DNA from: Methylobacterium sp.
Lineage (GTDB): Bacteria > Pseudomonadota > Alphaproteobacteria > Rhizobiales > Beijerinckiaceae
Direction of reading: 5' to 3'
DNA: 64,000 bases
Assembly (NCBI GenBank): GCA_020252645.1
Contig: JADCCN010000002.1
Span: forward strand, 186,001 to 250,000
Numbering within the stretch: the first letter of the stretch is position 1; every line of letters starts with the position of its first letter. Below, one piece after another: positions 1-64,000 of this stretch. A program made the translations under genes and the position numbers. The notes under the pieces are model-generated. The model had not been told where the DNA came from. It saw only the letters and a program-made list of their open reading frames with translations, and did not search any database.

Positions 1-1
1 T

Positions 2-424
2 CTTGAAGGCGCGCGCATCTCCAAGGTGCGCGAGAGCCTCGTTTCCATCGAGCGCATGCTGCTCTTCCTCACGGCGAATACCGCCGGCGCAACCCTGCCC
101 GAGAACCTGCGCGGGGAAGTGCGCACCACACTCCGCGACTTGCAGAGTCTCGAGGATCACGCGACCTTCCTCGCCTCGAAGATCCAGTTCCTGCTCGATG
201 CCACGCTGGGCCTCGTCAACCTCGAGCAGAACAAGATCATCAAGATCTTCTCGGTGGCGGCCGTCATCTTCCTGCCGCCCACGCTCATTGCGTCGATTTA
301 CGGCATGAACTTCAAGGTGATGCCCGAACTCGAATGGGCTGCGGGCTACCCCATGGCGCTGGCGCTGATGGTCGCTGCGGCGGGCGGCACCTATGCTTTC
401 TTCAAGATCAAGCGCTGGCTGTGA
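2..424 (+). CDS. CorA-type divalent cation channel, C-terminal part
   Basis: C-terminal part of a CorA-family Mg2+ (possibly Co2+/Ni2+) channel; the frame is already open at base 2 and the start lies outside the window. The fragment shows the end of the long cytosolic stalk helix (ending LDATLGLVNLEQN), a first membrane helix (FSVAAVIFLPPTLIASI), the family signature G-M-N at 302-310, an acidic periplasmic loop (MPELEW), a second membrane helix and the basic tail KIKRWL. In the family, five subunits form one pore and the GMN loop is the selectivity mouth. It stops one base before the start of the next gene, so the two are probably cotranscribed. The family call is firm; the transported ion cannot be told from this part. 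Confidence 0.95.
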   Translation, partial: LEGARISKVRESLVSIERMLLFLTANTAGATLPENLRGEVRTTLRDLQSLEDHATFLASKIQFLLDATLGLVNLEQNKIIKIFSVAAVIFLPPTLIASIYGMNFKVMPELEWAAGYPMALALMVAAAGGTYAFFKIKRWL

Positions 425-425
425 C

Positions 426-1082
426 ATGTGCGGGCGATTTGCGCTGACGCTCCCGCCCGAAGCCGCGCGCCAGTATTTCGGTTATCTCGAACAGCCGAAT
501 TTCCCACCGCGTTTCGATATCCGACCGACCGATCCGGTGGCGGTGGTCACGGCCACGCAAGGCGCACGGCATTTCATGCTCATGCGCTGGGGCTTCATCC
601 CCGGTTTCGTGAAGGACGAGAAGGAATTCCCACTTCTCATCAATGCGCGCAGCGAGACAGTGTTCGAGAAGGCGAGCTTCCGCAATGCGATTCGGAAGCG
701 GCGCTGCCTGTTCATCGCAGATGCGTTCTATGAGTGGATGAAGCTCGATGAAAAGGGTCGGAAGAAGCAGCCCTACCGTATCTTCCGCCCCTCCGGTGAG
801 CCGCTCGCCATGGCGGGAATCCACGAGACCTGGTCCAGCCGGGATGGCTCCGAGATCGATACCTGCGCGATCCTCACGACCACCGCCAACGCGACGCTCG
901 CGGCCATCCATGATCGCATGCCGGTGATCCTCGCCTCTGCCGATTTCGAGGCCTGGCTCGCACCGGAAACCGAGCAAGGTAGGTTGCAAAGTTTAATGCG
1001 TCCGTTAATCGACGAGGGGCTGGTGATGGAGCGAATCCAAAGGGTCGGCCCGCCGGAACCGGAAGAGGGGAAGCTGCTATGA
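426..1082 (+). CDS. SRAP/YedK (HMCES-like) abasic-site crosslinking protein
   Basis: SOS response-associated peptidase fold protein of 218 residues, the usual length. Proteins of this family crosslink covalently to abasic sites in single-stranded DNA through the N-terminal cysteine. The start at 426 is chosen because it gives Met-Cys-Gly-Arg-Phe, so Met removal exposes Cys2, the catalytic residue; an upstream in-frame ATG at 393 would bury it. The other active-site elements are visible: the Asn of LINARSET, the Glu of DAFYEW and the His of AIHDRMPVIL. It follows corA by one base and its stop overlaps the start of the next small gene by four bases (ATGA), indicating one transcript. Confidence 0.95.
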   Translation: MCGRFALTLPPEAARQYFGYLEQPNFPPRFDIRPTDPVAVVTATQGARHFMLMRWGFIPGFVKDEKEFPLLINARSETVFEKASFRNAIRKRRCLFIADAFYEWMKLDEKGRKKQPYRIFRPSGEPLAMAGIHETWSSRDGSEIDTCAILTTTANATLAAIHDRMPVILASADFEAWLAPETEQGRLQSLMRPLIDEGLVMERIQRVGPPEPEEGKLL

Positions 1083-1330
1083 GCACCATGCTCCAGGTCT
1101 TCTTGCTGATCAGCCCGCTGCTCCTGCTGGTTCTTGTGATTTTTTGGGCAGATCGGGGCCGAGATCCCGGCAATGTGTTTACCTCTCGGCAGAAGCGGGA
1201 GGATGAATCCGCAAGACGGCTCCGAGCCGACGGCGATACAGGCGGGAGCTATGTCCCGATCGTCAACGGGGGTAAATTTTCCAACGCCGGTGATGCTGGT
1301 GGTGGCGATTGTGGAGGCGGGGGCGACTAG
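1079..1330 (+). CDS. small membrane protein with Gly/Cys-rich tail
   Basis: Protein of 83 residues without a recognised family. Residues 1-23 form one hydrophobic helix (LLISPLLLLVLVIFWA), followed by a basic-acidic linker (RQKREDESARRL) and a C-terminal tail of Gly, Asp and one Cys (GGGDCGGGGD). Such Gly-Cys tails occur on small bacterial membrane proteins of unknown function. It is translationally coupled to the SRAP gene through ATGA. Its stop codon TAG (1328-1330) is made from the duplicated TA of the flanking repeat plus the first G of that repeat. Function unknown; coding status is supported by the coupling and by a membrane helix with charged flank. Confidence 0.7.
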   Translation: MSTMLQVFLLISPLLLLVLVIFWADRGRDPGNVFTSRQKREDESARRLRADGDTGGSYVPIVNGGKFSNAGDAGGGDCGGGGD

Positions 1331-1429
1331 AGCATGATGTGTTCAGACGGAAGCACATCATGCTCTAATCTTATTATTATCGCATGCTTTTTTGTGAAAA
1401 ACCGGATTCCACTTTTTCACAGCATGCTC
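1330..1429. mobile_element. two-hairpin TA-flanked repeat, subfamily A (100 bp)
   Basis: Element begins GAGCATGATGTG and ends CAGCATGCTC, with TA directly outside each end (1328-1329 and 1430-1431). It consists of hairpin 1 (GAGCATGATGTG / CACATCATGCTC, 1330-1365), an AT-rich linker, and hairpin 2 (arms GCATGC and GTGAAAAA / TTTTTCAC) whose loop holds the core ACCGGATTCCAC. It lies between convergent genes, and its ends supply TAG stop codons to both. No coding capacity. The architecture recalls rhizobial intergenic mosaic elements; mobility is inferred from the TA duplication. Confidence 0.9.
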
Positions 1430-2667
1430 TAGCGCGTGAAGACCGCCATGACCTCGACATGGGCCGAATAGCGGAACTGGTCCACCGGGGTCACCGGCTC
1501 CAGCCTGAACCCGCCATCGACGAGGATGCGCGCATCGCGCGCGAAACTTTCAGGATCGCAGGAGATCGAGACGACCTTCGCAACCTTCGATTTCGCCAGC
1601 TCGCGCGCCTGCGCCTCCGCACCCTGGCGGGGCGGGTCCATCAGAACCGCATCGAAAGGTTTGAGATCCGGCGCAAAAAACGGGCGACGGAACAGATCGC
1701 GCGCCTCGGCCACCAGCGGCTTGCCGCCGGGATTGGCGCGGATGGAGCGGGAAAGCGCCTCGATCGCCCCCTTGTCGGAATCGATCGCACTCACCTTCAC
1801 ATGCCGCGCGAGCCGCAACGCGAAAGGCCCCAGACCGCAGAAAAAATCAGCGACGTGCTTCGCGCCCTTCAGCGCCTCCACGGCAAAGCCCGCAAGAGTC
1901 GCCTCGGCCTCGGCGGTCGCCTGCAGAAAGGAGCCGGGCGGCAGATAGGCCGTGAGGCCATCGAAGGTGAGCACCGGCACGCGCGCCTCGATCAGGCGTT
2001 CGCCATGCAGGGAGAGGCGGGCAAGATCGCGCTCGCGGGCGAAGGCGATGAGCTTCTGGCGCAGGCCATCCACCAGCGGGCCGGAGCCGCGGATGTCGCA
2101 ATCGATGCCCGCATCGCAGGCCGTGACCTGGACATCGAGCGGCTTGGCGACCCCGCGCAGGATATGCCCGATGCCCCGGGCGATCTCCGGCGCAGGCGCG
2201 AGCGCGGGCACCAGAAGCGGGCAGGAATCGAGATCCACCAGCGCATGGCTGCGCGCCTGCATGAAACCCGCCTCGATGCGCCCGCCAGGCGCCTTGGGGT
2301 ATCGCACATGCAGGGTCACGCGGCGGCGGCCTGCGCCATGGGCAACACGCGCGGGCAGCACTTGCGCCGCGATCTTCGCGCGGCGAAGGGCCGTTGCCAC
2401 ACGCTCGCGCTTCCATTCGGCAATCCGTTCTCCGGCCCAGTGCTGCACGGCGCAACCGCCGCAGCGGGTGAAGTGCGGACAGGGCGGGAGGACGCGATCC
2501 GGGCTTGCCTCCACGATGTCGAGCAGCGTGCCGCGCTCGCCCTCGCGGGTGATGCGCGCTGTTTCGCCCGGCAACACGAAAGGCACATGCACGCGGTGGC
2601 CATCCGCCATGCCGATGCCATCGCCGCGCGCGCCCATGGCGGTGAAGGTGACGTTTTCGGGATTCAT
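1429..2667 (-). CDS. RumA/TrmA-family RNA (uracil-5-)-methyltransferase
   Basis: SAM-dependent RNA uridine C5-methyltransferase, 412 residues. The N-terminal region resembles a TRAM domain (residues 1-55). The iron-sulfur ligands typical of RlmD/RlmC are present: CPHFTRCGGC at about residues 63-72 and a fourth Cys in LDSCPLL. The methyltransferase core has the SAM loop DFFCGLGPFALRLA, the motif MDPPRQG and the catalytic Cys of SISCDP; the base-acting Glu is in AHVEVM near the C-terminus. It probably modifies 23S rRNA, but the target base cannot be assigned. The start overlaps the tlyA stop by four bases, so the two methyltransferases are coupled. Its TAG stop is formed by the flanking repeat. 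Confidence 0.92.
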   Translation of the reverse strand: MNPENVTFTAMGARGDGIGMADGHRVHVPFVLPGETARITREGERGTLLDIVEASPDRVLPPCPHFTRCGGCAVQHWAGERIAEWKRERVATALRRAKIAAQVLPARVAHGAGRRRVTLHVRYPKAPGGRIEAGFMQARSHALVDLDSCPLLVPALAPAPEIARGIGHILRGVAKPLDVQVTACDAGIDCDIRGSGPLVDGLRQKLIAFARERDLARLSLHGERLIEARVPVLTFDGLTAYLPPGSFLQATAEAEATLAGFAVEALKGAKHVADFFCGLGPFALRLARHVKVSAIDSDKGAIEALSRSIRANPGGKPLVAEARDLFRRPFFAPDLKPFDAVLMDPPRQGAEAQARELAKSKVAKVVSISCDPESFARDARILVDGGFRLEPVTPVDQFRYSAHVEVMAVFTR

Positions 2668-3395
2668 GCGGGTTTTCGCGCGTGGAGCAGGAATTCGCGG
2701 TTGCCATCCCCGCCGGTGATGGGGGAGGGGATGAGGCCGAGGATCGTGAGGCCCAACGCAGCCACTTCGCCGGCAACCCGGCTTGCGATCTCCCGTTGAA
2801 GCGCCGCATCGCGAATCACGCCATCCTTGCTCGATCCCGGCCCCGCCTCGAATTGCGGCTTGACGAGTGCGATGAGATCTCCACCCGCTTCGAGCCGCGC
2901 AAGACCGGCCGGCAGAGCTTTCGCGAGCCCGATGAAGGAGAGATCGGCGACAACGAGGCTTGCCATCTCCGGAACCTCGGCTGCGGTGATGGCCCGCGCA
3001 TCGAGCCCCTCGAGCGCCACCAGGCGCGCCTCCGCCGCAAGACGAGGGTGCAGCTGGCCATGGCCGATATCCACCGCATAGACGCGCCTGGCACCACGCC
3101 TGAGCAGGGCATCCGTGAAGCCGCCGGTGGAGGCTCCGAGATCGAGCGCGATGCGATCTGCCGGGAAGACGCCAAAGGCATCAAGCGCCGCGAGCAGTTT
3201 CACCCCGCCGCGCGAGACCGTTTCGAACGGGCGGCTTGCTTCGAGCCGCGCCCCGGCGCGCACGGATCGGGAGGGCTTGTCCATTATCGCGCCATCCGCG
3301 CGCACCAGCCCTGCCTCGATCGCCGCACGCGCCAGCGCACGGCTTTCGAACAGGCCGCGTTCCACGAGAAGCTGGTCAATGCGCTGGCGATTCAT
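2664..3395 (-). CDS. tlyA: TlyA-family rRNA 2'-O-methyltransferase
   Basis: Protein of 243 residues with an S4 RNA-binding domain (residues 1-62, RIDQLLVERGLFESRALARA) followed by a Rossmann-like FtsJ/RrmJ methyltransferase domain with the SAM motif ALDLGASTGGFTDALL and the catalytic region LVKPQFEAG. Characterised TlyA proteins methylate ribose 2'-OH groups in 16S and 23S rRNA; the old name hemolysin A is historical. It is the first gene of a two-gene minus-strand unit with the RumA-type methyltransferase. In many Hyphomicrobiales this pair directly follows dxs; here a superoxide dismutase pseudogene on the opposite strand lies in between. Confidence 0.93.
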   Translation of the reverse strand: MNRQRIDQLLVERGLFESRALARAAIEAGLVRADGAIMDKPSRSVRAGARLEASRPFETVSRGGVKLLAALDAFGVFPADRIALDLGASTGGFTDALLRRGARRVYAVDIGHGQLHPRLAAEARLVALEGLDARAITAAEVPEMASLVVADLSFIGLAKALPAGLARLEAGGDLIALVKPQFEAGPGSSKDGVIRDAALQREIASRVAGEVAALGLTILGLIPSPITGGDGNREFLLHARKPA

Positions 3396-3505
3396 GAGGG
3401 GTGAATGGTTTCGGCCTGGCCTGCAACCGCTATGGCTCCATCTATGTTCCGAAACAAGACGCTTCCGCCTGGGCCACGGGGCCTGGGCGGGAAAGCGCTT
3501 TCCGA

Positions 3506-3511
3506 AGGAGG
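3506..3511 (+). promoter_or_regulatory. Shine-Dalgarno of the broken sod gene
   Basis: A perfect AGGAGG at 3506-3511, six bases before codon AAG at 3518. Reading from 3518 gives K-N-T-Q-L-S-R-R-L-F, the start of a twin-arginine signal. The best explanation is that AAG is a mutated ATG start, leaving an orphan ribosome binding site. Confidence 0.6.
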
Positions 3512-3517
3512 AACCCC

Positions 3518-4340
3518 AAGAATACCCAACTCTCCCGTCGCCTGTTTCTTGCCGGTGCCGCGGTCGCAGCCGGCGCCAGCGCCCTGCCGCGCACGGTGTT
3601 CGCTGAGGCTGCTCCCCCCGCAGCCCCGGCCGGCCCCTTCACGCTGCCGCAGCTCGGCTAGAGCACGTCTCGTTTTGATGGAATCAAAACCGTGCTCTAT
3701 CTTATTGTTTTGTCGCATGTTGTTGCGCATCATGCTCTATGCCTTCAACGCGCTGGAGCCGCATATCGATGCGATGACAATGGAGATCCACTCCCAGCGG
3801 CACCATGGCGCCTTCATCGCCAACCTCAACAATTTCGCAAAGGACCACGGCGTGCTCGCGAATGGCTCGATCCCCGGGCTGCTCGCGGATTGGCAGCAGC
3901 TCCCGGAGGCGATCCGCATGGGCGCGAAGAATTCGCTCGGCGGCCATGCCAACCATGCCATGTTCTGGCAGATCATGACCCCCGGCGGCGCGAAGGCGCC
4001 GGAGGGCGACCTCAAGGCCGCGATCGACCGCGACCTCGGCGGTTTCGACAAGCTGAAGGCCGATTTCAACGGGGCCGGTGGCCGCCTGTTCGGTTCGGGC
4101 TGGGTGTTCGTCACGGTCTCGAAAGATGGCAAGTTCGCACTCGTCTCGAAGCCGAACCAGGATACCCCGCTCATGGACGGCCAGATGGTGCTTTTCGGCA
4201 ATGACGTGTGGGAGCACGCCTATTATCTGAAGTACCAGAACCGCCGCCCGGAATATCTCGCGAACTGGTGGAATGTCGCCAACTGGTCGAAGATCGCCGA
4301 GCGCTATGCCAAAGCCCGGGCCGGCACGCTGGAGATCTGA
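3518..4340 (+). pseudogene. Tat-exported Fe/Mn superoxide dismutase, split by a repeat element
   Basis: Fe/Mn superoxide dismutase broken by a 77-bp repeat. The first part (3518-3658) encodes a twin-arginine signal (LSRRLFLAGAAVAAGASALP, cleavage near VFA) and the SOD N-terminus FTLPQLG, then stops at TAG 3659-3661. The second part (3740-4340, different frame) resumes YAFNALEPHIDA and is complete to the C-terminus, with the metal ligands in HSQRHHGAF, LGGHANHAMFW and DVWEHAYY. Removing the element plus one TA copy (79 bases) rejoins Gly-Tyr-Ala-Phe in frame. The start codon also looks lost (AAG at the ATG position behind a perfect AGGAGG). An ATG at 3732, within the element end, could allow an unexported catalytic domain to be made, without an obvious ribosome binding site. 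Confidence 0.88.
3661..3737. mobile_element. TA-flanked repeat, subfamily B, internally deleted (77 bp), inside sod
   Basis: Element running from GAGCACGTCTCG to CATCATGCTC, flanked by TA at 3659-3660 and 3738-3739. Hairpin 1 (3661-3697) has arms GTTTTGATGGAATCAAAAC within GAGCACG/CGTGCTC. Hairpin 2 is truncated: compared with the reverse complement of the copy at 14305-14403 it lacks about 22 bases including the ACCGGT core. It is the only copy in the window within a protein-coding sequence, and the empty site can be reconstructed exactly. Confidence 0.9.
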
Positions 4341-4357
4341 GTTTCGCTCCCCGCCTC

Positions 4358-4390
4358 GCCGGCCCGGATTTTCCCCGGGGCCGGCTTTTT
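4358..4390. terminator. Rho-independent terminator between sod and dxs
   Basis: A GC-rich hairpin with arms GCCGGCCCGG and CCGGGGCCGGC (one bulge) around the loop ATTTTCC, followed by TTTTT at 4386-4390. It lies 18 bases after the sod stop and before the convergent dxs end, so it terminates plus-strand transcription from sod; it has no equally good T-run on the dxs side. Confidence 0.75.
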
Positions 4391-4513
4391 CAGGCATTGG
4401 CCGCCGGCTTTTCGAGATGCGCCGGCGCGCGCAGGAAGCTCGCTCCCGGCCATCATTCCTGAATGCCGGATTATTGGCCACCGGATTCTCGATTACCCGC
4501 CGAAGCCGGATCT

Positions 4514-6433
4514 TCAGGCCCGGGCCGATCGGCGGCTCTGCTGGCGCGCGAGAACCTCGCGCACGGTCTTCACAATGCCGGCGGCATCAAGACCCGCCTC
4601 GGCATATTGCCGCGCGGGCGTATCGTGGTCCTGGTAGATGTCTGGCAGGGTCAATGTGCGCACGGCGAGCCCGCCATCGAGCAGCCCCTCTTCGGCGAGG
4701 GCGTGCAGCACCATGGCGCCAAAGCCGCCGCGCGAGCCTTCCTCGATGGTGATCAGCACCTCATGGGAGCCGGCGAGCCGGCGGATCAGATCCCTGTCCA
4801 GCGGCTTCGCAAAGCGCGCATCAGCCACAGAAGTGGAAAGCCCGAGCTTCTCAAGCTCCTCCGCTGCCTTCAGCGATTCACCAAGGCGCGTCCCCAGCGA
4901 GAGGATCGCGATATGATTGCCTTCACGGATGATGCGGCCCTTGCCGATGGGCAGGATTTCGCCGCGCTCCGGCATTTCCACGCCCACGCCGTCGCCGCGC
5001 GGATAGCGCAGGGCAATGGGGCCGATATCGTAGGCGGCACAGGTGCGCACCATATGCACGAGCTCGGCCTCGTCCGCTGCCGCCATCACCACCATGTTCG
5101 GCAGACAGCAGAGATAGGCGAGATCGAAGGCCCCGGCATGGGTCGCGCCATCGGCACCCACCAGCCCCGCGCGATCCATCGCGAAGCGCACCGGCAGGTT
5201 CTGCAAGGCGACATCATGCACGAGCTGATCGTAGCCGCGCTGCAGGAAGGTGGAATAGATCGCGCAGAACGGCTTGTAGCCCTCCGTCGCCATGCCCGCT
5301 GCGAAGGTTACGGCATGCTGCTCGGCAATGCCGACATCGAAGGTGCGCCGCGGAAAGGCCTGCCCGAAGAGATCGAGGCCCGTGCCGGAGGGCATGGCGG
5401 CCGTGATCGCCACAATCTTGTCATCGGCCTCGGCCTCGCGCTTCAGGCTTTCTGCGAAAACCTTGGTATAGCTCGGCGCGTTCGAGGGCGGCTTTGCCTG
5501 CTTTCCGGTGATGACATCGAATTTCTGCACGCCATGATACTTGTCGGCGCTGGCCTCGGCGGGCGGATATCCCTTGCCCTTCTGCGTCACGACATGGATC
5601 AGCACCGGTCCGATATCCTGGTCGCGCACATTGGTCAGCACGGGCAGGAGATGATCGAGATTGTGCCCGTCGATCGGCCCGACATAGTAGAAGCCAAGCT
5701 CCTCGAACATCGTGCCGCCTGTCCAGAAGCCGCGGCTGAATTCCTCGGTCTTGCGCGCCTTGTCATAGAAGAATTTTGGCAGTCTCTTCGCAAGCTGCTT
5801 CGCCGTTTCGCGCAAGGAGCGATAGGTGCGACCCGAGACAAGTCGCGCGAGATAGGCCGACATCGCCCCCACGGGCGGGGCGATCGACATGTCGTTGTCG
5901 TTGAGGATGACGATCAGGCGCGAGTGCAATGCGCCGGCATTGTTCATCGCCTCATAGGCCATGCCGGCAGACATCGCGCCGTCGCCGATCACGGCGATGA
6001 CATGGTTGTCGCGCCCCCCGAGATCGCGCGCGACCGCCATGCCGAGGCCGGCGGAAATCGAGGTGGAGGAATGCGCCGCGCCGAAGGGATCATACTCGCT
6101 CTCGCTGCGCCGGGTGAAGCCGGAGAGCCCGCCGCCCTGCCGCAAGGTGCGGATGCGATCGCGCCGGCCGGTCAGGATCTTGTGCGGATAGGCCTGGTGG
6201 CCGACATCCCAGATCACCCGGTCATCCGGCGTGCTGAATACATAATGCAGCGCGACCGTGAGTTCGACCACGCCCAGCCCCGCGCCGAGATGGCCGCCGG
6301 TGACCGAGACGGCGTCGATCATTTCCGCGCGCAATTCGTCGGCAACCTGCCGGAGGCTGGCGACCGGCATTTGCCGCAAATCGGCAGGAATTCCAATCTG
6401 GTCGAGAAGAGGCGTCGCCGGTCTTTGCGTCAT
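4514..6433 (-). CDS. dxs: 1-deoxy-D-xylulose-5-phosphate synthase
   Basis: Condenses pyruvate and glyceraldehyde 3-phosphate to DXP, the first step of the MEP isoprenoid pathway and a precursor for thiamine and pyridoxal; cytosolic. The protein has 639 residues, the normal length. Thiamine diphosphate binding is seen in [10 protein letters not shown] followed by LNDNDMSI (GDG...N motif), the N-terminal domain has [15 protein letters not shown], and the C-terminal transketolase domains show [16 protein letters not shown] and [15 protein letters not shown]. The start at 6433 gives the conventional N-terminus ([14 protein letters not shown]). The rhodanese gene lies 56 bases upstream on the same strand. 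The sequence looks intact and housekeeping. Confidence 0.98.
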
Positions 6434-6489
6434 CAGGCCGATATAGCCGGATCAGCGGCAAGGGCAACCGGCAATCGATCCGCCGCGTC

Positions 6490-7023
6490 TCAGCCTGTCG
6501 GCGAAGGCGCGCCGCTCGACTGGTTCCACGGCGCGCGAGCGAGCAGCAAGGCCATGCCGCAGAAGCCCGTGAGCCCCGCCACCATCAGCCCCGCACCGAC
6601 GAAAGCGGAGAGCCCGATGAAATAGGGGTGAACCAGCAGGCTCAGAATAACGCCCGAAAGAACAAGAAACCCGGCAATCGCCAGAACCTGACGCTCCAGC
6701 GGCAGAACCTTGCGCGCACCCTCGGCCATCGCGCCGCCGGTCTGTTTCCAGGCGCCGATGCCACCCGCAAGCGAATAGACCTCTCGGCCTGAAGCGGCGA
6801 GCCGCTCGCAGGCCATGGCGCTGCGCCGGCCCGAGGCGCAGACGAGCACCAGCCTTTCGTCCTCGCTTGGCGCGATCTCGACACGATCGAGCATGCCAAG
6901 CGGGATCGAACGCGCGCCGACGATATGGGCGGAAGCAAATTCCGCCGGCTCGCGCACATCGATGATCCGGGCCGTGCCGGCTTTCGCCCAGGCAAGGGCG
7001 GTGGCGGCGTCGATTTCACGCAT
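6490..7023 (-). CDS. rhodanese domain protein with C-terminal membrane segment
   Basis: Protein of 177 residues. Residues 1-100 form a rhodanese domain with the active-site loop LVCASGRRSAMA, whose Cys would carry the persulfide, and the typical IDVREPAEFASAHIVGA motif. Residues 115-165 contain two hydrophobic helices (VLAIAGFLVLSGVILSLLV and AFVGAGLMVAGLTGFCGMALLLA) like the YgaP/DUF2892 type membrane module. This arrangement anchors a sulfurtransferase on the cytosolic face of the inner membrane. It is upstream of dxs and divergent from the AhpD-like gene. The exact sulfur donor and acceptor are unknown. Confidence 0.88.
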   Translation of the reverse strand: MREIDAATALAWAKAGTARIIDVREPAEFASAHIVGARSIPLGMLDRVEIAPSEDERLVLVCASGRRSAMACERLAASGREVYSLAGGIGAWKQTGGAMAEGARKVLPLERQVLAIAGFLVLSGVILSLLVHPYFIGLSAFVGAGLMVAGLTGFCGMALLLARAPWNQSSGAPSPTG

Positions 7024-7066
7024 GTCCTGCTCCGTTTGGCGCGGCCAGGCTCTTCAGGCCCTGGCC

Positions 7067-7094
7067 TTTACAAATACTAATTCTTGAATATGTA
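7067..7094 (+). promoter_or_regulatory. candidate sigma-70 promoter for the AhpD-like gene
   Basis: TTTACA (7067-7072), a 16-base spacer and TATGTA (7089-7094), in an AT-rich stretch of the otherwise GC-rich divergent region, 45 bases before the start at 7139. The match to the -10 consensus is only partial. Confidence 0.3.
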
Positions 7095-7138
7095 GGATGA
7101 GACTGCCGTTCTGGCAAGTGCCATGGAGCTCCAAGACG

Positions 7139-7489
7139 ATGAAAAACTATCCCGACATCACGCGTGATATCTCGGCCGGCCTGCGCGAACTGCGCAAGGA
7201 TGTGCCTGACGCGCTGACCGGCTTCTCGCAACTGACCAAGGAAGCGATGAAGGACGGCGCCCTTGACAAGAAGACGAAGGAATTCATTGCCATGGCCCTG
7301 GGCGTGGCGGCCCGCTGCGATGCTTGCCTCGGCTTCCATGCCGAAGCGCTGGTGAAGCTGGGCGCAACCCGGCAGGAACTCGCCGAAGTGCTGGCCGTCA
7401 CCGTGCAGATGGGCGGCGGGCCCTCGCTGATGTATGCGGCGGATGCCATGACTGCCTTCCTGCAATTCGAAGCGCAGAAGGCGGCGTGA
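7139..7489 (+). CDS. carboxymuconolactone decarboxylase/AhpD-like protein
   Basis: Protein of 116 residues of the carboxymuconolactone decarboxylase superfamily, with the redox motif RCDACLGFH (C-x2-C-x3-H) typical of AhpD-like peroxidase partners rather than true decarboxylases. Helical throughout, with the family segment KTKEFIAMALGVAARCDACL. The start at 7139 has GGAG eleven bases upstream and produces the typical N-terminus MKNYPDITRDI; an earlier in-frame ATG at 7097 would add an atypical extension. It is convergent with pirin, with only three bases between the stop codons. Likely an antioxidant or thiol-disulfide role; the substrate is unknown. Confidence 0.9.
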   Translation: MKNYPDITRDISAGLRELRKDVPDALTGFSQLTKEAMKDGALDKKTKEFIAMALGVAARCDACLGFHAEALVKLGATRQELAEVLAVTVQMGGGPSLMYAADAMTAFLQFEAQKAA

Positions 7490-7492
7490 CGA

Positions 7493-8410
7493 TCATCCGC
7501 CGGGCAGGGGAATGAACTCGGTCTCGCCCGGCACGCTGTCGAACCGGCCGGCGGCCCAATCGGCCCGCGCCTCGTCGATCCGCTCCTTGCGGGAGGAGAC
7601 GAAATTCCACCAGATATGGCGCGGGCCATCCATCGGCTCGCCGCCGAAAAGCATGAAACGCGCCTGCGAGGCGGCGAAGATGGATATCCGGTCGCCCGGT
7701 TTCAGGATCAGCAATTGCCCGGGGCCGAAGACATCCCCCGCGATATCGATCTCGCCCGAAACCGTGTAGATCGCACGCTCGTCGTAATCGGGATCGAGCG
7801 GCAGGACCGCGCCGGGCGCGAGTACGGCTTCCGCATAGAAGGCGGGATGCGGAAAGGCGACCGGGGAGCGCTCGCCATAGCCCTCGCCCATGATGAGGCG
7901 CAGGCGCTTGCCCTCGCCGATGATGCGCGGCAATTCGCGCTCGGCATGGTGGGTGAAGGTGGGCGGCGTCTCCTCGTGGCCTTGCGGCAGGGCCGCCCAG
8001 GCCTGGATGCCAAAAAGCCGCTGCCCCGCGGCGCGCGCCGCCTCGCCTGTGCGTTCCGAATGCACCACGCCGCGCCCGGCGCTCATCAGGTTCAGCGCGC
8101 CGGGGGTGATCTCCTTCGTGACGCCGAGGCTGTCGCGATGCACGATCGAGCCGTCGAACAGATAGGTGACGGTCGCAAGCCCGATATGGGGATGCGGGCG
8201 CACATCGAGCCCCTGCCCGAGCAGGAATTCGCTCGGCCCCATCTGGTCGAAGAAGATGAAGGGGCCCACCATCTTGCGCCCCGTGGAGGGCAAGGCGCGC
8301 CGCACCTCGAACCCGCCGATATCCCGCGCGCGCGGCACGATCACCTGTTCGATGGCCGAGCAGGCAAAGGCATCACCGGGCAGGGGGTCTTCATGCGGCA
8401 GGGCGGACAT
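7493..8410 (-). CDS. pirin family protein
   Basis: Bicupin of the pirin family, 305 residues. The N-terminal cupin shows the metal ligands in [17 protein letters not shown] (two His), a third His in IVHRDS and the Glu of HSERT, all needed for iron binding. The C-terminal cupin is degenerate, as usual for pirins, and shows [22 protein letters not shown]. Some bacterial pirins have quercetinase activity and others bind metabolic enzymes; nothing here decides which applies. It is followed downstream by the convergent AhpD-like gene, and xseB lies 39 bases upstream on the same strand. Confidence 0.93.
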
Positions 8411-8449
8411 CGGCGTTTCACTCCGGGTTGCAGGGGCCGGTTCCGCCCC

Positions 8450-8701
8450 TCAGGCATCGAGCGGCGTGGTGCCCGAGGGCTTGCCATCCGGTCCGAACTG
8501 GATCTTCTCGATGCGCATCTCGGCCTCCCGCAGCAGCGTTTCGCAGCGCTTCTTCAGGGCTTCACCGCGCTCGTAGAGGCCGATCGATTCCTCAAGGCTC
8601 ACCTCGCCGCGCTCGAGCTGGCTGACGATGGTTTCGAGCTGGCGCATCGCCTCCTCGAAGGGGATGGGCGGGGGGAGATCGGAGTTGGCTTCCTTGCTCA
8701 T
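8450..8701 (-). CDS. xseB: exodeoxyribonuclease VII small subunit
   Basis: Small subunit of exonuclease VII, 83 residues from the start at 8701; a second in-frame ATG at 8710 would add MPG. The family core is clear: [41 protein letters not shown], predicted as a helical hairpin that packs on XseA. The subunit is needed to regulate the nuclease, which degrades single-stranded DNA to acid-soluble oligonucleotides. xseA is not in the window. In many related genomes xseB is next to dxs and an HDAC-like gene; both are present here but displaced. Confidence 0.95.
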
Positions 8702-8783
8702 GCCCGGCAATCTAGGCTAGGCGAAACAGAAGTGGAACCCCGAGCCCCGCCCCACCCCGCGCTTTTCCCCAAGCGGGATCGGA

Positions 8784-9767
8784 TCAGACGCGTGCGCCCA
8801 CGCGCAAGCCGGGGGCCGGGCGCTCCACCAGAACCTCGCGGCGGAAGCGGAACAGCGCGGCGGGCCGCCCGCCCGTGGTGGTTTGCTCACCCGTTGCTTC
8901 CACGAGGCCCGTGGATTCCACCAGCCGGCGGAAATTCTGCTTGTGCAGGTGGTTGCCGGAAATCGCCTCGACCTTCTGCTGGAGCGAGGTGAGGGTGAAG
9001 CGCTCGGGCAGCAATTCGAAGACCAGCGGGCGATATTTCAGCTTGCCCCTGAGACGGCCCAGGGCGGTCGCGAGAATGCGGCGGTGGTCGAACTGCATCG
9101 TGCGGCCAAGCCACGGCCGGGCCGCCCACGGGGTTGCCGCCGCACGCCCGTCGCGCCGCGCTTCCTCGACGAGGCCGGCCTCGTAAAGAAGCTCATAGCG
9201 TTCGAGCACCTTTTCCTCGTCGAACGGGCGGCCATCGAGCGCGAAGAGCATGGTTGCGCGGTCAAGCCGTGTCAGGCCCCGCTTGCCCGCGGGCTCGGCA
9301 GGAATGGCTGCCCATTCGCCGAGGCGCGGGGCGATATCGCGGTTGATGATCGCGGGGCGGCCACCGCGCCAATCTTCCCAGGGGAAGAAGCCATAGACAC
9401 TCTGCAACGCGCCCGGCGGCACGCGCTCGTCATCCTGCCGCGTCAGCGCGAGGTAACCGATGGAGACGACATGCGGATTCTCGCTCACGGGCGCCGTGGC
9501 AAGGCGCTCCTCCGCCTGCCGCCCGCGATCGCCGAAGGTATAGAGCTGCTCGACATAGCCAAGCGTGAGGCCCGCCTGCTCGCTCGCGAAAGCCCGCAGG
9601 CCCAGTTCCAGCGTGCGATGCACCATGGGTTCGAACGGGCCGGAAGGCAGGCCCGGGCTGCCCGCAACGTCGAAGGCCGAGGCATAGACCACGGGCATAT
9701 CCCGCTCGATCATCAGGATCACGGCGGTCAGGTTGATCTCCAGCGCGTTCCCTGCCGCGTGCGGCAT
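8784..9767 (-). CDS. NUDIX-like NAD regulator of the NadQ/NrtR type (COG4111-like)
   Basis: Protein of 327 residues. The first half is a NUDIX-fold domain without a canonical catalytic Nudix box: the segment EPMVHRTLELGLRAFASEQAGL aligns with the Nudix helix but lacks REUXEE. The second half has the winged-helix end typical of this family (LRGKLKYRPLVFELLPERFTLTSLQQKVEAISG, then KQNFRRLVESTGLVEATGE). This two-domain form is known for NrtR and for alphaproteobacterial NadQ-type repressors of NAD synthesis genes. No NAD gene is adjacent. Its start abuts the stop of the phosphatase gene upstream. The regulator call is family-based; DNA targets are unknown. Confidence 0.75.
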   Translation of the reverse strand: MPHAAGNALEINLTAVILMIERDMPVVYASAFDVAGSPGLPSGPFEPMVHRTLELGLRAFASEQAGLTLGYVEQLYTFGDRGRQAEERLATAPVSENPHVVSIGYLALTRQDDERVPPGALQSVYGFFPWEDWRGGRPAIINRDIAPRLGEWAAIPAEPAGKRGLTRLDRATMLFALDGRPFDEEKVLERYELLYEAGLVEEARRDGRAAATPWAARPWLGRTMQFDHRRILATALGRLRGKLKYRPLVFELLPERFTLTSLQQKVEAISGNHLHKQNFRRLVESTGLVEATGEQTTTGGRPAALFRFRREVLVERPAPGLRVGARV

Positions 9768-10301
9768 TCAGCCCCCCTGCAGCTTGCGCGGTCCGATCTC
9801 GAGGCTGAAGGGCACGCCTTCGTAGCAATCCTCGCCGCGACCGATGGCCTCGATGGCGCGGACCATGCGCCCGCCGCGGCCAAGCAACCGGTCGCCAAGC
9901 CCGACGATGTGGATATTCGGCGTGGCGGTGGGCGAAACCTGCCGCAGGCGCATCGCCCATTCCTCCTCGCTCGTCTCGGGGCGCAGCGCGCAGGCGGCGA
10001 TGAAGGCCGAGGCGGTGGAACGGCTGACCCCCGCATAGCAATGGATGACGAGCGGGTTCTGCCGCTCCCAGCGTCGGATGAAGCCGATGATCTGCGTGAC
10101 ATGCACCTCGTTCGCCATCACCTCGCCCTCGGTCGGGCGCCAGATATCGGCGAAATCAAGCTTCAGATGGCGCGCCTCTTCCACGCCCGCGGGCGTTTCC
10201 ACCTGCCCGATATTCTTGATGACCGTGAGCACGTCGCGCGCGCCGGTTTCGGTGACGGTGCGATGCAGGCGCTCGAGCGAGCAGACATGGATGCGCGGCA
10301 T
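9768..10301 (-). CDS. tyrosine/dual-specificity phosphatase-like protein
   Basis: Protein of 177 residues with the phosphatase P-loop HCYAGVSRSTASA (H-C-x5-R-S), in which Cys is the nucleophile and Arg binds phosphate. The general acid region is WRPTEGEV. The start at 10301 is used because MPRIHVCSLERL fits the family N-terminus; the open frame continues to 10442 over the end of the HD gene. It sits in a tight minus-strand row: one base separates its start from the HD-domain gene stop, and its stop abuts the NadQ-like gene. The close packing suggests one transcript, though the functional link is unknown. Confidence 0.88.
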   Translation of the reverse strand: MPRIHVCSLERLHRTVTETGARDVLTVIKNIGQVETPAGVEEARHLKLDFADIWRPTEGEVMANEVHVTQIIGFIRRWERQNPLVIHCYAGVSRSTASAFIAACALRPETSEEEWAMRLRQVSPTATPNIHIVGLGDRLLGRGGRMVRAIEAIGRGEDCYEGVPFSLEIGPRKLQGG

Positions 10302-10302
10302 G

Positions 10303-10935
10303 TTACGGACCTTTCGCGCTGAGTTCGGTGAAGCGCGCGAGAAAGCGCGTCTTGGCTTCCTCCGCGCCCCAGGGGTGGAGAAATTGGTAGACAGGCGAGG
10401 CAAAACGCGGCGGCACGCCGAAAATCTCTCCCGCTTCCCCATCCGAGAACCCGGCGAGGCGCGTCGCTTCCAGATAGGCCGCCGCGCGATCCGCCTTCTT
10501 GGCCAGGTCCTGGGCGATCTTCGTCATCGGCGCCGGCAGGTCGAAACGGCGCATCACGGCCTCGAGGATGCGCGCCTCGGTCTCGCGATAAGCCTCGCCA
10601 ATCACGGATTTGAAGGGCGAGATGATGTCGCCGATCACATATTCCGCCGCGTCATGCAAAAACACCGCGCGCCGCGTGGTCTGCGAGATCGAAGGCGCGA
10701 AATGCCCGGCAATCGCATCCACGAGCAAGGAATGCTGCGCGACCGAGTAGATCTGGCTGCCGAGCGTCTGGCCGTTCCAGCGGGCGACACGCGCGAGGCC
10801 ATGGGCGATATCCTCGATCTCGATATCGAGGGGGGAGGGGTCGAGCAGGTTCAACCGACGGCCCGAAAGCATCCGCTGCCAGGCGCGCGGCGCGGCAGGG
10901 CTCGGCGAACGGCGGGGGGAAGCGGAGCGGACCAT
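10303..10935 (-). CDS. HD-domain phosphohydrolase (YfbR-like)
   Basis: HD-superfamily metal-dependent phosphohydrolase of about 210 residues. Metal ligands are visible as the His of SVAQHSLL, the His-Asp of VFLHDAAEYVIGD, and an Asp in AKKADRAAAYLEA. The segment LHDAAEYVIGDIISPFKS resembles YfbR, a 5'-deoxynucleotidase, so a nucleotide substrate is likely. The start at 10935 (MVRSASP) is preferred over 10971, which adds only MKRGASPAITQG; the region before residue 25 is low complexity, so the start is uncertain. It is the promoter-proximal gene of the phosphatase/NadQ row. Confidence 0.85.
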   Translation of the reverse strand: MVRSASPRRSPSPAAPRAWQRMLSGRRLNLLDPSPLDIEIEDIAHGLARVARWNGQTLGSQIYSVAQHSLLVDAIAGHFAPSISQTTRRAVFLHDAAEYVIGDIISPFKSVIGEAYRETEARILEAVMRRFDLPAPMTKIAQDLAKKADRAAAYLEATRLAGFSDGEAGEIFGVPPRFASPVYQFLHPWGAEEAKTRFLARFTELSAKGP

Positions 10936-10983
10936 CCCTTGGGTTATCGCGGGGGATGCCCCGCGTTTCAAGGGGCGACCGCC

Positions 10984-11871
10984 TCAGGGGATGCCCGGGA
11001 TGGCGAAGCGCACGAAACCGGGCTTCTCGAAGGCGACCGGCACGCCGCCCGCCGTAAGGCCCTGGCCGGATGCCATCGCCTCTTCCAGGCGGTCGAGACG
11101 CACCCGTGCGATGGCCCGGTCGCCATAGCATTCGCCGATCGCGCCGATCGCCCGGTCGCCTGCCATCACGGCGCAGCCACCGATCACGCCAAAACCATTC
11201 GCGAATCGCAAGGGAAGAGCGCGTGTGCGGGCCGTGCCGCGATGCTCCATCCGGCTCACGACCTCCTGCCCGATATAGCAGCCCTTTCGGAAATCCACGC
11301 CCGCGAGCTGGTCGAGCAGCACGTCATGCGGGAAGGCATCGAGCGCCGCGTAATCCTTGCCCATTTCCGGCACGCCGAGCCTGGTGCGACGCAGATGGTA
11401 GGCCTCGGGCGGAGCCGTTTGAAAACCCTGCCCGATTGCCGCGAGGACCGCCTCCGGCCCCACGAGACGCAGGCCCAGACCCGCATGACGCGGATCGGCA
11501 AAGACATAGACCTCATCGCTTGAAAAATCGGGCATATCGAGCAGTGCCGCGACGGCCGTTCCGGCCGGCGCCTGGCCAAGGCTCACCTCGGCACGCAGCT
11601 TGTATTGCCCAAGCTTTTCCAGAAGCAGATCGGCGAAACCCAACGCGACATCCAGCAGGAAAAGCCCTTCCGCATCCCCTTCCTCGCCGGCATTGGCGAC
11701 GAGCAACTCGGCGATGATCTTTCCCTGCGGCGTGAGCAGCGCAGCCGGGCGCATCTGTCCGGGTTTCAGCGTCTCGATATTCGCGGTCAGCAGGTTATGG
11801 AGGAAATGCGCCGCATCCTTGCCGGCAATGATCAGCAATCTGCGCTCGGGCAACAGGATGAATTGCGACAC
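10984..11871 (-). CDS. ygfZ: YgfZ/GcvT-like folate-binding protein
   Basis: Folate-binding protein of 295 residues that assists synthesis or repair of iron-sulfur enzymes such as MiaB. The diagnostic motif KGCYIGQEVVSRMEHRG is present near residues 195-211 with its conserved Cys. The N-terminal GcvT-like domain starts FILLPERRLLIIAGKDAAHFLHNLLT, typical of the family. It is divergent from the dihydroorotase gene; the 77-base region between them must hold both promoters. Iron-sulfur clients in this window include the RumA-type methyltransferase. Confidence 0.93.
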   Translation of the reverse strand: MSQFILLPERRLLIIAGKDAAHFLHNLLTANIETLKPGQMRPAALLTPQGKIIAELLVANAGEEGDAEGLFLLDVALGFADLLLEKLGQYKLRAEVSLGQAPAGTAVAALLDMPDFSSDEVYVFADPRHAGLGLRLVGPEAVLAAIGQGFQTAPPEAYHLRRTRLGVPEMGKDYAALDAFPHDVLLDQLAGVDFRKGCYIGQEVVSRMEHRGTARTRALPLRFANGFGVIGGCAVMAGDRAIGAIGECYGDRAIARVRLDRLEEAMASGQGLTAGGVPVAFEKPGFVRFAIPGIP

Positions 11872-11948
11872 GCGAGCCTCTCCGGCGCTTGTTTCGACTT
11901 TGATCGGCAGATAAGCAACCGGGGTTCGAACCGCAAGGGAGCCTCGCC

Positions 11949-13283
11949 ATGCCGCAATCCTTCGATCTCGTTCTCAAGGGCGGCGAAGTGGTGAACCAGG
12001 ATGGCCGCGGCCTGCGCGATCTCGCCATCCGCGACGGGAAGATCGCCGGCATCGGCCTGTTCTCGCCGGATCAGGCCGGCGAAACCATCGACGCCACGGG
12101 TCTCACGATTCTCCCCGGCGTCATCGACACGCAGGTGCATTTCCGCGAGCCCGGCCTCACCCACAAGGAAGACCTTGAAACCGGTTCGCGCGCGGCCGTG
12201 ATGGGCGGGGTGACGGCGGTGTTCGAGATGCCCAACACCAACCCGCTCACCACCTCCGCCGAAACGCTCGCCGCGAAGGTCGCGGCCGCGCATCACCGGA
12301 TGCATTGCGATTTCGCGTTCTTTGTGGGCGGCACGGCGGAAAACGTGGACGAGATTCCCGAACTCGAGCGCCTGCCGGGCGCGGCGGGCATCAAGGTCTT
12401 CATCGGCTCCTCCACCGGCAACCTGCTGGTGGAGGACGATCACAATCTCGAGCGCATCCTGAAGAAGCTAAAGCGCCGCGCCTCCTTCCATTGCGAGGAT
12501 GAACCCCGCCTGCGCGAGCGGATGGCCTTGCGCGTGCCGGGCGATCCCGCCTCGCACCCGGTCTGGCGTGATCCGATTGCCGCGCTGAAAGCCACGGAGC
12601 GGCTCGTCACGCTTGCCCGCAAGCATGGCAAGCGCGTGCATGTGCTGCATATCTCGACGGCCGAGGAAATCCGCTATCTCGCGCACCACAAGGATGTCGC
12701 GACCGCCGAGGCCACGCCGCATCATCTGACGCTCGTGGCGCCCGATTGCTACCGGCGCCTTGGCACCTATGCGCAGATGAACCCGCCGGTGCGCGATGCC
12801 TCCCACCAGTCGATCATCTGGGAAGGCGTGCGCACGGGGGTGATCGATATTCTCGGCTCCGACCATGCCCCCCACACGCATGAAGAGAAGCACCACGCCT
12901 ATCCCGCCTCGCATTCCGGCATGACGGGCGTGCAGACGCTCGTTTGCACCATGCTCGACCATGTGTCGAAAGGCCGCCTCACGCTCGAACGCTTCGTCGA
13001 TCTCACCTCCGCCGGCCCGGCGCGGCTCTTCAACATCGCCGCCAAGGGGCGGATCGCCGAGGGCTACGACGCCGATCTCACCATCGTGGACCTGAAGCGC
13101 CGGCAGACCATCCGCAACGGCTGGATCGCCTCGCGCTGCGGCTGGACACCCTATGACGGCGTGGAGGTGGAGGGCTGGGCGGTCGGCACCATCATCCGCG
13201 GCAAGCGGGTGATGTGGGAGGGCGAACTCGTGACGGCGTCACAGGGCGAGACCGTGCGCTTTGGGGAGACGCTCCGCGCTTGA
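11949..13283 (+). CDS. pyrC: dihydroorotase, class I type
   Basis: Cyclic amidohydrolase of 444 residues. Signature regions: DTQVHFREPGLTHKEDLETGS (metal-binding HxR near residue 63), FEMPNTNP, IKVFIGSSTGN, the metal His residues in FHCEDE and VLHISTAEE, and the DHAPHT motif (GSDHAPHTHEEK) with the catalytic Asp. This pattern fits dihydroorotase of class I rather than allantoinase or hydantoinase. It would convert carbamoyl-aspartate to dihydroorotate in pyrimidine synthesis. Because a pyrB gene is not adjacent, a role in ring opening of other cyclic amides cannot be excluded. AzlC follows after three bases. Confidence 0.85.
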   Translation: MPQSFDLVLKGGEVVNQDGRGLRDLAIRDGKIAGIGLFSPDQAGETIDATGLTILPGVIDTQVHFREPGLTHKEDLETGSRAAVMGGVTAVFEMPNTNPLTTSAETLAAKVAAAHHRMHCDFAFFVGGTAENVDEIPELERLPGAAGIKVFIGSSTGNLLVEDDHNLERILKKLKRRASFHCEDEPRLRERMALRVPGDPASHPVWRDPIAALKATERLVTLARKHGKRVHVLHISTAEEIRYLAHHKDVATAEATPHHLTLVAPDCYRRLGTYAQMNPPVRDASHQSIIWEGVRTGVIDILGSDHAPHTHEEKHHAYPASHSGMTGVQTLVCTMLDHVSKGRLTLERFVDLTSAGPARLFNIAAKGRIAEGYDADLTIVDLKRRQTIRNGWIASRCGWTPYDGVEVEGWAVGTIIRGKRVMWEGELVTASQGETVRFGETLRA

Positions 13284-13286
13284 GCC

Positions 13287-14006
13287 ATGACCGATGTTGT
13301 CTCCTTCACGCGCGCCGGGTTCGGGCGCGGCTTCCGGCGTGGCATGGCCTTCGGGCCGGGGGTCTTTGCCTATGGCCTCGCCTTCGGGCTCGTGGCCGAT
13401 CAGGCAGGGTTTTCGCCCTTGCAGGCCTTTCTCTTCTCGCTCGTGGTCTATTCCGGCTCGGCGCAGATGGCGACCCTGAGCATTCTTGCAGCCGGCACTT
13501 CGCTCACGGCTTCCATTCTCTGGTCGGTCGTGGCGCTGATTCTCGTGATGAATGCGCGCTATGTTTTGTTCGGCGCCACCCTCCGGCCCTGGCTGGGGCA
13601 GGTTTCGCCGCTGAAAGCCTATTCCACGCTCTACATTCTGGGGGATGGGAACTGGCTGATGTCGCTCAACGCCTATGAGAATGGCGAGCGCGATGCCGGT
13701 TTCGTGCTCGGTTCGGCCATGAGCCCCTGCCTTGCCTGGCTCGCGGGCACGGCGGCGGGCTCGGTACTGGGCGGTTATGCGCCGAACCCGCGCGTTCTCG
13801 GCCTCGATTTCATGCTGATCGCCTTCTCGGCCGCGATGATGGTTGGCATGTTCCGGCAGAAAAGCGATTGGGGCGTGATGGCCGTTGCGGTTGTCGCGGC
13901 TTTGGGCGTGACCTGGCTCGGCTCGCCCGCCTGGGCGCCGGTGATCGCGGGGATCGCCGGCGGGCTTTTCGCCTGGATGCGGTTCAGCGAGGCTGACGCG
14001 GCATGA
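13287..14006 (+). CDS. azlC: AzlC-family branched-chain amino acid exporter large subunit
   Basis: Inner membrane protein of 239 residues with about seven to eight hydrophobic segments and the AzlC hallmark FGLVADQAGFSPLQAFLFSL followed by VYSGSAQMATL. Together with AzlD it forms a transporter of the LIV-E family that exports branched-chain amino acids and analogues. The start at 13287 follows the dihydroorotase stop by three bases, and the last four bases overlap the azlD start (ATGA), so production of the two subunits is coupled. Confidence 0.93.
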   Translation: MTDVVSFTRAGFGRGFRRGMAFGPGVFAYGLAFGLVADQAGFSPLQAFLFSLVVYSGSAQMATLSILAAGTSLTASILWSVVALILVMNARYVLFGATLRPWLGQVSPLKAYSTLYILGDGNWLMSLNAYENGERDAGFVLGSAMSPCLAWLAGTAAGSVLGGYAPNPRVLGLDFMLIAFSAAMMVGMFRQKSDWGVMAVAVVAALGVTWLGSPAWAPVIAGIAGGLFAWMRFSEADAA

Positions 14007-14305
14007 CGAATGTCGAGTTCTCCATCCTGCTGATGGCGATGGCGCTCGCTTCCTATGGCTGCCGCGTTGCCGGCTTCCTCGCGATGCGCTTCGTGACGAT
14101 CACGCCGCGGATCGAGGCTGCGCTGCGCGCTACCCCGCTTTCGGTCATGGCGGGCATTGTCGCGGTCGCGGCCATGCGCGGCGGGCCCGCGGAATGGATC
14201 GCATCCGCCTCGGTGGTCGTTCTCATGAAGCTCACCGGGCAGGATGTGCTCTCGGCGCTCGCCGGCGTCGCGATCGTGGCGCTGATGCGCTGGGCGGGGC
14301 TCTAG
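14003..14305 (+). CDS. azlD: AzlD-family exporter small subunit
   Basis: Small hydrophobic protein of 100 residues, the usual AzlD length, with three to four membrane helices (FSILLMAMALASYGCRVAGF at the start; ALAGVAIVALMRWAGL at the end). Motif RVAGFLAMRFVTITPRIEAAL is typical of the family. Translationally coupled to azlC. Its stop TAG (14303-14305) comprises the TA target plus the first G of the downstream repeat; removing the two repeats would give TAA in the same place, so the protein is unaffected. Confidence 0.92.
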   Translation: MTNVEFSILLMAMALASYGCRVAGFLAMRFVTITPRIEAALRATPLSVMAGIVAVAAMRGGPAEWIASASVVVLMKLTGQDVLSALAGVAIVALMRWAGL

Positions 14306-14403
14306 AGCGGTTGCGCAAAAGTGAATACCGGTTTTGCGTAACAACATGCGACAAAACAATAAGATAGAGCTCGGTTTTGATTCCATCAAAACGAGACGTG
14401 CTC
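14305..14403. mobile_element. two-hairpin TA-flanked repeat, subfamily B (99 bp)
   Basis: Element from GAGCGGTTGCGC to GAGACGTGCTC. The hairpin with arms GCGCAAAA / TTTTGCG carries the core GTGAATACCGG; the other has arms GTTTTGATTCCATCAAAAC. Left TA is 14303-14304, right TA is 14404-14405. The right two thirds match the reverse complement of the copy inside sod (3661-3737), which establishes subfamily B from two copies. Confidence 0.88.
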
Positions 14404-14405
14404 TA

Positions 14406-14505
14406 GGGCATGATGTGTTCAGACGGAAGCACATCATGCTCTTATCTTATTATTATCGCATGCTTTTTTGTGAAAAACCGGATTCCACTTTTTTACAGCA
14501 TGCTC
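14406..14505. mobile_element. two-hairpin TA-flanked repeat, subfamily A, tandem copy (100 bp)
   Basis: Element nearly identical to the copy at 1330-1429 but starting GGGC instead of GAGC. It shares the TA at 14404-14405 with the subfamily B copy on its left and has TA 14506-14507 on its right, where it forms the TAG stop of the minus-strand gene ending at 14505. A copy that inserted at the TA bordering an existing element would give this arrangement. Confidence 0.88.
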
Positions 14506-14747
14506 TAATTCTTCAGGCGCAAGGAATATTCGCCGGCGCGAATGCGCTCGGGCAGGCGTTCGGCGAATTTGGAGACCGCATCCTCGCCATAGGTGGCCAC
14601 GAGTTCCACGAAGGCCGCGAACAGGGCCGCATGGGCGAGGCAATCGCCGTCGATGCCGTCATGGCGCCCCTCGGCGAAGGCCTCGTTGATATAGCCATAG
14701 GCCGCACGCCGTTGTTCGGCGAAATGCGCGTCGCTGGCGGTTCCCAT
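14505..14747 (-). CDS. small conserved-looking hypothetical protein
   Basis: Protein of 80 residues from the ATG at 14747, without a recognised family. It is predicted helical (DAHFAEQRRAAYGYINEAFAEGRHDGIDGDCLAHAALFAAFVELVATYG) and ends RAGEYSLRLKN. The open frame extends upstream to 14948 only through a TTG start and a low-complexity Cys/Arg region, so the shorter form is preferred, although no clear ribosome binding site is seen. The stop codon is TAG formed by the right end of the flanking repeat. Possibly soluble and cytosolic; function unknown. Confidence 0.6.
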   Translation of the reverse strand: MGTASDAHFAEQRRAAYGYINEAFAEGRHDGIDGDCLAHAALFAAFVELVATYGEDAVSKFAERLPERIRAGEYSLRLKN

Positions 14748-14969
14748 CGGCTTGGCGGTCTGCACTGGCTTATCCGGTCTTTCTGGCAAGCGATCTTGCG
14801 AGGCGGCTGCCGCGCAAATCCGGCTGCGACAGCAGGACCCCCGCCCCGCTCTCGCCACCGTTGGATGGACCCTAGCGGCTCCCTGTCCTGAAAGCGAGCA
14901 AGGAGTTGCGAAAACGTTAACGGACTTTCCTGCCTTCTTGTAATTCAAAGGGATAGCCCTGTGGATGGG

Positions 14970-15419
14970 TCAGCCGCCATAACGCTGATCGAGCATCCGC
15001 GCGAGGCGCGATGCTTCGCGCACCAGCATGGCACGCACGGCACGCGCGGCATCCGTGCATTGGCGATAGGTGGTCGAGAAGGTCGAGAAGCCGGCATTAT
15101 AGGCACCCATCAGCCGCTCGCGGTTGCCTTGCGCCGCGCCTTCGCTCTCCACCAGCATCTCCATGCGCTTCTGCCAGGGGTTGGGGCGCTCGTCGGGGCG
15201 GCAGAGCGTGGCGAGGAACGCGAGCGAACCGAGCGTCTCCGAAAGTTCCAGCATCGGCTTTTCATATTCCGGCGGCAGGGGCAGCCGCACGGCTTCCCTG
15301 GGTGGCGCGGGGGGCGGCGCTGCGCGGCGCTGCGGCTGCGGCGCAGCCGGTTGCTGCTGCGCGGCGGCCGGAAGCGCCAGCGCCGCGAGCAGCAGGAGGG
15401 TCAGGCCCAAGCGTCTCAT
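14970..15419 (-). CDS. exported TIGR02301-type protein
   Basis: Protein of 149 residues with a clear signal peptide (RRLGLTLLLLAALALPAAAQ) and a Pro/Gln-rich linker, then a helical domain with two conserved cysteines: LSETLGSLAFLATLC and FSTTYRQCTDAA. This pattern matches the TIGR02301 family of exported alphaproteobacterial proteins of unknown function. Its start overlaps the NUDIX gene stop by four bases, so it is the last gene of the SDR-NUDIX-TIGR02301 row on the minus strand. Periplasmic location is inferred from the signal peptide. Confidence 0.85.
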   Translation of the reverse strand: MRRLGLTLLLLAALALPAAAQQQPAAPQPQRRAAPPPAPPREAVRLPLPPEYEKPMLELSETLGSLAFLATLCRPDERPNPWQKRMEMLVESEGAAQGNRERLMGAYNAGFSTFSTTYRQCTDAARAVRAMLVREASRLARMLDQRYGG

Positions 15420-15850
15420 GCGGCCTGCCCGGTTTCGCGCGCGATGAGCTGCTGCGCCTTGCGCAGGATATCCGGCAGGCCGCGCGTCATCGGCAGGTCG
15501 CCCGGATCAAGCGGATCGACCCAGAGCAGGGCTTGCGCTTCATCGGAAATCATCGCCTCGCCGCCGGTCCAGTATCCGGCGAAGGCGCAGATCACGGCAT
15601 GGGCCACGAGCGCGCCATCCGGGCTGCGCTCGATATGCTCGACGTGATCCACGAAACCGGCGATGCGGGCGGTTAGGCCCACTTCCTCCTGCAATTCGCG
15701 CAGAACGGCTTCCGCCATGCGCTCGCCGGGCTCGATGCGTCCGCCCGGCAGCGAGAAGAGCCCGCGCGCCGGGGCTTTGCCGCGTTGCGCCAGCAGCACC
15801 TTCCCATCGCGAAACACCGCGATGGAGGCCGCCAGCACCGGCCTAGACAT
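15416..15850 (-). CDS. NUDIX hydrolase
   Basis: NUDIX hydrolase of about 144 residues. The complete Nudix box is present: GRIEPGERMAEAVLRELQEEVGL (G-x5-E-x7-RELQEEVGL), so metal binding and catalysis are expected. N-terminal strands SIAVFRDGKVLLAQRGKAPARGLFSLPGG resemble ADP-ribose pyrophosphatase or MutT-like enzymes; the substrate cannot be told. The start at 15850 (MSRPVLAAS) is preferred over 15862, which would extend the overlap with the SDR gene from 8 to 20 bases. It is translationally overlapped on both sides. Confidence 0.88.
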   Translation of the reverse strand: MSRPVLAASIAVFRDGKVLLAQRGKAPARGLFSLPGGRIEPGERMAEAVLRELQEEVGLTARIAGFVDHVEHIERSPDGALVAHAVICAFAGYWTGGEAMISDEAQALLWVDPLDPGDLPMTRGLPDILRKAQQLIARETGQAA

Positions 15851-16607
15851 GCTGCCCGCCATTGATATGCAGTTCCGCGCCCGTCACGTAGGACGAGGCC
15901 TCCGTGCAGAGGAAGTAGATCGCCTTCGCGACCTCCTCCGGCGTGCCGAGGCGGCGGAGCGGCAGCGTTTCCACGATTTTCTCCGTGCCCGGCGACAGGA
16001 TGGAGGTGTCGATCTCGCCCGGCGAGATCGAGTTCACGCGAATGCCGTAGGGTCCGAAATCGGCGGCCATCTCGCGGGTCAGCGCCGCCAATGCGGCTTT
16101 CGAGGTGGCATAGGCGGCACCCGCGAAAGGGTGGACATGCACGCCGGCGATCGACGTGACATTCACAACCGCGCCCTTCGTGGCCTTGAGTTCATCGATC
16201 AGCCCGCGCGCGAGCATGATGGAGGCGAAGAAATTCACCTGGAACACCTGAATCCAATCGGCCAATGGGGTCTGGATCGAGCCCATGCGCGCACCGCCCG
16301 GGCCCTTCGGCGAGATGCCTGCATTGTTCACGAGCGCATGGAGACGCCCATCCGGCAGGCGCGACTTGATCTCGCTGATGGCGCGCAAGGTATCTTCGGG
16401 GTTCGCAAGATCGACCTGGATGTGATCATCCTGGCCGCCTTCCCAGGGGCAATTCTCGGGGAAAGGCTGGCGCGAACAGGCCAGCACCCGCCAGCCGGCG
16501 GAATTGAAGCGCTTCACGGTGGCATGCCCGATGCCGCGCGAGGCGCCGGTGAGCAGAAGCGTGCGGCGTTCGTTGCCGCTGTTCGAACCGGATCGGTCCA
16601 TCATCAT
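15843..16607 (-). CDS. short-chain dehydrogenase/reductase
   Basis: Classical SDR of 254 residues with the cofactor motif TGASRGIGHATV, the structural motif VNNAGIS, the catalytic Ser in VNVTSIAGV and the Tyr-x3-Lys pair AYATSKAAL. The C-terminus TGAELHINGGQHV is typical. An Asp or similar NAD-selecting residue is not obvious after the second strand (VLACSRQPF has Arg, favouring NADP). The substrate is unknown. It is upstream of and overlaps the NUDIX gene; pdxH lies 17 bases further upstream on the same strand. Confidence 0.9.
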   Translation of the reverse strand: MMMDRSGSNSGNERRTLLLTGASRGIGHATVKRFNSAGWRVLACSRQPFPENCPWEGGQDDHIQVDLANPEDTLRAISEIKSRLPDGRLHALVNNAGISPKGPGGARMGSIQTPLADWIQVFQVNFFASIMLARGLIDELKATKGAVVNVTSIAGVHVHPFAGAAYATSKAALAALTREMAADFGPYGIRVNSISPGEIDTSILSPGTEKIVETLPLRRLGTPEEVAKAIYFLCTEASSYVTGAELHINGGQHV

Positions 16608-16624
16608 CCTGCTCCTTGGAAAGG

Positions 16625-17227
16625 TTACGGGTAGAGGCGTTCGGTTCTGAAGCCAGTCTCCGGGCTTTCGCGCCGGAAGACCAGCCGTTCATGCAGGCGG
16701 AAGGGCTTGTCCTGCCAGAATTCGATATAGAGCGGCGTCAACCGGAAGCCGGTCCAGTGCGGCGGGCGCGGAACCTCGCCAAGGCCAAATCGCAGCGCTT
16801 CGCGCGCCACGGCCTTTTCCAGCGCGAATCGGTCCTCCAGCGGGCGCGATTGCTGCGAAGCCCAGGCGCCGATGCGGCTGTCCCGGGCACGGGAGACGAA
16901 ATAGGCATCGGCCTCGGCATCGCTGACGCGGGCGAGGGGGCCGCGGAAGCGCACCTGCCTTTGCAGCGATTTCCAGTGGAACACCACCGCGGCCTGCGGG
17001 TTTTGCGCGATCTCGTTGCCCTTCTGGCTCTCGGTATTGGTGTAGAATACCACGCCGGCGGGCGTGATCTCCTTCATCAACACCATGCGCACGTTGGGCA
17101 GGGCCTGGGCATCCACGGTTGCAAGCGCCATGGCGTTCGGATCATTGGTCTCTTTGGTCTTTGCCAGGGCAAACCATTCATCGAACAGCCCGAAAGGCTC
17201 CGATGGGGCTTCGAGGTCACTGCTCAT
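16625..17227 (-). CDS. pdxH: pyridoxamine 5'-phosphate oxidase
   Basis: FMN-dependent oxidase of 200 residues that converts pyridoxine or pyridoxamine 5'-phosphate to pyridoxal 5'-phosphate. Characteristic segments: [58 protein letters not shown] (FMN and substrate contacts), [14 protein letters not shown], and the C-terminal [20 protein letters not shown]. It is complete. It links functionally with dxs, because DXP feeds pyridoxal phosphate synthesis in proteobacteria. It is divergent from the lipoprotein gene, with 18 bases between the two starts. Confidence 0.97.
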
Positions 17228-17245
17228 TAATGCTTTCCAACTTTA

Positions 17246-17890
17246 ATGGCGCGAAACGCGTCTTTCAGGAGAAGTTGCGTGGGGTCGCGTCCGGTTCGGG
17301 CCATTGACGGATACAGGAAGCCGGCCGCTTCACGCAATCGCCGTGCGCGCGCCCAGCTTGCCTTTCTGTGGCTCGCGCTTGCGATGATGTCTTCGGCATG
17401 CTCGCTCACGATGAACATTCCGGGCTTCGGCGGCGACGAGGAAGAGACCACGGCAGGCATTGCCCCGGCTCATGTCTCTGTTTTTGCAATTCCGCTCGAT
17501 GAGGAAGACTGGCGGCGAGCCAATGCGGCACTCTCCCTCGCGGTCGATCCGCAGGGAGCAGGGCTGCCGGTGAACTGGGACAATCCGGCGTCGAAAAGGC
17601 ACGGGCGCTTCGAGCCTGCGGGCAGCCTCGCTGTTGTCGGGAACACGGTCTGCCGGCCTTTCCGGGCGCTGGTCGTGCAGAAGCCGCTCGATAAAATCGC
17701 CTCGCGTGAGGTCACGCATGAAGGCCAGGCCTGTCGGACCGGCCCCGGCGAATGGGCCATGCGCGATGTGAAGCCATCCGGGCAGGTGGCCGGCGCGAAA
17801 GAGGCCGATTTCAAGCTGCCGAAGGCGATCCCGGCCATGTGGCAGGCGAGCCCGGCGGCGGCAACGCCCCCGGCAGCGCGTCGGGAATGA
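17246..17890 (+). CDS. RT0821/Lpp0805-like surface lipoprotein
   Basis: Protein of 214 residues with an N-terminal basic region, a hydrophobic stretch (AQLAFLWLALAMMSSACS) and a probable lipobox Cys. The C-terminal domain has the pattern of the 17-kDa surface antigen/RT0821 type: AALSLAVDPQGAGLPVNWDNP, then VGNTVCRPFRAL and EGQACRTGPGEWAM, with paired cysteines. The start at 17246 gives an unusually long basic leader; a later start could be used, as no strong ribosome binding site is evident. It is the first plus-strand gene after pdxH. Outer membrane or periplasmic location is inferred. Confidence 0.7.
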   Translation: MARNASFRRSCVGSRPVRAIDGYRKPAASRNRRARAQLAFLWLALAMMSSACSLTMNIPGFGGDEEETTAGIAPAHVSVFAIPLDEEDWRRANAALSLAVDPQGAGLPVNWDNPASKRHGRFEPAGSLAVVGNTVCRPFRALVVQKPLDKIASREVTHEGQACRTGPGEWAMRDVKPSGQVAGAKEADFKLPKAIPAMWQASPAAATPPAARRE

Positions 17891-17982
17891 ACTGATCTCG
17901 CGCGTTGCACTATTGCAACAAGCGCGCGCCGACCCCATCTTGGGGGGAGTGAATCAACCCCCAGTCCTGCCCCGAAAAAACG

Positions 17983-18885
17983 ATGCCTGATCCCTATCAG
18001 ACCCTCGGCGTGAAACGCGATGCCTCGGCGGATGAGATCAAGCGCGCCTATCGCAAGCTCGCGAAAACCTATCATCCCGATCACAATCGCGGCGACGCGA
18101 AGGCCGCGACGCGGTTTGCGGAGGTCAACAACGCCCATGAGATTCTCGGCGACGAGGTGAAGCGTCGGCAATTCGATCGCGGCGAGATCGACGCGGACGG
18201 CAAGTCGCGGGCCTTTTCCGATTTCGGCGGCAGCGGCGGCTTCCCCGGTGGCGGCGCGGGCGGCTTCAATTTCGGTGGCGGGGCCGGGGGAAACCCTCGC
18301 GATATCTTTTCGGATCTCTTCCGCCAGTTCGAGGGTGGCCCGCGTGATCCCTTCGCCGGACAGGCGAAGGGCTCGGGGCGTCGCGGGCCTCCGCCGGGCG
18401 AAGACATCACGGTCGAGACCAACGTGCCGCTGGAGCGGGTCGCGAGTGGTGGCGCGCATCGCGTGACGATGCCCGATGGCCGCACGCTGGAAATCAACGT
18501 GCCGAAGGGTGTCGCCAACGGCGCGACGATGCGCCTGCGCGGGCAGGGGCATCCCTCGCCTTTCGGTGCCGCGAATGGTGACGCGCTGGTGACCATCCGA
18601 TTCGCGAGGCACCCCACCTTCGGCCTGGAGGGCAACGACCTGCGCGTCTTTGTGCCCGTGCCTGTTCGCGATGCGGTTCTCGGGGGCAGCGTGCGTGTGC
18701 CGACGCTCACGGGCGAAGTGGAGGTGACCGTTCCAGCCTGGACCAGCGGCGGAAAGACCCTTCGCCTGCGCGGAAAGGGCCTGCCGCGCGGCGAGCAGGC
18801 GGGCGATCTCCTGGTGACCCTCGAGATCGATCTTGGCCCCCATGATCCCGAGGTCGAGGGCTTTTTCCGGCGGCGGCCGGGCTGA
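17983..18885 (+). CDS. DnaJ/CbpA-type co-chaperone
   Basis: J-domain protein of 300 residues. Residues 1-65 form the J domain with the HPD motif (KTYHPDHNRGD) that stimulates DnaK ATPase. A Gly/Phe-rich linker follows (GGSGGFPGGGAGGFNFGGG), then the two C-terminal beta domains (EDITVETNVPLERVASGGAHRV and GNDLRVFVPVPVRDAVLGG). The cysteine zinc finger of true DnaJ is absent, so it is a type II protein like CbpA. The start at 17983 is the conventional MPDPYQTLGV. fabI follows after about 150 bases. Confidence 0.95.
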   Translation: MPDPYQTLGVKRDASADEIKRAYRKLAKTYHPDHNRGDAKAATRFAEVNNAHEILGDEVKRRQFDRGEIDADGKSRAFSDFGGSGGFPGGGAGGFNFGGGAGGNPRDIFSDLFRQFEGGPRDPFAGQAKGSGRRGPPPGEDITVETNVPLERVASGGAHRVTMPDGRTLEINVPKGVANGATMRLRGQGHPSPFGAANGDALVTIRFARHPTFGLEGNDLRVFVPVPVRDAVLGGSVRVPTLTGEVEVTVPAWTSGGKTLRLRGKGLPRGEQAGDLLVTLEIDLGPHDPEVEGFFRRRPG

Positions 18886-19037
18886 GAATTCCCGCTCCCT
18901 CCTCCCGAGCCGCTTGCACCTTGCGCTGGAATGCTTAAAGGGAAAGCGCGCCGATGCGCCGTTTGTCGAAGCCGGGATGTCGCTTCCCTTCCGGACGGAC
19001 GCGAGGATTGAACAACCGGTTTTCAGGGTCAGACACG

Positions 19038-19874
19038 ATGGCACAAGCAAGCGGGGGCGCCGAGGGTAACGGGCTGATGCGCGGCAGGCGCGGCCTCATC
19101 ATGGGGCTCGCCAATAATCGCTCCATCGCCTGGGGCATCGCCAAGGCCTGCCATGCGGCGGGCGCGGAACTCGCGTTCACCTATCAGGGCGATGCGCTGA
19201 GGAAGCGCGTGGAGCCGCTGGCGCAGGAACTCGGCGGCATCGTCGCGGGCCATTGCGACGTGACGGATGCCGCCTCGATCGATGCGGTCTTCGCCGAGAT
19301 CGAGCGCGCCTGGGGCAGGCTGGATTTCGTCGTCCATGCCATCGCTTTCTCCGACAAGGACGAGCTGACGGGCCGATATCTCGAGACATCCGAGGCGAAT
19401 TTCACGAAATCCATGCTGATCTCGTGCTATTCGCTGACCGCGATCATCCAGCGCGCCGAGAAGCTGATGAAGGATGGCGGCTCGATCGTCACGCTCACCT
19501 ATTATGGCGCCGAGAAGTGGATGCCGCATTACAATGTGATGGGCGTGGCCAAGGCGGCCCTGGAAGCCAGCGTGCGCTATCTCGCAGCCGATCTCGGCCC
19601 GCAGAACATCCGCGTCAACGCGATCTCGGCCGGTCCGATCAAGACGCTGGCCGCGAGCGGCATCGGCGATTTCCGCTACATCCTGAAATGGAACGAGTAC
19701 AACGCCCCGCTGCGCCGCACCGTGACCATCGAGGAAGTGGGCGACAGCGCGCTCTATCTGCTCTCCGATCTTGCACGCGGTGTTACGGGCGAGGTGATGC
19801 ATGTTGATTCGGGCTATCATGTCGTCGGCATGAAGAACCCGGACGCGCCGGATCTCTCGCTCGACAAGGAATGA
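19038..19874 (+). CDS. fabI: enoyl-[acyl-carrier-protein] reductase (NADH)
   Basis: Catalyses the last reduction of each fatty acid elongation cycle. The protein has 278 residues from the start at 19038; an upstream in-frame ATG at 18954 would add 28 atypical residues. Family marks: GLANNRSIAWGIAKA, the FabI-specific VHAIAFSDKDEL, and the catalytic Tyr-x6-Tyr/Met-x3-Lys region YYGAEKWMPHYNVMGVAKAALE. The C-terminal HVDSGYHVVGM is typical. The last four bases overlap the start of the exported protein gene. In related Hyphomicrobiales fabI often neighbours a histidine phosphatase and aroC, as here apart from the intervening genes. Confidence 0.97.
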   Translation: MAQASGGAEGNGLMRGRRGLIMGLANNRSIAWGIAKACHAAGAELAFTYQGDALRKRVEPLAQELGGIVAGHCDVTDAASIDAVFAEIERAWGRLDFVVHAIAFSDKDELTGRYLETSEANFTKSMLISCYSLTAIIQRAEKLMKDGGSIVTLTYYGAEKWMPHYNVMGVAKAALEASVRYLAADLGPQNIRVNAISAGPIKTLAASGIGDFRYILKWNEYNAPLRRTVTIEEVGDSALYLLSDLARGVTGEVMHVDSGYHVVGMKNPDAPDLSLDKE

Positions 19875-20374
19875 GGCCAACCGTGAAAGGCTTGCGCTCC
19901 TCTGCGCTGGGTTTCGCCGCCTTTCTCGGGGCAACAACGGGGGTCGTGGCGCAGTCGATCACGCCCGTGCCGCGCCCGGCCGCGCCGCCCGGCAGCGCAC
20001 AGGCCGCGCCTGCGGCACCGCTTCACACCCCGGTGACGACACCGGTCGAGGTCACCCGCAAGGGCCGGCCCGGTTCCGATATCTTTCTCGGCGTCTATCT
20101 GACACTCGACCGCGATTGCAAGCTGGGGGCAACGCCGCGCATCGAATTCGCCGGTGATCCCAGGAGCGGAAAACTGCGCACCCGTCCACATCCCATCAAC
20201 CTGCGTGATGTGCCGGGCGCGCCGCGCCGCACCTGCATCGGCACCTCGCCGAACGGGCAGGCCGTAATCTTCCGCCCCGATCGCCGGTTCCGCGGCGAGG
20301 AGAAACTGGAATTCCGGGTCGTCTATCCGAATGGCGATGTGCGCGCCGTGACCGCGACCATCATGGTCGAGTAA
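19871..20374 (+). CDS. small exported protein of unknown function (first of a related pair)
   Basis: Protein of 167 residues, coupled to fabI by a four-base overlap. Signal peptide in residues 1-28 (LRSSALGFAAFLGATTGVVAQ), a Pro/Ala-rich linker to about residue 58, then a beta-rich domain with two cysteines (TLDRDCKLG and APRRTCIG). It ends FRGEEKLEFRVVYPNGDVRA followed by a last strand. The domain resembles the protein encoded at 25277-25675 in cysteine placement and in the final strand pattern (F-x-G-x-D/E-x-V/L-x-x-x-x-V). No named family recognised; likely periplasmic. Confidence 0.75.
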   Translation: MRPTVKGLRSSALGFAAFLGATTGVVAQSITPVPRPAAPPGSAQAAPAAPLHTPVTTPVEVTRKGRPGSDIFLGVYLTLDRDCKLGATPRIEFAGDPRSGKLRTRPHPINLRDVPGAPRRTCIGTSPNGQAVIFRPDRRFRGEEKLEFRVVYPNGDVRAVTATIMVE

Positions 20375-20390
20375 GGCGCGCCCCTTCGCC

Positions 20391-21011
20391 ATGCCCGTCC
20401 TCTATTTCTTCCGGCATGGCGAGACGGACTGGAACGCCGAGGGTCGCCTTCAGGGCCAGACCGATATTCCGCTCAACGCGAGGGGGCGCCGGCAGGCGCA
20501 CGCGATCGGTGATGCGATCCGCGCAGGCAAGCTTGACGGGGTGGACCGCGACGATCTCGCGGGCCTGCCCTTCATCGCAAGCCCGCTGGGCCGGACGCGC
20601 GAGACCATGACCCTCCTGCGGGAGGGGTTGGGCCTTCCGGCCGGGAGCTTCGAGACGGATGATCGTCTCAAGGAGATCGGCTTCGGCCGCTGGGAAGGCA
20701 GCACCTGGCGCGAGATCGTCGAGCGCGATGCGGGCGGCGCGCAGGCGCGCGACCGCGACAAATGGAATTTCGCTCCTCCGGGCGGCGAAAGCTACCAGAT
20801 GGTCCATGATCGCGTGGCCGGATGGCTCGCGGCGCTGCGCGGGGATGCCTGTGTCGTGGCCCATGGCGGCGTGGCCCGCGTCCTGCTCGTGCTGCTGGCG
20901 GAACTCTCCCGGCGCCATGCCGTCGGGGCCGATATCTGGCAGGGCAAACTCCTGCGCATGGATGCCGGGCGTCACGAATGGCTGCCCGGCCCGGGCCACT
21001 GGGAGCCGTGA
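20391..21011 (+). CDS. histidine phosphatase family protein
   Basis: Phosphoglycerate-mutase-like phosphatase of 206 residues. The catalytic motif FFRHGETDWNAEGRLQGQTD carries the phosphohistidine in R-H-G, and the second His is in VVAHGGVARVLL. Arg in the SPLGRTRETM segment and Glu in EIGFGRWEG complete the pocket. It is more like GpmB/CobC-type phosphatases than true mutases, so the substrate is unknown. The gene follows the exported protein after 16 bases and ends 222 bases before the giant Pls-type gene. It belongs to the fabI neighbourhood. Confidence 0.9.
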   Translation: MPVLYFFRHGETDWNAEGRLQGQTDIPLNARGRRQAHAIGDAIRAGKLDGVDRDDLAGLPFIASPLGRTRETMTLLREGLGLPAGSFETDDRLKEIGFGRWEGSTWREIVERDAGGAQARDRDKWNFAPPGGESYQMVHDRVAGWLAALRGDACVVAHGGVARVLLVLLAELSRRHAVGADIWQGKLLRMDAGRHEWLPGPGHWEP

Positions 21012-21154
21012 CCGGGCACGACGTTACGTCTCCTCCTCGTTCAGACCCGGTTCAGTGCGTGCGCCCTACTCTGATGCCGAAAGCTGGAGAAGCTTGGGTT
21101 TCGCCCGTGTTTCGCCGCAGTTGGGGGCTTGAAGCTCCAATCGAGCAGATTCGA

Positions 21155-21184
21155 TTGACGCGGGGGGCGTTTATCGCGTCTAAC
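21155..21184 (+). promoter_or_regulatory. candidate promoter for the Pls-type gene
   Basis: TTGACG (21155-21160), an 18-base spacer and TCTAAC (21179-21184), about 50 bases before the start at 21234. The 222-base gap after the phosphatase gene otherwise shows no coding sequence or terminator, so an independent promoter here is plausible; the -10 match is only moderate. Confidence 0.35.
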
Positions 21185-21233
21185 CGCGACCGGGAGCATC
21201 ACAGCCGGGGCCACCCGGTGGAGCGGGGATGGG

Positions 21234-24200
21234 ATGAACGGTACTGAGGCGGTTCTCAAGCCTTCGGGTTCGGTTGCGCATGCCGGCCTCGCCGGCAGTG
21301 CATTCCTCGCCGGACCAGTCGATCGCGCGCTGCTTCGATCAGAGACGCTCGCGGCCATTTTCCGCGCCAGTGCGGCGGAGCGGCCTGACAAGGTTCTCTA
21401 CGTTTCCGGCGAGCGACGGATCACCTATGGCGAAGCGGATCGGCTGACGGATCGCGCCGCGCGCCGCCTTGCGGCCCTGGGTGCTGCGCCGGGCCGCGTG
21501 CTGGGCCTCTGGATGCCGCGCGGCATCGACCTCCTGCTGGCGCAGGTCGCCATCACCAAGACCGGTGCTGCCTTCCTGCCCTTCGACTGGGATGCGCCGG
21601 TTGACCGAATCGCGACCTGCCTCACGGATTGTGCCGCGATTGGCCTCGTGACCGACGAGACTGGCCTCAGCCGGGGGAAGGCGATCCCCGTGCCGCATCA
21701 CCATGCCGGCGCCCTCCTCGCCGAGGACGGCATGGATGAGGCCGAGCCCGCCGAGGCAATGCCCGAGCACGCAGCCTACATGATCTACACCTCGGGCTCG
21801 ACCGGTATCCCGAAGGGCATCGTCATCACGCAGGCCAATATCTGCCACTTCCTGCGCGCGGGAAATGCGGTCTACGGCGTGACCGCCGATGACGTGGTGT
21901 TCCAGAGCGCTTCCGTCGCTTTCGATCTTTCCATGGAAGAGATCTGGGTGCCCTATCTCGCCGGTGCGACGCTCTATGTCGCGACGCCCGAAGTTCTGGC
22001 GGATATCGAGAATTTGCCCGCCCTTCTGACCGAGAAGAAGGTCAGCGTCATCGACACCGTGCCGACGCTTCTCTCCGTTCTGCCGGCGGATATCCCCGGC
22101 CTGCAGCTGATCCTGCTGGGCGGCGAGGCGCTGCCGCCCGCGCTTGTCGAGAAATGGGCCAGGCCGGGTCGGCGCATCTTCAACACCTATGGCCCCACGG
22201 AAGCGACCGTTGTGGCCACCGTGGAAGAGGTGCAGCGCGGCAAGCCGGTAACCATCGGCCGCCCGATCCCCAATTACACGGCCTATATCGTCGACGAGAA
22301 CATGAACCTGCTTGGCCCCGGGCAGGAGGGTGAACTGCTCATCGGCGGCCCGGGCGTGGCGCAGGGCTATCTCGCCCGGCCCGACCTGACGAACGAGAAG
22401 TTCATCGCGAACCCCTTTCGTGAGGGCGCATCCGATCCGATCCTCTATCGTTCCGGCGATGCGGTGAGCCTCAATGGCGAGGGCAATATCGCCTTCCATG
22501 GCCGCATTGACGACCAGGTGAAGATTCGCGGCTTCCGCGTCGAGCTTGGCGAAATCGAGAGCGCGCTGGTTGATTCCGACGACGTTCTTCAGGCCGCGGT
22601 GGTGGTGCGCAATGATGGCGGCATGGAGCGCCTCGTGGCCTTCTGCGTGCCGGAACCCAAGGCGATCATCGCCGCGACCACGCTGCGCGAGGAACTGAAG
22701 CGCCGGCTTCCGCCCTACATGATCCCCGAGCGGTTCGAGACCGTTCCCGAATTGCCGCGCCTCATCTCCGGCAAGACCGACCGCAAGGCGCTGAAGGCGC
22801 TGCCGCTCAGCGAAGCGATCTTCGCCGCGAATGACGAGGAGCCGCCGCGCACGCACACGGAGGCCATGCTTCTGGCCGGCGCGAAGCGGGTCCTGCCCGG
22901 TCGCGCCATCACCTTCGAGGCGGATTTCTTCCTCGATCTCGGCGGCCATTCCCTGATCGCCGCGCAGTTCATCTCGATCGTGCGCGAGAACCCGAGCTTC
23001 ACCGGCATCACGCTGCAGGACATCTACCAGCACCGCACCCTTCGGAAGATCGGCGCGGAGCTCGATGCCAAGTTCGGGCATCTCCAGGGCCCGCCGCCGG
23101 ATCTCTCCTTCGCGCCCCCGCCGCTCGCGCGCCGCATCGCCTGCACGATCGCGCAAGGGCTGGCCATGCCGCTGATCCTCACGATCTCGACCCTGCAATG
23201 GCTGGGCGTCTTCCTGACCTACATGGTCATCCACGAGATGAATTTCTCGTTCTGGAGTCAGGTGGGCATCCTTTGCGGGGCCTATGCCGCCATCAAGTTC
23301 GGCACGCTCTTCCTCGTGGTGGCGCTGAAATGGGTCGTCATGGGCCGCACGAAGCCGGGGCGCTATCCGCTCTGGGGCGCCTATTTCTTCCGCTGGTGGT
23401 TCGTGCAGCGCCTCTATGCGCTGGCGCATCCGAGCTATCTTGCGAACTCGCCGATCATGCGGCTCTACCTGCGCCTGCTGGGCGCGAAGGTGGGCTCCGG
23501 CGTGATGATCGCCCATGCGCAATTCGGCGCGGCCGATCTCGTGAAGATTGGCGCGGGCGTCTCCATCGGCCACAAGGCGAACATCGCCAATGCCGAGGTG
23601 GTGGCGGGTGAACTCATCATCGGCGAAGTAGCGATCGGCGCGGACAGCTATATCGGCAACCAGGTGATGGTGCCGGCTGGCTGCCGCATCGGGCATGATG
23701 CCCGCATCGAGGATATGTCGGCCATCCCCGCCGGCGTCCAGATCAAGCCGTTCGAGATCTGGGACGGCTCGCCTGCGAGGAAAGTCGGCGTCATCGACCC
23801 CGCGACCCTTCCGGAGCGTTCGCTGCCGGGCCCGGTCTGGCGGCATCTGCAATACTGGGTCTATGGCATTCTGATCATCGCGACCTCGGGCATCGGGCTG
23901 ATGCCGCTTTTCCCCGCCTTCTTCGTCTATGACACCATCGAGGCGTTGCTGATCAACGCAGCCGACTGGGTGCAGTGGTATCACGTGCTGCCCATCGTCG
24001 CCTGGATTATGGGCGCGGCCCTGGTGGTCTTCACGATTGCCTTCGTCATCCTCGTGCGCTGGACGCTGATGCCGCGCCGGCTGCAGCCGGGCACCTATTC
24101 GCTGCATTCCTGGCTCTATCTGCGCCAGTGGATCGTGAACCTGTGCACGGAAGTGTCGCTCGACACGCTCTCCTCGCTTTATGCGACCACCTACATGCGG

Positions 24201-25268
24201 GCCTGGTATCGCCTCATGGGTGCGCGCATCGGCAAGGGAGCCGAGATTTCGACCAATATCGGCGCGCGCTACGACCTGCTCACCATTGGCTCGAAGAGCT
24301 TCATGGCCGATGAATGCTCGCTCGGCGACGAGGATATCCATCGCGGCTGGGTCACCTTCAAGAAGACGCTGATCGAGGATCGCGTTTTCGTCGGCAACAA
24401 TGCCGTCATCGGCCATGGCACGCATTTGCGCGAGGGCACGCTGATCGGCGTGAAATCCAAGGCACCGGAGTATGGCGAGACGCAGCGTGACGAGACCTGG
24501 TTCGGCTCCCCGCCGATCAAGTTCCCCGTGCGCCAGAAATTCGAGGGTGTCGCCGCGAACTGGACCTATGAGCCGCCCTTCTCGATGAAGCTGTGGCGCG
24601 CCGTGTTCGAGGCGATGCACACCACTTTCCCGACCATGCTGTTCCTCACGCTGGGTTCCATCTCGATGTTCTTCTTCGTCTATCCGGCCATCGAGAGCGG
24701 CGAATATGGCGAAGCCGCCGGCTGGTTCGTGGCCGCCAGCGTGGTGATGCCGATCATCATGGTGGCCTGCGTTTGCGCCATCAAATGGGCGATGATGGGC
24801 GTCTACAAGCCGCTGGCCCGGCCGATGTGGAGCTGGTGGGCCATGCGCACCGAGGCGGTCGCGGTGCTCTACTGGGGCCTTGGCGGCAGGGTGCTGCTCG
24901 AGCATCTGCGCGGCACGGCCTATCTGCCTTTCATGCTGCGCTTCTTTGGCTGCCGAATCGGCACGGGCGTCTACATGAACACCACCGACATCACGGAATT
25001 CGATTGCGTGACCATTGGCGATCACGTGGCCATGAACGAACTCTCCTGCCTCCAGACGCATCTCTACGAGGACCGCGTGATGAAGGTCGGCCGCATCGAG
25101 GTGGGCGATGGCGTCTCCATCGGCTCCTTCGCAACCGTGCTGTACGATACCAAGGTGGGCGATTTCGCGCAGTTGAACCCGCTGACGCTGGTGATGAAGG
25201 GCGAGCAGATCCCGCCCAACACCACCTGGGGCGGCGCGCCCGCCCAGCCGATGGCGCAAGCGCATTGA
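21234..25268 (+). CDS. Pls/PosA-type single-module non-ribosomal peptide synthetase (poly-amino acid synthetase-like)
   Basis: Membrane enzyme of 1344 residues with the full plan of epsilon-poly-lysine synthetase. An adenylation domain (about 40-540) has A3 MIYTSGSTGIPKG, FDLSMEEIW with the Asp that binds the alpha-amino group, TYGPTEATV and A10 GKTDRKALKA. A carrier domain follows with LDLGGHSLIAAQF (Ser near 572, phosphopantetheine site). Then come three repeats, each of two membrane helices and a left-handed beta-helix (hexapeptide) domain: helices near 640-700, 872-945 and 1122-1189; beta-helices near 750-852, 996-1095 and 1240-1342. No thioesterase or classical condensation domain exists. 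In Streptomyces Pls this plan polymerises L-lysine. The monomer here is unknown. It lies between the phosphatase gene and aroC. Confidence 0.93.
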   Translation: MNGTEAVLKPSGSVAHAGLAGSAFLAGPVDRALLRSETLAAIFRASAAERPDKVLYVSGERRITYGEADRLTDRAARRLAALGAAPGRVLGLWMPRGIDLLLAQVAITKTGAAFLPFDWDAPVDRIATCLTDCAAIGLVTDETGLSRGKAIPVPHHHAGALLAEDGMDEAEPAEAMPEHAAYMIYTSGSTGIPKGIVITQANICHFLRAGNAVYGVTADDVVFQSASVAFDLSMEEIWVPYLAGATLYVATPEVLADIENLPALLTEKKVSVIDTVPTLLSVLPADIPGLQLILLGGEALPPALVEKWARPGRRIFNTYGPTEATVVATVEEVQRGKPVTIGRPIPNYTAYIVDENMNLLGPGQEGELLIGGPGVAQGYLARPDLTNEKFIANPFREGASDPILYRSGDAVSLNGEGNIAFHGRIDDQVKIRGFRVELGEIESALVDSDDVLQAAVVVRNDGGMERLVAFCVPEPKAIIAATTLREELKRRLPPYMIPERFETVPELPRLISGKTDRKALKALPLSEAIFAANDEEPPRTHTEAMLLAGAKRVLPGRAITFEADFFLDLGGHSLIAAQFISIVRENPSFTGITLQDIYQHRTLRKIGAELDAKFGHLQGPPPDLSFAPPPLARRIACTIAQGLAMPLILTISTLQWLGVFLTYMVIHEMNFSFWSQVGILCGAYAAIKFGTLFLVVALKWVVMGRTKPGRYPLWGAYFFRWWFVQRLYALAHPSYLANSPIMRLYLRLLGAKVGSGVMIAHAQFGAADLVKIGAGVSIGHKANIANAEVVAGELIIGEVAIGADSYIGNQVMVPAGCRIGHDARIEDMSAIPAGVQIKPFEIWDGSPARKVGVIDPATLPERSLPGPVWRHLQYWVYGILIIATSGIGLMPLFPAFFVYDTIEALLINAADWVQWYHVLPIVAWIMGAALVVFTIAFVILVRWTLMPRRLQPGTYSLHSWLYLRQWIVNLCTEVSLDTLSSLYATTYMRAWYRLMGARIGKGAEISTNIGARYDLLTIGSKSFMADECSLGDEDIHRGWVTFKKTLIEDRVFVGNNAVIGHGTHLREGTLIGVKSKAPEYGETQRDETWFGSPPIKFPVRQKFEGVAANWTYEPPFSMKLWRAVFEAMHTTFPTMLFLTLGSISMFFFVYPAIESGEYGEAAGWFVAASVVMPIIMVACVCAIKWAMMGVYKPLARPMWSWWAMRTEAVAVLYWGLGGRVLLEHLRGTAYLPFMLRFFGCRIGTGVYMNTTDITEFDCVTIGDHVAMNELSCLQTHLYEDRVMKVGRIEVGDGVSIGSFATVLYDTKVGDFAQLNPLTLVMKGEQIPPNTTWGGAPAQPMAQAH

Positions 25269-25276
25269 GGGGCCGG

Positions 25277-25675
25277 ATGCTGCGTTTAGCCTCCGGGATC
25301 TTTGTTGCGGCAATCGCCGGAACCCATTCAACGGTTTGGGCGACAGCTCAACCGTTTGCACAGGCGGCGACCAGGGTTGAAGCGGGCAAGGAAGTGCGCA
25401 TCGGTCTGATCAATTCGATCGACCCCAAAACCTGTAACCCGCGGCTCGACGAAACCGCTCGTATCGCGGTCGAGCCTTCCCATGGTGTTGCTGAAATCCG
25501 CCGTGAGCCGGTTCTATTGACGACGAAGGACTGTCAATTGGCGCCCGTTCAGGGCTATGCCATCTACTACCGCGCTCCGGCGGGTTTCAGCGGTCGGGAC
25601 AGGGTGACGATCGAATTGCGCGTGGAAGAGATCAACACGACGGATGTCTACTTCTTCTCCGTCGAGGTTCGCTGA
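25277..25675 (+). CDS. small exported protein downstream of the Pls-type gene (second of a related pair)
   Basis: Protein of 132 residues starting eight bases after the Pls-type gene, so probably cotranscribed. A signal peptide ([20 protein letters not shown]) is followed by a beta-rich domain with two cysteines (PKTCNPRLD and TTKDCQLAP) and a C-terminal strand set [21 protein letters not shown]. Its cysteine placement and end resemble the exported protein encoded at 19871-20374, so the two are probably distant paralogues. No named family recognised. Position suggests a periplasmic role linked to the product or stability of the Pls-type enzyme, which is inference only. Confidence 0.75.
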
Positions 25676-25716
25676 CCCCTTTTACAGTTCAGGCGTTTCC
25701 GGCTAAACGCCTGGGC

Positions 25717-26802
25717 ATGTCGCACAATTCCTTCGGGCACCTCTTCCGCTTCACCACCTTCGGCGAAAGCCACGGGCCGGCGATTGGCTGTGTGGTGGAT
25801 GGCTGCCCGCCGCTCATCCCTCTCACGGTCGACGACATCCAGCGCGATCTCGATCGCCGCCGGCCGGGGCAGTCGAAATTCACCACGCAACGGCAGGAGC
25901 CGGACCAGGTCCGCATCCTCTCGGGCGTGTTCACCGAGGCCGATGGCATCCAGCGCACCACCGGCACCTCGATCGGCCTCCTGATCGACAATGTCGACCA
26001 GCGCTCGAAGGATTATTCCGAGATCGCCGCGAGCTTCCGGCCGGGCCATGCCGATTTCACCTATGACGCGAAATACGGCATCCGCGATCCCCGCGGCGGC
26101 GGGCGCTCCTCGGCGCGCGAAACCGCGATGCGCGTGGCCGCCGGCGCCATTGCGCGCAAGATTATGCCGGGCTGCCGCGTGCGTGGCGCATTGGTGCAGA
26201 TGGGCCCGCACAGAATCGAACGGCGCAACTGGAACTGGGAGGAAGTGGATCGCAACCCCTTCTTCTGCCCGGATGCCGAGGCCGCGGAGTTCTTCGCCGA
26301 ATATCTCGATGGCATTCGCAAGAACGGCTCTTCCATCGGCGCTGTGCTGGAAATCGTGGCCGAGGGCGTGCCGGCAGGCCTCGGCGCGCCGATCTATGGC
26401 AAGCTCGACAGCGATATCGCCTCGGCGCTGATGTCCATCAACGCCGTGAAGGGCGTGGAAATTGGCGCAGGCTTCGGCGCGGCCGAACTCACGGGCGAGG
26501 AAAACGCCGATGAAATCCGCATGGGCAATGACGGACAGCCGGTTTTCCTCGAGAACCACGCGGGCGGCATTCTCGGCGGCATTTCCACCGGCCAGCCCAT
26601 CGTGGCGCGCTTTGCCGTGAAGCCGACCTCCTCGATCCTTAATCCGCGCGCGACCATCGATCGCTATGGCAACGAGACCGAGATCCGCACCAGGGGGCGG
26701 CATGACCCTTGCGTCGGGATTCGCGCCGTGCCGGTGGGCGAGGCCATGCTGGCGATCGTGCTCGCAGATCATTACCTGCGCCATCGCGGGCAGGTGGGCT
26801 GA
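25717..26802 (+). CDS. aroC: chorismate synthase
   Basis: Last enzyme of the shikimate pathway, converting 5-enolpyruvylshikimate 3-phosphate to chorismate with reduced FMN. Protein of 361 residues. The three family signatures are present: [14 protein letters not shown] near the N-terminus, the FMN-contacting region [21 protein letters not shown], and the C-terminal [19 protein letters not shown]. The start at 25717 gives the standard [20 protein letters not shown]. It lies 41 bases after the small exported protein and 129 bases before ribB on the same strand. Confidence 0.97.
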
Positions 26803-26852
26803 GCGGTTTCGGGATCGGGCCGGTCGCGCTCACTCGATCGATGCTCGAGAAT

Positions 26853-26869
26853 TTTCAGTGTCACTGAAA
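26853..26869. promoter_or_regulatory. 17-bp perfect palindrome upstream of the HTH-RibB gene
   Basis: TTTCAGTG-T-CACTGAAA, a perfect 8-1-8 inverted repeat 62 bases upstream of the ribB start, in a locally AT-rich region. Size and form fit an XRE/Cro-type operator, and the gene that follows encodes an N-terminal XRE-type HTH domain, so autoregulation is a natural hypothesis. Confidence 0.6.
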
Positions 26870-26896
26870 TTCATACATCTGCGAAATTATTTTTCA

Positions 26897-26925
26897 TTGA
26901 CGTTGCGGATCGCAAGGCGTAGCTA
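26897..26925 (+). promoter_or_regulatory. candidate ribB promoter
   Basis: TTGACG (26897-26902), a 17-base spacer and TAGCTA (26920-26925). Transcription would begin at or next to the ATG at 26932, giving a leaderless or nearly leaderless message, consistent with the absence of a clear ribosome binding site before the start. Confidence 0.4.
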
Positions 26926-26931
26926 GGGCGC

Positions 26932-28224
26932 ATGAAACTCGAGAACTGGCTCAAGCGCACGGGCACCAGGCGCTCCGCCTTCGCGGAAGCGGTGGGCCTG
27001 TCGCCCGCGAGCATCACGGCCCTCTGCAAGGGTGGCACAAGCTGGATTTCGCGGGAGACGGCGGAACGCATCGCCCGCGCGACCGGCGGTGCCGTCACTC
27101 CCAACGATTTTCTCGGGCTCGGCCCCACGGAACGGATGAACGACATGCCCGAAACCACAAACCGCGTCCTCGCCGCCATCCAAGCCTTCAAGCGCGGCGA
27201 GATCGTCGTCGTCACCGATGACGATGATCGGGAAGGCGAGGGCGATCTCATCGTCGCCGCCTCGCTCTGCACGCCGGAGAAGATGGCCTTCATCGTGCGG
27301 CACACGAGCGGCATCGTTTGCACGCCATTGCCGATTTCCGAGGCGCGTCGCCTGCGGCTCGACCCGATGGTCGCGGTGAATGACAGCGCGCATACCACGG
27401 CCTTCACGGTTTCCATCGATTACCGCGAAGGGCTGACCACGGGCATCTCGGCGGAGGAGCGCACGGCGACCGTGCGCGCGCTGACCAACGGCAATGTCCA
27501 GGCCGCGGATTTCGTGCGTCCCGGCCATGTTTTTCCGCTGATCGCACGCGATGGCGGGGTGCTGATGCGCTCGGGCCATACGGAAGCGGCGGTCGATCTC
27601 TGCCGGCTCGCGGGGCTGCCGCCGGTGGGCGTGATCTCCGAACTCGTGAACGATGACGGCACGGTGACCAAGGGCCAGCAGGTCACGGATTTCGCGGCGA
27701 AATACAAGCTTGCACGGCTCACGATCGCCGATCTCATCGCCTATCGGCAGGCGCGGGAGAAGCTCGTGGAGCGGGTGAACACTTTTCCGGTGGAAACCGC
27801 CATCGGCACGCTCACGGGCCATGCCTTCACCACGCCCTTCGACGAGGTGCAGCATCTGGCGCTGGTCCATGGCGATATCGGCGATGGCAAGGCCGTGGTG
27901 ACGCGGCTCCATCGCGCCAATGCGATCACCGATGTGTTCGGCGGCGGCAAGGGCATCGAAGCCGCGCTTCATCGCTTCAGGAAGGAAGGGCGGGGCGTGC
28001 TCGTCTACCTGCGCGATGGCACGGCGGGTGTGCCAAAGGCAACGCTCCGGCCACAGAATTCCGATCAGCAGCGTGCGCAGGCCTGGCGCGAGGTGGGGCT
28101 TGGCGCTCAGATCCTGCGGGATCTCGGCGTGCAGTCGATCCGCAATCTCTCGACCAGCGGCAACCGCGCCTTCGTGGGCCTGAACGCCTTCGGGATCGAG
28201 ATCGCGGGCACGGAAACGCTTTGA
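26932..28224 (+). CDS. ribB: 3,4-dihydroxy-2-butanone 4-phosphate synthase with N-terminal XRE-type HTH and degenerate RibA half
   Basis: Protein of 430 residues in three parts. Residues 1-65 are a Cro/CI-type helix-turn-helix (RRSAFAEAVGLSPASITAL, then SRETAERIARATGGAVTPND). Residues 70-270 are RibB, with the acidic loop DDDDREGEGDLI, IVRHTSGIVC, RPGHVFPL and RSGHTEAAVDL, and should make the four-carbon precursor of riboflavin from ribulose 5-phosphate. Residues 275-430 resemble GTP cyclohydrolase II, but the zinc cysteines normally found in C-L-T-G-D-x-F-x-S-x-R-C-D-C are absent (here RLHRANAITDVFG), so this half is probably inactive. A second start near MNDMPETTN could give RibB without the HTH. 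A 17-bp palindrome lies upstream. Confidence 0.9.
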   Translation: MKLENWLKRTGTRRSAFAEAVGLSPASITALCKGGTSWISRETAERIARATGGAVTPNDFLGLGPTERMNDMPETTNRVLAAIQAFKRGEIVVVTDDDDREGEGDLIVAASLCTPEKMAFIVRHTSGIVCTPLPISEARRLRLDPMVAVNDSAHTTAFTVSIDYREGLTTGISAEERTATVRALTNGNVQAADFVRPGHVFPLIARDGGVLMRSGHTEAAVDLCRLAGLPPVGVISELVNDDGTVTKGQQVTDFAAKYKLARLTIADLIAYRQAREKLVERVNTFPVETAIGTLTGHAFTTPFDEVQHLALVHGDIGDGKAVVTRLHRANAITDVFGGGKGIEAALHRFRKEGRGVLVYLRDGTAGVPKATLRPQNSDQQRAQAWREVGLGAQILRDLGVQSIRNLSTSGNRAFVGLNAFGIEIAGTETL

Positions 28225-28237
28225 CGCGCGAGGCCGG

Positions 28238-29167
28238 TCAAGCCTTCATCAGTTCCCGCATATGGGCGGCGACGGAGGATGAAAGCCCTTCGAGATCATA
28301 GCCTCCCTCGAGAAGGCTGACGATTTTTCCGCCACATGCGCGATCCGCGATCTCCATGACGCGCCGCGTCGCCCAGCCGAAATCCCCGGCTTCGAGCCTG
28401 AGATTGGCCAGCGGGTCGCGGCGATGCGCATCGAACCCGGCGGAGATCAGGATGACCTCCGGTTGATGCGCCTCGAGGCGGGGGAACACCTTTGCCTCGT
28501 AGATCGCGCGGAACATCGCACCATCCGTGCCCGCGGCCAGGGGCACATTATGGATCATCCCGTGGCTGCCGGTCTCGTTCTCTGCCCCGGTACCGGGATA
28601 AAGCGGCATCTCATGCGACGAGATGAAAAGAATGTCCTTCTCGTCCCAGAAGATATCCTGCGTGCCGTTGCCGTGATGCACATCCCAGTCGAGGATCGCG
28701 ACGCGCTTCACGCCATGCGCCCTCTGAGCGTGGCGCGCGGCGATGGCGATTGTGTTGAAGAAGCAGAAGCCCATGGGCGTTGCCTTCTCGGCATGATGGC
28801 CCGGCGGGCGGCCCGCGACGAAGGCATTGGCGACGACGCCTTTCAACACCTCATCCACTGCGCGGCAGGCCGAGCCCATCGCGGCCAGCACCGCCGGCAT
28901 CGTGCCGGGCGACATCGAGGTGTCGCCATCGAGGAAACGAAATCCTTCCGCGGGAGCACTCGCGGCAATGATGCGAACATATTCATCGGGATGCGCCAGC
29001 GTCGCCTGATCGAGCGGCGCGGTGATTGCGGCCTCACGCCGCAGCGAGGCGAATTCGGGGCTGTCCAGCACATGCTCGATCGCACGCAGCCGTTCCGGCC
29101 GCTCCGGATGTCCGGCCGGCATGCTATGGCCTTGAAAAACCGAATCAGTCATCAACAGGGTTGTCAT
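28238..29167 (-). CDS. histone deacetylase-like amidohydrolase
   Basis: Zinc-dependent deacetylase of the HDAC/AcuC/AphA superfamily, 309 residues. Visible marks: the N-terminal HPERPERLRAIEHVL, the catalytic His pair in RPPGHHAEKATPMGFC, the zinc ligands in LDWDVHHGNGTQ, and SAGFDAHRRDP followed by LEGGYDLEGL. The start at 29167 is chosen because MTTLLMTDSVFQGHSMPAGHPERPERL matches the family start; the frame is open to 29371. Substrates may be acetyl-lysine or acetylated polyamines. In related genomes this gene often precedes xseB-dxs; here it is convergent with ribB. Confidence 0.93.
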   Translation of the reverse strand: MTTLLMTDSVFQGHSMPAGHPERPERLRAIEHVLDSPEFASLRREAAITAPLDQATLAHPDEYVRIIAASAPAEGFRFLDGDTSMSPGTMPAVLAAMGSACRAVDEVLKGVVANAFVAGRPPGHHAEKATPMGFCFFNTIAIAARHAQRAHGVKRVAILDWDVHHGNGTQDIFWDEKDILFISSHEMPLYPGTGAENETGSHGMIHNVPLAAGTDGAMFRAIYEAKVFPRLEAHQPEVILISAGFDAHRRDPLANLRLEAGDFGWATRRVMEIADRACGGKIVSLLEGGYDLEGLSSSVAAHMRELMKA

Positions 29168-29359
29168 GGTGCGATGATCCGCTGCAATGGTGCCGGTTGG
29201 AACGGGCGATGGTCGCCTTTCGCCCCCCGCCGGGACATTGGCGGCTTTTGTAGCGTAAGCTTCGCGTTCTGAGAAATCATGCGATGCCGCATGCGGGGAA
29301 ACGGTGTGTCTTTCCTGCACTCGTCGGAAGAAGCCCGGGACATTAACCAAAGCGCAACC

Positions 29360-30004
29360 ATGAACAGCCATTCTTCAGAAACGATGTCCTCATTGTCTCG
29401 CGTCCTGAAAACATGTGTTGCGGCTTGCATTTTGCTCGCGGCCGCTGCGTGCAACACCTACACCTCCTTCCCTGATCCGAGCCTCTCGAAGCGCGATGTC
29501 GAATTGCTGGCGCTCGCGCCGCAGGGCTTCGCGCGAGAACTCGATCCGGCGCGGGCACGCATTCGCATGCCGAATTCGACGGGCGAAAAGACACCGGGCA
29601 CGATCATTGTCGATAACGAGGCCCGCTTCCTGTATTTCGTCGAGGATCCGAATACGGTCCTGCGCTACGAGATCTCGCCGGGCATGGAATCGCATCAGTG
29701 GCGCGGCACCGCCACCATCGGTCGCAAGGTCGAATGGCCCTCCTGGACTCCGGGGACCGAAGCGCGCCGCATGGCACCCGGCCTGCCGGCCATGGTGCCG
29801 GGCGGCCCGAACAACCCGTTGGGGGCGCGCGGCCTCTACCTTCATGACGAGCGGGGCCGCGACACGGAATATCGCATCCACGGCACGAACGAGCCGGAGA
29901 TGATCGGTCAGCCGGTGTCGCTAGGCTGCATCCGCATGCACAATATCGACGTGATCGATCTCTATACCCGCGTGCAGATCGGCTCGAAGGTCATCGTGCG
30001 ATAG
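29360..30004 (+). CDS. L,D-transpeptidase (ErfK/YbiS/YnhG type) lipoprotein
   Basis: YkuD-type L,D-transpeptidase of about 214 residues. The N-terminus has a hydrophobic signal ending in a lipobox (CILLAAAACNTY), so it is probably a lipoprotein. The catalytic region YRIHGTNEPEMIGQPVSLGC contains the His and, at its end, the nucleophilic Cys (SLGCIRMHN). These enzymes make 3-3 peptidoglycan crosslinks or attach proteins to peptidoglycan. The start could be 29360 or 29384; neither has a strong ribosome binding site. The stop TAG (30002-30004) is created by the downstream repeat; without the repeat the codon would be TAA. Confidence 0.92.
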   Translation: MNSHSSETMSSLSRVLKTCVAACILLAAAACNTYTSFPDPSLSKRDVELLALAPQGFARELDPARARIRMPNSTGEKTPGTIIVDNEARFLYFVEDPNTVLRYEISPGMESHQWRGTATIGRKVEWPSWTPGTEARRMAPGLPAMVPGGPNNPLGARGLYLHDERGRDTEYRIHGTNEPEMIGQPVSLGCIRMHNIDVIDLYTRVQIGSKVIVR

Positions 30005-30104
30005 AGCATGCTGTTAAAAAAGTGGAATCCGGTTTTTCACAAAAAAGCATGCGATAATAATAAGATAAGAGCATGATATGCTTCCGTCTGAACACATCAT
30101 GCTC
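30004..30104. mobile_element. two-hairpin TA-flanked repeat, subfamily A, reverse orientation (101 bp)
   Basis: Reverse-oriented subfamily A copy with TA at 30002-30003 and 30105-30106. It carries small differences from the consensus (CTGTTAAAAAAG instead of CTGTGAAAAAG; GATATGCTTCC instead of GATGTGCTTCC). It provides the stop codon of the L,D-transpeptidase gene. Confidence 0.88.
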
Positions 30105-30178
30105 TAAGAAGCAGGCTTGGAGAGAAACAAGCCGGGCGGCCTTGCGGGTCGCCTTGTTCGTTTCCAGCCTGATGGTTT

Positions 30179-30388
30179 TCAGTCACTCCATCCGGTCTGC
30201 GCGATCTGCTTCGTGCGCTCGCGGGCCAGACGGCGCTCGGCCACGCGACTCGCAGCGGCGGCAAGGGCAGGCAGGCGGATCGCGCGGTAATGCGTGGCGA
30301 TGTGGCCGACGACGGCAAGGCGCTCGCGGGTGAGGGGGATCGTTTCACGGTTGCGAAGGCTTTCCGCGAAAAGCGAGGCCGGGGGCAT
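30179..30388 (-). CDS. possible small basic protein
   Basis: Open frame of 69 codons from the ATG at 30388, preceded by a good ribosome binding site (AGAGGA seven bases before the start, read on the minus strand). The protein is basic and Arg/Ala-rich (NRETIPLTRERLAVVGHIATHYRAIRLPALAAAASRVAERRLARERTKQ) and predicted helical. No family recognised. Support is the ribosome binding site and non-random composition; a chance open frame in GC-rich DNA cannot be excluded. Confidence 0.45.
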   Translation of the reverse strand: MPPASLFAESLRNRETIPLTRERLAVVGHIATHYRAIRLPALAAAASRVAERRLARERTKQIAQTGWSD

Positions 30389-30531
30389 GCTGCTTCCTCT
30401 TGGCAATGGAGACCGGGTGGTCCCGGATTGCTGCGAGAGATCGCGGAGCATCGTGATTGGCGTTGGGCGTGATTGTGGAAAACCCGCGGCAAAGCGTTAA
30501 CACGAGTTAAAATTTGTGACGCATCGACCTG
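30389..30531. other. non-coding stretch before a repeat pair
   Basis: Together with the repeats up to 30733 this makes a stretch of about 375 bases without a convincing gene. It holds TTAA-CACGAG-TTAA at 30497-30510 and otherwise no recognisable signal. Confidence 0.5.
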
Positions 30532-30631
30532 GAGCATTTTCCGATCAAGTGGATACCGGTTGATCGAAGAAAATGCGGTAAATCAAGAGCTAAGAGCGGT
30601 CGATCTCATTCAGTCAGATCGGCAACCGCTC
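30532..30631. mobile_element. two-hairpin repeat, subfamily C (100 bp)
   Basis: Element from GAGCATTTTCCG to GGCAACCGCTC. Hairpin 2 (GCATTTTC / GAAAATGC enclosing CGATCAA / TTGATCG) has the core GTGGATACCGGTT; hairpin 1 has arms CGATCT / AGATCG. The right end is followed by TA (30632-30633), which it shares with the next element; the left flank is TG instead of TA, so the left target site has decayed or differed. Confidence 0.82.
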
Positions 30632-30633
30632 TA

Positions 30634-30733
30634 GAGCATGCTGTGAAAAAGTGGAATCCGGTTTTTCACAAAAAAGCATGCGATAATAATAAGATAAGAG
30701 CATGATGTGCTTCCGTCTGAACTCATCATGCTC
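30634..30733. mobile_element. two-hairpin TA-flanked repeat, subfamily A, tandem copy (100 bp)
   Basis: Reverse-oriented subfamily A copy directly adjoining the subfamily C copy through the shared TA 30632-30633. The right flank is CA rather than TA and hairpin 1 has one mismatch (CTCATC for CACATC), signs of decay. The downstream gene is the convergent-side end of marR at 30765. Confidence 0.85.
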
Positions 30734-30764
30734 CAGCATGGGTTAAGATCCATGCAGCAGCGCC

Positions 30765-31217
30765 TCAGCCCTTGGCTTCGAGATCCTTGAAAGTGTCGCG
30801 CCAGCGCGAGAGCGTCCGGTCGAGCAACTCGAGATCGCTGGCGGGCAGGCTGCCAATCGTTTCATGGATGAAGCATTTCTGCACATCCATGCCTTCCGCC
30901 GCGAGGCGACGGCCCTCGGAGGTGAGATGCAGGGCATGGGAACGCCGATCGCCCGGGATGGGTTTGCGATCCACAAGTCCGGCCTCGACCAGCCGATCCA
31001 CGAGGCCCGAGACATTGCCCTTCGTGACATAGAGCCGCTCGGCGAGGTCGCGCTGCGTGATGCCCTCATCTTCCGTCAGTGTCGACAAGAGGTCGAACTG
31101 GGCCACGGAGAGTCCGATGTTGCGCAAGCGTCCGGACATCGCGGAATGCCCACGCTGATGCATCCGCAAGAAGCGGAACCAGATGCGGATCGGATTGGCG
31201 CTGCGTTCATCCATCAT
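30765..31217 (-). CDS. MarR-family transcriptional regulator
   Basis: Winged helix-turn-helix regulator of 150 residues with the MarR core: LSVAQFDLLSTLTEDEGITQRDLAERLYVTKGNVSGLVDRL (recognition helix), the wing GLVDRKPIPGDRRSHALHLT and a C-terminal dimerisation helix. The start at 31217 has AAGGGA upstream at good spacing (MMDERSANPIRIWF); the open frame reaches 31448 but without support. It is divergent from the DUF1499 gene, and a 17-bp palindrome lies in the region between them. Ligand and targets are unknown. Confidence 0.92.
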   Translation of the reverse strand: MMDERSANPIRIWFRFLRMHQRGHSAMSGRLRNIGLSVAQFDLLSTLTEDEGITQRDLAERLYVTKGNVSGLVDRLVEAGLVDRKPIPGDRRSHALHLTSEGRRLAAEGMDVQKCFIHETIGSLPASDLELLDRTLSRWRDTFKDLEAKG

Positions 31218-31369
31218 ACGTTTCCCTTGGCGCGGCTCGTGCGTCTTTTCAAGTGTTGATCGCGCGGCCGGCCTTTCCATTCGGCTCAAGCCATGGCAGA
31301 AAAACGTGAGAAACCGGCTGATTTGCAGGAAGCCGCCATGCCGCCCTTTGCCTTCTTGCGCACCTGCCA

Positions 31370-31386
31370 CGCAGCAATTCGCTGCG
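31370..31386. promoter_or_regulatory. 17-bp palindrome in the marR/DUF1499 divergent region
   Basis: CGCAGC-AATTC-GCTGCG, a perfect 6-5-6 inverted repeat 38 bases before the DUF1499 start and 153 bases from the marR start. MarR proteins bind palindromes of this size, often in their own divergent regions, so it is an operator candidate; short palindromes also arise by chance. Confidence 0.4.
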
Positions 31387-31423
31387 AAGAATCGTGCGGT
31401 GGCCGGCTCTTCGCAGGGTAACG

Positions 31424-32194
31424 ATGGCATCGCGGCTTTCCTTCGCACGTCAATCCCGTTTCACGATCTGGGCCGAGCACCTTGCCTTCGTGGCAGTTCC
31501 GCTCGCGCTTCTGGCCATTCTGCTTGCGCGATCCGGCCAGGTTGATCCGGCGCAGGCGCTGGTGCTCATCGGGCTCGCGGCTTTTCTCGCCATGCTGGCG
31601 CTGGCGGTGGCCGGGGTTGGCGCCATCGATATGTGGCGGAACGGGCGAACGGGCCTGTTCCGTCTGTTCCGGTCCATCTTTCTCGCCCTGGCTGTTCTTG
31701 GCGGGCCGGCCTTTCTGGCGATCGAGGCCAGGCGCCTTCCTCTTCTCAACGACATCACGACCGACCTCGATGATCCGCCGGAATTCTCGCGCTCCTCGGT
31801 GGCGCTTGCCGCCCGGAAGGGGCATGTTCCGCCCGTCCGCGACCCGCGCGAGCGCGAGCGCCAGCGCCCCGCCTATCCGGATATCCGGCCGCTGGTGCTG
31901 GATATGGAGGCCGATCAGGCTTTCCGGCTGGTTCGGGAGGCGGTGCAGAAGCTGCGCTGGCGCATCATCGAGCAATCGGCGCCGGGTGGCCGCTCGGGAC
32001 AGGGGCGTATCGAGGCGATTGCCGAGACGACCCTGCTGCGCTTTCAGGACGACATCACGATCCGCTTCCGCCCCTCCCCGGCCGGAACACGCGTGGATAT
32101 CCGCTCCGCGAGCCGCATCGGCCGGCATGATTTCGGCGCGAATGCCAAGCGCATCCGCCGTCTCGCGGAGGAAATCCTCGCCTCGCGCGATTAG
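31424..32194 (+). CDS. DUF1499 membrane protein
   Basis: Protein of 256 residues. The N-terminal third has three hydrophobic helices (AEHLAFVAVPLALLAILLA, ALVLIGLAAFLAMLALAVAGV, FRSIFLALAVLGGPAFLAI), and the rest is a DUF1499 domain (NDITTDLDDPPEFS, AYPDIRPLVLDMEADQAF, GRIEAIAETTLLRFQDDITIRFRP, GRHDFGANAKRIRRLAEEI). Function unknown; these proteins may contact lipids or the envelope. The start at 31424 avoids an unsupported 10-residue extension. The stop TAG (32192-32194) includes the first G of the downstream repeat. Confidence 0.85.
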   Translation: MASRLSFARQSRFTIWAEHLAFVAVPLALLAILLARSGQVDPAQALVLIGLAAFLAMLALAVAGVGAIDMWRNGRTGLFRLFRSIFLALAVLGGPAFLAIEARRLPLLNDITTDLDDPPEFSRSSVALAARKGHVPPVRDPRERERQRPAYPDIRPLVLDMEADQAFRLVREAVQKLRWRIIEQSAPGGRSGQGRIEAIAETTLLRFQDDITIRFRPSPAGTRVDIRSASRIGRHDFGANAKRIRRLAEEILASRD

Positions 32195-32229
32195 AGCATG
32201 ATGTGCTTCCATCTGAACACATCATGCTC
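32194..32229. mobile_element. solo hairpin 1 of subfamily A (36 bp), TA-flanked
   Basis: GAGCATGATGTG / CACATCATGCTC stem alone, flanked by TA at 32192-32193 and 32230-32231. The linker and hairpin 2 are absent. It still ends in GAGC/GCTC on both sides, so hairpin 1 alone behaves like a complete unit with a TA target, at a stop codon again. Confidence 0.85.
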
Positions 32230-32234
32230 TAGAC

Positions 32235-32330
32235 GCATTTTTGCGATCCAGCGGATACCGGTTGCCGCCGGAGGAGCGATGAACCAAGACGGCAGGGCAG
32301 TATTCGGACTGAGCCATTGAGATCGGAATC
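32235..32330. repeat. degenerate subfamily C-like repeat
   Basis: GCATTTTTGCGATC, the core GCGGATACCGGTT and an end GAGATCGGAATCCGCTC resemble a decayed subfamily C element between the DUF1499 and metallo-beta-lactamase genes. The hairpins are largely lost. Confidence 0.5.
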
Positions 32331-32338
32331 CGCTCCGG

Positions 32339-33244
32339 TCAGGCTCGCCGGAACACGGCATCCATGGCGAGTTCCGGCTCGGCCGTGATGAGCCCTCGCG
32401 CGAAGAGATCCTCGAGATGCGCGAAGGTGGAGAGCCCGGCCGCGCCCTTCAGTTCCGGTCGCAGACCGGGATAATTCTCCTCGACCAGCTTCTGCACCCT
32501 GCGTGGTCCGTCCGAAAGGCGATCCAGGATCTGCCATTCGCGCTGCTTCCGGTGGCTCAGGATCGCGCGGGTGAAGCGGCGCGGATCGGCCACCCCGCCG
32601 CCATGGCCGGGGAGGTAGAGCGCATCCTCCTCGCGGCCCGCCAGCTTTTCCAGCGACGCCATGTAATCGGCCATCGCGCCATCGGGCGGCGCGACGATGG
32701 AGGTGGACCAGCCCATCACATGGTCCCCCGAGAACACGATGCCCGAGCCGCAGAGCGCGAAGCTCACGTGGTTCGCGGTATGGCCGGGGGTATGGATCGC
32801 CTCGAAAGCCTGTTCGCCCACGAGGATGCGCGCGCCATCCGCGCTTTCGATATCCGGCCGGTGATCGAAATCCGCCGAGGCATCCAGCGGGTTCAACTCG
32901 CCGAGGCGCAAGGGGCGGGCCGGCGCATGGGGCGCGCAGCCATGGATGGGCGCGCCGGTGCGTTCGGCGAGAAGGCGCGCGAGCGGGGAATGGTCGCGAT
33001 GGGTATGCGTCACGAGAATCGCGGCCACGCGCGCTTCGCCGATGGCCGCGAGGAGCCGCGCGAAATGCGCGCCATCCTCCGGTCCGGGATCGATGATCGC
33101 GAGTTCGCTCGTGCCCACGAGATAAGTGCAGGTTCCGGTGAAGGTGAACGGCCCGGCATTGCCCGCCACGAGCCGGCGGATGCCGGGCGCAACCTCTTCG
33201 AGCCGGGCCGTTTCAGGCGGGGCGAGGTTGAAGGGAACATCCAT
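32339..33244 (-). CDS. metallo-beta-lactamase fold hydrolase (LACTB2-like)
   Basis: Zinc hydrolase of 301 residues with the complete metal-binding motif THTHRDHSPLA near residue 82, further ligands in HTPGHTANHVS and FSGDHVMGWS, and a C-terminal helical winged region (LSHRKQREWQILDRLSDGPRRVQKL) as in LACTB2-type endoribonucleases and related hydrolases. The start at 33244 gives MDVPFNLAPPE. It could act on RNA ends or on small thioesters; the sequence does not decide. Divergent from bioY. Confidence 0.88.
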   Translation of the reverse strand: MDVPFNLAPPETARLEEVAPGIRRLVAGNAGPFTFTGTCTYLVGTSELAIIDPGPEDGAHFARLLAAIGEARVAAILVTHTHRDHSPLARLLAERTGAPIHGCAPHAPARPLRLGELNPLDASADFDHRPDIESADGARILVGEQAFEAIHTPGHTANHVSFALCGSGIVFSGDHVMGWSTSIVAPPDGAMADYMASLEKLAGREEDALYLPGHGGGVADPRRFTRAILSHRKQREWQILDRLSDGPRRVQKLVEENYPGLRPELKGAAGLSTFAHLEDLFARGLITAEPELAMDAVFRRA

Positions 33245-33363
33245 GGGCCAGCCTCTTCACCAACTTGTCTTCGCCGGTATACCGGCCTATAGACCGCTAG
33301 GCGCTGGCGCAACGGTTTTGCCGTTGAAGCCGGTTCCGGGGCCGACAGCGAAAGAGGATGTCC

Positions 33364-33954
33364 ATGCAGAACAGCACCACCCTGATCGATACCGTTTTCG
33401 CCGGCAAAGGCAGCCGCCCGCTGCTGCGGGATGCCGCGATTGCGCTTGCTGCGACGGGCCTTCTCACGCTTTCGGCCAAGGTGCAGGTGCCGTTCTACCC
33501 GGTTCCCATGACCATGCAATCGCTGGTCGTGCTGGTGATCGGCGCAGCTTTCGGCTGGCGCCTCGGCATGGCCACCGTGATGCTCTACCTGCTGCAAGGC
33601 CTCGCCGGGCTTCCCGTTTTCGCCGGCACGCCGGAAAAGGGCGTGGGCCTCGCTTACATGATGGGCCCGACCGGCGGTTATCTCATCGGTTTCGTGGCCG
33701 CAGCCTTCGTGACCGGCTTCCTTGCAGAGCGCGGCTGGACGAAGAGCGTGCTCGGCGCGCTCGCGGCCCTGGCCATCGGCCATGCCGTGATCTTCCTGTT
33801 CGGCTTCGCCTGGCTCGCGGTGCTCATCGGTGCCGGCAAGGCCTATCTGGGCGGTGTTGCGCCCTTCTATGCGGCGACGCTGTTCAAGACCCTGCTCGGC
33901 GCGGCGCTTCTGCCGGCGGCCTGGCGCGCTGTGGAGCACCTGCGCCGCGCCTGA
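33364..33954 (+). CDS. bioY: biotin transporter BioY
   Basis: Substrate-binding membrane subunit for biotin uptake, 196 residues with six hydrophobic segments. The BioY signature is clear: SAKVQVPFYPVPMTMQSLVVL, then GLAYMMGPTGGYLIGF. The start at 33364 is preferred over 33358 because AAAGAGG (33351-33357) would touch the first ATG but stands six bases before the second. No bioMN genes are adjacent, so it may work alone or with a shared energy-coupling module. A perfect hairpin terminator follows. Confidence 0.95.
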   Translation: MQNSTTLIDTVFAGKGSRPLLRDAAIALAATGLLTLSAKVQVPFYPVPMTMQSLVVLVIGAAFGWRLGMATVMLYLLQGLAGLPVFAGTPEKGVGLAYMMGPTGGYLIGFVAAAFVTGFLAERGWTKSVLGALAALAIGHAVIFLFGFAWLAVLIGAGKAYLGGVAPFYAATLFKTLLGAALLPAAWRAVEHLRRA

Positions 33955-33980
33955 TTTTTGAGGGGCATGCACGGAATGTG

Positions 33981-34004
33981 AGGCCGGGAGAAATCCCGGC
34001 CTTT
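33981..34004. terminator. bidirectional Rho-independent terminator between bioY and folK
   Basis: Perfect 9-bp stem AGGCCGGGA / TCCCGGCCT closed by a GAAA tetraloop, then TTCC. It lies between the convergent ends of bioY (33954) and folK (34006) and can serve both strands, although the T-runs are short. Confidence 0.7.
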
Positions 34005-34005
34005 C

Positions 34006-34503
34006 CTATGCGAGGTCTCCGGCCGGCTTGATGCCGCTGCGATCGAGCCGCGCGAGCAAATCCGCGCCCCTCCTGCCATGGAGCGTGAAATCCGGCGCAA
34101 TTTCCAGAAGCGGCACCAGCACGAAGGCGCGATCGGCGATGGCCGGATGCGGAATGGTCAGGTGCGGCTCGGCGATGTGCTCATCACCATAGGTCAGCAC
34201 GTCGATATCGATTCGTCGGGGCCCCCAGCGCTCGAGGCGCACGCGGCCCATGGCGCGCTCGATCTCGAGGCAGGTCTCCAGCAGCGCGCGCGGCGCAAGG
34301 CTTGTGCGCACGGTGAGCGCGGCATTGGCGAAGGCGGGCTGGTCGGTCTTGCCCCAGGGCGGCGTTTCATGGATTCGCGAACGGGCGAGCAGGGCGATCT
34401 CCGGTACGGCCGCGATGCGCCGCGTCGCCTCCCGCAACGCCTCGAACCGGTCGGCGAGATTGGCACCGAGCGCGAGATGGGCGAGGACGCGCGCCTTGCT
34501 CAC
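34006..34503 (-). CDS. folK: 2-amino-4-hydroxy-6-hydroxymethyldihydropteridine pyrophosphokinase
   Basis: HPPK of 165 residues, transferring pyrophosphate from ATP to the pterin in folate synthesis. Signatures: LALGANLADRFEALREA at the start, FANAALTVRT, the ATP/Mg motif GRVRLERWGPRRIDIDVL with its Asp pair, and IPHPAIADRAFVLVPLLEIAPD. It is the last gene of folP-folB-folK; its start overlaps the folB stop by four bases. Complete, standard length. Confidence 0.97.
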   Translation of the reverse strand: MSKARVLAHLALGANLADRFEALREATRRIAAVPEIALLARSRIHETPPWGKTDQPAFANAALTVRTSLAPRALLETCLEIERAMGRVRLERWGPRRIDIDVLTYGDEHIAEPHLTIPHPAIADRAFVLVPLLEIAPDFTLHGRRGADLLARLDRSGIKPAGDLA

Positions 34504-34880
34504 CGCACGCGGCTCCGGTGGATCGCGACCTCGATCGTCTCGAAAAGCGCGGCGATGGCAGCTGCGGGCTTCTCCACCGTGACCGCAACGGCCTCGATCA
34601 GCGGCTGCTGCGCAAGAATGGTTGTGGCGATGCGCTCGCCCAAAGCCTCGATGATCCGGAAGCGCTCGCCGACCGCGATCTCCTGCACCGTGCTCACCAG
34701 ATCGGCATAGGAAACGCCCTTCGCAAGGTCATCACCCTGGCCGGCCGGCGCGAGATCGAGCCAGCATTCGAGGCTGATGTTGAAACGCTGGCCAAGCCGC
34801 GCCTCCTCCTCGTAAAGACCGTGATAGGCGAAGACGGCAATCTTCCTCACAACGATCCGGTCGCGCGTTTGCGGGGTCAT
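34500..34880 (-). CDS. folB: dihydroneopterin aldolase
   Basis: DHNA of 126 residues producing 6-hydroxymethyl-7,8-dihydropterin and glycolaldehyde. Family marks: VVRKIAVFAYHGLYEEEARLG, ISLECWLDLA, VSYADLVSTVQEI, and IEALGERIATTILAQ, with the catalytic Lys in VTVEKPAAA. The start at 34880 gives an ATGA overlap with the folP stop and MTPQTRDRIVVRKI; the frame extends to 34898 without a better start. Central gene of the folate operon. Confidence 0.95.
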   Translation of the reverse strand: MTPQTRDRIVVRKIAVFAYHGLYEEEARLGQRFNISLECWLDLAPAGQGDDLAKGVSYADLVSTVQEIAVGERFRIIEALGERIATTILAQQPLIEAVAVTVEKPAAAIAALFETIEVAIHRSRVR

Positions 34881-35707
34881 GCGGCGTTCTCCGGGCAAAG
34901 GGCTGCACGCACGGTGAGCGCGTCGATATGCGGGCCGATATCGTGGACGCGCAGGATATCCGCACCGAGTTCCACCCCGAGCATCGCGGCGGCCAGCGAG
35001 CCGGCGAGCCGTTCGGTCACCGGGCGATTCGTGATGAACCCAAGAAAGGATTTGCGCGAAACACCGAGCATGACCGGTCGGCCCATGGCCCTGAGGCGCG
35101 GAATCGCCCGGATCGCATCGAGGTTCTGGTCGAGCGTCTTGCCGAAGCCCACGCCGGGATCAAGCGCAATTCGGTTCTCTGGAATGCCCGCCTTTCGCGC
35201 CAGCGCGAGCGAGCGCTCGAAAAAGCGCTCCATGTCATCCGCAATATCGATGCTCTCGTCCTTGATGTGCCGGTTATGCATCATCACAAGACCGGCGCCG
35301 GCTTCGGCAACCACCGACGCCATGGCAGGATCATGCTGCAGTCCCCACACATCATTGACGATGACCGCTCCTGCCGCGAGCGCGGCTTTCGCCGTTTCGG
35401 CCTTGTAGGTGTCGATGGAGATCGGCGTCGCAAAATGGCGGTCCTGCAAAGCGATCAGAACCGGCACCACGCGCGCAATCTCCTCCCGAGGGGAAATCGG
35501 CTGAGCACCGGGACGGGTCGATTCGCCGCCGATATCGAGGATATCCGCGCCTTCCTGCACCATGTCCTCGGCATGGCGGATCGCTGCTCCGCTTTGCGCG
35601 AAGAACCCGCCATCGGAAAACGAATCCGGCGTCACGTTCAGGATACCCATCACCAGAACGCGACCTTCGGGCCGGCGCGGCCAGGGCGGGGCGAGGGGAG
35701 AGGGCAT
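34877..35707 (-). CDS. folP: dihydropteroate synthase
   Basis: Joins 4-aminobenzoate to hydroxymethyldihydropterin diphosphate; the target of sulfonamides. About 276 residues. Signatures: VMGILNVTPDSFSDGGFF (pterin loop), DIGGESTRPGAQPIS, VNDVWGLQHDPAMA, RIALDPGVGFGKTLDQNL, and LGVSRKSFLG. The ATG at 35707 is preferred; a GTG at 35731 would add eight residues. First gene of the fol operon, divergent from the AGE-family gene. The four-base overlaps indicate coordinated translation of all three folate enzymes. Confidence 0.96.
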   Translation of the reverse strand: MPSPLAPPWPRRPEGRVLVMGILNVTPDSFSDGGFFAQSGAAIRHAEDMVQEGADILDIGGESTRPGAQPISPREEIARVVPVLIALQDRHFATPISIDTYKAETAKAALAAGAVIVNDVWGLQHDPAMASVVAEAGAGLVMMHNRHIKDESIDIADDMERFFERSLALARKAGIPENRIALDPGVGFGKTLDQNLDAIRAIPRLRAMGRPVMLGVSRKSFLGFITNRPVTERLAGSLAAAMLGVELGADILRVHDIGPHIDALTVRAALCPENAA

Positions 35708-35867
35708 GGAATGAAGCCTCGGCAAAGTCACGCAAACCGCAAAAAGAGCCCGAGGGCATAGACCTTTAGGCCCCCGCTGACAATCGCCCGCCGCGCAACG
35801 GGGGGCATGGCGAGATTGCGCCCCGCTGTGCTAAACTGAAACTCTCGTTTCTTTTTCTAGATGGCAC

Positions 35868-37067
35868 ATGTCAAAAACCCCTTCCGCTCCCGTTTCGACG
35901 CCTCGCGCTCGCCGTTCGGCAAACCAGCTTCGCGGCCGCGTGCCCAGCGCGGTGGTCCGGGAATTCACGGGCTGGATGAAGCGCGACAGCCTGCCATTCT
36001 GGAGCATCTCGGGGTGGGACGAAAAACATGGCGGCTTTCACGAGCGTTTTGATTTCAAGGCCCGCCCGGATGTTTCGGCCCCGCGCCGCACGCGCGTGCA
36101 ATGGCGGCAGATCTATGTGCTGGCTCATGCCAGCATGCTGGGCTGGACCGATGGCCTCCGCCTCGCCTTCAAGGGGTTGGAGCGTCTCCTGGCTCGAGCC
36201 TGGTCGCCGGACGGGAGTCCCGGTTTCGTTGAGGTTCTCAACCCCGACGGCTCGGTGCTGAGCGCAAGACGGGATTCGTATGACCACGCCTTTGCCCTGC
36301 TGGCTTTGGGATGGCTTTCGCGCGCTTCGGGCGATGCGCAGGTGCGGACGCTGCTCGATGTCGTGCTGGCTTTGGTGCGCGAGGACCTGACAGACCCGAA
36401 GGGCTTCCTGCTCGAATCGCTGCCGCCTGCCCTGCCGCGCCGTCAGAACCCGCACATGCACATGTTCGAGGCCATGCTGGCGCTGGCGGAGACCGTGGGC
36501 CATCCCGACGCGCTGACCGAAGCCGCGCGCTATCGCCGGATGCTCGAACGGACCTTCATCGACCGCAAGTCCCGGCTGCTGCTCGAGTTCTTCGGCGATG
36601 ACTGGAAGGCGGTCGAGGAGAATGGCGCCTCCATCGTCGAGCCGGGACATATGGCGGAATGGGTGTGGTTGCTGCGCAAGCACGACCAGATGCTCAACCA
36701 GCCGCCGACGCCGCTGGCGACGCATTTCCTGGGCGCCGCTCTGCGTGCAGCCGAACCGGTCCACGGCTTTCTCATCGACGAGATCGACACCCTGAGCCAG
36801 CCGCGCAAGCTCACGCGCCGGCTCTGGCCGCAGACCGAGCTGATCAAGGCCTGGCTCGCGCAGGCCAGGACCGGTGCGGACCGCGCGGACGAAGCCGCCG
36901 AGCGGTTGATCGAACGGATGATGAAAACCTATCTCGCCGGCCCCTTTGCGGGGGGCTGGATCGATCAGTTCGATGCGCAGGGGGAGCCGGCAGTTGCCCT
37001 CGTGCCCGCCTCGTCTCTTTACCACGTCTTCGTTGCGGCGGCAGAAGCCGATCGAATACTGGGCTAG
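35868..37067 (+). CDS. AGE-family sugar epimerase/isomerase
   Basis: N-acylglucosamine 2-epimerase/mannose isomerase-like protein of 399 residues with the alpha6/alpha6-barrel pattern: SISGWDEKHGGFHERFDF at the start, RRTRVQWRQIYVLAHAS (catalytic Arg and His region), SYDHAFALLALGWL, NPHMHMFEAMLALAE, EPGHMAEWVWLL and WPQTELIKAWL. Comparable proteins interconvert mannose and fructose or N-acyl-hexosamines. The first 25 residues are basic and Ser/Pro-rich and may be disordered. Divergent from folP; tRNA-Pro follows on the opposite strand. Confidence 0.9.
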   Translation: MSKTPSAPVSTPRARRSANQLRGRVPSAVVREFTGWMKRDSLPFWSISGWDEKHGGFHERFDFKARPDVSAPRRTRVQWRQIYVLAHASMLGWTDGLRLAFKGLERLLARAWSPDGSPGFVEVLNPDGSVLSARRDSYDHAFALLALGWLSRASGDAQVRTLLDVVLALVREDLTDPKGFLLESLPPALPRRQNPHMHMFEAMLALAETVGHPDALTEAARYRRMLERTFIDRKSRLLLEFFGDDWKAVEENGASIVEPGHMAEWVWLLRKHDQMLNQPPTPLATHFLGAALRAAEPVHGFLIDEIDTLSQPRKLTRRLWPQTELIKAWLAQARTGADRADEAAERLIERMMKTYLAGPFAGGWIDQFDAQGEPAVALVPASSLYHVFVAAAEADRILG

Positions 37068-37114
37068 CGCCTACGCCGCCCGGCCTCGCCTTCGAGGAAG
37101 GAAGGGAATTCGCG

Positions 37115-37191
37115 TGGTCGGAGTGGCAGGATTCGAACCTGCGACCCCCTCGTCCCGAACGAGGTGCGCTACCAGACTGCGCTACACTCCG
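37115..37191 (-). tRNA. tRNA-Pro (anticodon CGG)
   Basis: Complete cloverleaf of 77 bases including an encoded CCA end. The acceptor CGGAGTG pairs with CACTCCG, the anticodon arm CCTCG-TTCGGGA-CGAGG carries CGG, and the T arm has the standard GGTTCGAATCC. It lies between the AGE gene and tRNA-Gln on opposite strands. Confidence 0.97.
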
Positions 37192-37398
37192 CGACCGACG
37201 CGAGGCCGGTGTCTTACAGCCCTGATGCCGGCCTTGCAAGTCTCACGCGAGCCGCTTCCTTAACTCTCTGCGCTCCTTGCCATTCCCGGTTGGGGTGTGA
37301 CGAAGAAGTCGCAATTTTCAACCGAGATCGGTTGAAGCGAGGACAGGGAGACGCTAGAGGCTTCTTCTGAGCGGTGGCCGATTCCGGCCGGGCCGTCT

Positions 37399-37473
37399 TG
37401 GGGCGTCGCCAAGTGGTAAGGCAGCGGATTTTGATTCCGCCATTCCCAGGTTCGAATCCTGGCGCCCCAGCCA
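37399..37473 (+). tRNA. tRNA-Gln (anticodon TTG)
   Basis: Complete cloverleaf of 75 bases including encoded CCA. The acceptor TGGGGCG pairs with CGCCCCA, the anticodon arm GCGGA-TTTTGAT-TCCGC carries TTG, and the T arm has GGTTCGAATCC. Flanks on both sides (37192-37398 and 37474-37743) hold no gene that I can support. Confidence 0.97.
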
Positions 37474-37743
37474 GTTCTTCTTGAAGGCAAAAACCCGAAG
37501 AAAACCATCTTGATAGGGTAGGCCTCCCTGCTGTTGGCGCCCCGGCGGGACCGCAAAAAAGGAACCCGATCCGATCCAGCTCAGGGAAAGCGGCTGAACC
37601 CACGACCCCGCGCATTGGGGCACCACCCGGCAATCTGCCAAAAATGCGATGCTTCAATGGCTTGTCCAGAGTTTCGAACGGCCCTCGATCTCGCGTGATT
37701 GGCGCGTGCTGTTGCATCCCGATCAAGGCGCAGGAAACAACGC

Positions 37744-38934
37744 CTATCTGAGGCGGACCGGCATACCGTCATCGAGCTGGCCCGGTGGAAAGACGATCAC
37801 TTGCACCCCGGCCTCGAGCCCGCTGGCCACGGCCGCGACCTCGCCCGAGCGGCGCGAAATCTCCACCGGGCGCAAGCGCGCGCGATCATCGATGATGGCG
37901 AAGACATGCCAGCCGGAGGCGCGCCGAAACAGGGAACCAACCGGCACAAGAATGGCCGGATCCTGCTCCGCGGTCTGAATTCTCACGTCCACGCGGTAAT
38001 TGTCCCCAAGCGCCTCCCGCATCTCGACCGGCGAAACCAGGTTGATGATGACATTCGTGCGCTGCTCCTCGACTCCCAGTGCCGAGATTTTCGTGAAGCC
38101 GCCGGGCTCGACCCGCTGAAGGGTGCCGCGCAGGTCTTCCGGGCCGCCCCAACCCTGAATGACGACCGGCGCACCGGGGCGCATCTGGACGGCCTCGATG
38201 GTGAGGGCATCGGCCACGATCTCGAGATCGGCCAAATCGCCGAGTTCGAGGATCACCGTTCCCGCCTGCACCACCGTCTCGTTCTCGACCGCCACGCGCA
38301 GAACAACGCCCGAAACCGGCGCGGTGATCTCGATCATGTCTGAAGCGCCAGGCTCCACGCTGCGGCGCAAGGCGGCCGCCGCCTGCGCTCGCTGGTGGGT
38401 TGCGGCATGCATGCGCCGCTCCGCAGCGGCCATGTCGCGCCCAGCCAACTGCGCTGCGGCGAGATCGCGTTCCAGCGCCGTGCTGGAAACGGCGCCGCGT
38501 GCGAGCAGCTGGCGCGTGCGGTCCAGATCGGTCATTGCCTTCTCCTGCGCGATGCGCGCCCGCGCCAGCAGGGCTTCCGCCTCCTCGAGCTGCGCCTCCG
38601 CAGCGCCAAGCCGCTCCTCCAGCTCGGCACGGGCGCGGGCATCGACCAGCACCGGCTGGGCCGCGCGCAGGATCGCCACGGGCGCATCCTTCGCGATGCG
38701 GTCGCCGGGCTTCAGCCTCACCCTTTCGATGCGTCCCGCGCCGGGTGCCGAAATCGCATAGCGGTCACGCACGCGGGTCCGGCCATCGGCTGCGATACTC
38801 GCCACGAACCGCCCTGTGACGACTGGCGCGGTTTCGACCAGGATCGCCTGAGGACGCAGCAGCCAGAACGCCGCGAGCGCCGCGATTATCGCCGAAACAA
38901 GCCAAAACAGGATCCGACCAGGGCGCATGCTCAT
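37744..38934 (-). CDS. HlyD/RND-type periplasmic adaptor of an ABC exporter
   Basis: Membrane fusion protein of 396 residues. Signal anchor in residues 8-26 (ILFWLVSAIIAALAAFWLL), a lipoyl-like half motif (YAISAPGAGRIERVRLKPGD), a long coiled coil (about residues 95-195, AELEERLGAAEAQLEEAEALLARAR), the second lipoyl half (IEITAPVSGVVLRVAVENETVVQAG) and beta-barrel domains. It is the last gene of the ATPase-permease-adaptor operon; its start overlaps the permease stop by four bases. Similar to the DevB/MacA type; it would connect the inner membrane exporter to an outer membrane channel encoded elsewhere. Confidence 0.92.
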   Translation of the reverse strand: MSMRPGRILFWLVSAIIAALAAFWLLRPQAILVETAPVVTGRFVASIAADGRTRVRDRYAISAPGAGRIERVRLKPGDRIAKDAPVAILRAAQPVLVDARARAELEERLGAAEAQLEEAEALLARARIAQEKAMTDLDRTRQLLARGAVSSTALERDLAAAQLAGRDMAAAERRMHAATHQRAQAAAALRRSVEPGASDMIEITAPVSGVVLRVAVENETVVQAGTVILELGDLADLEIVADALTIEAVQMRPGAPVVIQGWGGPEDLRGTLQRVEPGGFTKISALGVEEQRTNVIINLVSPVEMREALGDNYRVDVRIQTAEQDPAILVPVGSLFRRASGWHVFAIIDDRARLRPVEISRRSGEVAAVASGLEAGVQVIVFPPGQLDDGMPVRLR

Positions 38935-41300
38935 TCCCTCGCCTTCAGCACGGCCACAAGATCGAGCCGATCAACCCTTTTTCGGATAAGCCATGCGCAA
39001 AAAGCGGATGTCGCAATCACCGCCAGCACGGAGATGACATAAGTCGATGTTGTGATCACAGGCGGTATTTCGAAGCTCTCCGTGCTGCGGGCCGCGAGCA
39101 GCAGCCGGACAACCCACCCCGACAGGGCGATGCCGATCCCGATCCCCGCCATCACGATGATGACAAGCTCCGTGAGGAAGATGCCCGCCACTTCCCCCCG
39201 TGTGAAACCGAGGATCCTGAGGCTCGCGAGCTCGGTCGCACGCTCGTGAAAGGTGACGCGCGCCACATTATAGACGACGCCCACGACAATCAGCATGCCA
39301 AACAGCGTCAGCACCCCGGCACTGACCGTGATGAGCCCCGCGACACGATCCCGGAACAGATCGAGCCAGACCTGCTTCGAGGATATCGTGGCAAGGGCGG
39401 GCATATCCGCGAGCTTGCGAAACAGCGCCCGGCGCTGCGCGGGATCGACCCGCAGCGCGACAACGTTGATCAGGGGGCCCTCACGCAGCAGGGTGTTCAG
39501 CGCGGCGATCGAGAGGGTCGCGTTCATGCCGAGCACATCGTCGGAAACGGCCGTCAGCGGGATGTCGCGCACCAGCCGGCGTCCCTCGAGCACCTCGACC
39601 GTCACGCTCCCGCCGATCCGCAGGCCCAGCCTCTCCGCGAGGCGACGGCTCAGCACCAGCCCCTCCTCGGGGATGGGAAGACGCGTGTAATCGCTCTTTC
39701 GCGCGACATTTAGTTCACCGCCCGGCGGCAGGCCGGAGAGCGTGGTGCGATAGGTCCGGTGTTCCGATCGCAGCATCACGGGGACGACGCGCTGCCCCTC
39801 GGCGAGCAGGACGCCCTCAAGCCTCCGGAAGTCTTCAAGCGCGGAGGAGGCCCGCGCCTCGGTGAGCCCGACATAGACATCGCCGCGCTGGATGCGGTTG
39901 AAGGTCATGTCGATCATGAAGTCCAGCGCGTCGAACCAGAAGAGCCCGAGCACGATGAGCGGCATCGCCAGCCCCACGCCGATCATCGACAGCGCGGACC
40001 GCAACGGCCGCCCGATGATGCCGCGCAGCGCGATCCGCGAACGGGTGGACCAGACAAGGCCAAACCCGGCGGGAAGGGCCGTCGCACGAAACTGCGGCGG
40101 GGCAGGGCGCATGGCCACCATCGCCGGCAGCAGCACGATCCGCGTGACGGAGCGCATCGCCGCCCCCAGCGCGACGAGCAGGCTGACGGTGAAGGAGGCG
40201 AGCACCGCCCAGATTTCGAGGCGATGCTCCATCACAGGAAATCGGAAAAAGTCGCGATAGGCCTCCACGACCCGGATCGCGAGGAGATGTCCGGCGAAGA
40301 TTCCGATCCCCGCGCCGCAAAAGGCAATCGTACCCACGAGCAGGAAGTAATGGCGCAGAATGGGCCCGGCAGGAAAACCCAGGGCCTTGAGCGAGGCGAT
40401 CTGGTCGCGTTGCGCCTCGACCAGCCGCCCGACAACGACGGTCAGCAGAAAGGCCGCGACCCCGAAGAACAGTGCCGGCGCAATCACCGCCAGCGTCCGC
40501 TGCTCGATGAGCTCGTCCGCAAGGAAGCGATCCGACACATGGTCGCGCCGCGTGATGGCCCCCGTGCCGCCGAAGCGCGACAGGGCCTCATCAAGGTCGG
40601 CCAGAACGCGCAGCACCTGCGCGCCCGGCGCCAGCGTGAGAACCGCATCGTTGAAGGCGCCGAACATGTCGAAAGCATGGGCCAAGGTTCTTTCCGGGGC
40701 CCAGAGCACGGCGAAATGGCGGTCATCCGGCAGCGGATCACCGGGACGCGTGGCGAACACGAATTCCGGCGAAAGGGCCGTCCCGGAAACCACAAAGCTC
40801 TGAAGCCGCCCGTTCAGGATTCCCCGGAGGCTGTCACCGGGGCGCAGGCCGCGGCGCGCGGCGAAAGCCTCGTTGACGAGCACCTGATCCGTGCGCGAGG
40901 AATCCGGCCAGGCCCCGCTCCGCAGAACGAGCCGATTGAGCGCGGGCTGCCCTTGCGGGGGCAGAGAGATCATCCGGCCCATGACCGGCAATTCGCTGCC
41001 GGGATCATCGATCCGGATGGTCGCGGCGATGCGTGCTTCCAGTACCCCCACACCGTCGATGAGACGCAGCCGCTCGGCGACCGCAAGCGGCGCACGCTCC
41101 AGCGACACGAAGACATCGGCAAAGCGCGCGGCGGCGTAATGATCGTTCCGGGCCCGAAGCAGGGTGGCATAATTCGAAGCCGACATGACGAAAACGGCAA
41201 TGCCGCTCGCGATCAGCAGCGCGATGCTGACGACCTCGGCGCGCAGGGCCCAGAGATCACGCAACGCCTTTCGATGGAGCATGCCGCCGGGGATTACCAT
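38931..41300 (-). CDS. FtsX-like ABC transporter permease
   Basis: Permease of 789 residues with two FtsX-type units. An N-terminal anchor ([23 protein letters not shown]), a large periplasmic domain, then three helices ([19 protein letters not shown] and two more), a second anchor near residue 430 ([19 protein letters not shown]), another periplasmic domain and the last three helices ([43 protein letters not shown]). This tandem form matches permeases of lipoprotein or lipid export systems of the MacB/DevC class. It overlaps both neighbours (four bases with the adaptor, seven with the ATPase). Confidence 0.92.
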
Positions 41301-42049
41301 GACAGGTCGCAGGCACGCTTGCGCTCGGGATTGATCGACACATCGACAATCCGCCCGTCCCGGAGGCTCAGCACGCGATGGGCCATGCCCGCGATGACCG
41401 AGTTATGGGTGATGACCACCGTGGTCGTACCCAGTTCGCGGTTGGCCTTCTCGATGGCGCTTAGCACGAGCCGCCCGGTCTCGCTGTCGAGCGCGCCGGT
41501 CGGCTCGTCGCAGAGCAGGACATCCGGGCGCTTCACGATCGCGCGCGCCACCGCGACGCGCTGCTGCTCGCCGCCGGAAAGTTCGGATGGAAAGTGATGC
41601 AGGCGCGGCGAAAGGCCCACAAGCGCGACGGCCTCCTCCACCGGCATCGGATCCGCCGCGATTTCCGCCACCAGCCGCACGTTCTCGGCAACATTCAGGC
41701 TGGGAATGAGATTGTAGAACTGGAAAACGAAGCTCACATGCTCGCGGCGATAGGCGGTCAGTTCCGCTTCCGTCGCACCGGTCAATTCATGCTCGCGAAA
41801 CCGCGCTTTCCCGCTGGTGGGCGCATCAAGGCCGCCGAGAATGTTGAGAAGGGTCGATTTGCCCGAGCCCGAGGGGCCGAGCAGCACGATGAACTCGCCC
41901 TCCGAGATGTCGAGATCCACATCCCGCAAGGCGTGCACGGCATTCGGCCCTGAACCATAGGTCTTGGTGAGCCCGCGCGCCCGGAACACGACCTGCGGCC
42001 CGCTGGCAACCATGCCACGATTATCTGCCGCATTGCTGGTTCTTGGCAT
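41294..42049 (-). CDS. ABC transporter ATP-binding protein (MacB/LolD/DevA class)
   Basis: ATPase of about 240-250 residues with Walker [11 protein letters not shown]-loop [18 protein letters not shown] (typical of the LolD/MacB class), ABC signature [15 protein letters not shown], Walker [13 protein letters not shown] and the switch His in VVITHNS. The start could be 42049 ([10 protein letters not shown]) or 42013 ([10 protein letters not shown]); the family core begins at ARGLTKTYG in either case. It is the first gene of the exporter operon, divergent from the phosphorylase gene across about 209 bases. The exported substrate is unknown. Confidence 0.93.
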
Positions 42050-42258
42050 CAAGGGCCACCTCGCGCGGTGCCTGGGGCGGATCACCGAAACGACCCGGCT
42101 GTGTTCCAGCCTATCACCTTGCCCCGGCAATCCAACTGGAGGTGCCGGGCAAGGCGATCAGGCCGCTGAACCATGCTGGTGCAGTCTGCCATGCGCGGGC
42201 ATATCGCGCCTTGATCTACCTCCGAGCCGATTTGCCGATTTTACCTTATGAAGCGAAA

Positions 42259-43764
42259 ATGGATGAGCCTGCGATGCTGCGTATTCGCCCTGTTTCGATC
42301 GACACCCTGCGGGAGAGCGTGGTCCTGTTGTCACGCCGATGCCGCGCCCTGCGCCCGGAACGCCTGAAGGGCTTCCGCAAGGTGCAGCTCCAGGCCGAAG
42401 GGGTGGAGCTGACCGCGAGCATCCTGATCGTCGATGATCCTGCCCTGCTCGGCGAAGACGAGGTGGGGCTTACCGAGCCGGCCTTCCGCCGGCTGGGGCT
42501 GGCGGCCGGCTCTCCGGTGCGGATCGCGCTGGCGCCGCCCGCGCCGAGCCTCGAGGTGATACAGGCGAAGATCCGGGGCGAAACCCTCTCGCCCGGAGAG
42601 ATTTCCGCCGTCATCCGCGATCTCGCGGCCCACCGGCTCTCCGATATCGAGATCGCCGCCTTCCTCATCGCTTGTGCGAGTTTCATGACCGCGGATGAGG
42701 TTCTGGCCCTCACCCACGCGATGGTCGAGGCCGGCGAGCGCCTCGGCTGGCCGGTGCCGATGGTGGTCGACAAGCATTGCATCGGCGGCATTCCGGGCAA
42801 CCGCACCACGATGATCGTCGCGCCCATCGTGGCGGCGCATGGCCTGATCATGCCGAAAACCTCCTCGCGCGCCATCACCTCGCCTGCGGGAACCGCCGAT
42901 ACGATGGAGGTTCTGGCCTCGGTCGATCTCGATGCGACGAAGATCCGGCAGGTGGTCGAAACCGCCCATGCCTGCATTGCCTGGGGCGGGCACATGAAGC
43001 TCTCCCCCGTCGATGACATCCTGATCTCGGTCGAGCGCCCGCTCGCGCTCGATACGCCGGAGCAGATGGTCGCCTCGATCCTCTCGAAGAAGATCGCAGC
43101 CGGCACGACCCATCTCGTGCTCGACCTGCCCGTGGGCCCGACGGCGAAGATCCGCTCCTCGGCCTATGCCCAGCGCGTGCGCAAGCTGTTCGAGTTCGTC
43201 GCGGATCGCTGCGGCCTCGTGATCGACGTGGTGATCACCGATGGTTCGCAACCCATCGGGCGTGGCGTGGGGCCCTTTCTCGAGGCGCGCGACGTGATGG
43301 CAGTCCTGCGGGGCGAAGCGGATGCGCCGGTCGATCTGCGCGAGAAATCGCTGATGCTCGCGGCGCGCATCCTTGAATTCGACCCCGGCCTGCGCGGCGG
43401 CAAGGGCCTGGTGCGGGCGCGCGAGCTGCTCGATTCCGGCGCGGCCCTCAAGGCCATGGAGACGATCATCGCCGCACAGGGGCCGCCGCCGATGCGCGCG
43501 GTGCTCGGCTCGCTCACGGAGGAGATCTCAGCCGATCGGGACGGGGCGATCACCGCCATCGACTGCTTCCGCATCGCGCGGATTGCCCGGCTCGCCGGCG
43601 CGCCGACCGATCCCGGCGCGGGGCTCGATCTCTTCCGCCGCATCGGCGACCGCGTGCGCAAGGGCGAGGCGCTCTACCGCATCCACGCCGAGGACGAGGC
43701 GGATTTCGCCACGGCCTGCGCCGCCGCGCGACAGGATTCCGGCATTCAGGTCGGAGCCTCCTGA
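42259..43764 (+). CDS. thymidine/AMP phosphorylase family protein
   Basis: Nucleoside/nucleotide phosphorylase of 501 residues, longer than classical DeoA because of an N-terminal extension (about residues 1-85) as in AMP phosphorylases. The core has [20 protein letters not shown] near residue 172 and [19 protein letters not shown]. The IGG-x-PGNRT form is that of AMP phosphorylase rather than the pyrimidine form with GGVGDK, so the substrate is more likely a nucleoside 5'-monophosphate giving ribose 1,5-bisphosphate. A Cys replaces the Ser after the motif His. It heads an operon with a PRPP synthetase and a beta-CASP nuclease (2-base gap, then 4-base overlap). Confidence 0.9.
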
Positions 43765-43766
43765 CC

Positions 43767-44675
43767 ATGAAGGACGCCATGCTGCTCGCCTTTTCGGAAG
43801 ATCGGCACCGGGCTTCAGCCCTGGCGAAGCGGCTTGGCATGCCCTTTGGCGAAATCGGGCTGCATCGCTTTCCGGATGGGGAAATCTGCCCGCGTGTTCC
43901 GGCCTCGGCGCCGACAACGCTGGTCTATCGAAGCTTCGACCAGCCCAACGAAAAGCTGCTCGCCCTGCTCCTCGCGCAGGATGCGCTGGCGCGCGACCCG
44001 GGCGTGAGGCGCCTGGAACTTGTTGCTCCCTACCTGCCCTATCTCCGGCAGGACATTGCCTTTCATCCGGGGGAGCCGGTGAGCCAGGCGGTGCTGTGCC
44101 GGCTGCTGGCGGAACGCTTTTCGCGGATCATCACCGTCGATCCGCATCTGCACCGCACGGCCGATCTCGGCGCGGCCTATCCGGGCCCGATCTGGCAGGT
44201 GCTGTCGGCGCAGGATACCCTCGCCGATGCCCTCGCCGCCGAGGGCACGCCGCCCGGTCTTGTCGTCATCGGGCCGGATGTGGAATCCACCCCGCTGGTG
44301 GAACGGCTCGCGAAGCGCCTCGGCTGCGCTGCCGCGACCTTCGCCAAGGAACGCGCGGGCGACCGGCAGGTGCAGCTTTCGCCGCCCGCCGGGCTCGATG
44401 TCGCGGGGCGGCCCGTGCTGATCCTTGATGACATCTGCTCGACCGGCGGGACGATGGCCCGCCTCGCCGCAGCACTTCGAGCCGCTGGCGCGCGTTCGGT
44501 CGAGGCGATCATCACCCATGCCCTGTTCGACGAGGCCTCGCTGGCCCGGATGCGCGAGGCCGGGATTGCCCGCATCCGCTCGACCGATTCCATGAGCCAT
44601 CGCAGCAATGCCTTCCCGCTCGCCGGCCTGCTGGCCGAGGCGATCGTCAACCTTCCGCCACGGGGTTCCTCATGA
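43767..44675 (+). CDS. ribose-phosphate pyrophosphokinase family protein
   Basis: PRPP synthetase-like protein of 302 residues. The PRPP-binding loop VLILDDICSTGGTM is intact, the N-terminal motif HRFPDGEICPRV and the ATP region YLPYLRQDIAFHPGEPVSQ are present, and VDPHLHRTADL contains the metal His. It deviates from the housekeeping bacterial enzyme (for example DDICSTGGT instead of DDMIDTGGT), which suggests a specialised paralogue; the housekeeping prs is presumably elsewhere. It follows the phosphorylase gene after two bases and overlaps the nuclease gene by four, so its PRPP chemistry is probably coupled to nucleotide breakdown. Confidence 0.9.
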   Translation: MKDAMLLAFSEDRHRASALAKRLGMPFGEIGLHRFPDGEICPRVPASAPTTLVYRSFDQPNEKLLALLLAQDALARDPGVRRLELVAPYLPYLRQDIAFHPGEPVSQAVLCRLLAERFSRIITVDPHLHRTADLGAAYPGPIWQVLSAQDTLADALAAEGTPPGLVVIGPDVESTPLVERLAKRLGCAAATFAKERAGDRQVQLSPPAGLDVAGRPVLILDDICSTGGTMARLAAALRAAGARSVEAIITHALFDEASLARMREAGIARIRSTDSMSHRSNAFPLAGLLAEAIVNLPPRGSS

Positions 44676-46258
44676 AAACGAAACTGCACTTTCTCGGGGC
44701 GGCCGGCGGGGTCACCGGCTTCTGCGTGCTGATCGAGACCGGCCGCGCCCGGGTGCTGGTCGATTGTGGCCTCTTCCAGGGGCCGAAAACCCTCAAGCAA
44801 CTGAATTACAATGATTTCCCGTTCTCGCCTGCCGCGATTGACGCGGTGCTCCTCACCCATGCCCATATCGACCATAGCGGGCTGATCCCCAAGCTTGCCG
44901 TGCGGGGCTTTGCCGGGCCGATCCATGCCACGGCGGGCACAATTGCTCTGTGCGGGGTGATGCTGCCGGATGCCGGCGCCATTCAGGAAATGGAGGTCGA
45001 AACGCTCAATCGCCGCAATGCGCAGCGGGCGCGCGAGACGGTCGAGCCGATCTACACCAAGGCCGATGCCGAGGCCTGCATGAGCCAGTTCAGTGCCGTG
45101 GCGCTCGACACCTGGCTCGCGGTCGCGCCGGGTATCCGGGCCCGATGGTGGAATGCCGGGCATATCCTCGGCTCGGCCTCGATCGAGGTGGAGGTGGAGC
45201 AAGGCGACGCGACCGAGACGCTGCTCTTTTCCGGCGATCTCGGACCGGGCGGGCGCGAATTCGCCGATGATCCCGAAGGGCCGCAGGGCGTTGATCACCT
45301 CATCCTCGAGAGCACCTATGGCAATGTCGAGCGCGAGCCTGTCACGCAGGATCAGCGCCGGAAGGTGCTGGCCAAGGCGCTCCAGGCCGCCCATGATGCG
45401 GGCGGTCCGCTGCTCATCCCCGCCTTCGCTGTGGAGCGGACGCAGGAGCTGATCGTCGACCTGCTCGAACTGATGGAAGGCGGCGATGCGCCGCGTGGGC
45501 CCATCTTCCTCGATTCACCGCTCGCCATCCGCGCGAGCAAGGTGTTCCTGCAGAAGGGCCAGGCCCAGGATGGCACGGAGCGTTTCCGCAGGATGCGGGA
45601 ATCGAACCTGCTGCATTTCACCGAAAGTGCCGATGAAAGCCGCTCCATCGAACGCATCCGCGGCTGGCACATCATCATTGCCGCCAGCGGCATGTGCGAT
45701 GCCGGCCGGGTGCGGCACCATCTCAGGCGATTGCTGCCCCGCAAGGAGGCCACCGTGCTGATTGTCGGCTTCCAGGCTGTCGGCACGCTGGGGCGCCTGT
45801 TGCAGGATGGTCGCCAATGGGTCCGGATCCAGGGCGATGATATTCGCGTGAAGGCGGCGATCCGCTCGATCGATGTCTATTCCGGCCATGCCGATGCAAA
45901 GGCGCTGGTGGCATGGGCCAAGGCGCGCGGGCCGGTCACGGGGAGCATCTTCCTGCTGCATGGCGAGCCCGAGAATCTCGCGGGGCTGCAACGCCGTCTC
46001 CAGGCCGAGGGGCTCGCCAATGGCCGGGTCGTCGTTCCGAAAATGGACGAGGCCTTCGCGATCGCGCATCGCCATGTCAGCGCCGATGAGACGCCCATGC
46101 CCCCGCGCATTCCAACGGAAGCCGTCTCACGGCTGGACTGGCACAATGCACGCGCTGCCTTGCTGGCGGATCTGAACGAAAAGCTGGAAAACGCCGCCGA
46201 TGACCGCACGCGCGAGCGGATGATCGAGGAGATCAAGCGCAAGATAGCCTCTTTCTAG
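44672..46258 (+). CDS. metallo-beta-lactamase/beta-CASP ribonuclease-like protein
   Basis: Protein of 528 residues of the CPSF/YSH1-like group. The metallo-beta-lactamase motif THAHIDHSGLIPKL binds two zincs; further ligands are in WWNAGHILGSASI and FSGDLGPGG. The beta-CASP insertion carries ESTYGNVE, IPAFAVERTQELI, SGMCDAGRVRHHL and the C-terminal His motif VYSGHADAKAL. The RNA-metabolising C-terminal segment extends to FLLHGEPENLAGLQRRL. Related enzymes cut or trim RNA. Last gene of the operon; its stop TAG is formed by the downstream repeat. Confidence 0.92.
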   Translation: MKTKLHFLGAAGGVTGFCVLIETGRARVLVDCGLFQGPKTLKQLNYNDFPFSPAAIDAVLLTHAHIDHSGLIPKLAVRGFAGPIHATAGTIALCGVMLPDAGAIQEMEVETLNRRNAQRARETVEPIYTKADAEACMSQFSAVALDTWLAVAPGIRARWWNAGHILGSASIEVEVEQGDATETLLFSGDLGPGGREFADDPEGPQGVDHLILESTYGNVEREPVTQDQRRKVLAKALQAAHDAGGPLLIPAFAVERTQELIVDLLELMEGGDAPRGPIFLDSPLAIRASKVFLQKGQAQDGTERFRRMRESNLLHFTESADESRSIERIRGWHIIIAASGMCDAGRVRHHLRRLLPRKEATVLIVGFQAVGTLGRLLQDGRQWVRIQGDDIRVKAAIRSIDVYSGHADAKALVAWAKARGPVTGSIFLLHGEPENLAGLQRRLQAEGLANGRVVVPKMDEAFAIAHRHVSADETPMPPRIPTEAVSRLDWHNARAALLADLNEKLENAADDRTRERMIEEIKRKIASF

Positions 46259-46366
46259 AGCATGCTGTGAAAAAGTGGAATCCGGTTTTTCACAAAAAAG
46301 CATGCGATAATGATAAGATAAGAGCATGCTGTGAAAAAGTGGAATCCGGTTTTTCACAGCATGCTC
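46258..46366. mobile_element. chimeric TA-flanked repeat with two copies of hairpin 2 (109 bp)
   Basis: TA at 46256-46257 and 46367-46368. The left part is subfamily A hairpin 2 (core GTGGAATCCGGTT), then the linker GATAATGATAAGATAA, then, instead of hairpin 1, a second full hairpin 2 unit ending CACAGCATGCTC. Both halves are GAGC...GCTC or GCATGC bounded, so parts appear interchangeable. Confidence 0.88.
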
Positions 46367-46447
46367 TAAGCCATCGAGGCGGCGCGCATGCGAGGCCGCG
46401 CTCCCGCGATGATCGCGGCAGGGCAGATGTCTCTCCCGTTCCTGTTC

Positions 46448-47740
46448 TCATGCCGGAAGTGCCCAGACCCTTCGCGCGATATCGACCACCAGAAGCGCGC
46501 TGCTCGTGACGACACCCGCGACAGGCACCCAGAACGGGCAGCGGAAGATATCCGGCGGCGGTCTTTCCTCGCGCCACTTGATCACGATCAGCGCGACATT
46601 CACGAGCACGAAGATCAGCAGGGTTCCGATGGAGGCGAGATCAGCCAGCCCCGCCAGCGGCACGGCGAGCGCCAGCATCAGGATCGCGACAACCGCCAGA
46701 AGGGTGGCCATGACCGGCGCACGCGTTTCGGGGTGGACCTGAGCAAGCCCTTTCGGCAACTGCCCGCGATCCGCGAGGCCATAGAGCACCCGCGCAATGA
46801 TGATCATGTTGACGAGGATGCCATTCAGCGTAGCGGCCACCGCGATGGCGCTCATCAGGCCGAGCGGCCAGCCGGTCAGGCGCTGGAAGACCAGAGCCAG
46901 CGGCGCCGATGATCCCGCGAGTTCGGCCGGTGGCACCGCAGCGACAGCGATCAGCACGACGAGCGCATAGATCACGCCGGTCAGCCCGAGCGTGATGAAC
47001 AGCGCGCGTGGCAGGGTGCGGCGCTGGTCCTTCATCTCCTCCGAGACATTCACAAGATGCTCGAAGCCGATGAAGGCGAAGACGGCCAGCAAGGCCGCCG
47101 AGGCCACTCCCGGCCAGACCGCGGCATCGGCAAGACCTGACGCCATCACCTGGATGGGCGTTCCAAGATCGAGCATCCACAGCCCCGCCGCGATGATGAT
47201 CGCGAGGCCGGCCACCTCGATCACGGTCATCACTCCGGCAATGCTGACAGCCTGAAGTGTGGCGCGCGTGGCAATCGCGCCCAGCAGAAGGATGATCCCG
47301 GTGACCAGCACCGGCTTTGGCAGAGGCAGGAACACGCTGACATAGCCGGCAGCGCCGACGGCAATCGTCGCGGCGGAAATCGCAGAGGTCACGACACTCA
47401 GAAGGCCGACCGCCAGGGCGACCCGCTTTCGCCGGAAAGCCGCCTCCACATAAGCGGCCTCGCTCGCGGCGACCGGCAGGCGCGTGCCAAGTTCAGCGAA
47501 GGTCGCGGCGGAGAAGCCCATGATCAACGCCGCCATCAGAAAGGCCAGCGGCGCGTGAACCCCCGCCCGACCGGCCGCGAGCCCCACCAGCACATAGATG
47601 CCGGCACCAATCGTGATCCCGAGGCCATAGAGCACCGCATGGGTCAGGCCCAGCGACCGGGCAAGGCCGGCAATAGCCGCGGGGTTGCCCGAGTTTCTAC
47701 TCCCCGATGGCTCCCTGTTCACGGGCTCACCACCCTGCAA
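46448..47740 (-). CDS. APC-family amino acid permease
   Basis: Membrane transporter of 430 residues with about twelve hydrophobic segments. APC signatures: LGLTHAVLYGLGITIGAGIYVLVG (helix 1 with the GxG unwound region), GFSAATFAELGTRLPVAASEAAYVE (helix 2 and 3), FAFIGFEHLVNVSEEMKDQRRTLPRAL (helix 6) and NGILVNMIIIARVLYGLADRGQLP. The last part enters the membrane as VPVAGVVTSSALLVVDIARRVW. Probably takes up amino acids by proton exchange; specificity unknown. It is downstream of the Tad genes on the same strand (64 bases after tadC) but unrelated in function. Confidence 0.93.
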   Translation of the reverse strand: MQGGEPVNREPSGSRNSGNPAAIAGLARSLGLTHAVLYGLGITIGAGIYVLVGLAAGRAGVHAPLAFLMAALIMGFSAATFAELGTRLPVAASEAAYVEAAFRRKRVALAVGLLSVVTSAISAATIAVGAAGYVSVFLPLPKPVLVTGIILLLGAIATRATLQAVSIAGVMTVIEVAGLAIIIAAGLWMLDLGTPIQVMASGLADAAVWPGVASAALLAVFAFIGFEHLVNVSEEMKDQRRTLPRALFITLGLTGVIYALVVLIAVAAVPPAELAGSSAPLALVFQRLTGWPLGLMSAIAVAATLNGILVNMIIIARVLYGLADRGQLPKGLAQVHPETRAPVMATLLAVVAILMLALAVPLAGLADLASIGTLLIFVLVNVALIVIKWREERPPPDIFRCPFWVPVAGVVTSSALLVVDIARRVWALPA

Positions 47741-47803
47741 AACGAGAGCGGGAGAGCAGCAAGGCCAATCCGGCCGGGATCAGAGCCGAACAACTGACAA
47801 CGT

Positions 47804-48787
47804 TCATTTCCACTTGAAGATCTGGATCAGCGCCGGGGTGAGAATGACGATGAAGAGGGCCGGCATGAAGAACACGATCATCGGCACCGTGAGCTTCGGC
47901 GGCAGCCCGGCGGCCTTCTTCTCGGCCGCAATCATGCGCTGGTCGCGGCTTTCCTGGGCAAGAACACGCAGGGCATGGCCAAGGGGCGTGCCATAGCGCT
48001 CCGCCTGGATCAGCACGGTGGTGACCGACCTCACCGAATCGAGATTGGTGCGCTTGGCGAGGTTCTCATAGGCCATGCGGCGATCCGGCAGGTAGGACAG
48101 CTCGGCATTCGTCAGCGCCAGTTCCTCGGCCATGGGCACGGAAGCCGAGCCGATCTCGCTCGCGACCTTCCTGAAAGCCATCTCGATCGACATGCCCGAT
48201 TCGACGCAGATCAGCAGCAGGTCGAGCGAATCCGGGAAGGCCTTTCGCATCGAGGCCTGACGCTTCGCCGTGATGTTCGAGAGATAGAGCTCCGGCAGCT
48301 TGACGCCGAAATAGAGCGCGGCCAGCACGATCATCGCCTGCGCTCCGAAGGGAAGGCCGAAGCCCTTGTTGATCAGCATGTAGAACGACGCGAAGGCGAG
48401 CATGCCGAGCGGCGCGAAGAGGCGGGCGACAAGGAAGGTCGTTTCGGCCTTGGGGCCACGGAAGCCCGCGCGCATCAGGCGCTCCGCCGCGACTTCCGTC
48501 GAGAGCCATGAGCGCAGGCTGAAGCGATCGACGATGCGCTTGGCAAATTCACCGGGGGTGGAGCGCAGGGTCGGCTTCGCGCCACCGCGCCCGCTCTGCT
48601 GCAGGCGCTCGCGCTCGCGGGCACGGATGCGGTCGCGCTCCAGCGCGACGGATTTCATTTTCCGTTTGGTCTCGTTGCGCTCGAGAATGGGCATGCCGAT
48701 GGCGATCACCGTCGCAGCCACGGCGATGGCCGTGGCGATGGAGGCCAGGAAGGAGATATCGGTCAGGCGTTCGATGATCGAGGCCAT
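47804..48787 (-). CDS. tadC: Tad pilus inner membrane platform protein TadC
   Basis: Type II secretion F-domain protein of 327 residues. N-terminal membrane helix (ASIATAIAVAATVIAIGMPIL), a basic linker, a further helix pair (LFAPLGMLAFASFYMLIN and AMIVLAALYFGVKLPELYL), the T2SF domain with DSLDLLLICVESGMSIEMAFRKVA and the C-terminal helix (PMIVFFMPALFIVILTPALIQIF). Together with TadB it forms the platform that the CpaF motor drives. Last gene of the Tad cluster, 11 bases after tadB. Confidence 0.94.
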   Translation of the reverse strand: MASIIERLTDISFLASIATAIAVAATVIAIGMPILERNETKRKMKSVALERDRIRARERERLQQSGRGGAKPTLRSTPGEFAKRIVDRFSLRSWLSTEVAAERLMRAGFRGPKAETTFLVARLFAPLGMLAFASFYMLINKGFGLPFGAQAMIVLAALYFGVKLPELYLSNITAKRQASMRKAFPDSLDLLLICVESGMSIEMAFRKVASEIGSASVPMAEELALTNAELSYLPDRRMAYENLAKRTNLDSVRSVTTVLIQAERYGTPLGHALRVLAQESRDQRMIAAEKKAAGLPPKLTVPMIVFFMPALFIVILTPALIQIFKWK

Positions 48788-48797
48788 TTGCTTCTCC

Positions 48798-49769
48798 TCA
48801 GATCTCGAAGTTGATCATCTTCTTCATGACGAAGACACCGAATGCCATGATGGTGACGCAGATGCCGAGGCCGACGAGCCCGGCTTTGGTGGTCCACATG
48901 AGCTGGATGTATTCGGGCGAACCCAGCCAGGTGAGGCCGCCCACCAGCGCGGGCAGCGCGCCGATGATGCCCGCGGAGGATTTCGCCTCCTGGCTCATCG
49001 CATCCACCTTGTCGCGCAGCCGCTTGCGGTCACGGATGACCTTCGACAGGTTCAGCAGGATTTCGCCGAGGTTGCCGCCCGATTTCATCTGGATCTGGAT
49101 GACGATCGCGAAGAAGTTCACTTCCGAGAGCGGAATGCGCTCGTAGATCTTCATGATGCTGTCCGCGATGGACACGCCCATCTGCTGCGCTTCGACGATG
49201 TAACGGAATTCCGCCTTCAGCGGATCCTTCGCCTCGTTCGCGATCAGCCGGAGGCAATCATTCAGCGGCAGGCCGGACTTGATGCCGCGCACGATGGCTT
49301 CGATGGCGTTTGGAAATTCTTCGAGGAATTTTTGCTGGCGCTTCCTGGCCCAGCGATTGAGCAGAAAGTTCGGGATTCCGAAGACACCCACGAACATGCC
49401 TCCGAGGGCCAAAAGCGGCTGGCCCACCAGAACCAGCATCAGGAAGCCCAGGCCGAGGCCGCAACCGATGCTGATCAACCAGTAGGTCTTGCGTGTCCAG
49501 TTGACGCCGGCCTGCAGAAAGCGCTGTTCCATCGTAACGCGCTTCTTGGCTTTCTGGCGCTCGTCGAGTTCCTTCAGAGCATCGGCAACCTGCCTGCGGC
49601 GATTGCCCGATTCCTCGATCGCGCGTTTGCGGATCGTGCCGCCGATCACGGCCTCATGCCGCTTTTCGGCGCGGGCCCCCCCGGTCAACAGCGGCTCGAT
49701 CAGCACGATTCCGATGGTCACCACCGAGAAGGCGGTGAGCAGGGCAACGAGGATGGATTGCGTGTCCAT
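48798..49769 (-). CDS. tadB: Tad pilus inner membrane platform protein TadB
   Basis: Type II secretion F-domain protein of 323 residues with helices at the N-terminus (ILVALLTAFSVVTIGIVLIEPLL), around residues 95-140, and at the C-terminus (GLVGLGICVTIMAFGVFVM). The T2SF domain is recognisable as EFPNAIEAIVRGIKSGLPLN and FAIVIQIQMKSGGNLGEILLNLSKVIRDR. Lies between cpaF (three bases) and tadC (ten bases), the conventional order. Complete. Confidence 0.94.
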   Translation of the reverse strand: MDTQSILVALLTAFSVVTIGIVLIEPLLTGGARAEKRHEAVIGGTIRKRAIEESGNRRRQVADALKELDERQKAKKRVTMEQRFLQAGVNWTRKTYWLISIGCGLGLGFLMLVLVGQPLLALGGMFVGVFGIPNFLLNRWARKRQQKFLEEFPNAIEAIVRGIKSGLPLNDCLRLIANEAKDPLKAEFRYIVEAQQMGVSIADSIMKIYERIPLSEVNFFAIVIQIQMKSGGNLGEILLNLSKVIRDRKRLRDKVDAMSQEAKSSAGIIGALPALVGGLTWLGSPEYIQLMWTTKAGLVGLGICVTIMAFGVFVMKKMINFEI

Positions 49770-49772
49770 GCG

Positions 49773-51230
49773 TCAGGCCACCCGTTCCTCGCGCAGCTCC
49801 GCCGCATCGAGCGCGGCAGCGAGGCGCTTTTCCTCGCCGTAGTAGCGCGCGCGATCCCAGAAGCGGGGCTTGCCGATGCCGGTGGAGCGATGCTTGCCGA
49901 TGATGCGGCCATTCGCATCTTCGCCGGTCATGTCATAGATGAAGACATCCTGCGTCACGATCACGTCGCCTTCCATCCCCATCACCTCGGTGACATGGGT
50001 GATGCGGCGTGAACCATCGCGCAGGCGCTGTGCCTGCACGATGACATCGACCGAAGAGCAGATCATCTCGCGCACGGTCTTCGGCAGCAGGGTGTAGCCG
50101 CCCATCGCGATCATCGCTTCCATACGGGCGAGGCATTCGCGCGGGGAGTTGGCGTGGATGGTGCCCATGGAGCCGTCATGGCCCGTGTTCATCGCCTGCA
50201 GCAGGTCGAAAACTTCGGGGCCGCGGACCTCGCCGACGATGATGCGTTCGGGGCGCATGCGCAGGCAGTTCTTGACGAGGTCGCGCATGGTCACCTGCCC
50301 GGTGCCCTCGAGGTTCGGCGGGCGGGTTTCAAGCCGCACCACATGCGGCTGCTGGAGCTGCAATTCGGCCGCGTCCTCGCACGTGATGATGCGCTCGTCG
50401 TTGTCGATATGGCGCGTGAGGCAGTTGAGCAGGGTCGTCTTGCCCGAACCCGTGCCGCCCGAGATGACGACGTTGCAGCGCACGCGACCGATGATCTTGA
50501 GGACCTCGGCGCCCTCGACCGAGATGGACCCGAATTTCACCAGCTGCTCGAGGGTCAGCTTGTCCTTCTTGAACTTGCGGATGGTGAGCGCGGCGCCGTC
50601 GATGGCGAGCGGCGGGGCGATGACGTTCACGCGGGAGCCGTCGGGCAGGCGCGCGTCGCAGATCGGCGAGGCTTCGTCGACGCGTCGGCCGACCTGGCTC
50701 ACGATGCGCTGGCAGATGTTCATCAGCTGCGTATTGTCGCGGAAGCGCACATTCGTGAGCTGGATCTTGCCGCTGACTTCGATATAGGTCTTGTCGGCCC
50801 CGTTGACCATGATATCCGCGATGTCGTCGCGGGCGAGCAACGGCTCCAGCGGACCATAGCCGAGCACGTCGTTGCAGATATCCTCGAGCAGTTCCTCCTG
50901 CTCGGAGATCGACATCGCGACGCTCTTGAGCGTCAGGATTTCGGTGATCACATCGCGCAGTTCGTCACGCGCGGAAACAGCATCGAGTTTCGAGAGCTGC
51001 GACAGATCGATGGCCTCGATCATCGCACCGAAGATGAGGCTCTTTGTCTGAAAGTAATGATCGGATTTCTGGCGCGCCGCCTCCAGCGGCGGCGGGGAAG
51101 CCGTCGTGCGGCTCGCCGGCGAGGCGCCGGACATCGGCGGCGGAGGTGGCGCGGAAGCGGGCGCGGGCGCCGGAGTGGCGGGCCGTGCGGGCTTCATCCC
51201 CTGTTCGATTGTCGTACGTTTGCCGAACAT
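49773..51230 (-). CDS. cpaF: Tad pilus assembly ATPase CpaF/TadA
   Basis: Secretion ATPase of 485 residues driving pilus assembly. The N-terminal 45 residues are Pro/Ala-rich. The conserved ATPase core has Walker A SGGTGSGKTTLLN near residue 258, the Asp box ITCEDAAELQLQQPHVVRLE, Walker B RIIVGEVRGPEVFDLLQA, and His box NTGHDGSMGTIHAN. The N-terminal domain contains LGYGPLEPLLARDDIADIMVNG. GAGG before the ATG supports the start at 51230. In a row with cpaE upstream and tadB downstream. Confidence 0.97.
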   Translation of the reverse strand: MFGKRTTIEQGMKPARPATPAPAPASAPPPPPMSGASPASRTTASPPPLEAARQKSDHYFQTKSLIFGAMIEAIDLSQLSKLDAVSARDELRDVITEILTLKSVAMSISEQEELLEDICNDVLGYGPLEPLLARDDIADIMVNGADKTYIEVSGKIQLTNVRFRDNTQLMNICQRIVSQVGRRVDEASPICDARLPDGSRVNVIAPPLAIDGAALTIRKFKKDKLTLEQLVKFGSISVEGAEVLKIIGRVRCNVVISGGTGSGKTTLLNCLTRHIDNDERIITCEDAAELQLQQPHVVRLETRPPNLEGTGQVTMRDLVKNCLRMRPERIIVGEVRGPEVFDLLQAMNTGHDGSMGTIHANSPRECLARMEAMIAMGGYTLLPKTVREMICSSVDVIVQAQRLRDGSRRITHVTEVMGMEGDVIVTQDVFIYDMTGEDANGRIIGKHRSTGIGKPRFWDRARYYGEEKRLAAALDAAELREERVA

Positions 51231-51287
51231 GCCTGCCTCGTCCTGGTCTCATATCGGGCCCTCGCCTCCTGCAGGAGGCGCGGGCGA

Positions 51288-52526
51288 TCAGGCTGCCTTG
51301 CCGCCGCGCAGGTTCGAAATGCGGTCGAGCAGCGGCGAAAGCAGCGATTTCCTGGTGCTCTTGGCGGCCTCGCGGCCCATCAGCGTCTTGGCCATGTCGA
51401 GCATGGCATCGTTTACTTTAGACTTTGACTGCACCTCCACGAGCATCTGCCCGTTATTGGTCGCGGTGCCGAAATGGCCGGGATCGAAGGCGATGGTGCA
51501 GAGCGGCACGCAATCCAGCGCGCGGGCGAATTCCGGCGCCGCAATCTCCGGGCGCTTGGGAATGCCGACCTTGTTCATCACCAGCCGGGGCCGGGGATCA
51601 TTCGGGCGGGCGGCGGCCAGGGTGTCGATCAGGTTCTTGGCATTGCGGAGATTGGCGAGATCGGGCTCGGCCACGATCACCACCTCGTCCGCCCTCACGA
51701 GGGCGGTGCGCGCCCAGCCGGTCCAGACATGGGGCACATCGAGCACGATGGCTGGAACCGTCGAACGCAGCGCATCGAAGAGCGGATCGAAGGTATCGGG
51801 CTGGAAATCATAAAGCCGTTCGAGGCTTGAAGGCGCCGCCATGAGCTGCAGCCGCTCGCCGCAGCGCGAGAGCAGGCGCTCGATCATGTTGTTGTCGACG
51901 CGAGCCGGATCGAAGGCGGCTTCCATGATGCCCTGCGGCGGGTCCTGGTTGAAATCGAGCCCGGCCGTGCCAAAGGGCAGGTCCATGTCGGTGATGACAG
52001 TCTCGACCTGCATCTCGCGGGCGATCGTGTGGGCGAGGTTATGCGCGAGGGTGGAAGCCCCCACGCCGCCCTTCGCGCCGATCATCGCGATCACGCGGCC
52101 GAGCGGCTTCGAGGAATTATTCGCATAGATATCCGACAAGGCGCGCACGAAGCCGACAACATTGATCGGTGCCACGAGATAATCGCTCACGCCGCGGCGC
52201 ATCAGTTCGCGGTAAAGATGCACGTCGTTCACATGGCCGATCACCATCACGCGGGTGCCCTCGTCGCAGAAGCCTGCGAGTTCGTCGAGCTGCTCCAGAA
52301 GGCCGCGGCTGTCGCTCACGGTCTCGATGACGATGACATTCGGCGTCGGCGCATCGCGATAGGCTTCGACGGCGGCGGCGGCACCACCGGCCTGAATGCG
52401 CAGATGGGCTTTCGCCATGCGCCGGTCGTGGCTCGCCTCCTCGATGACGGCCACGACCTGGCTCGTTTCCGAGAAGACCTGCACCGCCACATGCGGCAGC
52501 GGCGCGATCGTGATCTCCGGGTTCAT
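51288..52526 (-). CDS. cpaE: Tad pilus localisation protein CpaE/TadZ
   Basis: Protein of 412 residues: a receiver-like domain without obvious phosphorylation machinery (residues 15-140, NVIVIETVSDSRGLLEQLDELA and SDYLVAPINVVGFVRAL) and a ParA-type P-loop ATPase domain (MIGAKGGVGASTLAHNLA, a deviant Walker A, then TDMDLPFGTAGLDFNQ). In Caulobacter CpaE places the Tad machine at the pole. The start at 52526 has GGAGG five bases upstream; the frame extends to 52601 without support. Lies between cpaD and cpaF. Confidence 0.94.
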   Translation of the reverse strand: MNPEITIAPLPHVAVQVFSETSQVVAVIEEASHDRRMAKAHLRIQAGGAAAAVEAYRDAPTPNVIVIETVSDSRGLLEQLDELAGFCDEGTRVMVIGHVNDVHLYRELMRRGVSDYLVAPINVVGFVRALSDIYANNSSKPLGRVIAMIGAKGGVGASTLAHNLAHTIAREMQVETVITDMDLPFGTAGLDFNQDPPQGIMEAAFDPARVDNNMIERLLSRCGERLQLMAAPSSLERLYDFQPDTFDPLFDALRSTVPAIVLDVPHVWTGWARTALVRADEVVIVAEPDLANLRNAKNLIDTLAAARPNDPRPRLVMNKVGIPKRPEIAAPEFARALDCVPLCTIAFDPGHFGTATNNGQMLVEVQSKSKVNDAMLDMAKTLMGREAAKSTRKSLLSPLLDRISNLRGGKAA

Positions 52527-52613
52527 GGGCCCTCCGACCTCAATGCCTTCAACCTGCCGCGGCGGGCGCGGCGGATGGATGGAGCTGCCCCACCGGGGCA
52601 AGGCAGCCCGGGA

Positions 52614-53318
52614 TTATTGTTGCGCTTCCTTGATCTTCGCATCGTCCTTCGCCCACTTGGTCGAGGGATCCTCGTTCTTGCGAAGCGCCTCGATGTCCGA
52701 AGTGCGTTTCTTCACATCGATCATGCCCTCGGCCCGCGGCCGGACCAGATCGATGGGGTTCGCGACCTGCGCCGCCATCATCGTCTGATAGGCACAGCCG
52801 AGATTGTGGTAGGGCCGGTTTTGCCAGGTATCGGTGCTGCCGCCGCTCGCAAGATCCTGCGGCCAGAGCCCGCATCTGCTGGCCACGGTCGCCTGGAGGC
52901 GCTGGAAGGAGAGGCGCACCGGTGCCGCACCCATCGCGGGGTCGGCCTGATAGGGCACGACCTGAAGCCCCGCGCGGGCGCCGGTCGCGCCGAGCGCATG
53001 GCGGATGTTGGACAGGGCCTGATGGCCGGCCGGACCCTTGGGCACCGCCGCTACCATCGGGCCGGAACCATGCGCGGCGTGTTCGCGGGCGAAAGCCACG
53101 ACATCCTCCTGCTGGCGAGGATCGAGGCCGCGGCCATTCGGGAAGACATCGAGATGCCGCTCGCCCTGCGCCAGCTTGATCGGGTGGCGCATGTCGTATT
53201 CGTCCGGCGCGAAGGCCTTCTGGGTCGGCTTCATCGACGAGGCGCAGGCCGCGAGGCCCAGCCCGAGCAGGGCGACGCCGGCGAGCGACCGGAACTTGGG
53301 GAAGTGAGCGCGGGACAT
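52614..53318 (-). CDS. cpaD: Tad pilus lipoprotein CpaD
   Basis: Lipoprotein of 234 residues of the CpaD family. A signal with lipobox LGLGLAAC (Cys near residue 25) is followed by DEYDMRHPIKLAQGERHLDVFPNGRGLDPRQQEDVVAF, typical of CpaD, and by a C-terminal helical domain with YHNLGCAYQTMMAAQVANPIDLVRPR. The start at 53318 is chosen because AAGGAG stands seven bases before it; the frame also opens at 53348. It is thought to assist the secretin CpaC in the outer membrane. Confidence 0.93.
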   Translation of the reverse strand: MSRAHFPKFRSLAGVALLGLGLAACASSMKPTQKAFAPDEYDMRHPIKLAQGERHLDVFPNGRGLDPRQQEDVVAFAREHAAHGSGPMVAAVPKGPAGHQALSNIRHALGATGARAGLQVVPYQADPAMGAAPVRLSFQRLQATVASRCGLWPQDLASGGSTDTWQNRPYHNLGCAYQTMMAAQVANPIDLVRPRAEGMIDVKKRTSDIEALRKNEDPSTKWAKDDAKIKEAQQ

Positions 53319-53344
53319 GGTGAAACTCCTTGGCGCGAGCGCCC

Positions 53345-54883
53345 TCAATCGTTGATGAAGCCGACCGGACCCAGCCCGCCCTTGCGATGCAGATCGGCGG
53401 CGGCCGCGCCAAAGGTCCGGTTCAGGCGGCCCATGAAGATGGTCGAGGGATCCGTGGCATCCGCGAAACCATCATCCGGACGGGCGATCTGGCCCGGTGC
53501 GGAAGGTTTCGCGATGAAGGGCTGCACCAGCACGAGCAATTCGGTCTCGTAGCGCTGGTAATCGCGCGAGCGGAACAGCGTGCCGAGGATCGGGATGTTC
53601 ATGGCACCGGGCAGGCCGTTGATCTGCTGGCGCATCGACTGCTGGATGATGCCTGCCGTGGCCAGAACGCCGCCCGAGGGCAATTCCACCGTCGTCTCGG
53701 CCTTGCGGCTGCGGAAGCCCGGCATGCGCGAGGTGGTGAGCTGAACGGAGTTATCGGCATCGATCTCGGTCACCTCGGTTGCAAGGCGGATGCTGATCCG
53801 GCCCTCGGAGAGCACGACCGGCGTGAAGTTCAGCGTCACGCCGATGGGCTTGTAGGTGAAGGTGGTCGAACAGATCCGCCGACCGGTGGTGAAATCGCAG
53901 CTTTCGGACTGGGGCACGGCGATCTCGCCGCCTGCAAGGAACTTGGCGCTTTCGCCCGAGATGGCGGTCAGCGTCGGCTCGGCCAATGTGCGCAGCACGC
54001 CCTGCCGCTCCATCGCGCGCAGCGTGCCAAGCTTGTTGCCCGATTGCAGCGTGGCCTGGGTATCGGAGAGCAATTCGCGGTTCACGGAGAACGGCATGTC
54101 CGTGGTCAGGCCGAAAACGGTGGAGGCCACGCGCCACTGGCCGTCGAAATTGATGCCGAGCTGCTTGAGCACCGAGCGCTGGATTTCAGCGATCGTCACC
54201 TTCAGCATCACCTGGTCCTTGCCGCGCACCTGCAGGGCATTGACGACCTTGCCCGACGTCGACGGGCCAAGGCCGAGGAAGCCCCCGGTGGACTGCCCCA
54301 CGAGATTATTGGCGATATCGATCGCGGACTGCGCCTCGAGCGCCGAATCGACCGTGCCGGACAGCACGAAGCTGTCGCCGACGCTCGACACCTTGATGTC
54401 GGCATTCGGATGCGCCTTCTTGAGAACCTCGCGCAGCACATTGAGTTCGCGGGCAAGCTCCTTGGCGACACCGATATCGAGCGCGGCGATCTGCGCGCCT
54501 GTCTTGTCCATCACGAAGACGCTCGTGGTGCCCGCACCCGTGCCGATGAGGAAGATCTTGCGGCTGGTGCGCACCACCGCATTCGCGACCTTCGGATCGG
54601 CCACAAACACCTCGCCGGCATCGCGGGGCAAGTCGATGATGATGGACTTGCCGACCGAGAGATCGATGCGGCGGGCCATCGCCTGGTCGGTGGCGTTGGG
54701 TTGCAGGCGCGGGGCCGGGATCGTCTCGAATGGCACGCCGCCGAAGGATTTCGGCGCATTCTGCCCGAAGGCCGGCGCGGCAAGGATGGCGGCGAGCATC
54801 ACACCCGGAACCACGCGGTTGAGCATCGGCATCGCGGTCTTCCTTGCCGAAAGAACACCAGAAATCGGGGCGGCGGGTGTCAT
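53345..54883 (-). CDS. cpaC: Tad pilus secretin CpaC/RcpA
   Basis: Outer membrane secretin of 512 residues. Signal peptide (NRVVPGVMLAAILAAPAFGQ), N-terminal domain with DLSVGKSIIIDLPRDAGEVFVADPKVANAVV, a BON-like region (VSSVGDSFVLSGTVDSALEAQ), and the C-terminal secretin domain with TLRAMERQGVLRTLAEPTLTAISGE, FTPVVLSEGRISIRLATEVTEID and LPSGGVLATAGIIQ. A Cys pair is present in the secretin loop (ESCDFTTGRRICS). The start is at 54883 with a four-base overlap with cpaB. Complete. Confidence 0.96.
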   Translation of the reverse strand: MTPAAPISGVLSARKTAMPMLNRVVPGVMLAAILAAPAFGQNAPKSFGGVPFETIPAPRLQPNATDQAMARRIDLSVGKSIIIDLPRDAGEVFVADPKVANAVVRTSRKIFLIGTGAGTTSVFVMDKTGAQIAALDIGVAKELARELNVLREVLKKAHPNADIKVSSVGDSFVLSGTVDSALEAQSAIDIANNLVGQSTGGFLGLGPSTSGKVVNALQVRGKDQVMLKVTIAEIQRSVLKQLGINFDGQWRVASTVFGLTTDMPFSVNRELLSDTQATLQSGNKLGTLRAMERQGVLRTLAEPTLTAISGESAKFLAGGEIAVPQSESCDFTTGRRICSTTFTYKPIGVTLNFTPVVLSEGRISIRLATEVTEIDADNSVQLTTSRMPGFRSRKAETTVELPSGGVLATAGIIQQSMRQQINGLPGAMNIPILGTLFRSRDYQRYETELLVLVQPFIAKPSAPGQIARPDDGFADATDPSTIFMGRLNRTFGAAAADLHRKGGLGPVGFIND

Positions 54884-55674
54884 CGGCTGACCTCCTGCGC
54901 GATGCCGAAGCGGACCACCGTCAGGGCGTTGCTGCCATTGCGGGAGCGCTTCTCCTCGGGCTTGTTGATGTCCACCATGCTGCGCAGGGCCAGCGCCAGC
55001 GTGCCCGTGCGCTGGTTGAGCGCGATCATTTCCGCCTGCGAGGGGTCCAGCTCGAGCGTGGCGGTTTCGCCCACGACCACACGCTCGCCGTTCTTTTCCT
55101 GGATGTTCTGGCCAATCGCCAGGACGCGGATATTCGTCAGCAGGGTGGCGGATTGATAAATGTCCGTGCCGGCCTTCGCGGAGGCATCGGTATCGCGCCG
55201 GGTCACGATCACGTCCACGTGGTCATTCGGGAGAATGAAGCCGCCCGCACTGGAAGCGCCGCGGCTGTCGATCGAGATGGCGATGGCGCGCATTCCCGTG
55301 GGCAGGATGGCCGAGAGGAAGCCCGATCCGTTCCCCTTGATGATCTTCTCCTCGCGGATCGGCTCATTCGCGAAGAAGGGCTGGCGGGTGATCCCGCCCT
55401 TGAACTCCTCGATCGCATTGGGTCGGGCGGATTTCTGGATGAGGGCGCTGGATGCAAGGTCCCGCGGCCATTTCGTCCAGGCGAGTTCCGCCTCGCCAAG
55501 GGCCGTTCCCATCGGCAAATCGGTCTTGGCGACCAGCACCTCGGTCGTGTTGGGTGCGGCAACGGGCGCCGGTGCCTGCACGACGACCGTTTCGGGACCG
55601 CGGCCCGACAAAAGAAGCGCCACGAGACCGGCCACGCCGGCAAAACCTACAATGATCAGGCGTGTCGCTTTCAT
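54880..55674 (-). CDS. cpaB: Tad pilus assembly protein CpaB/RcpC
   Basis: Protein of 264 residues with an N-terminal membrane anchor (RLIIVGFAGVAGLVALLLSG) and a SAF-type domain (LVAKTDLPMGTALGEAELAWTKWPRD), then the RcpC region GMRAIAISIDSRGASSAGGFILPNDHVDVIVTRRD. In the family it supports the secretin in the periplasm. The ATG at 55674 is preferred to a GTG at 55686. Its upstream region (122 bases to cpaA) holds a near-consensus CtrA box, and its own stop overlaps the cpaC start. Confidence 0.95.
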   Translation of the reverse strand: MKATRLIIVGFAGVAGLVALLLSGRGPETVVVQAPAPVAAPNTTEVLVAKTDLPMGTALGEAELAWTKWPRDLASSALIQKSARPNAIEEFKGGITRQPFFANEPIREEKIIKGNGSGFLSAILPTGMRAIAISIDSRGASSAGGFILPNDHVDVIVTRRDTDASAKAGTDIYQSATLLTNIRVLAIGQNIQEKNGERVVVGETATLELDPSQAEMIALNQRTGTLALALRSMVDINKPEEKRSRNGSNALTVVRFGIAQEVSR

Positions 55675-55738
55675 CCGCTCACCCACTCAACCAGAGCGCG
55701 AGTGCTCCGTACAACGAGTATCTATGGGCATGCAAACC

Positions 55739-55753
55739 TCAAAGTATGGTTAA
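55739..55753. promoter_or_regulatory. near-consensus CtrA box upstream of cpaB
   Basis: TCAA-N7-TTAA on the plus strand (TTAA-N7-TTGA on the cpaB strand), one mismatch from the CtrA consensus TTAA-N7-TTAA, located 65 bases before the cpaB start. CtrA controls pilus genes in Caulobacter. A short motif like this needs comparison with homologous promoters. Confidence 0.4.
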
Positions 55754-55796
55754 CTCCGGCTTGTGATTTGAGCTTTACAAAAGGCTAAACATCGCT

Positions 55797-56309
55797 TCAA
55801 ACGCCCACAATCCTTTGCCAGATCAGAGTGTTGGGATAGACAATAAGCCCGGCAGCGGCCAGCGCGATGCCATAGGGAATGCCGGTTTTCGCATGGTGCA
55901 AGCGGGTGATCCAGTTCACTTTCAGGGCAAATTCCGGCAACAACAGGTTGCGCCATGAGAGAATCAGCAGGGTCAGCAGGCCGCCCAGCATCGAGGCTAC
56001 CAGCGCATATTCCAGCAGCACGCCGAAGCCGCACCACAAGCCGGTCGCGGCCGCGAGTTTTGCATCACCGCCGCCGATCCAGCCTGCGGCGAACAGCCCG
56101 AAAGTGATGACCAGAACCAGCGTTCCGGCTGCGAGATGCATGCCGATGGTCGACCAGTCCATCCCGGTCAGCAGAGCCATGGCCAGGAAGCCGGCAATGA
56201 GCAGCAGCGACACGCGGTTCGGGATGGTCATGGTGAGGAGGTCGCTCATCGCTGCGAAAGCCATGAGGGCCGGGAAAACGAGGAGCAGAAGCGTATCGAG
56301 CATGCTCAT
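55797..56309 (-). CDS. cpaA: prepilin peptidase CpaA/TadV
   Basis: Type IV prepilin peptidase of the short TadV type, 170 residues, with about six membrane helices. The two catalytic aspartates are seen in AFAAMSDLLTMTIPNR and in the GxGD-like motif WIGGGDAKLAA. It should cleave Flp pilins and pseudopilins on the cytosolic side. The start at 56309 has GAGGA eight bases upstream. It is first in the cluster; no flp/pilA gene precedes it within the window, where arfB lies instead on the other strand. Confidence 0.95.
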   Translation of the reverse strand: MSMLDTLLLLVFPALMAFAAMSDLLTMTIPNRVSLLLIAGFLAMALLTGMDWSTIGMHLAAGTLVLVITFGLFAAGWIGGGDAKLAAATGLWCGFGVLLEYALVASMLGGLLTLLILSWRNLLLPEFALKVNWITRLHHAKTGIPYGIALAAAGLIVYPNTLIWQRIVGV

Positions 56310-56437
56310 GAACAAGGTCCTCGAAAAGGCGCGCTATACCGCCTCGCCTTGGCGGTCGGGTTTCCCTTCGCCTATAAACGGTGGGGAGTCGCGAATCCGT
56401 TAATCCCGCCGCTGAAGCGCTGCCCGTGGAGGGGCCC

Positions 56438-56866
56438 ATGACCGGGGATGCCGGCCGCAAACCTGCCCGCCGCTTCCTGCGAGAGGGGATCGCGGAGTTG
56501 CGCTTCACACGCGCCAGCGGGCCGGGCGGACAGAACGTCAACAAGGTCTCGACGGCGGTGGAACTGCGTTATCCGCTGGCGCAGGCGGGGCTCGCGGAGG
56601 ATCATCTCCAAAGGTTGCGGAAACTTGCCGGCGACCGGGTGACGCAGGAGGATGTGCTGATCCTGAAGGCGGATCGATTCCGCTCGCAACTTCTCAATCG
56701 CGAGGACGCGCTGGACCGGCTCGAGGAGATGCTCGTCAAGGCCGCGATCCGGCCGCGCAAGCGCATCGCGACGAAGCCAACCTGGTCCTCGCAGCAAAAG
56801 CGACTCGAGGGGAAGACCAAGCGATCAGGCATCAAGGCGGGGCGTGGTGCGGTGAAGTTCGAATGA
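56438..56866 (+). CDS. arfB: alternative ribosome-rescue factor ArfB (YaeJ)
   Basis: Peptidyl-tRNA hydrolase domain protein of 142 residues that rescues ribosomes stalled without a stop codon. The release-factor-like motif FTRASGPGGQNVNKVSTAVELR contains the catalytic GGQ. The C-terminal basic tail (RKRIATKPTWSSQQKRLEGKTKRSGIKAGRG) enters the mRNA channel in characterised proteins. The start at 56438 has GGAGGGG five to six bases upstream; the frame extends to 56381 without support. The stop is TGA directly followed by AGCATTTTC of a repeat. Confidence 0.96.
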   Translation: MTGDAGRKPARRFLREGIAELRFTRASGPGGQNVNKVSTAVELRYPLAQAGLAEDHLQRLRKLAGDRVTQEDVLILKADRFRSQLLNREDALDRLEEMLVKAAIRPRKRIATKPTWSSQQKRLEGKTKRSGIKAGRGAVKFE

Positions 56867-57112
56867 AGCATTTTCAAGCGAAGTGGGAACCGGTTCGCGT
56901 GAAGAAAATGCGAAAAAGAAAGAGAGAAGCATTTTCAAGCGAAGCATGTCCCGGCGAAGTCAGGGATGGGAACCGGTTCGCGTAAAGAAACCACGATAAA
57001 CAACAAAAACATAACGCATCCGATCTGGTTCATTCAGATCGACCGATCTAAGCTCTTGATTTACCGCATTTTCTTTCGAAGAACCGGTATCCAATTCTTC
57101 GAAAAAATGCTT
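56867..57112. repeat. cluster of degenerate palindromic repeats
   Basis: About 246 bases without a gene. From left: a hairpin unit 56867-56911 (AGCATTTTC ... GAAAATGC, core GTGGGAACCGGTT), a second longer copy starting AGCATTTTC near 56938 with an inserted sequence and a GATCTGGTTCATTCAGATC hairpin, and a subfamily C-like unit in the other orientation (TTGATTTACCGCATTTTC, core AACCGGTATCC) ending AATGCT near 57111. They adjoin the intact subfamily A copy at 57115. Confidence 0.75.
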
Positions 57113-57114
57113 TA

Positions 57115-57214
57115 GAGCATGATGTGTTCAGACGGAAGCACATCATGCTCTTATCTTATTATTATAGCATGCTTTTTTGTGAAAAACCGGATTCCACTTT
57201 TTCACAGCATGCTC
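57115..57214. mobile_element. two-hairpin TA-flanked repeat, subfamily A (100 bp)
   Basis: Copy almost identical to that at 1330-1429 with TA at 57113-57114 and 57215-57216. Its right end makes the TAG stop of the minus-strand MFS gene; without it that codon would read TAA. One base differs in the linker (TATAGCATGC for TATCGCATGC). Confidence 0.9.
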
Positions 57215-58530
57215 TAGGCTCTGCGCTGCTCGATCTCCGCACGCAGGCCGGCCTGCACGACGGCATCGACCGGAAATCGCCAGATCAGCGCCGTCGCCGC
57301 CAGCTTCAGCGCCACGGGCAGGCCGGCATAGAGGAAGGCCAGCATGGCCAGCCCGCTCTCGGACTTCTGGCCATTGGCCGGGTCGAAGCCCGCCCAGGCG
57401 AGAAGCGGGAAAGCAATGCCCACGGCCAGGGCAAGCGCGGCCTTCTGCGCCAGCGCCCAGAGCGCGAAATAGAAGCCCGAGCGCTGCTCGCCGGAAGCCG
57501 CCGTGTCGACATCCACCACATCGGCCTGAATGGAGGGCGGGAGCATCAGGTCGGCGCCCAGCGCGAAGCCGGTGAGCACGCAGATGATGCCATAGGCGAG
57601 CAGTGCGCCGGCCGGCAGGGCCGCGGCGGCGACAAAGGCGACGCTGGCCATCAGCATCGCCCAGGCCCAGACGCGATGCTTCGAGGTGCGCCCCGCGAGC
57701 TTCAGCCAGAACGGCACGGAGAGCACGGCGCAAAAGAAATAGATCAGCAGGAACAAGGGCTCCTGACCCGCCGCGCCCAAGCGTTCCGCGACGAAAAACA
57801 GGAAGAGGCTCGCGGGCAGGCCATTCGCAAGCCCGTTCAGGAAAAACGCCGCGATCAGCCGCAGGAAGGGCTGGTTCGCGAGGAGATGGCGGAAGCCCTC
57901 GCGCCAATCGAGCCGCGCGACGGAGCGATCCTCCGGCTCGGGCACGGTGAGGATCGCCAGCGACCCGAAGAGCGGCAGCAGCAAGGCGATGGCAATCGCG
58001 ATGGCCCAGAGGACATCCATCTGCCGGGTGAACCCAAGGGCGGGGAGAAGCGCCGGCGTCGCCGTCACCAGCACTGTGCCAACCACGGTCACGGTTTCGC
58101 GAAAGGCGGTCACGCGGTTGCGCTCCGCATAATCCGGCGTGAGTTCCGCGCCCCACGCGGCATAGGCGAGGCCCGTCGCCGTAGTGCCGATGGAGAGGAC
58201 CAGGCCCCAGATCGCGAGGTGCCAGGCGCCGGCGCCGGCCGGCGGCACGAGGATCATCCAGGCTCCGGCGAGGATCAGCGGGATGCCTGCCGCGAACCAG
58301 ATTTTCCGCCGCCGCGACCCACCGGAGCGGTCAGCCCAATAGCCCACGACAGGGTCGATCAGCGCGTCGAAGAGGCGCACCACGAGCAGGGCAAAACCCA
58401 CCGCCGCAATCGGCACCCCCAGTTCCCTGGCATAGGCCGAAGGCACGATGACCGTAAGCGGCAGGGACAATGCGGCCAGCGGAACCGCAGGCAGCGCATA
58501 GGCGAGAAGGCGGGCGGGGTTGGGCAACAT
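57214..58530 (-). CDS. MFS transporter of the GPH (MelB-like) type
   Basis: Sugar:cation symporter-like protein of 438 residues with twelve hydrophobic helices. GPH features: VRLFDALIDPVVGYWADRSGG in loop 2-3 region and RRRKIWFAAGIPLIL after it, ERNRVTAFRETVTVVGTVLV near helix 4-5 and a central acidic loop (TVPEPEDRSVARLDWREGFRH). The C-terminal half holds GADLMLPPSIQADVVDVDT. Substrate is probably a sugar or glycoside, not determined. Upstream gyrB ends 32 bases before its start on the same strand. The stop is formed by the flanking repeat. Confidence 0.9.
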   Translation of the reverse strand: MLPNPARLLAYALPAVPLAALSLPLTVIVPSAYARELGVPIAAVGFALLVVRLFDALIDPVVGYWADRSGGSRRRKIWFAAGIPLILAGAWMILVPPAGAGAWHLAIWGLVLSIGTTATGLAYAAWGAELTPDYAERNRVTAFRETVTVVGTVLVTATPALLPALGFTRQMDVLWAIAIAIALLLPLFGSLAILTVPEPEDRSVARLDWREGFRHLLANQPFLRLIAAFFLNGLANGLPASLFLFFVAERLGAAGQEPLFLLIYFFCAVLSVPFWLKLAGRTSKHRVWAWAMLMASVAFVAAAALPAGALLAYGIICVLTGFALGADLMLPPSIQADVVDVDTAASGEQRSGFYFALWALAQKAALALAVGIAFPLLAWAGFDPANGQKSESGLAMLAFLYAGLPVALKLAATALIWRFPVDAVVQAGLRAEIEQRRA

Positions 58531-58562
58531 GACAACCCATACGGATGGATGCGCCCAACCGA

Positions 58563-61100
<2,538 letters not shown>

Positions 61101-61132
61101 TCATATTCCTTACCAATCCACCTGTTCAGAAC

Positions 61133-61756
61133 CTATCGCGCGGCGATCACGGCTGCGGCACCCGCCAGCACGCCGGCATTCGCTTTCTGAATGGCGGCAA
61201 TCGCCTTTTTCGAGCGGAACATCCGCCGCGCGCGGTTCGCGAGCAGCATGTAGCCGAGCATGATGCTAGAGATCACCACGCCGATCGTCACCGCGAGCTC
61301 CACCCCCATGAACAGCGAGATTTCCTCCGGCTTCACCACGAGCGGCATGATCGAGAGGAAGAAGACCATCACCTTGGGGTTGCCGAGGGTGAGGAAAAGA
61401 GAGCCGAGGAAGGCCGCGAGCGCGCTCTCCGCCGGGGGTGCGGCACCCGCTTCCGGCAGCACCGGCTCGGAGCGCCAGAGCTGGATCGCGATCCAGACGA
61501 GATAGGCGCAGCCCGCATATTTCAGCACCACGAAGAGCGGCGCATAGGTCTTGGCCAGCACGGAAAGCCCCGCCGCCGCCGCGATGAACCAGAGGAGATC
61601 ACCCGCCACGAAACCCATCACGAAGGGCAAGGCGCCGTTCATGCCGCGCCCCAGGGTGCGGGCCACCAGGGCCGCGACGCCGGGGCCGGGGGTCGCCACC
61701 GCGACGGCATAGACCGAGGCGAACACGAGAAGCGCTGTGAGGGACATGACGGCCAT
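61133..61756 (-). CDS. LysE/RhtB-family amino acid exporter
   Basis: Membrane protein of 207 residues with about six helices. LysE motif near the N-terminus ATPGPGVAALVARTLGRGMNGALPFVMGF, then AGCAYLVWIAIQLW and GSLFLTLGNPKVMVFFLSIMPL. It would export amino acids or related metabolites driven by proton motive force. Starts at 61756 or 61747 (MSLTALL) are both possible. It starts nine bases from the recF end, in the same direction, and separates recF from gyrB, which are often adjacent in related genomes. Confidence 0.92.
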   Translation of the reverse strand: MAVMSLTALLVFASVYAVAVATPGPGVAALVARTLGRGMNGALPFVMGFVAGDLLWFIAAAAGLSVLAKTYAPLFVVLKYAGCAYLVWIAIQLWRSEPVLPEAGAAPPAESALAAFLGSLFLTLGNPKVMVFFLSIMPLVVKPEEISLFMGVELAVTIGVVISSIMLGYMLLANRARRMFRSKKAIAAIQKANAGVLAGAAAVIAAR

Positions 61757-61764
61757 TCCGAAGT

Positions 61765-62931
61765 TCAGGCGAAGGGTTCCACCCTGCCATCATGGACCGC
61801 GCAGCACAAACCGCCCGATGGCAGCGCCTCGAACAACCTGCAATCGGTTCCCGTCATGAAGGCCTGCGCGCCAAGCGCGTCGAGCATGGCGAAGAGTGCC
61901 GCGCGGCGGCTTTCATCGAGATGCGCCGCGATTTCATCGAGCAGCAGGATGGGCGGCTCGCCCCTGATCTGCGCGATCAGCCGGGCCTGCGCGAGAAGGA
62001 GCCCGATGAGAAGCGCCTTCTGCTCGCCCGTGGAGCAGAAGGCGGCTTCCTCGCCTTTCGGGCCATGCGACACCAAAAGATCGCTCGCCTGCGGCCCGAT
62101 CAGCGGGCGCCCGGCCTGCCGGTCGCGCCAGCGATTGTCACGCAAGGCGGCACGGAACCAATCCTCGACCGCGCCGGCCTTCTCGCGCGCGAGGCGCTCC
62201 TCCACATCGCCTTCAAGGCGGAGGAGCGCGAAAGGGAAAGGCGCGATAGCCGCCGCATCGGCGCGGCCCATCGCATCGAGGCGGATCACGGTTTCCCGCC
62301 GCGCGGCCGCAAGCGCGGTGCCGATTTCCGCGATTTGGCGCTCGATGGCATCGAGCCATTGCGCATCGGCGTGCTCATCCTCGAGCAGGCGGTTGCGATG
62401 GCGCAGCGCGTTCTCATAGGCGCTCGCGCGGCTCGCATGGTCGGGGTCGATCGCGAGCACGAGGCGATCGAGAAAACGCCGCCGATCCCCCGCCGAGCCC
62501 CGGAACAGGCCATCCTGATCGGGCGTGAGCCAGAGCAGCCCGAGATGATCGAGAAAGCGGCTGGCGCCGGCCACCGGCTCGCGATCGATGCGACAGATCC
62601 GCCCGGGCTCGCCCGGCTGCATCGCCGTGCCGAGCGCGACATCGCCCAGCCGACCTTGCCCCTCGGCATGGATGGCGAAAGCGCCCGAGCCAGATTTCCG
62701 CGCCATGCTGGCGAGTTGTGCCCGGCGCAATCCACGGCCCGGACCGAGCAGCGACAGGGCCTCGAGGATATTGGTCTTGCCCGCGCCATTGGGCCCCGCC
62801 AAAGCCACGAGCCGCGCGGGCGCGGCAAAATCGAGGCCGGCATAGCAGCGGAAATCCGTGAGGCGCAGGCGGCGGATGAGCGGGCCCGGCTTGCGGCCGG
62901 GCATCTCGGCGCGAAAAGCGGGCGCGCTCAC
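61765..62931 (-). CDS. recF: DNA replication and repair protein RecF
   Basis: SMC-like ATPase of 388 residues, loading RecA at gaps with RecO and RecR. Walker A GPNGAGKTNILEALSLLGPG, the ABC-type signature SDLLVSHGPKGEEAAFCSTGEQKALL, Walker B PPILLLDEIAAHLD and the N-terminal LRLTDFRCYAGLDF. The start at 62931 overlaps the dnaN stop by four bases. Complete. Confidence 0.96.
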   Translation of the reverse strand: MSAPAFRAEMPGRKPGPLIRRLRLTDFRCYAGLDFAAPARLVALAGPNGAGKTNILEALSLLGPGRGLRRAQLASMARKSGSGAFAIHAEGQGRLGDVALGTAMQPGEPGRICRIDREPVAGASRFLDHLGLLWLTPDQDGLFRGSAGDRRRFLDRLVLAIDPDHASRASAYENALRHRNRLLEDEHADAQWLDAIERQIAEIGTALAAARRETVIRLDAMGRADAAAIAPFPFALLRLEGDVEERLAREKAGAVEDWFRAALRDNRWRDRQAGRPLIGPQASDLLVSHGPKGEEAAFCSTGEQKALLIGLLLAQARLIAQIRGEPPILLLDEIAAHLDESRRAALFAMLDALGAQAFMTGTDCRLFEALPSGGLCCAVHDGRVEPFA

Positions 62932-64000
62932 ACGCGCATGGGCATCAGCACATAGAGGCTGGCCGCGCCCTCCCGATCCTGGATCAAGGTCGGCGAGCCG
63001 GAATCGAACAGCTTCACCAGAGCGGTGTCGCCTTCGAGCTGGCTCACGATATCAAGGAGATAGCGTGCATTGAAACCGATCTCGAGCGGGGTCGCCTCGT
63101 AATCGACCACGAGCTCTTCCGTCGCCTGCCCCGCATCCGGGTTATGAACCGAAAGTGTCAGCCTGCCATCGCCAAGCGCGAATTTCACCGCGCGACCGCG
63201 CTCGCTGGAGATGGTGGAGACGCGATCCACCGAGCGCGCGAATTCTTCGCGCTCCACGATCATCAGCTTGTCGTTCCGCTGCGGAATGACACGCTGGTAA
63301 TCCGGGAAGGTGCCGTCGATCAGCTTCGAGGTGAGCACGATCGCGCCGGTGCTGACGCGGATCTTCACGCTGGAGAGTTCCACCGTCACGGCTTCGCTGG
63401 CTTCCGAGACAAGCTTCAGCAGTTCCGACACGGTCTTGCGCGGCACGATCACCCCGGGCATGCCCGAGGCGCCGGCCGGCGCGGCAACATCCGCCAAGGC
63501 GAGACGATGGCCGTCGGTCGCAACCGCGCGCAGCTTGCCGTCGATGACATGCAGATAGATGCCGTTGAGGTAATAGCGGGTTTCCTCGGTCGAGATGGCG
63601 AATTGCGTCTTCTCGATGAGCAGGCGCAGATCGGCCGCCGCCACATCGAATCCATGGCTCATCTCCCCCGGCGCAAGATCGGGGAAATCGCTTTCCGGCA
63701 GGGTCTGCAGGCTGAAGCGCGAACGCCCCGAGCGCAAGGTCACCTGGCTGGCCTGCCCATCCTGTTCGAGGCTGACCTGCGCGCCATCGGCCAGCTTGCG
63801 CACGATGTCATGGAGCACATGCGCCGGCACGGAGGTGGTGCCTTCCTGCGTCACATTCGCCGCGATGGTTTCAACGATATCGTTATCGAGATCGGTGGCC
63901 TTCAGGGCAAGCTGGCCATCCGAGGCACGCAGCAGCACATTGGCCAGAATCGGGATGGTGTTCCGCCGCTCCACGACGCGGTGGACATGTCCGAGGGCCT
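62928..64000 (-). CDS. dnaN: DNA polymerase III sliding clamp, start-truncated at the window edge
   Basis: Beta clamp, with the true start beyond base 64000: the frame continues to the edge with LGHVHRVVERRNTIPILANVL, the usual segment about 15-20 residues after the N-terminus. Three clamp domains are visible; VPAHVLHDIVRKLADGAQV, ETRYYLNGIYLHV, GVIVPRKTVSELLKLV, IDGTFPDYQRVIPQ and the C-terminal VLMPMRV are characteristic. About 357 residues are within the window. Translationally coupled to recF. Confidence 0.97.
   Translation of the reverse strand, partial: ALGHVHRVVERRNTIPILANVLLRASDGQLALKATDLDNDIVETIAANVTQEGTTSVPAHVLHDIVRKLADGAQVSLEQDGQASQVTLRSGRSRFSLQTLPESDFPDLAPGEMSHGFDVAAADLRLLIEKTQFAISTEETRYYLNGIYLHVIDGKLRAVATDGHRLALADVAAPAGASGMPGVIVPRKTVSELLKLVSEASEAVTVELSSVKIRVSTGAIVLTSKLIDGTFPDYQRVIPQRNDKLMIVEREEFARSVDRVSTISSERGRAVKFALGDGRLTLSVHNPDAGQATEELVVDYEATPLEIGFNARYLLDIVSQLEGDTALVKLFDSGSPTLIQDREGAASLYVLMPMRV

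Follow-up and report, generated by a model that had tools for sequence, protein, structure and literature searches.

At positions 1328-1431 of the 64,000-nucleotide stretch of Methylobacterium DNA analysed here (the window), a short repeat lies precisely between two convergent genes and contributes to the stop codon of each, which raises the question of how such a sequence can enter the ends of two genes at once and leave both of them properly terminated. A previous sequence-only reading of this locus had described a 100-bp element with TA on both sides, in which TA and the element's first G form the stop of the plus-strand gene and the other end does likewise for the minus-strand gene, and each of those observations was borne out. 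The element, a type A copy (of the types defined below) in minus orientation, occupies 1330-1429, with TA copies at 1328-1329 and 1430-1431; an open reading frame of 83 amino acids on the plus strand (1079-1330) terminates in a TAG composed of TA and the first G, and a tRNA (uracil-5-)-methyltransferase-like gene on the minus strand (1429-2667) has its TAG at the opposite end. Its terminal inverted repeats are GAGCATGATGTG at the start and the complement of GAGCATGCTGTG at the end, and its predicted fold consists of two hairpins separated by an A/T-rich linker (z -9.1 as DNA and -7.0 as RNA).

The same reading had claimed that removal of the element together with one TA would leave CTAG, a stop for both genes, and that is what was found where the element is missing: the focal site in loci L012 and L013 contains a single CTAG, which is at once the TAG of the methyltransferase gene and the opposite-strand TAG of an open reading frame with the same Gly/Asp-rich tail, and the same element is present at that site in L009. 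In L010 and L014, apparently different short inserts follow the methyltransferase stop, exactly at the focal element's CTAG. The mechanism is simple: because TA followed by the element's first base reads TAG in both orientations, insertion into a TAA or TAG keeps the stop at the same codon whichever strand encodes the gene, and insertion into a CTAG common to two convergent genes keeps a stop for both.

Six further TAG stops had been attributed to similar repeats in the window, and all of the named sites were correct (gene names are from Pfam, and the features are given without strand unless one is stated). A tandem pair at 14303-14507, composed of a type B element (14305-14403) and a type A element (14406-14505) with TA at 14303, 14404 and 14506, provides the TAG stops of azlD (plus strand) at 14303 and, at 14507, of a minus-strand open reading frame of 147 amino acids that has no Pfam match. 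A type A element (30004-30104, insertion 30002-30106) lies at the TAG of a YkuD L,D-transpeptidase gene; a type A single hairpin followed by a decayed remnant (32192-32335, the element at 32194) lies at that of a DUF1499 gene; a mosaic element with two first-hairpin arms (46256-46368) lies at that of a beta-CASP nuclease gene; and at 57216 the TAG of a minus-strand MFS gene is supplied by an array (56866-57216) in which two type F elements are accompanied by a type C and a type A element. The window also contains an intergenic tandem (30532-30733, plus strand) whose outer flanks are not TA, made up of a type C element at 30532-30631 and a type A element at 30634-30733, and a partial type B element at 3659-3739 inside a superoxide dismutase gene. 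A search of the window with Rfam at gathering scores returned two tRNAs only.

The extent of the family was established in a sample of 1.25 Mb (41%) of the 3.05 Mb, 25-contig genome, comprising the window and contiguous stretches of three contigs, which were used because they avoid selection by element content. Iterated profile searches with six models identified 181 two-hairpin elements in 113 blocks, amounting to 1.3% of the sample (three models had given 167 elements in 107 blocks); 47 of the 113 blocks hold two or more elements, and the junctions between tandem neighbours are often CTAG. The focal copy has at least 41 full-length matches of 96-100% identity in its own genome, counted from the 40 of 149 candidate stretches that were scored, and its end motif has 229; outside that genome, the focal copy was matched 0 to 5 times in each of 16 genomes of the genus, apart from G009 with 27 matches. 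A search of a plasmid collection gave distant matches only, in 15 records (Methylobacterium, Bradyrhizobium, Bartonella and others). The elements are about 100 bp in length with near-identical 12 bp ends beginning with G, and display the features of a miniature inverted-repeat transposable element (MITE): they are short and non-coding, occur in many near-identical copies, and possess terminal inverted repeats and a TA duplication. Type A was taken as the youngest type because its copies are nearly identical.

With ends positioned by the element's own GAGC, independently of the flank, type A ends have TA immediately outside in 105 of 114 cases and TG in 2, in a sample in which TA makes up 1.1% of dinucleotides; the prediction of TA on both sides therefore holds for young copies, and the more diverged type C has TA at 70 of 126 ends. 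(Excluded from these end counts were 41 block ends in this genome and 22 in a sister species, G010, that had no recognisable GAGC end or lay at the end of a stretch.) Of blocks with TA on both sides, 32 of 36 have the target YTAR (CTAG 11, CTAA 9, TTAG 9, TTAA 3; the first model set gave 33 of 37), as do 8 of 9 in the sister species. Insertions away from stops show the same preference, with a pyrimidine before TA in 63 of 67, so the YTAR preference belongs to insertion itself and does not derive from stop codons; G precedes 1% of TA ends, and no longer motif beyond Y-TA was evident around occupied sites. The element thus inserts at Y-TA-R and comes to lie between two copies of TA. The earlier proposal that the target is TA stands as regards the flanks and is narrowed to YTAR as regards the site, purine-preceded TAA and TAG stops being hardly used: a pyrimidine precedes 52 of 58 element-made stops, whereas among free stops it precedes 38 of 176 that are TAA or TAG and 62% of those that are TGA.

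A gene caller built for this analysis on a hexamer model identified 1173 genes in the sample, with 932 TGA, 125 TAA and 116 TAG stops. At 58 of the 125 TA-flanked block ends, TA and the element's first base form the stop codon of the gene that reads towards the element; in 5, a gene runs on into the element and stops inside it; and at the remainder the gene stops upstream or no gene points at the end. The rule that the first G rebuilds the stop holds for 54 of the 58, which are TAG, and not for the other 4, which are TAA formed with a first base of A; the elements thereby account for 54 of the 116 TAG stops in the sample. Counted as blocks, 53 of the 113 lie at stops (5 of them on both sides), 32 are intergenic, 4 fall within genes and 24 lack a TA end.

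Two observations bear directly on whether these insertions found a stop or created one. If the element could truncate a gene anywhere in its 3' part and supply a new stop, frames 1 and 2 should account for two thirds of such ends; they account for 5 of 63 (58 versus 5, p = 2e-22 against an expectation of one third for each frame). In addition, 43 of the 58 element-made stops could be mapped to the sister species, and the homologous codon there is itself a stop in 41, which indicates that elements land in existing stops. One of the two exceptions is a TAT codon in the superoxide dismutase gene, and the other is an alignment that runs into an element. (The mapping left out genes below 150 bp, matches below 82% identity, or 80% for element-made stops, and matches more than 9 bases short; 15 of 58 such stops in this genome and 7 of 29 in the sister species were unmapped.) Truncation does occur, in that the insertion in the superoxide dismutase gene is a true interruption, with a premature TAG at 3659 where no old stop existed, and four blocks lie inside genes; as a general explanation it was rejected on the frame test and the homologous stops, and is barely credible.

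The identity of those homologous codons complicates the expectation that empty sites carry a single TA. That expectation is upheld by the focal CTAG in L012 and L013, by a single CTAG in the sister species at C12:257884 and by relatives that keep a TA stop, and is contradicted by 13 of the 23 element-free orthologues in the sister species, which are TGA (the others being TAG 8, TAA 1 and TAT 1). At sites with a TAA residue the orthologue is TGA in 6 of 6, compared with 19 of 73 for element-free TAA stops of this genome (Fisher p 0.0006), an excess over background that counts against the simple single-TA picture. These counts lend something to the alternative that elements insert at TGA stops that later change to TAG, which is nevertheless very improbable: young ends should then show a TG duplication, the reverse of the flank counts given above, and TG followed by G makes TGG, which is no stop. 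At window position 30003, moreover, where the sister species and all 15 further genomes read from the genus lack an element, the codon is TAA in four relatives (G011, G003, G004 and G005) and TGA in 11, including G009, as well as in the sister species. The TGA orthologues are read as stop turnover in lineages that escaped invasion, because TA-containing stops were open to invasion in the sister species too.

Stops are also occupied far more often than their number would predict. Free sites in the sample comprise 37 YTAR stops, 412 intergenic YTAR and 221 coding YTAR; the ratio of filled to empty is 53:37 at stops and 32:412 in intergenic sequence, an odds ratio of about 18 in which the filled counts take in non-YTAR targets (Y precedes TA in 47 of the 53). 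The predicted excess at TAA and TAG stops was accordingly found, and insertions are far commoner at stops than at other YTAR sites. It is highly probable that the element is a non-autonomous, MITE-like member of the two-arm repeat class of alphaproteobacteria (CIR-, Bru-RS- or RIME-like, a class assigned by description), which targets YTAR and for which TAA and TAG stops are safe harbours. Copies would be placed at YTAR by a trans-acting transposase, which to judge from the target would be IS630- or IS427-like; copies inside genes or at promoters would be lost, and those in stops, chiefly between convergent genes, would be tolerated; over time most YTAR stops would fill, and some would be re-used by newer subfamilies.

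The distribution of insertions with respect to gene orientation is consistent with that account. In the three-model set, the filled counts of which include a few non-YTAR targets, filled and empty YTAR sites number 37:12 at stops and 7:18 elsewhere between convergent genes, 14:29 and 19:233 between genes on the same strand, and 6:156 in divergent intergenic sequence, a gradient that fits the loss of harmful insertions. The earlier suggestion that elements enter stops without cost is thus sound insofar as the stop is rebuilt; neutrality itself is only inferred, and insertions are rarer between same-strand than between convergent genes. Within each orientation class stops are still favoured six- to eightfold, so that gene orientation alone is insufficient as an explanation. 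Several causes could add to it: longer exposure of the conserved TA of stops, protection from deletion or better retention, positive selection, and true targeting.

Two of these may be weighed further. Selection for a putative role of the hairpins at 3' ends, in transcription termination or insulation or in mRNA stability, would agree with the 37 of 51 stop blocks that lie between convergent genes, where 37 filled stops compare with 12 empty YTAR stops, and with reports, in the part of the source available, that REP sequences are also found near 3' ends (PMC3733652). We consider it unlikely, since such a role would not depend on the element being in register with the stop codon. Nor is the orientation expected of a terminator favoured: the first hairpin is followed by the T-rich linker in 20 of 58 copies of all types and in 10 of 33 type A copies at stops, the latter standing 23 to 10 against that arrangement, which does not favour a terminator role. 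Active targeting, by which the transposase would recognise stop codons or translated 3' ends in addition to YTAR, would account for the preference for stops between convergent genes (odds ratio 8 relative to other YTAR sites there), and for the young single type A copies, which are already distributed as 10 at stops, 7 intergenic and 1 in a gene. It is quite unlikely, given that no motif beyond Y-TA is evident at occupied sites and that non-stop insertions use the same YTAR.

Occupancy of the same stops in both species suggests that some of these sites may be re-used. Where a homologue in the sister species of an element-made stop keeps its TA, it too is occupied in 18 of 27 cases, compared with 1 of 19 for YTAR stops that are free in this genome; in the reverse direction, starting from element-made stops of the sister species, the counts are 15 of 15 versus 10 of 27. 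At all 18 shared stops the element end in this genome and the element in the sister species differ in profile type, 9 being type A against D, E or F, with the proviso that types C, D and E resemble one another closely. In one instance, at C1:23959, a single type A element in this genome and a single element of another subfamily in the sister species lie between the same two stops. Either new copies were inserted beside old ones that were later lost, or insertions occurred independently at the same stops; some old copies in shared stops are likely to reflect common ancestry.

The rule was also recovered in other genomes. In 1.11 Mb of the sister species, in stretches selected partly by synteny, the frame test gave 29 versus 2 among 53 TA ends, and 25 of 44 TA blocks are at stops; the subfamilies differ from those described above, type A being all but absent and others prevailing. 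In two genomes of another family (G246 and G087), in stretches chosen for holding copies, it gave 18 versus 0 among 30 TA ends, with no stops arising from 35 non-TA ends. In those stretches (L264-L283) TAG makes up 120 of 352 stops, compared with about 10% in the Methylobacterium genome; the 5' ends of the element model that was applied account for 18 stops, which leaves most of the TAG stops unexplained. TG is there the second commonest element flank (21 of 65). An exact-pattern search of the order returned 30 copies (30 loci fetched) from 15 of 297 genomes, 21 of them preceded by TA and in every case by YTA; of these 21, 10 terminate, in frame 0, an open reading frame that has at least 173 codons and scores positively for coding, and the other frames give no such case, the 173-codon cut-off having been fixed after the data were seen. 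Among the 9 non-TA copies is one (L248, at 1500) with CT in front, in which a 441-codon open reading frame ends in a TGA made of T and the element's GA, an alternative route to the rebuilding of a stop. A broader proposal, to which we would give about an even chance, is that a stop-living lineage extends across the Hyphomicrobiales: YTAR would hold the stop and the first G would rebuild it from either side, making TAA and TAG a renewable harbour that successive subfamilies re-colonise at the same stops in different species, with most usable stops becoming filled, TAA converted to TAG, and exit possible only via TGA.

IS630, IS5/IS427 and Y1 transposases were considered as mobilising partners in the genome itself and discarded, because DDE_3, DDE_Tnp_1, DDE_Tnp_1_2 and Y1_Tnp had no match there. 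Relatives hold some DDE_3, DDE_Tnp_1 and DDE_Tnp_1_2 proteins; the Y1_Tnp profile (PF01797), which matched in 5 of 14 genomes as a control, was in the comparison with relatives applied to the Methylobacterium genome only. Paired type A ends 200-3000 bases apart were not found in the 41% of the genome that was read. Several contigs of the assembly start with an element, and insertion sequences may therefore have been lost at contig breaks. IS630 elements prefer TA within CTAG, and IS427-like elements use TA. Scanning of 16 transposase loci of relatives (L208-L223, with L224-L233 outside the scan) revealed TA-flanked inverted ends in two, both beginning with GG and not GAGC, and a looser scan for ends at two IS630 loci of relatives yielded nothing convincing. 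The two loci, L211 and L218, encode IS5/IS427-like transposases between TA-flanked inverted ends that start with G (GGCATC... and GGTTCAGG...), and their enzymes are possible models for the missing transposase.

That two-palindrome repeats constitute a known class was correctly stated in the original reading, as two-arm repeats with TA termini are on record in alphaproteobacteria (CIR, Bru-RS and RIME; comparisons here draw on the portions of the cited papers available). CcrM-associated intergenic repeats (CIR; Chen and Shapiro 2003, as described in PMC2229807) are about 110 bp in length, with two hairpin arms, a linker, TA termini and a GANTC site conserved near a loop. The elements described here share the arms, linker and termini, and a GANTC site is enriched in type A (46 of 51), type B (6 of 6) and the sister species' types D (11 of 17) and E (13 of 18), relative to about 0.3 in shuffled sequences; in contrast with CIR, types C (9 of 33) and F (1 of 14) show no such enrichment, and no stop-codon rule was found for CIR in the available text (PMC2229807). 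Bru-RS1/2 of Brucella are palindromic intergenic repeats of 103-105 bp (PMC2267715, PMC2266754), which the present elements resemble in length and description; IS711 of Brucella has a YTAR target with TA duplication (PMC2266754) and is reported to prefer Bru-RS repeats (PMC2267715, PMC2266754), whereas no IS711-like enzyme was found in this genome. Rhizobium intergenic mosaic elements (RIME; PMC2573895) are likewise repeated, intergenic and, by their name, mosaic, a likeness of description only, and stop codons go unmentioned in the accessible part of that report. RUP (with IS630-Spn1) and MITEPsy1 are MITEs of 100-107 bp found at TA, or at CTAG/YTAA, and thought to be derived from or moved by insertion sequences (PMC2229807, PMC3189936); they are similar in length and in their TA-containing target, and differ in that the consulted sections report no stop-codon bias for them.

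The closest precedent for the stop rule, as far as the available text extends, is the GTAG class of REP sequences, which are reported to 'often provide' a TAG stop to flanking genes and to lie close to convergent 3' ends (PMC3733652). Those sequences are single palindromes of 20-40 bp linked to tyrosine transposases, and no TA duplication or YTAR target was found for them in that text (PMC3733652); here, by contrast, the TAG is composed of two target bases and one element base. Of the marks of a REP or REPIN, neither a Y1 (RAYT) transposase (PF01797) was found in the genome nor a GTAG/CGTC tag at the element end, the element beginning with GAGC. What is known is therefore a class of two-arm repeats with TA termini; a stop rebuilt from a TA duplication and an element base was not found described in searches of an open-access collection, a scope that does not include most subscription papers or the founding papers on Bru-RS (1994), RIME (1995) and CIR (2003).

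The behaviour of this family would represent a simple and countable route by which a parasite becomes harmless in a compact genome, in that its end and its target together rebuild the very signal that it hits; part of stop-codon usage would correspondingly be a by-product of mobile elements. It predicts which genes can be invaded (those with YTAA or YTAG stops and convergent neighbours) and which cannot (those ending in TGA), and offers a test case for separating target choice from selection.

Two minor observations concern altered copies. Mosaic elements, such as the two joined first-hairpin arms at 46256-46368 and a type A head with an apparent type C tail at C1:114508-114584 of this genome (G000, locus L115), point to recombination between copies. 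Finally, in the superoxide dismutase locus (3405-4340), the element at 3661-3739 lies between an apparent Tat-like leader, so designated from our own reading of the sequence, and the enzyme domain, and supplies both a TAG and an in-frame ATG ahead of that domain; the insertion might thereby have turned an exported superoxide dismutase into a cytoplasmic form.
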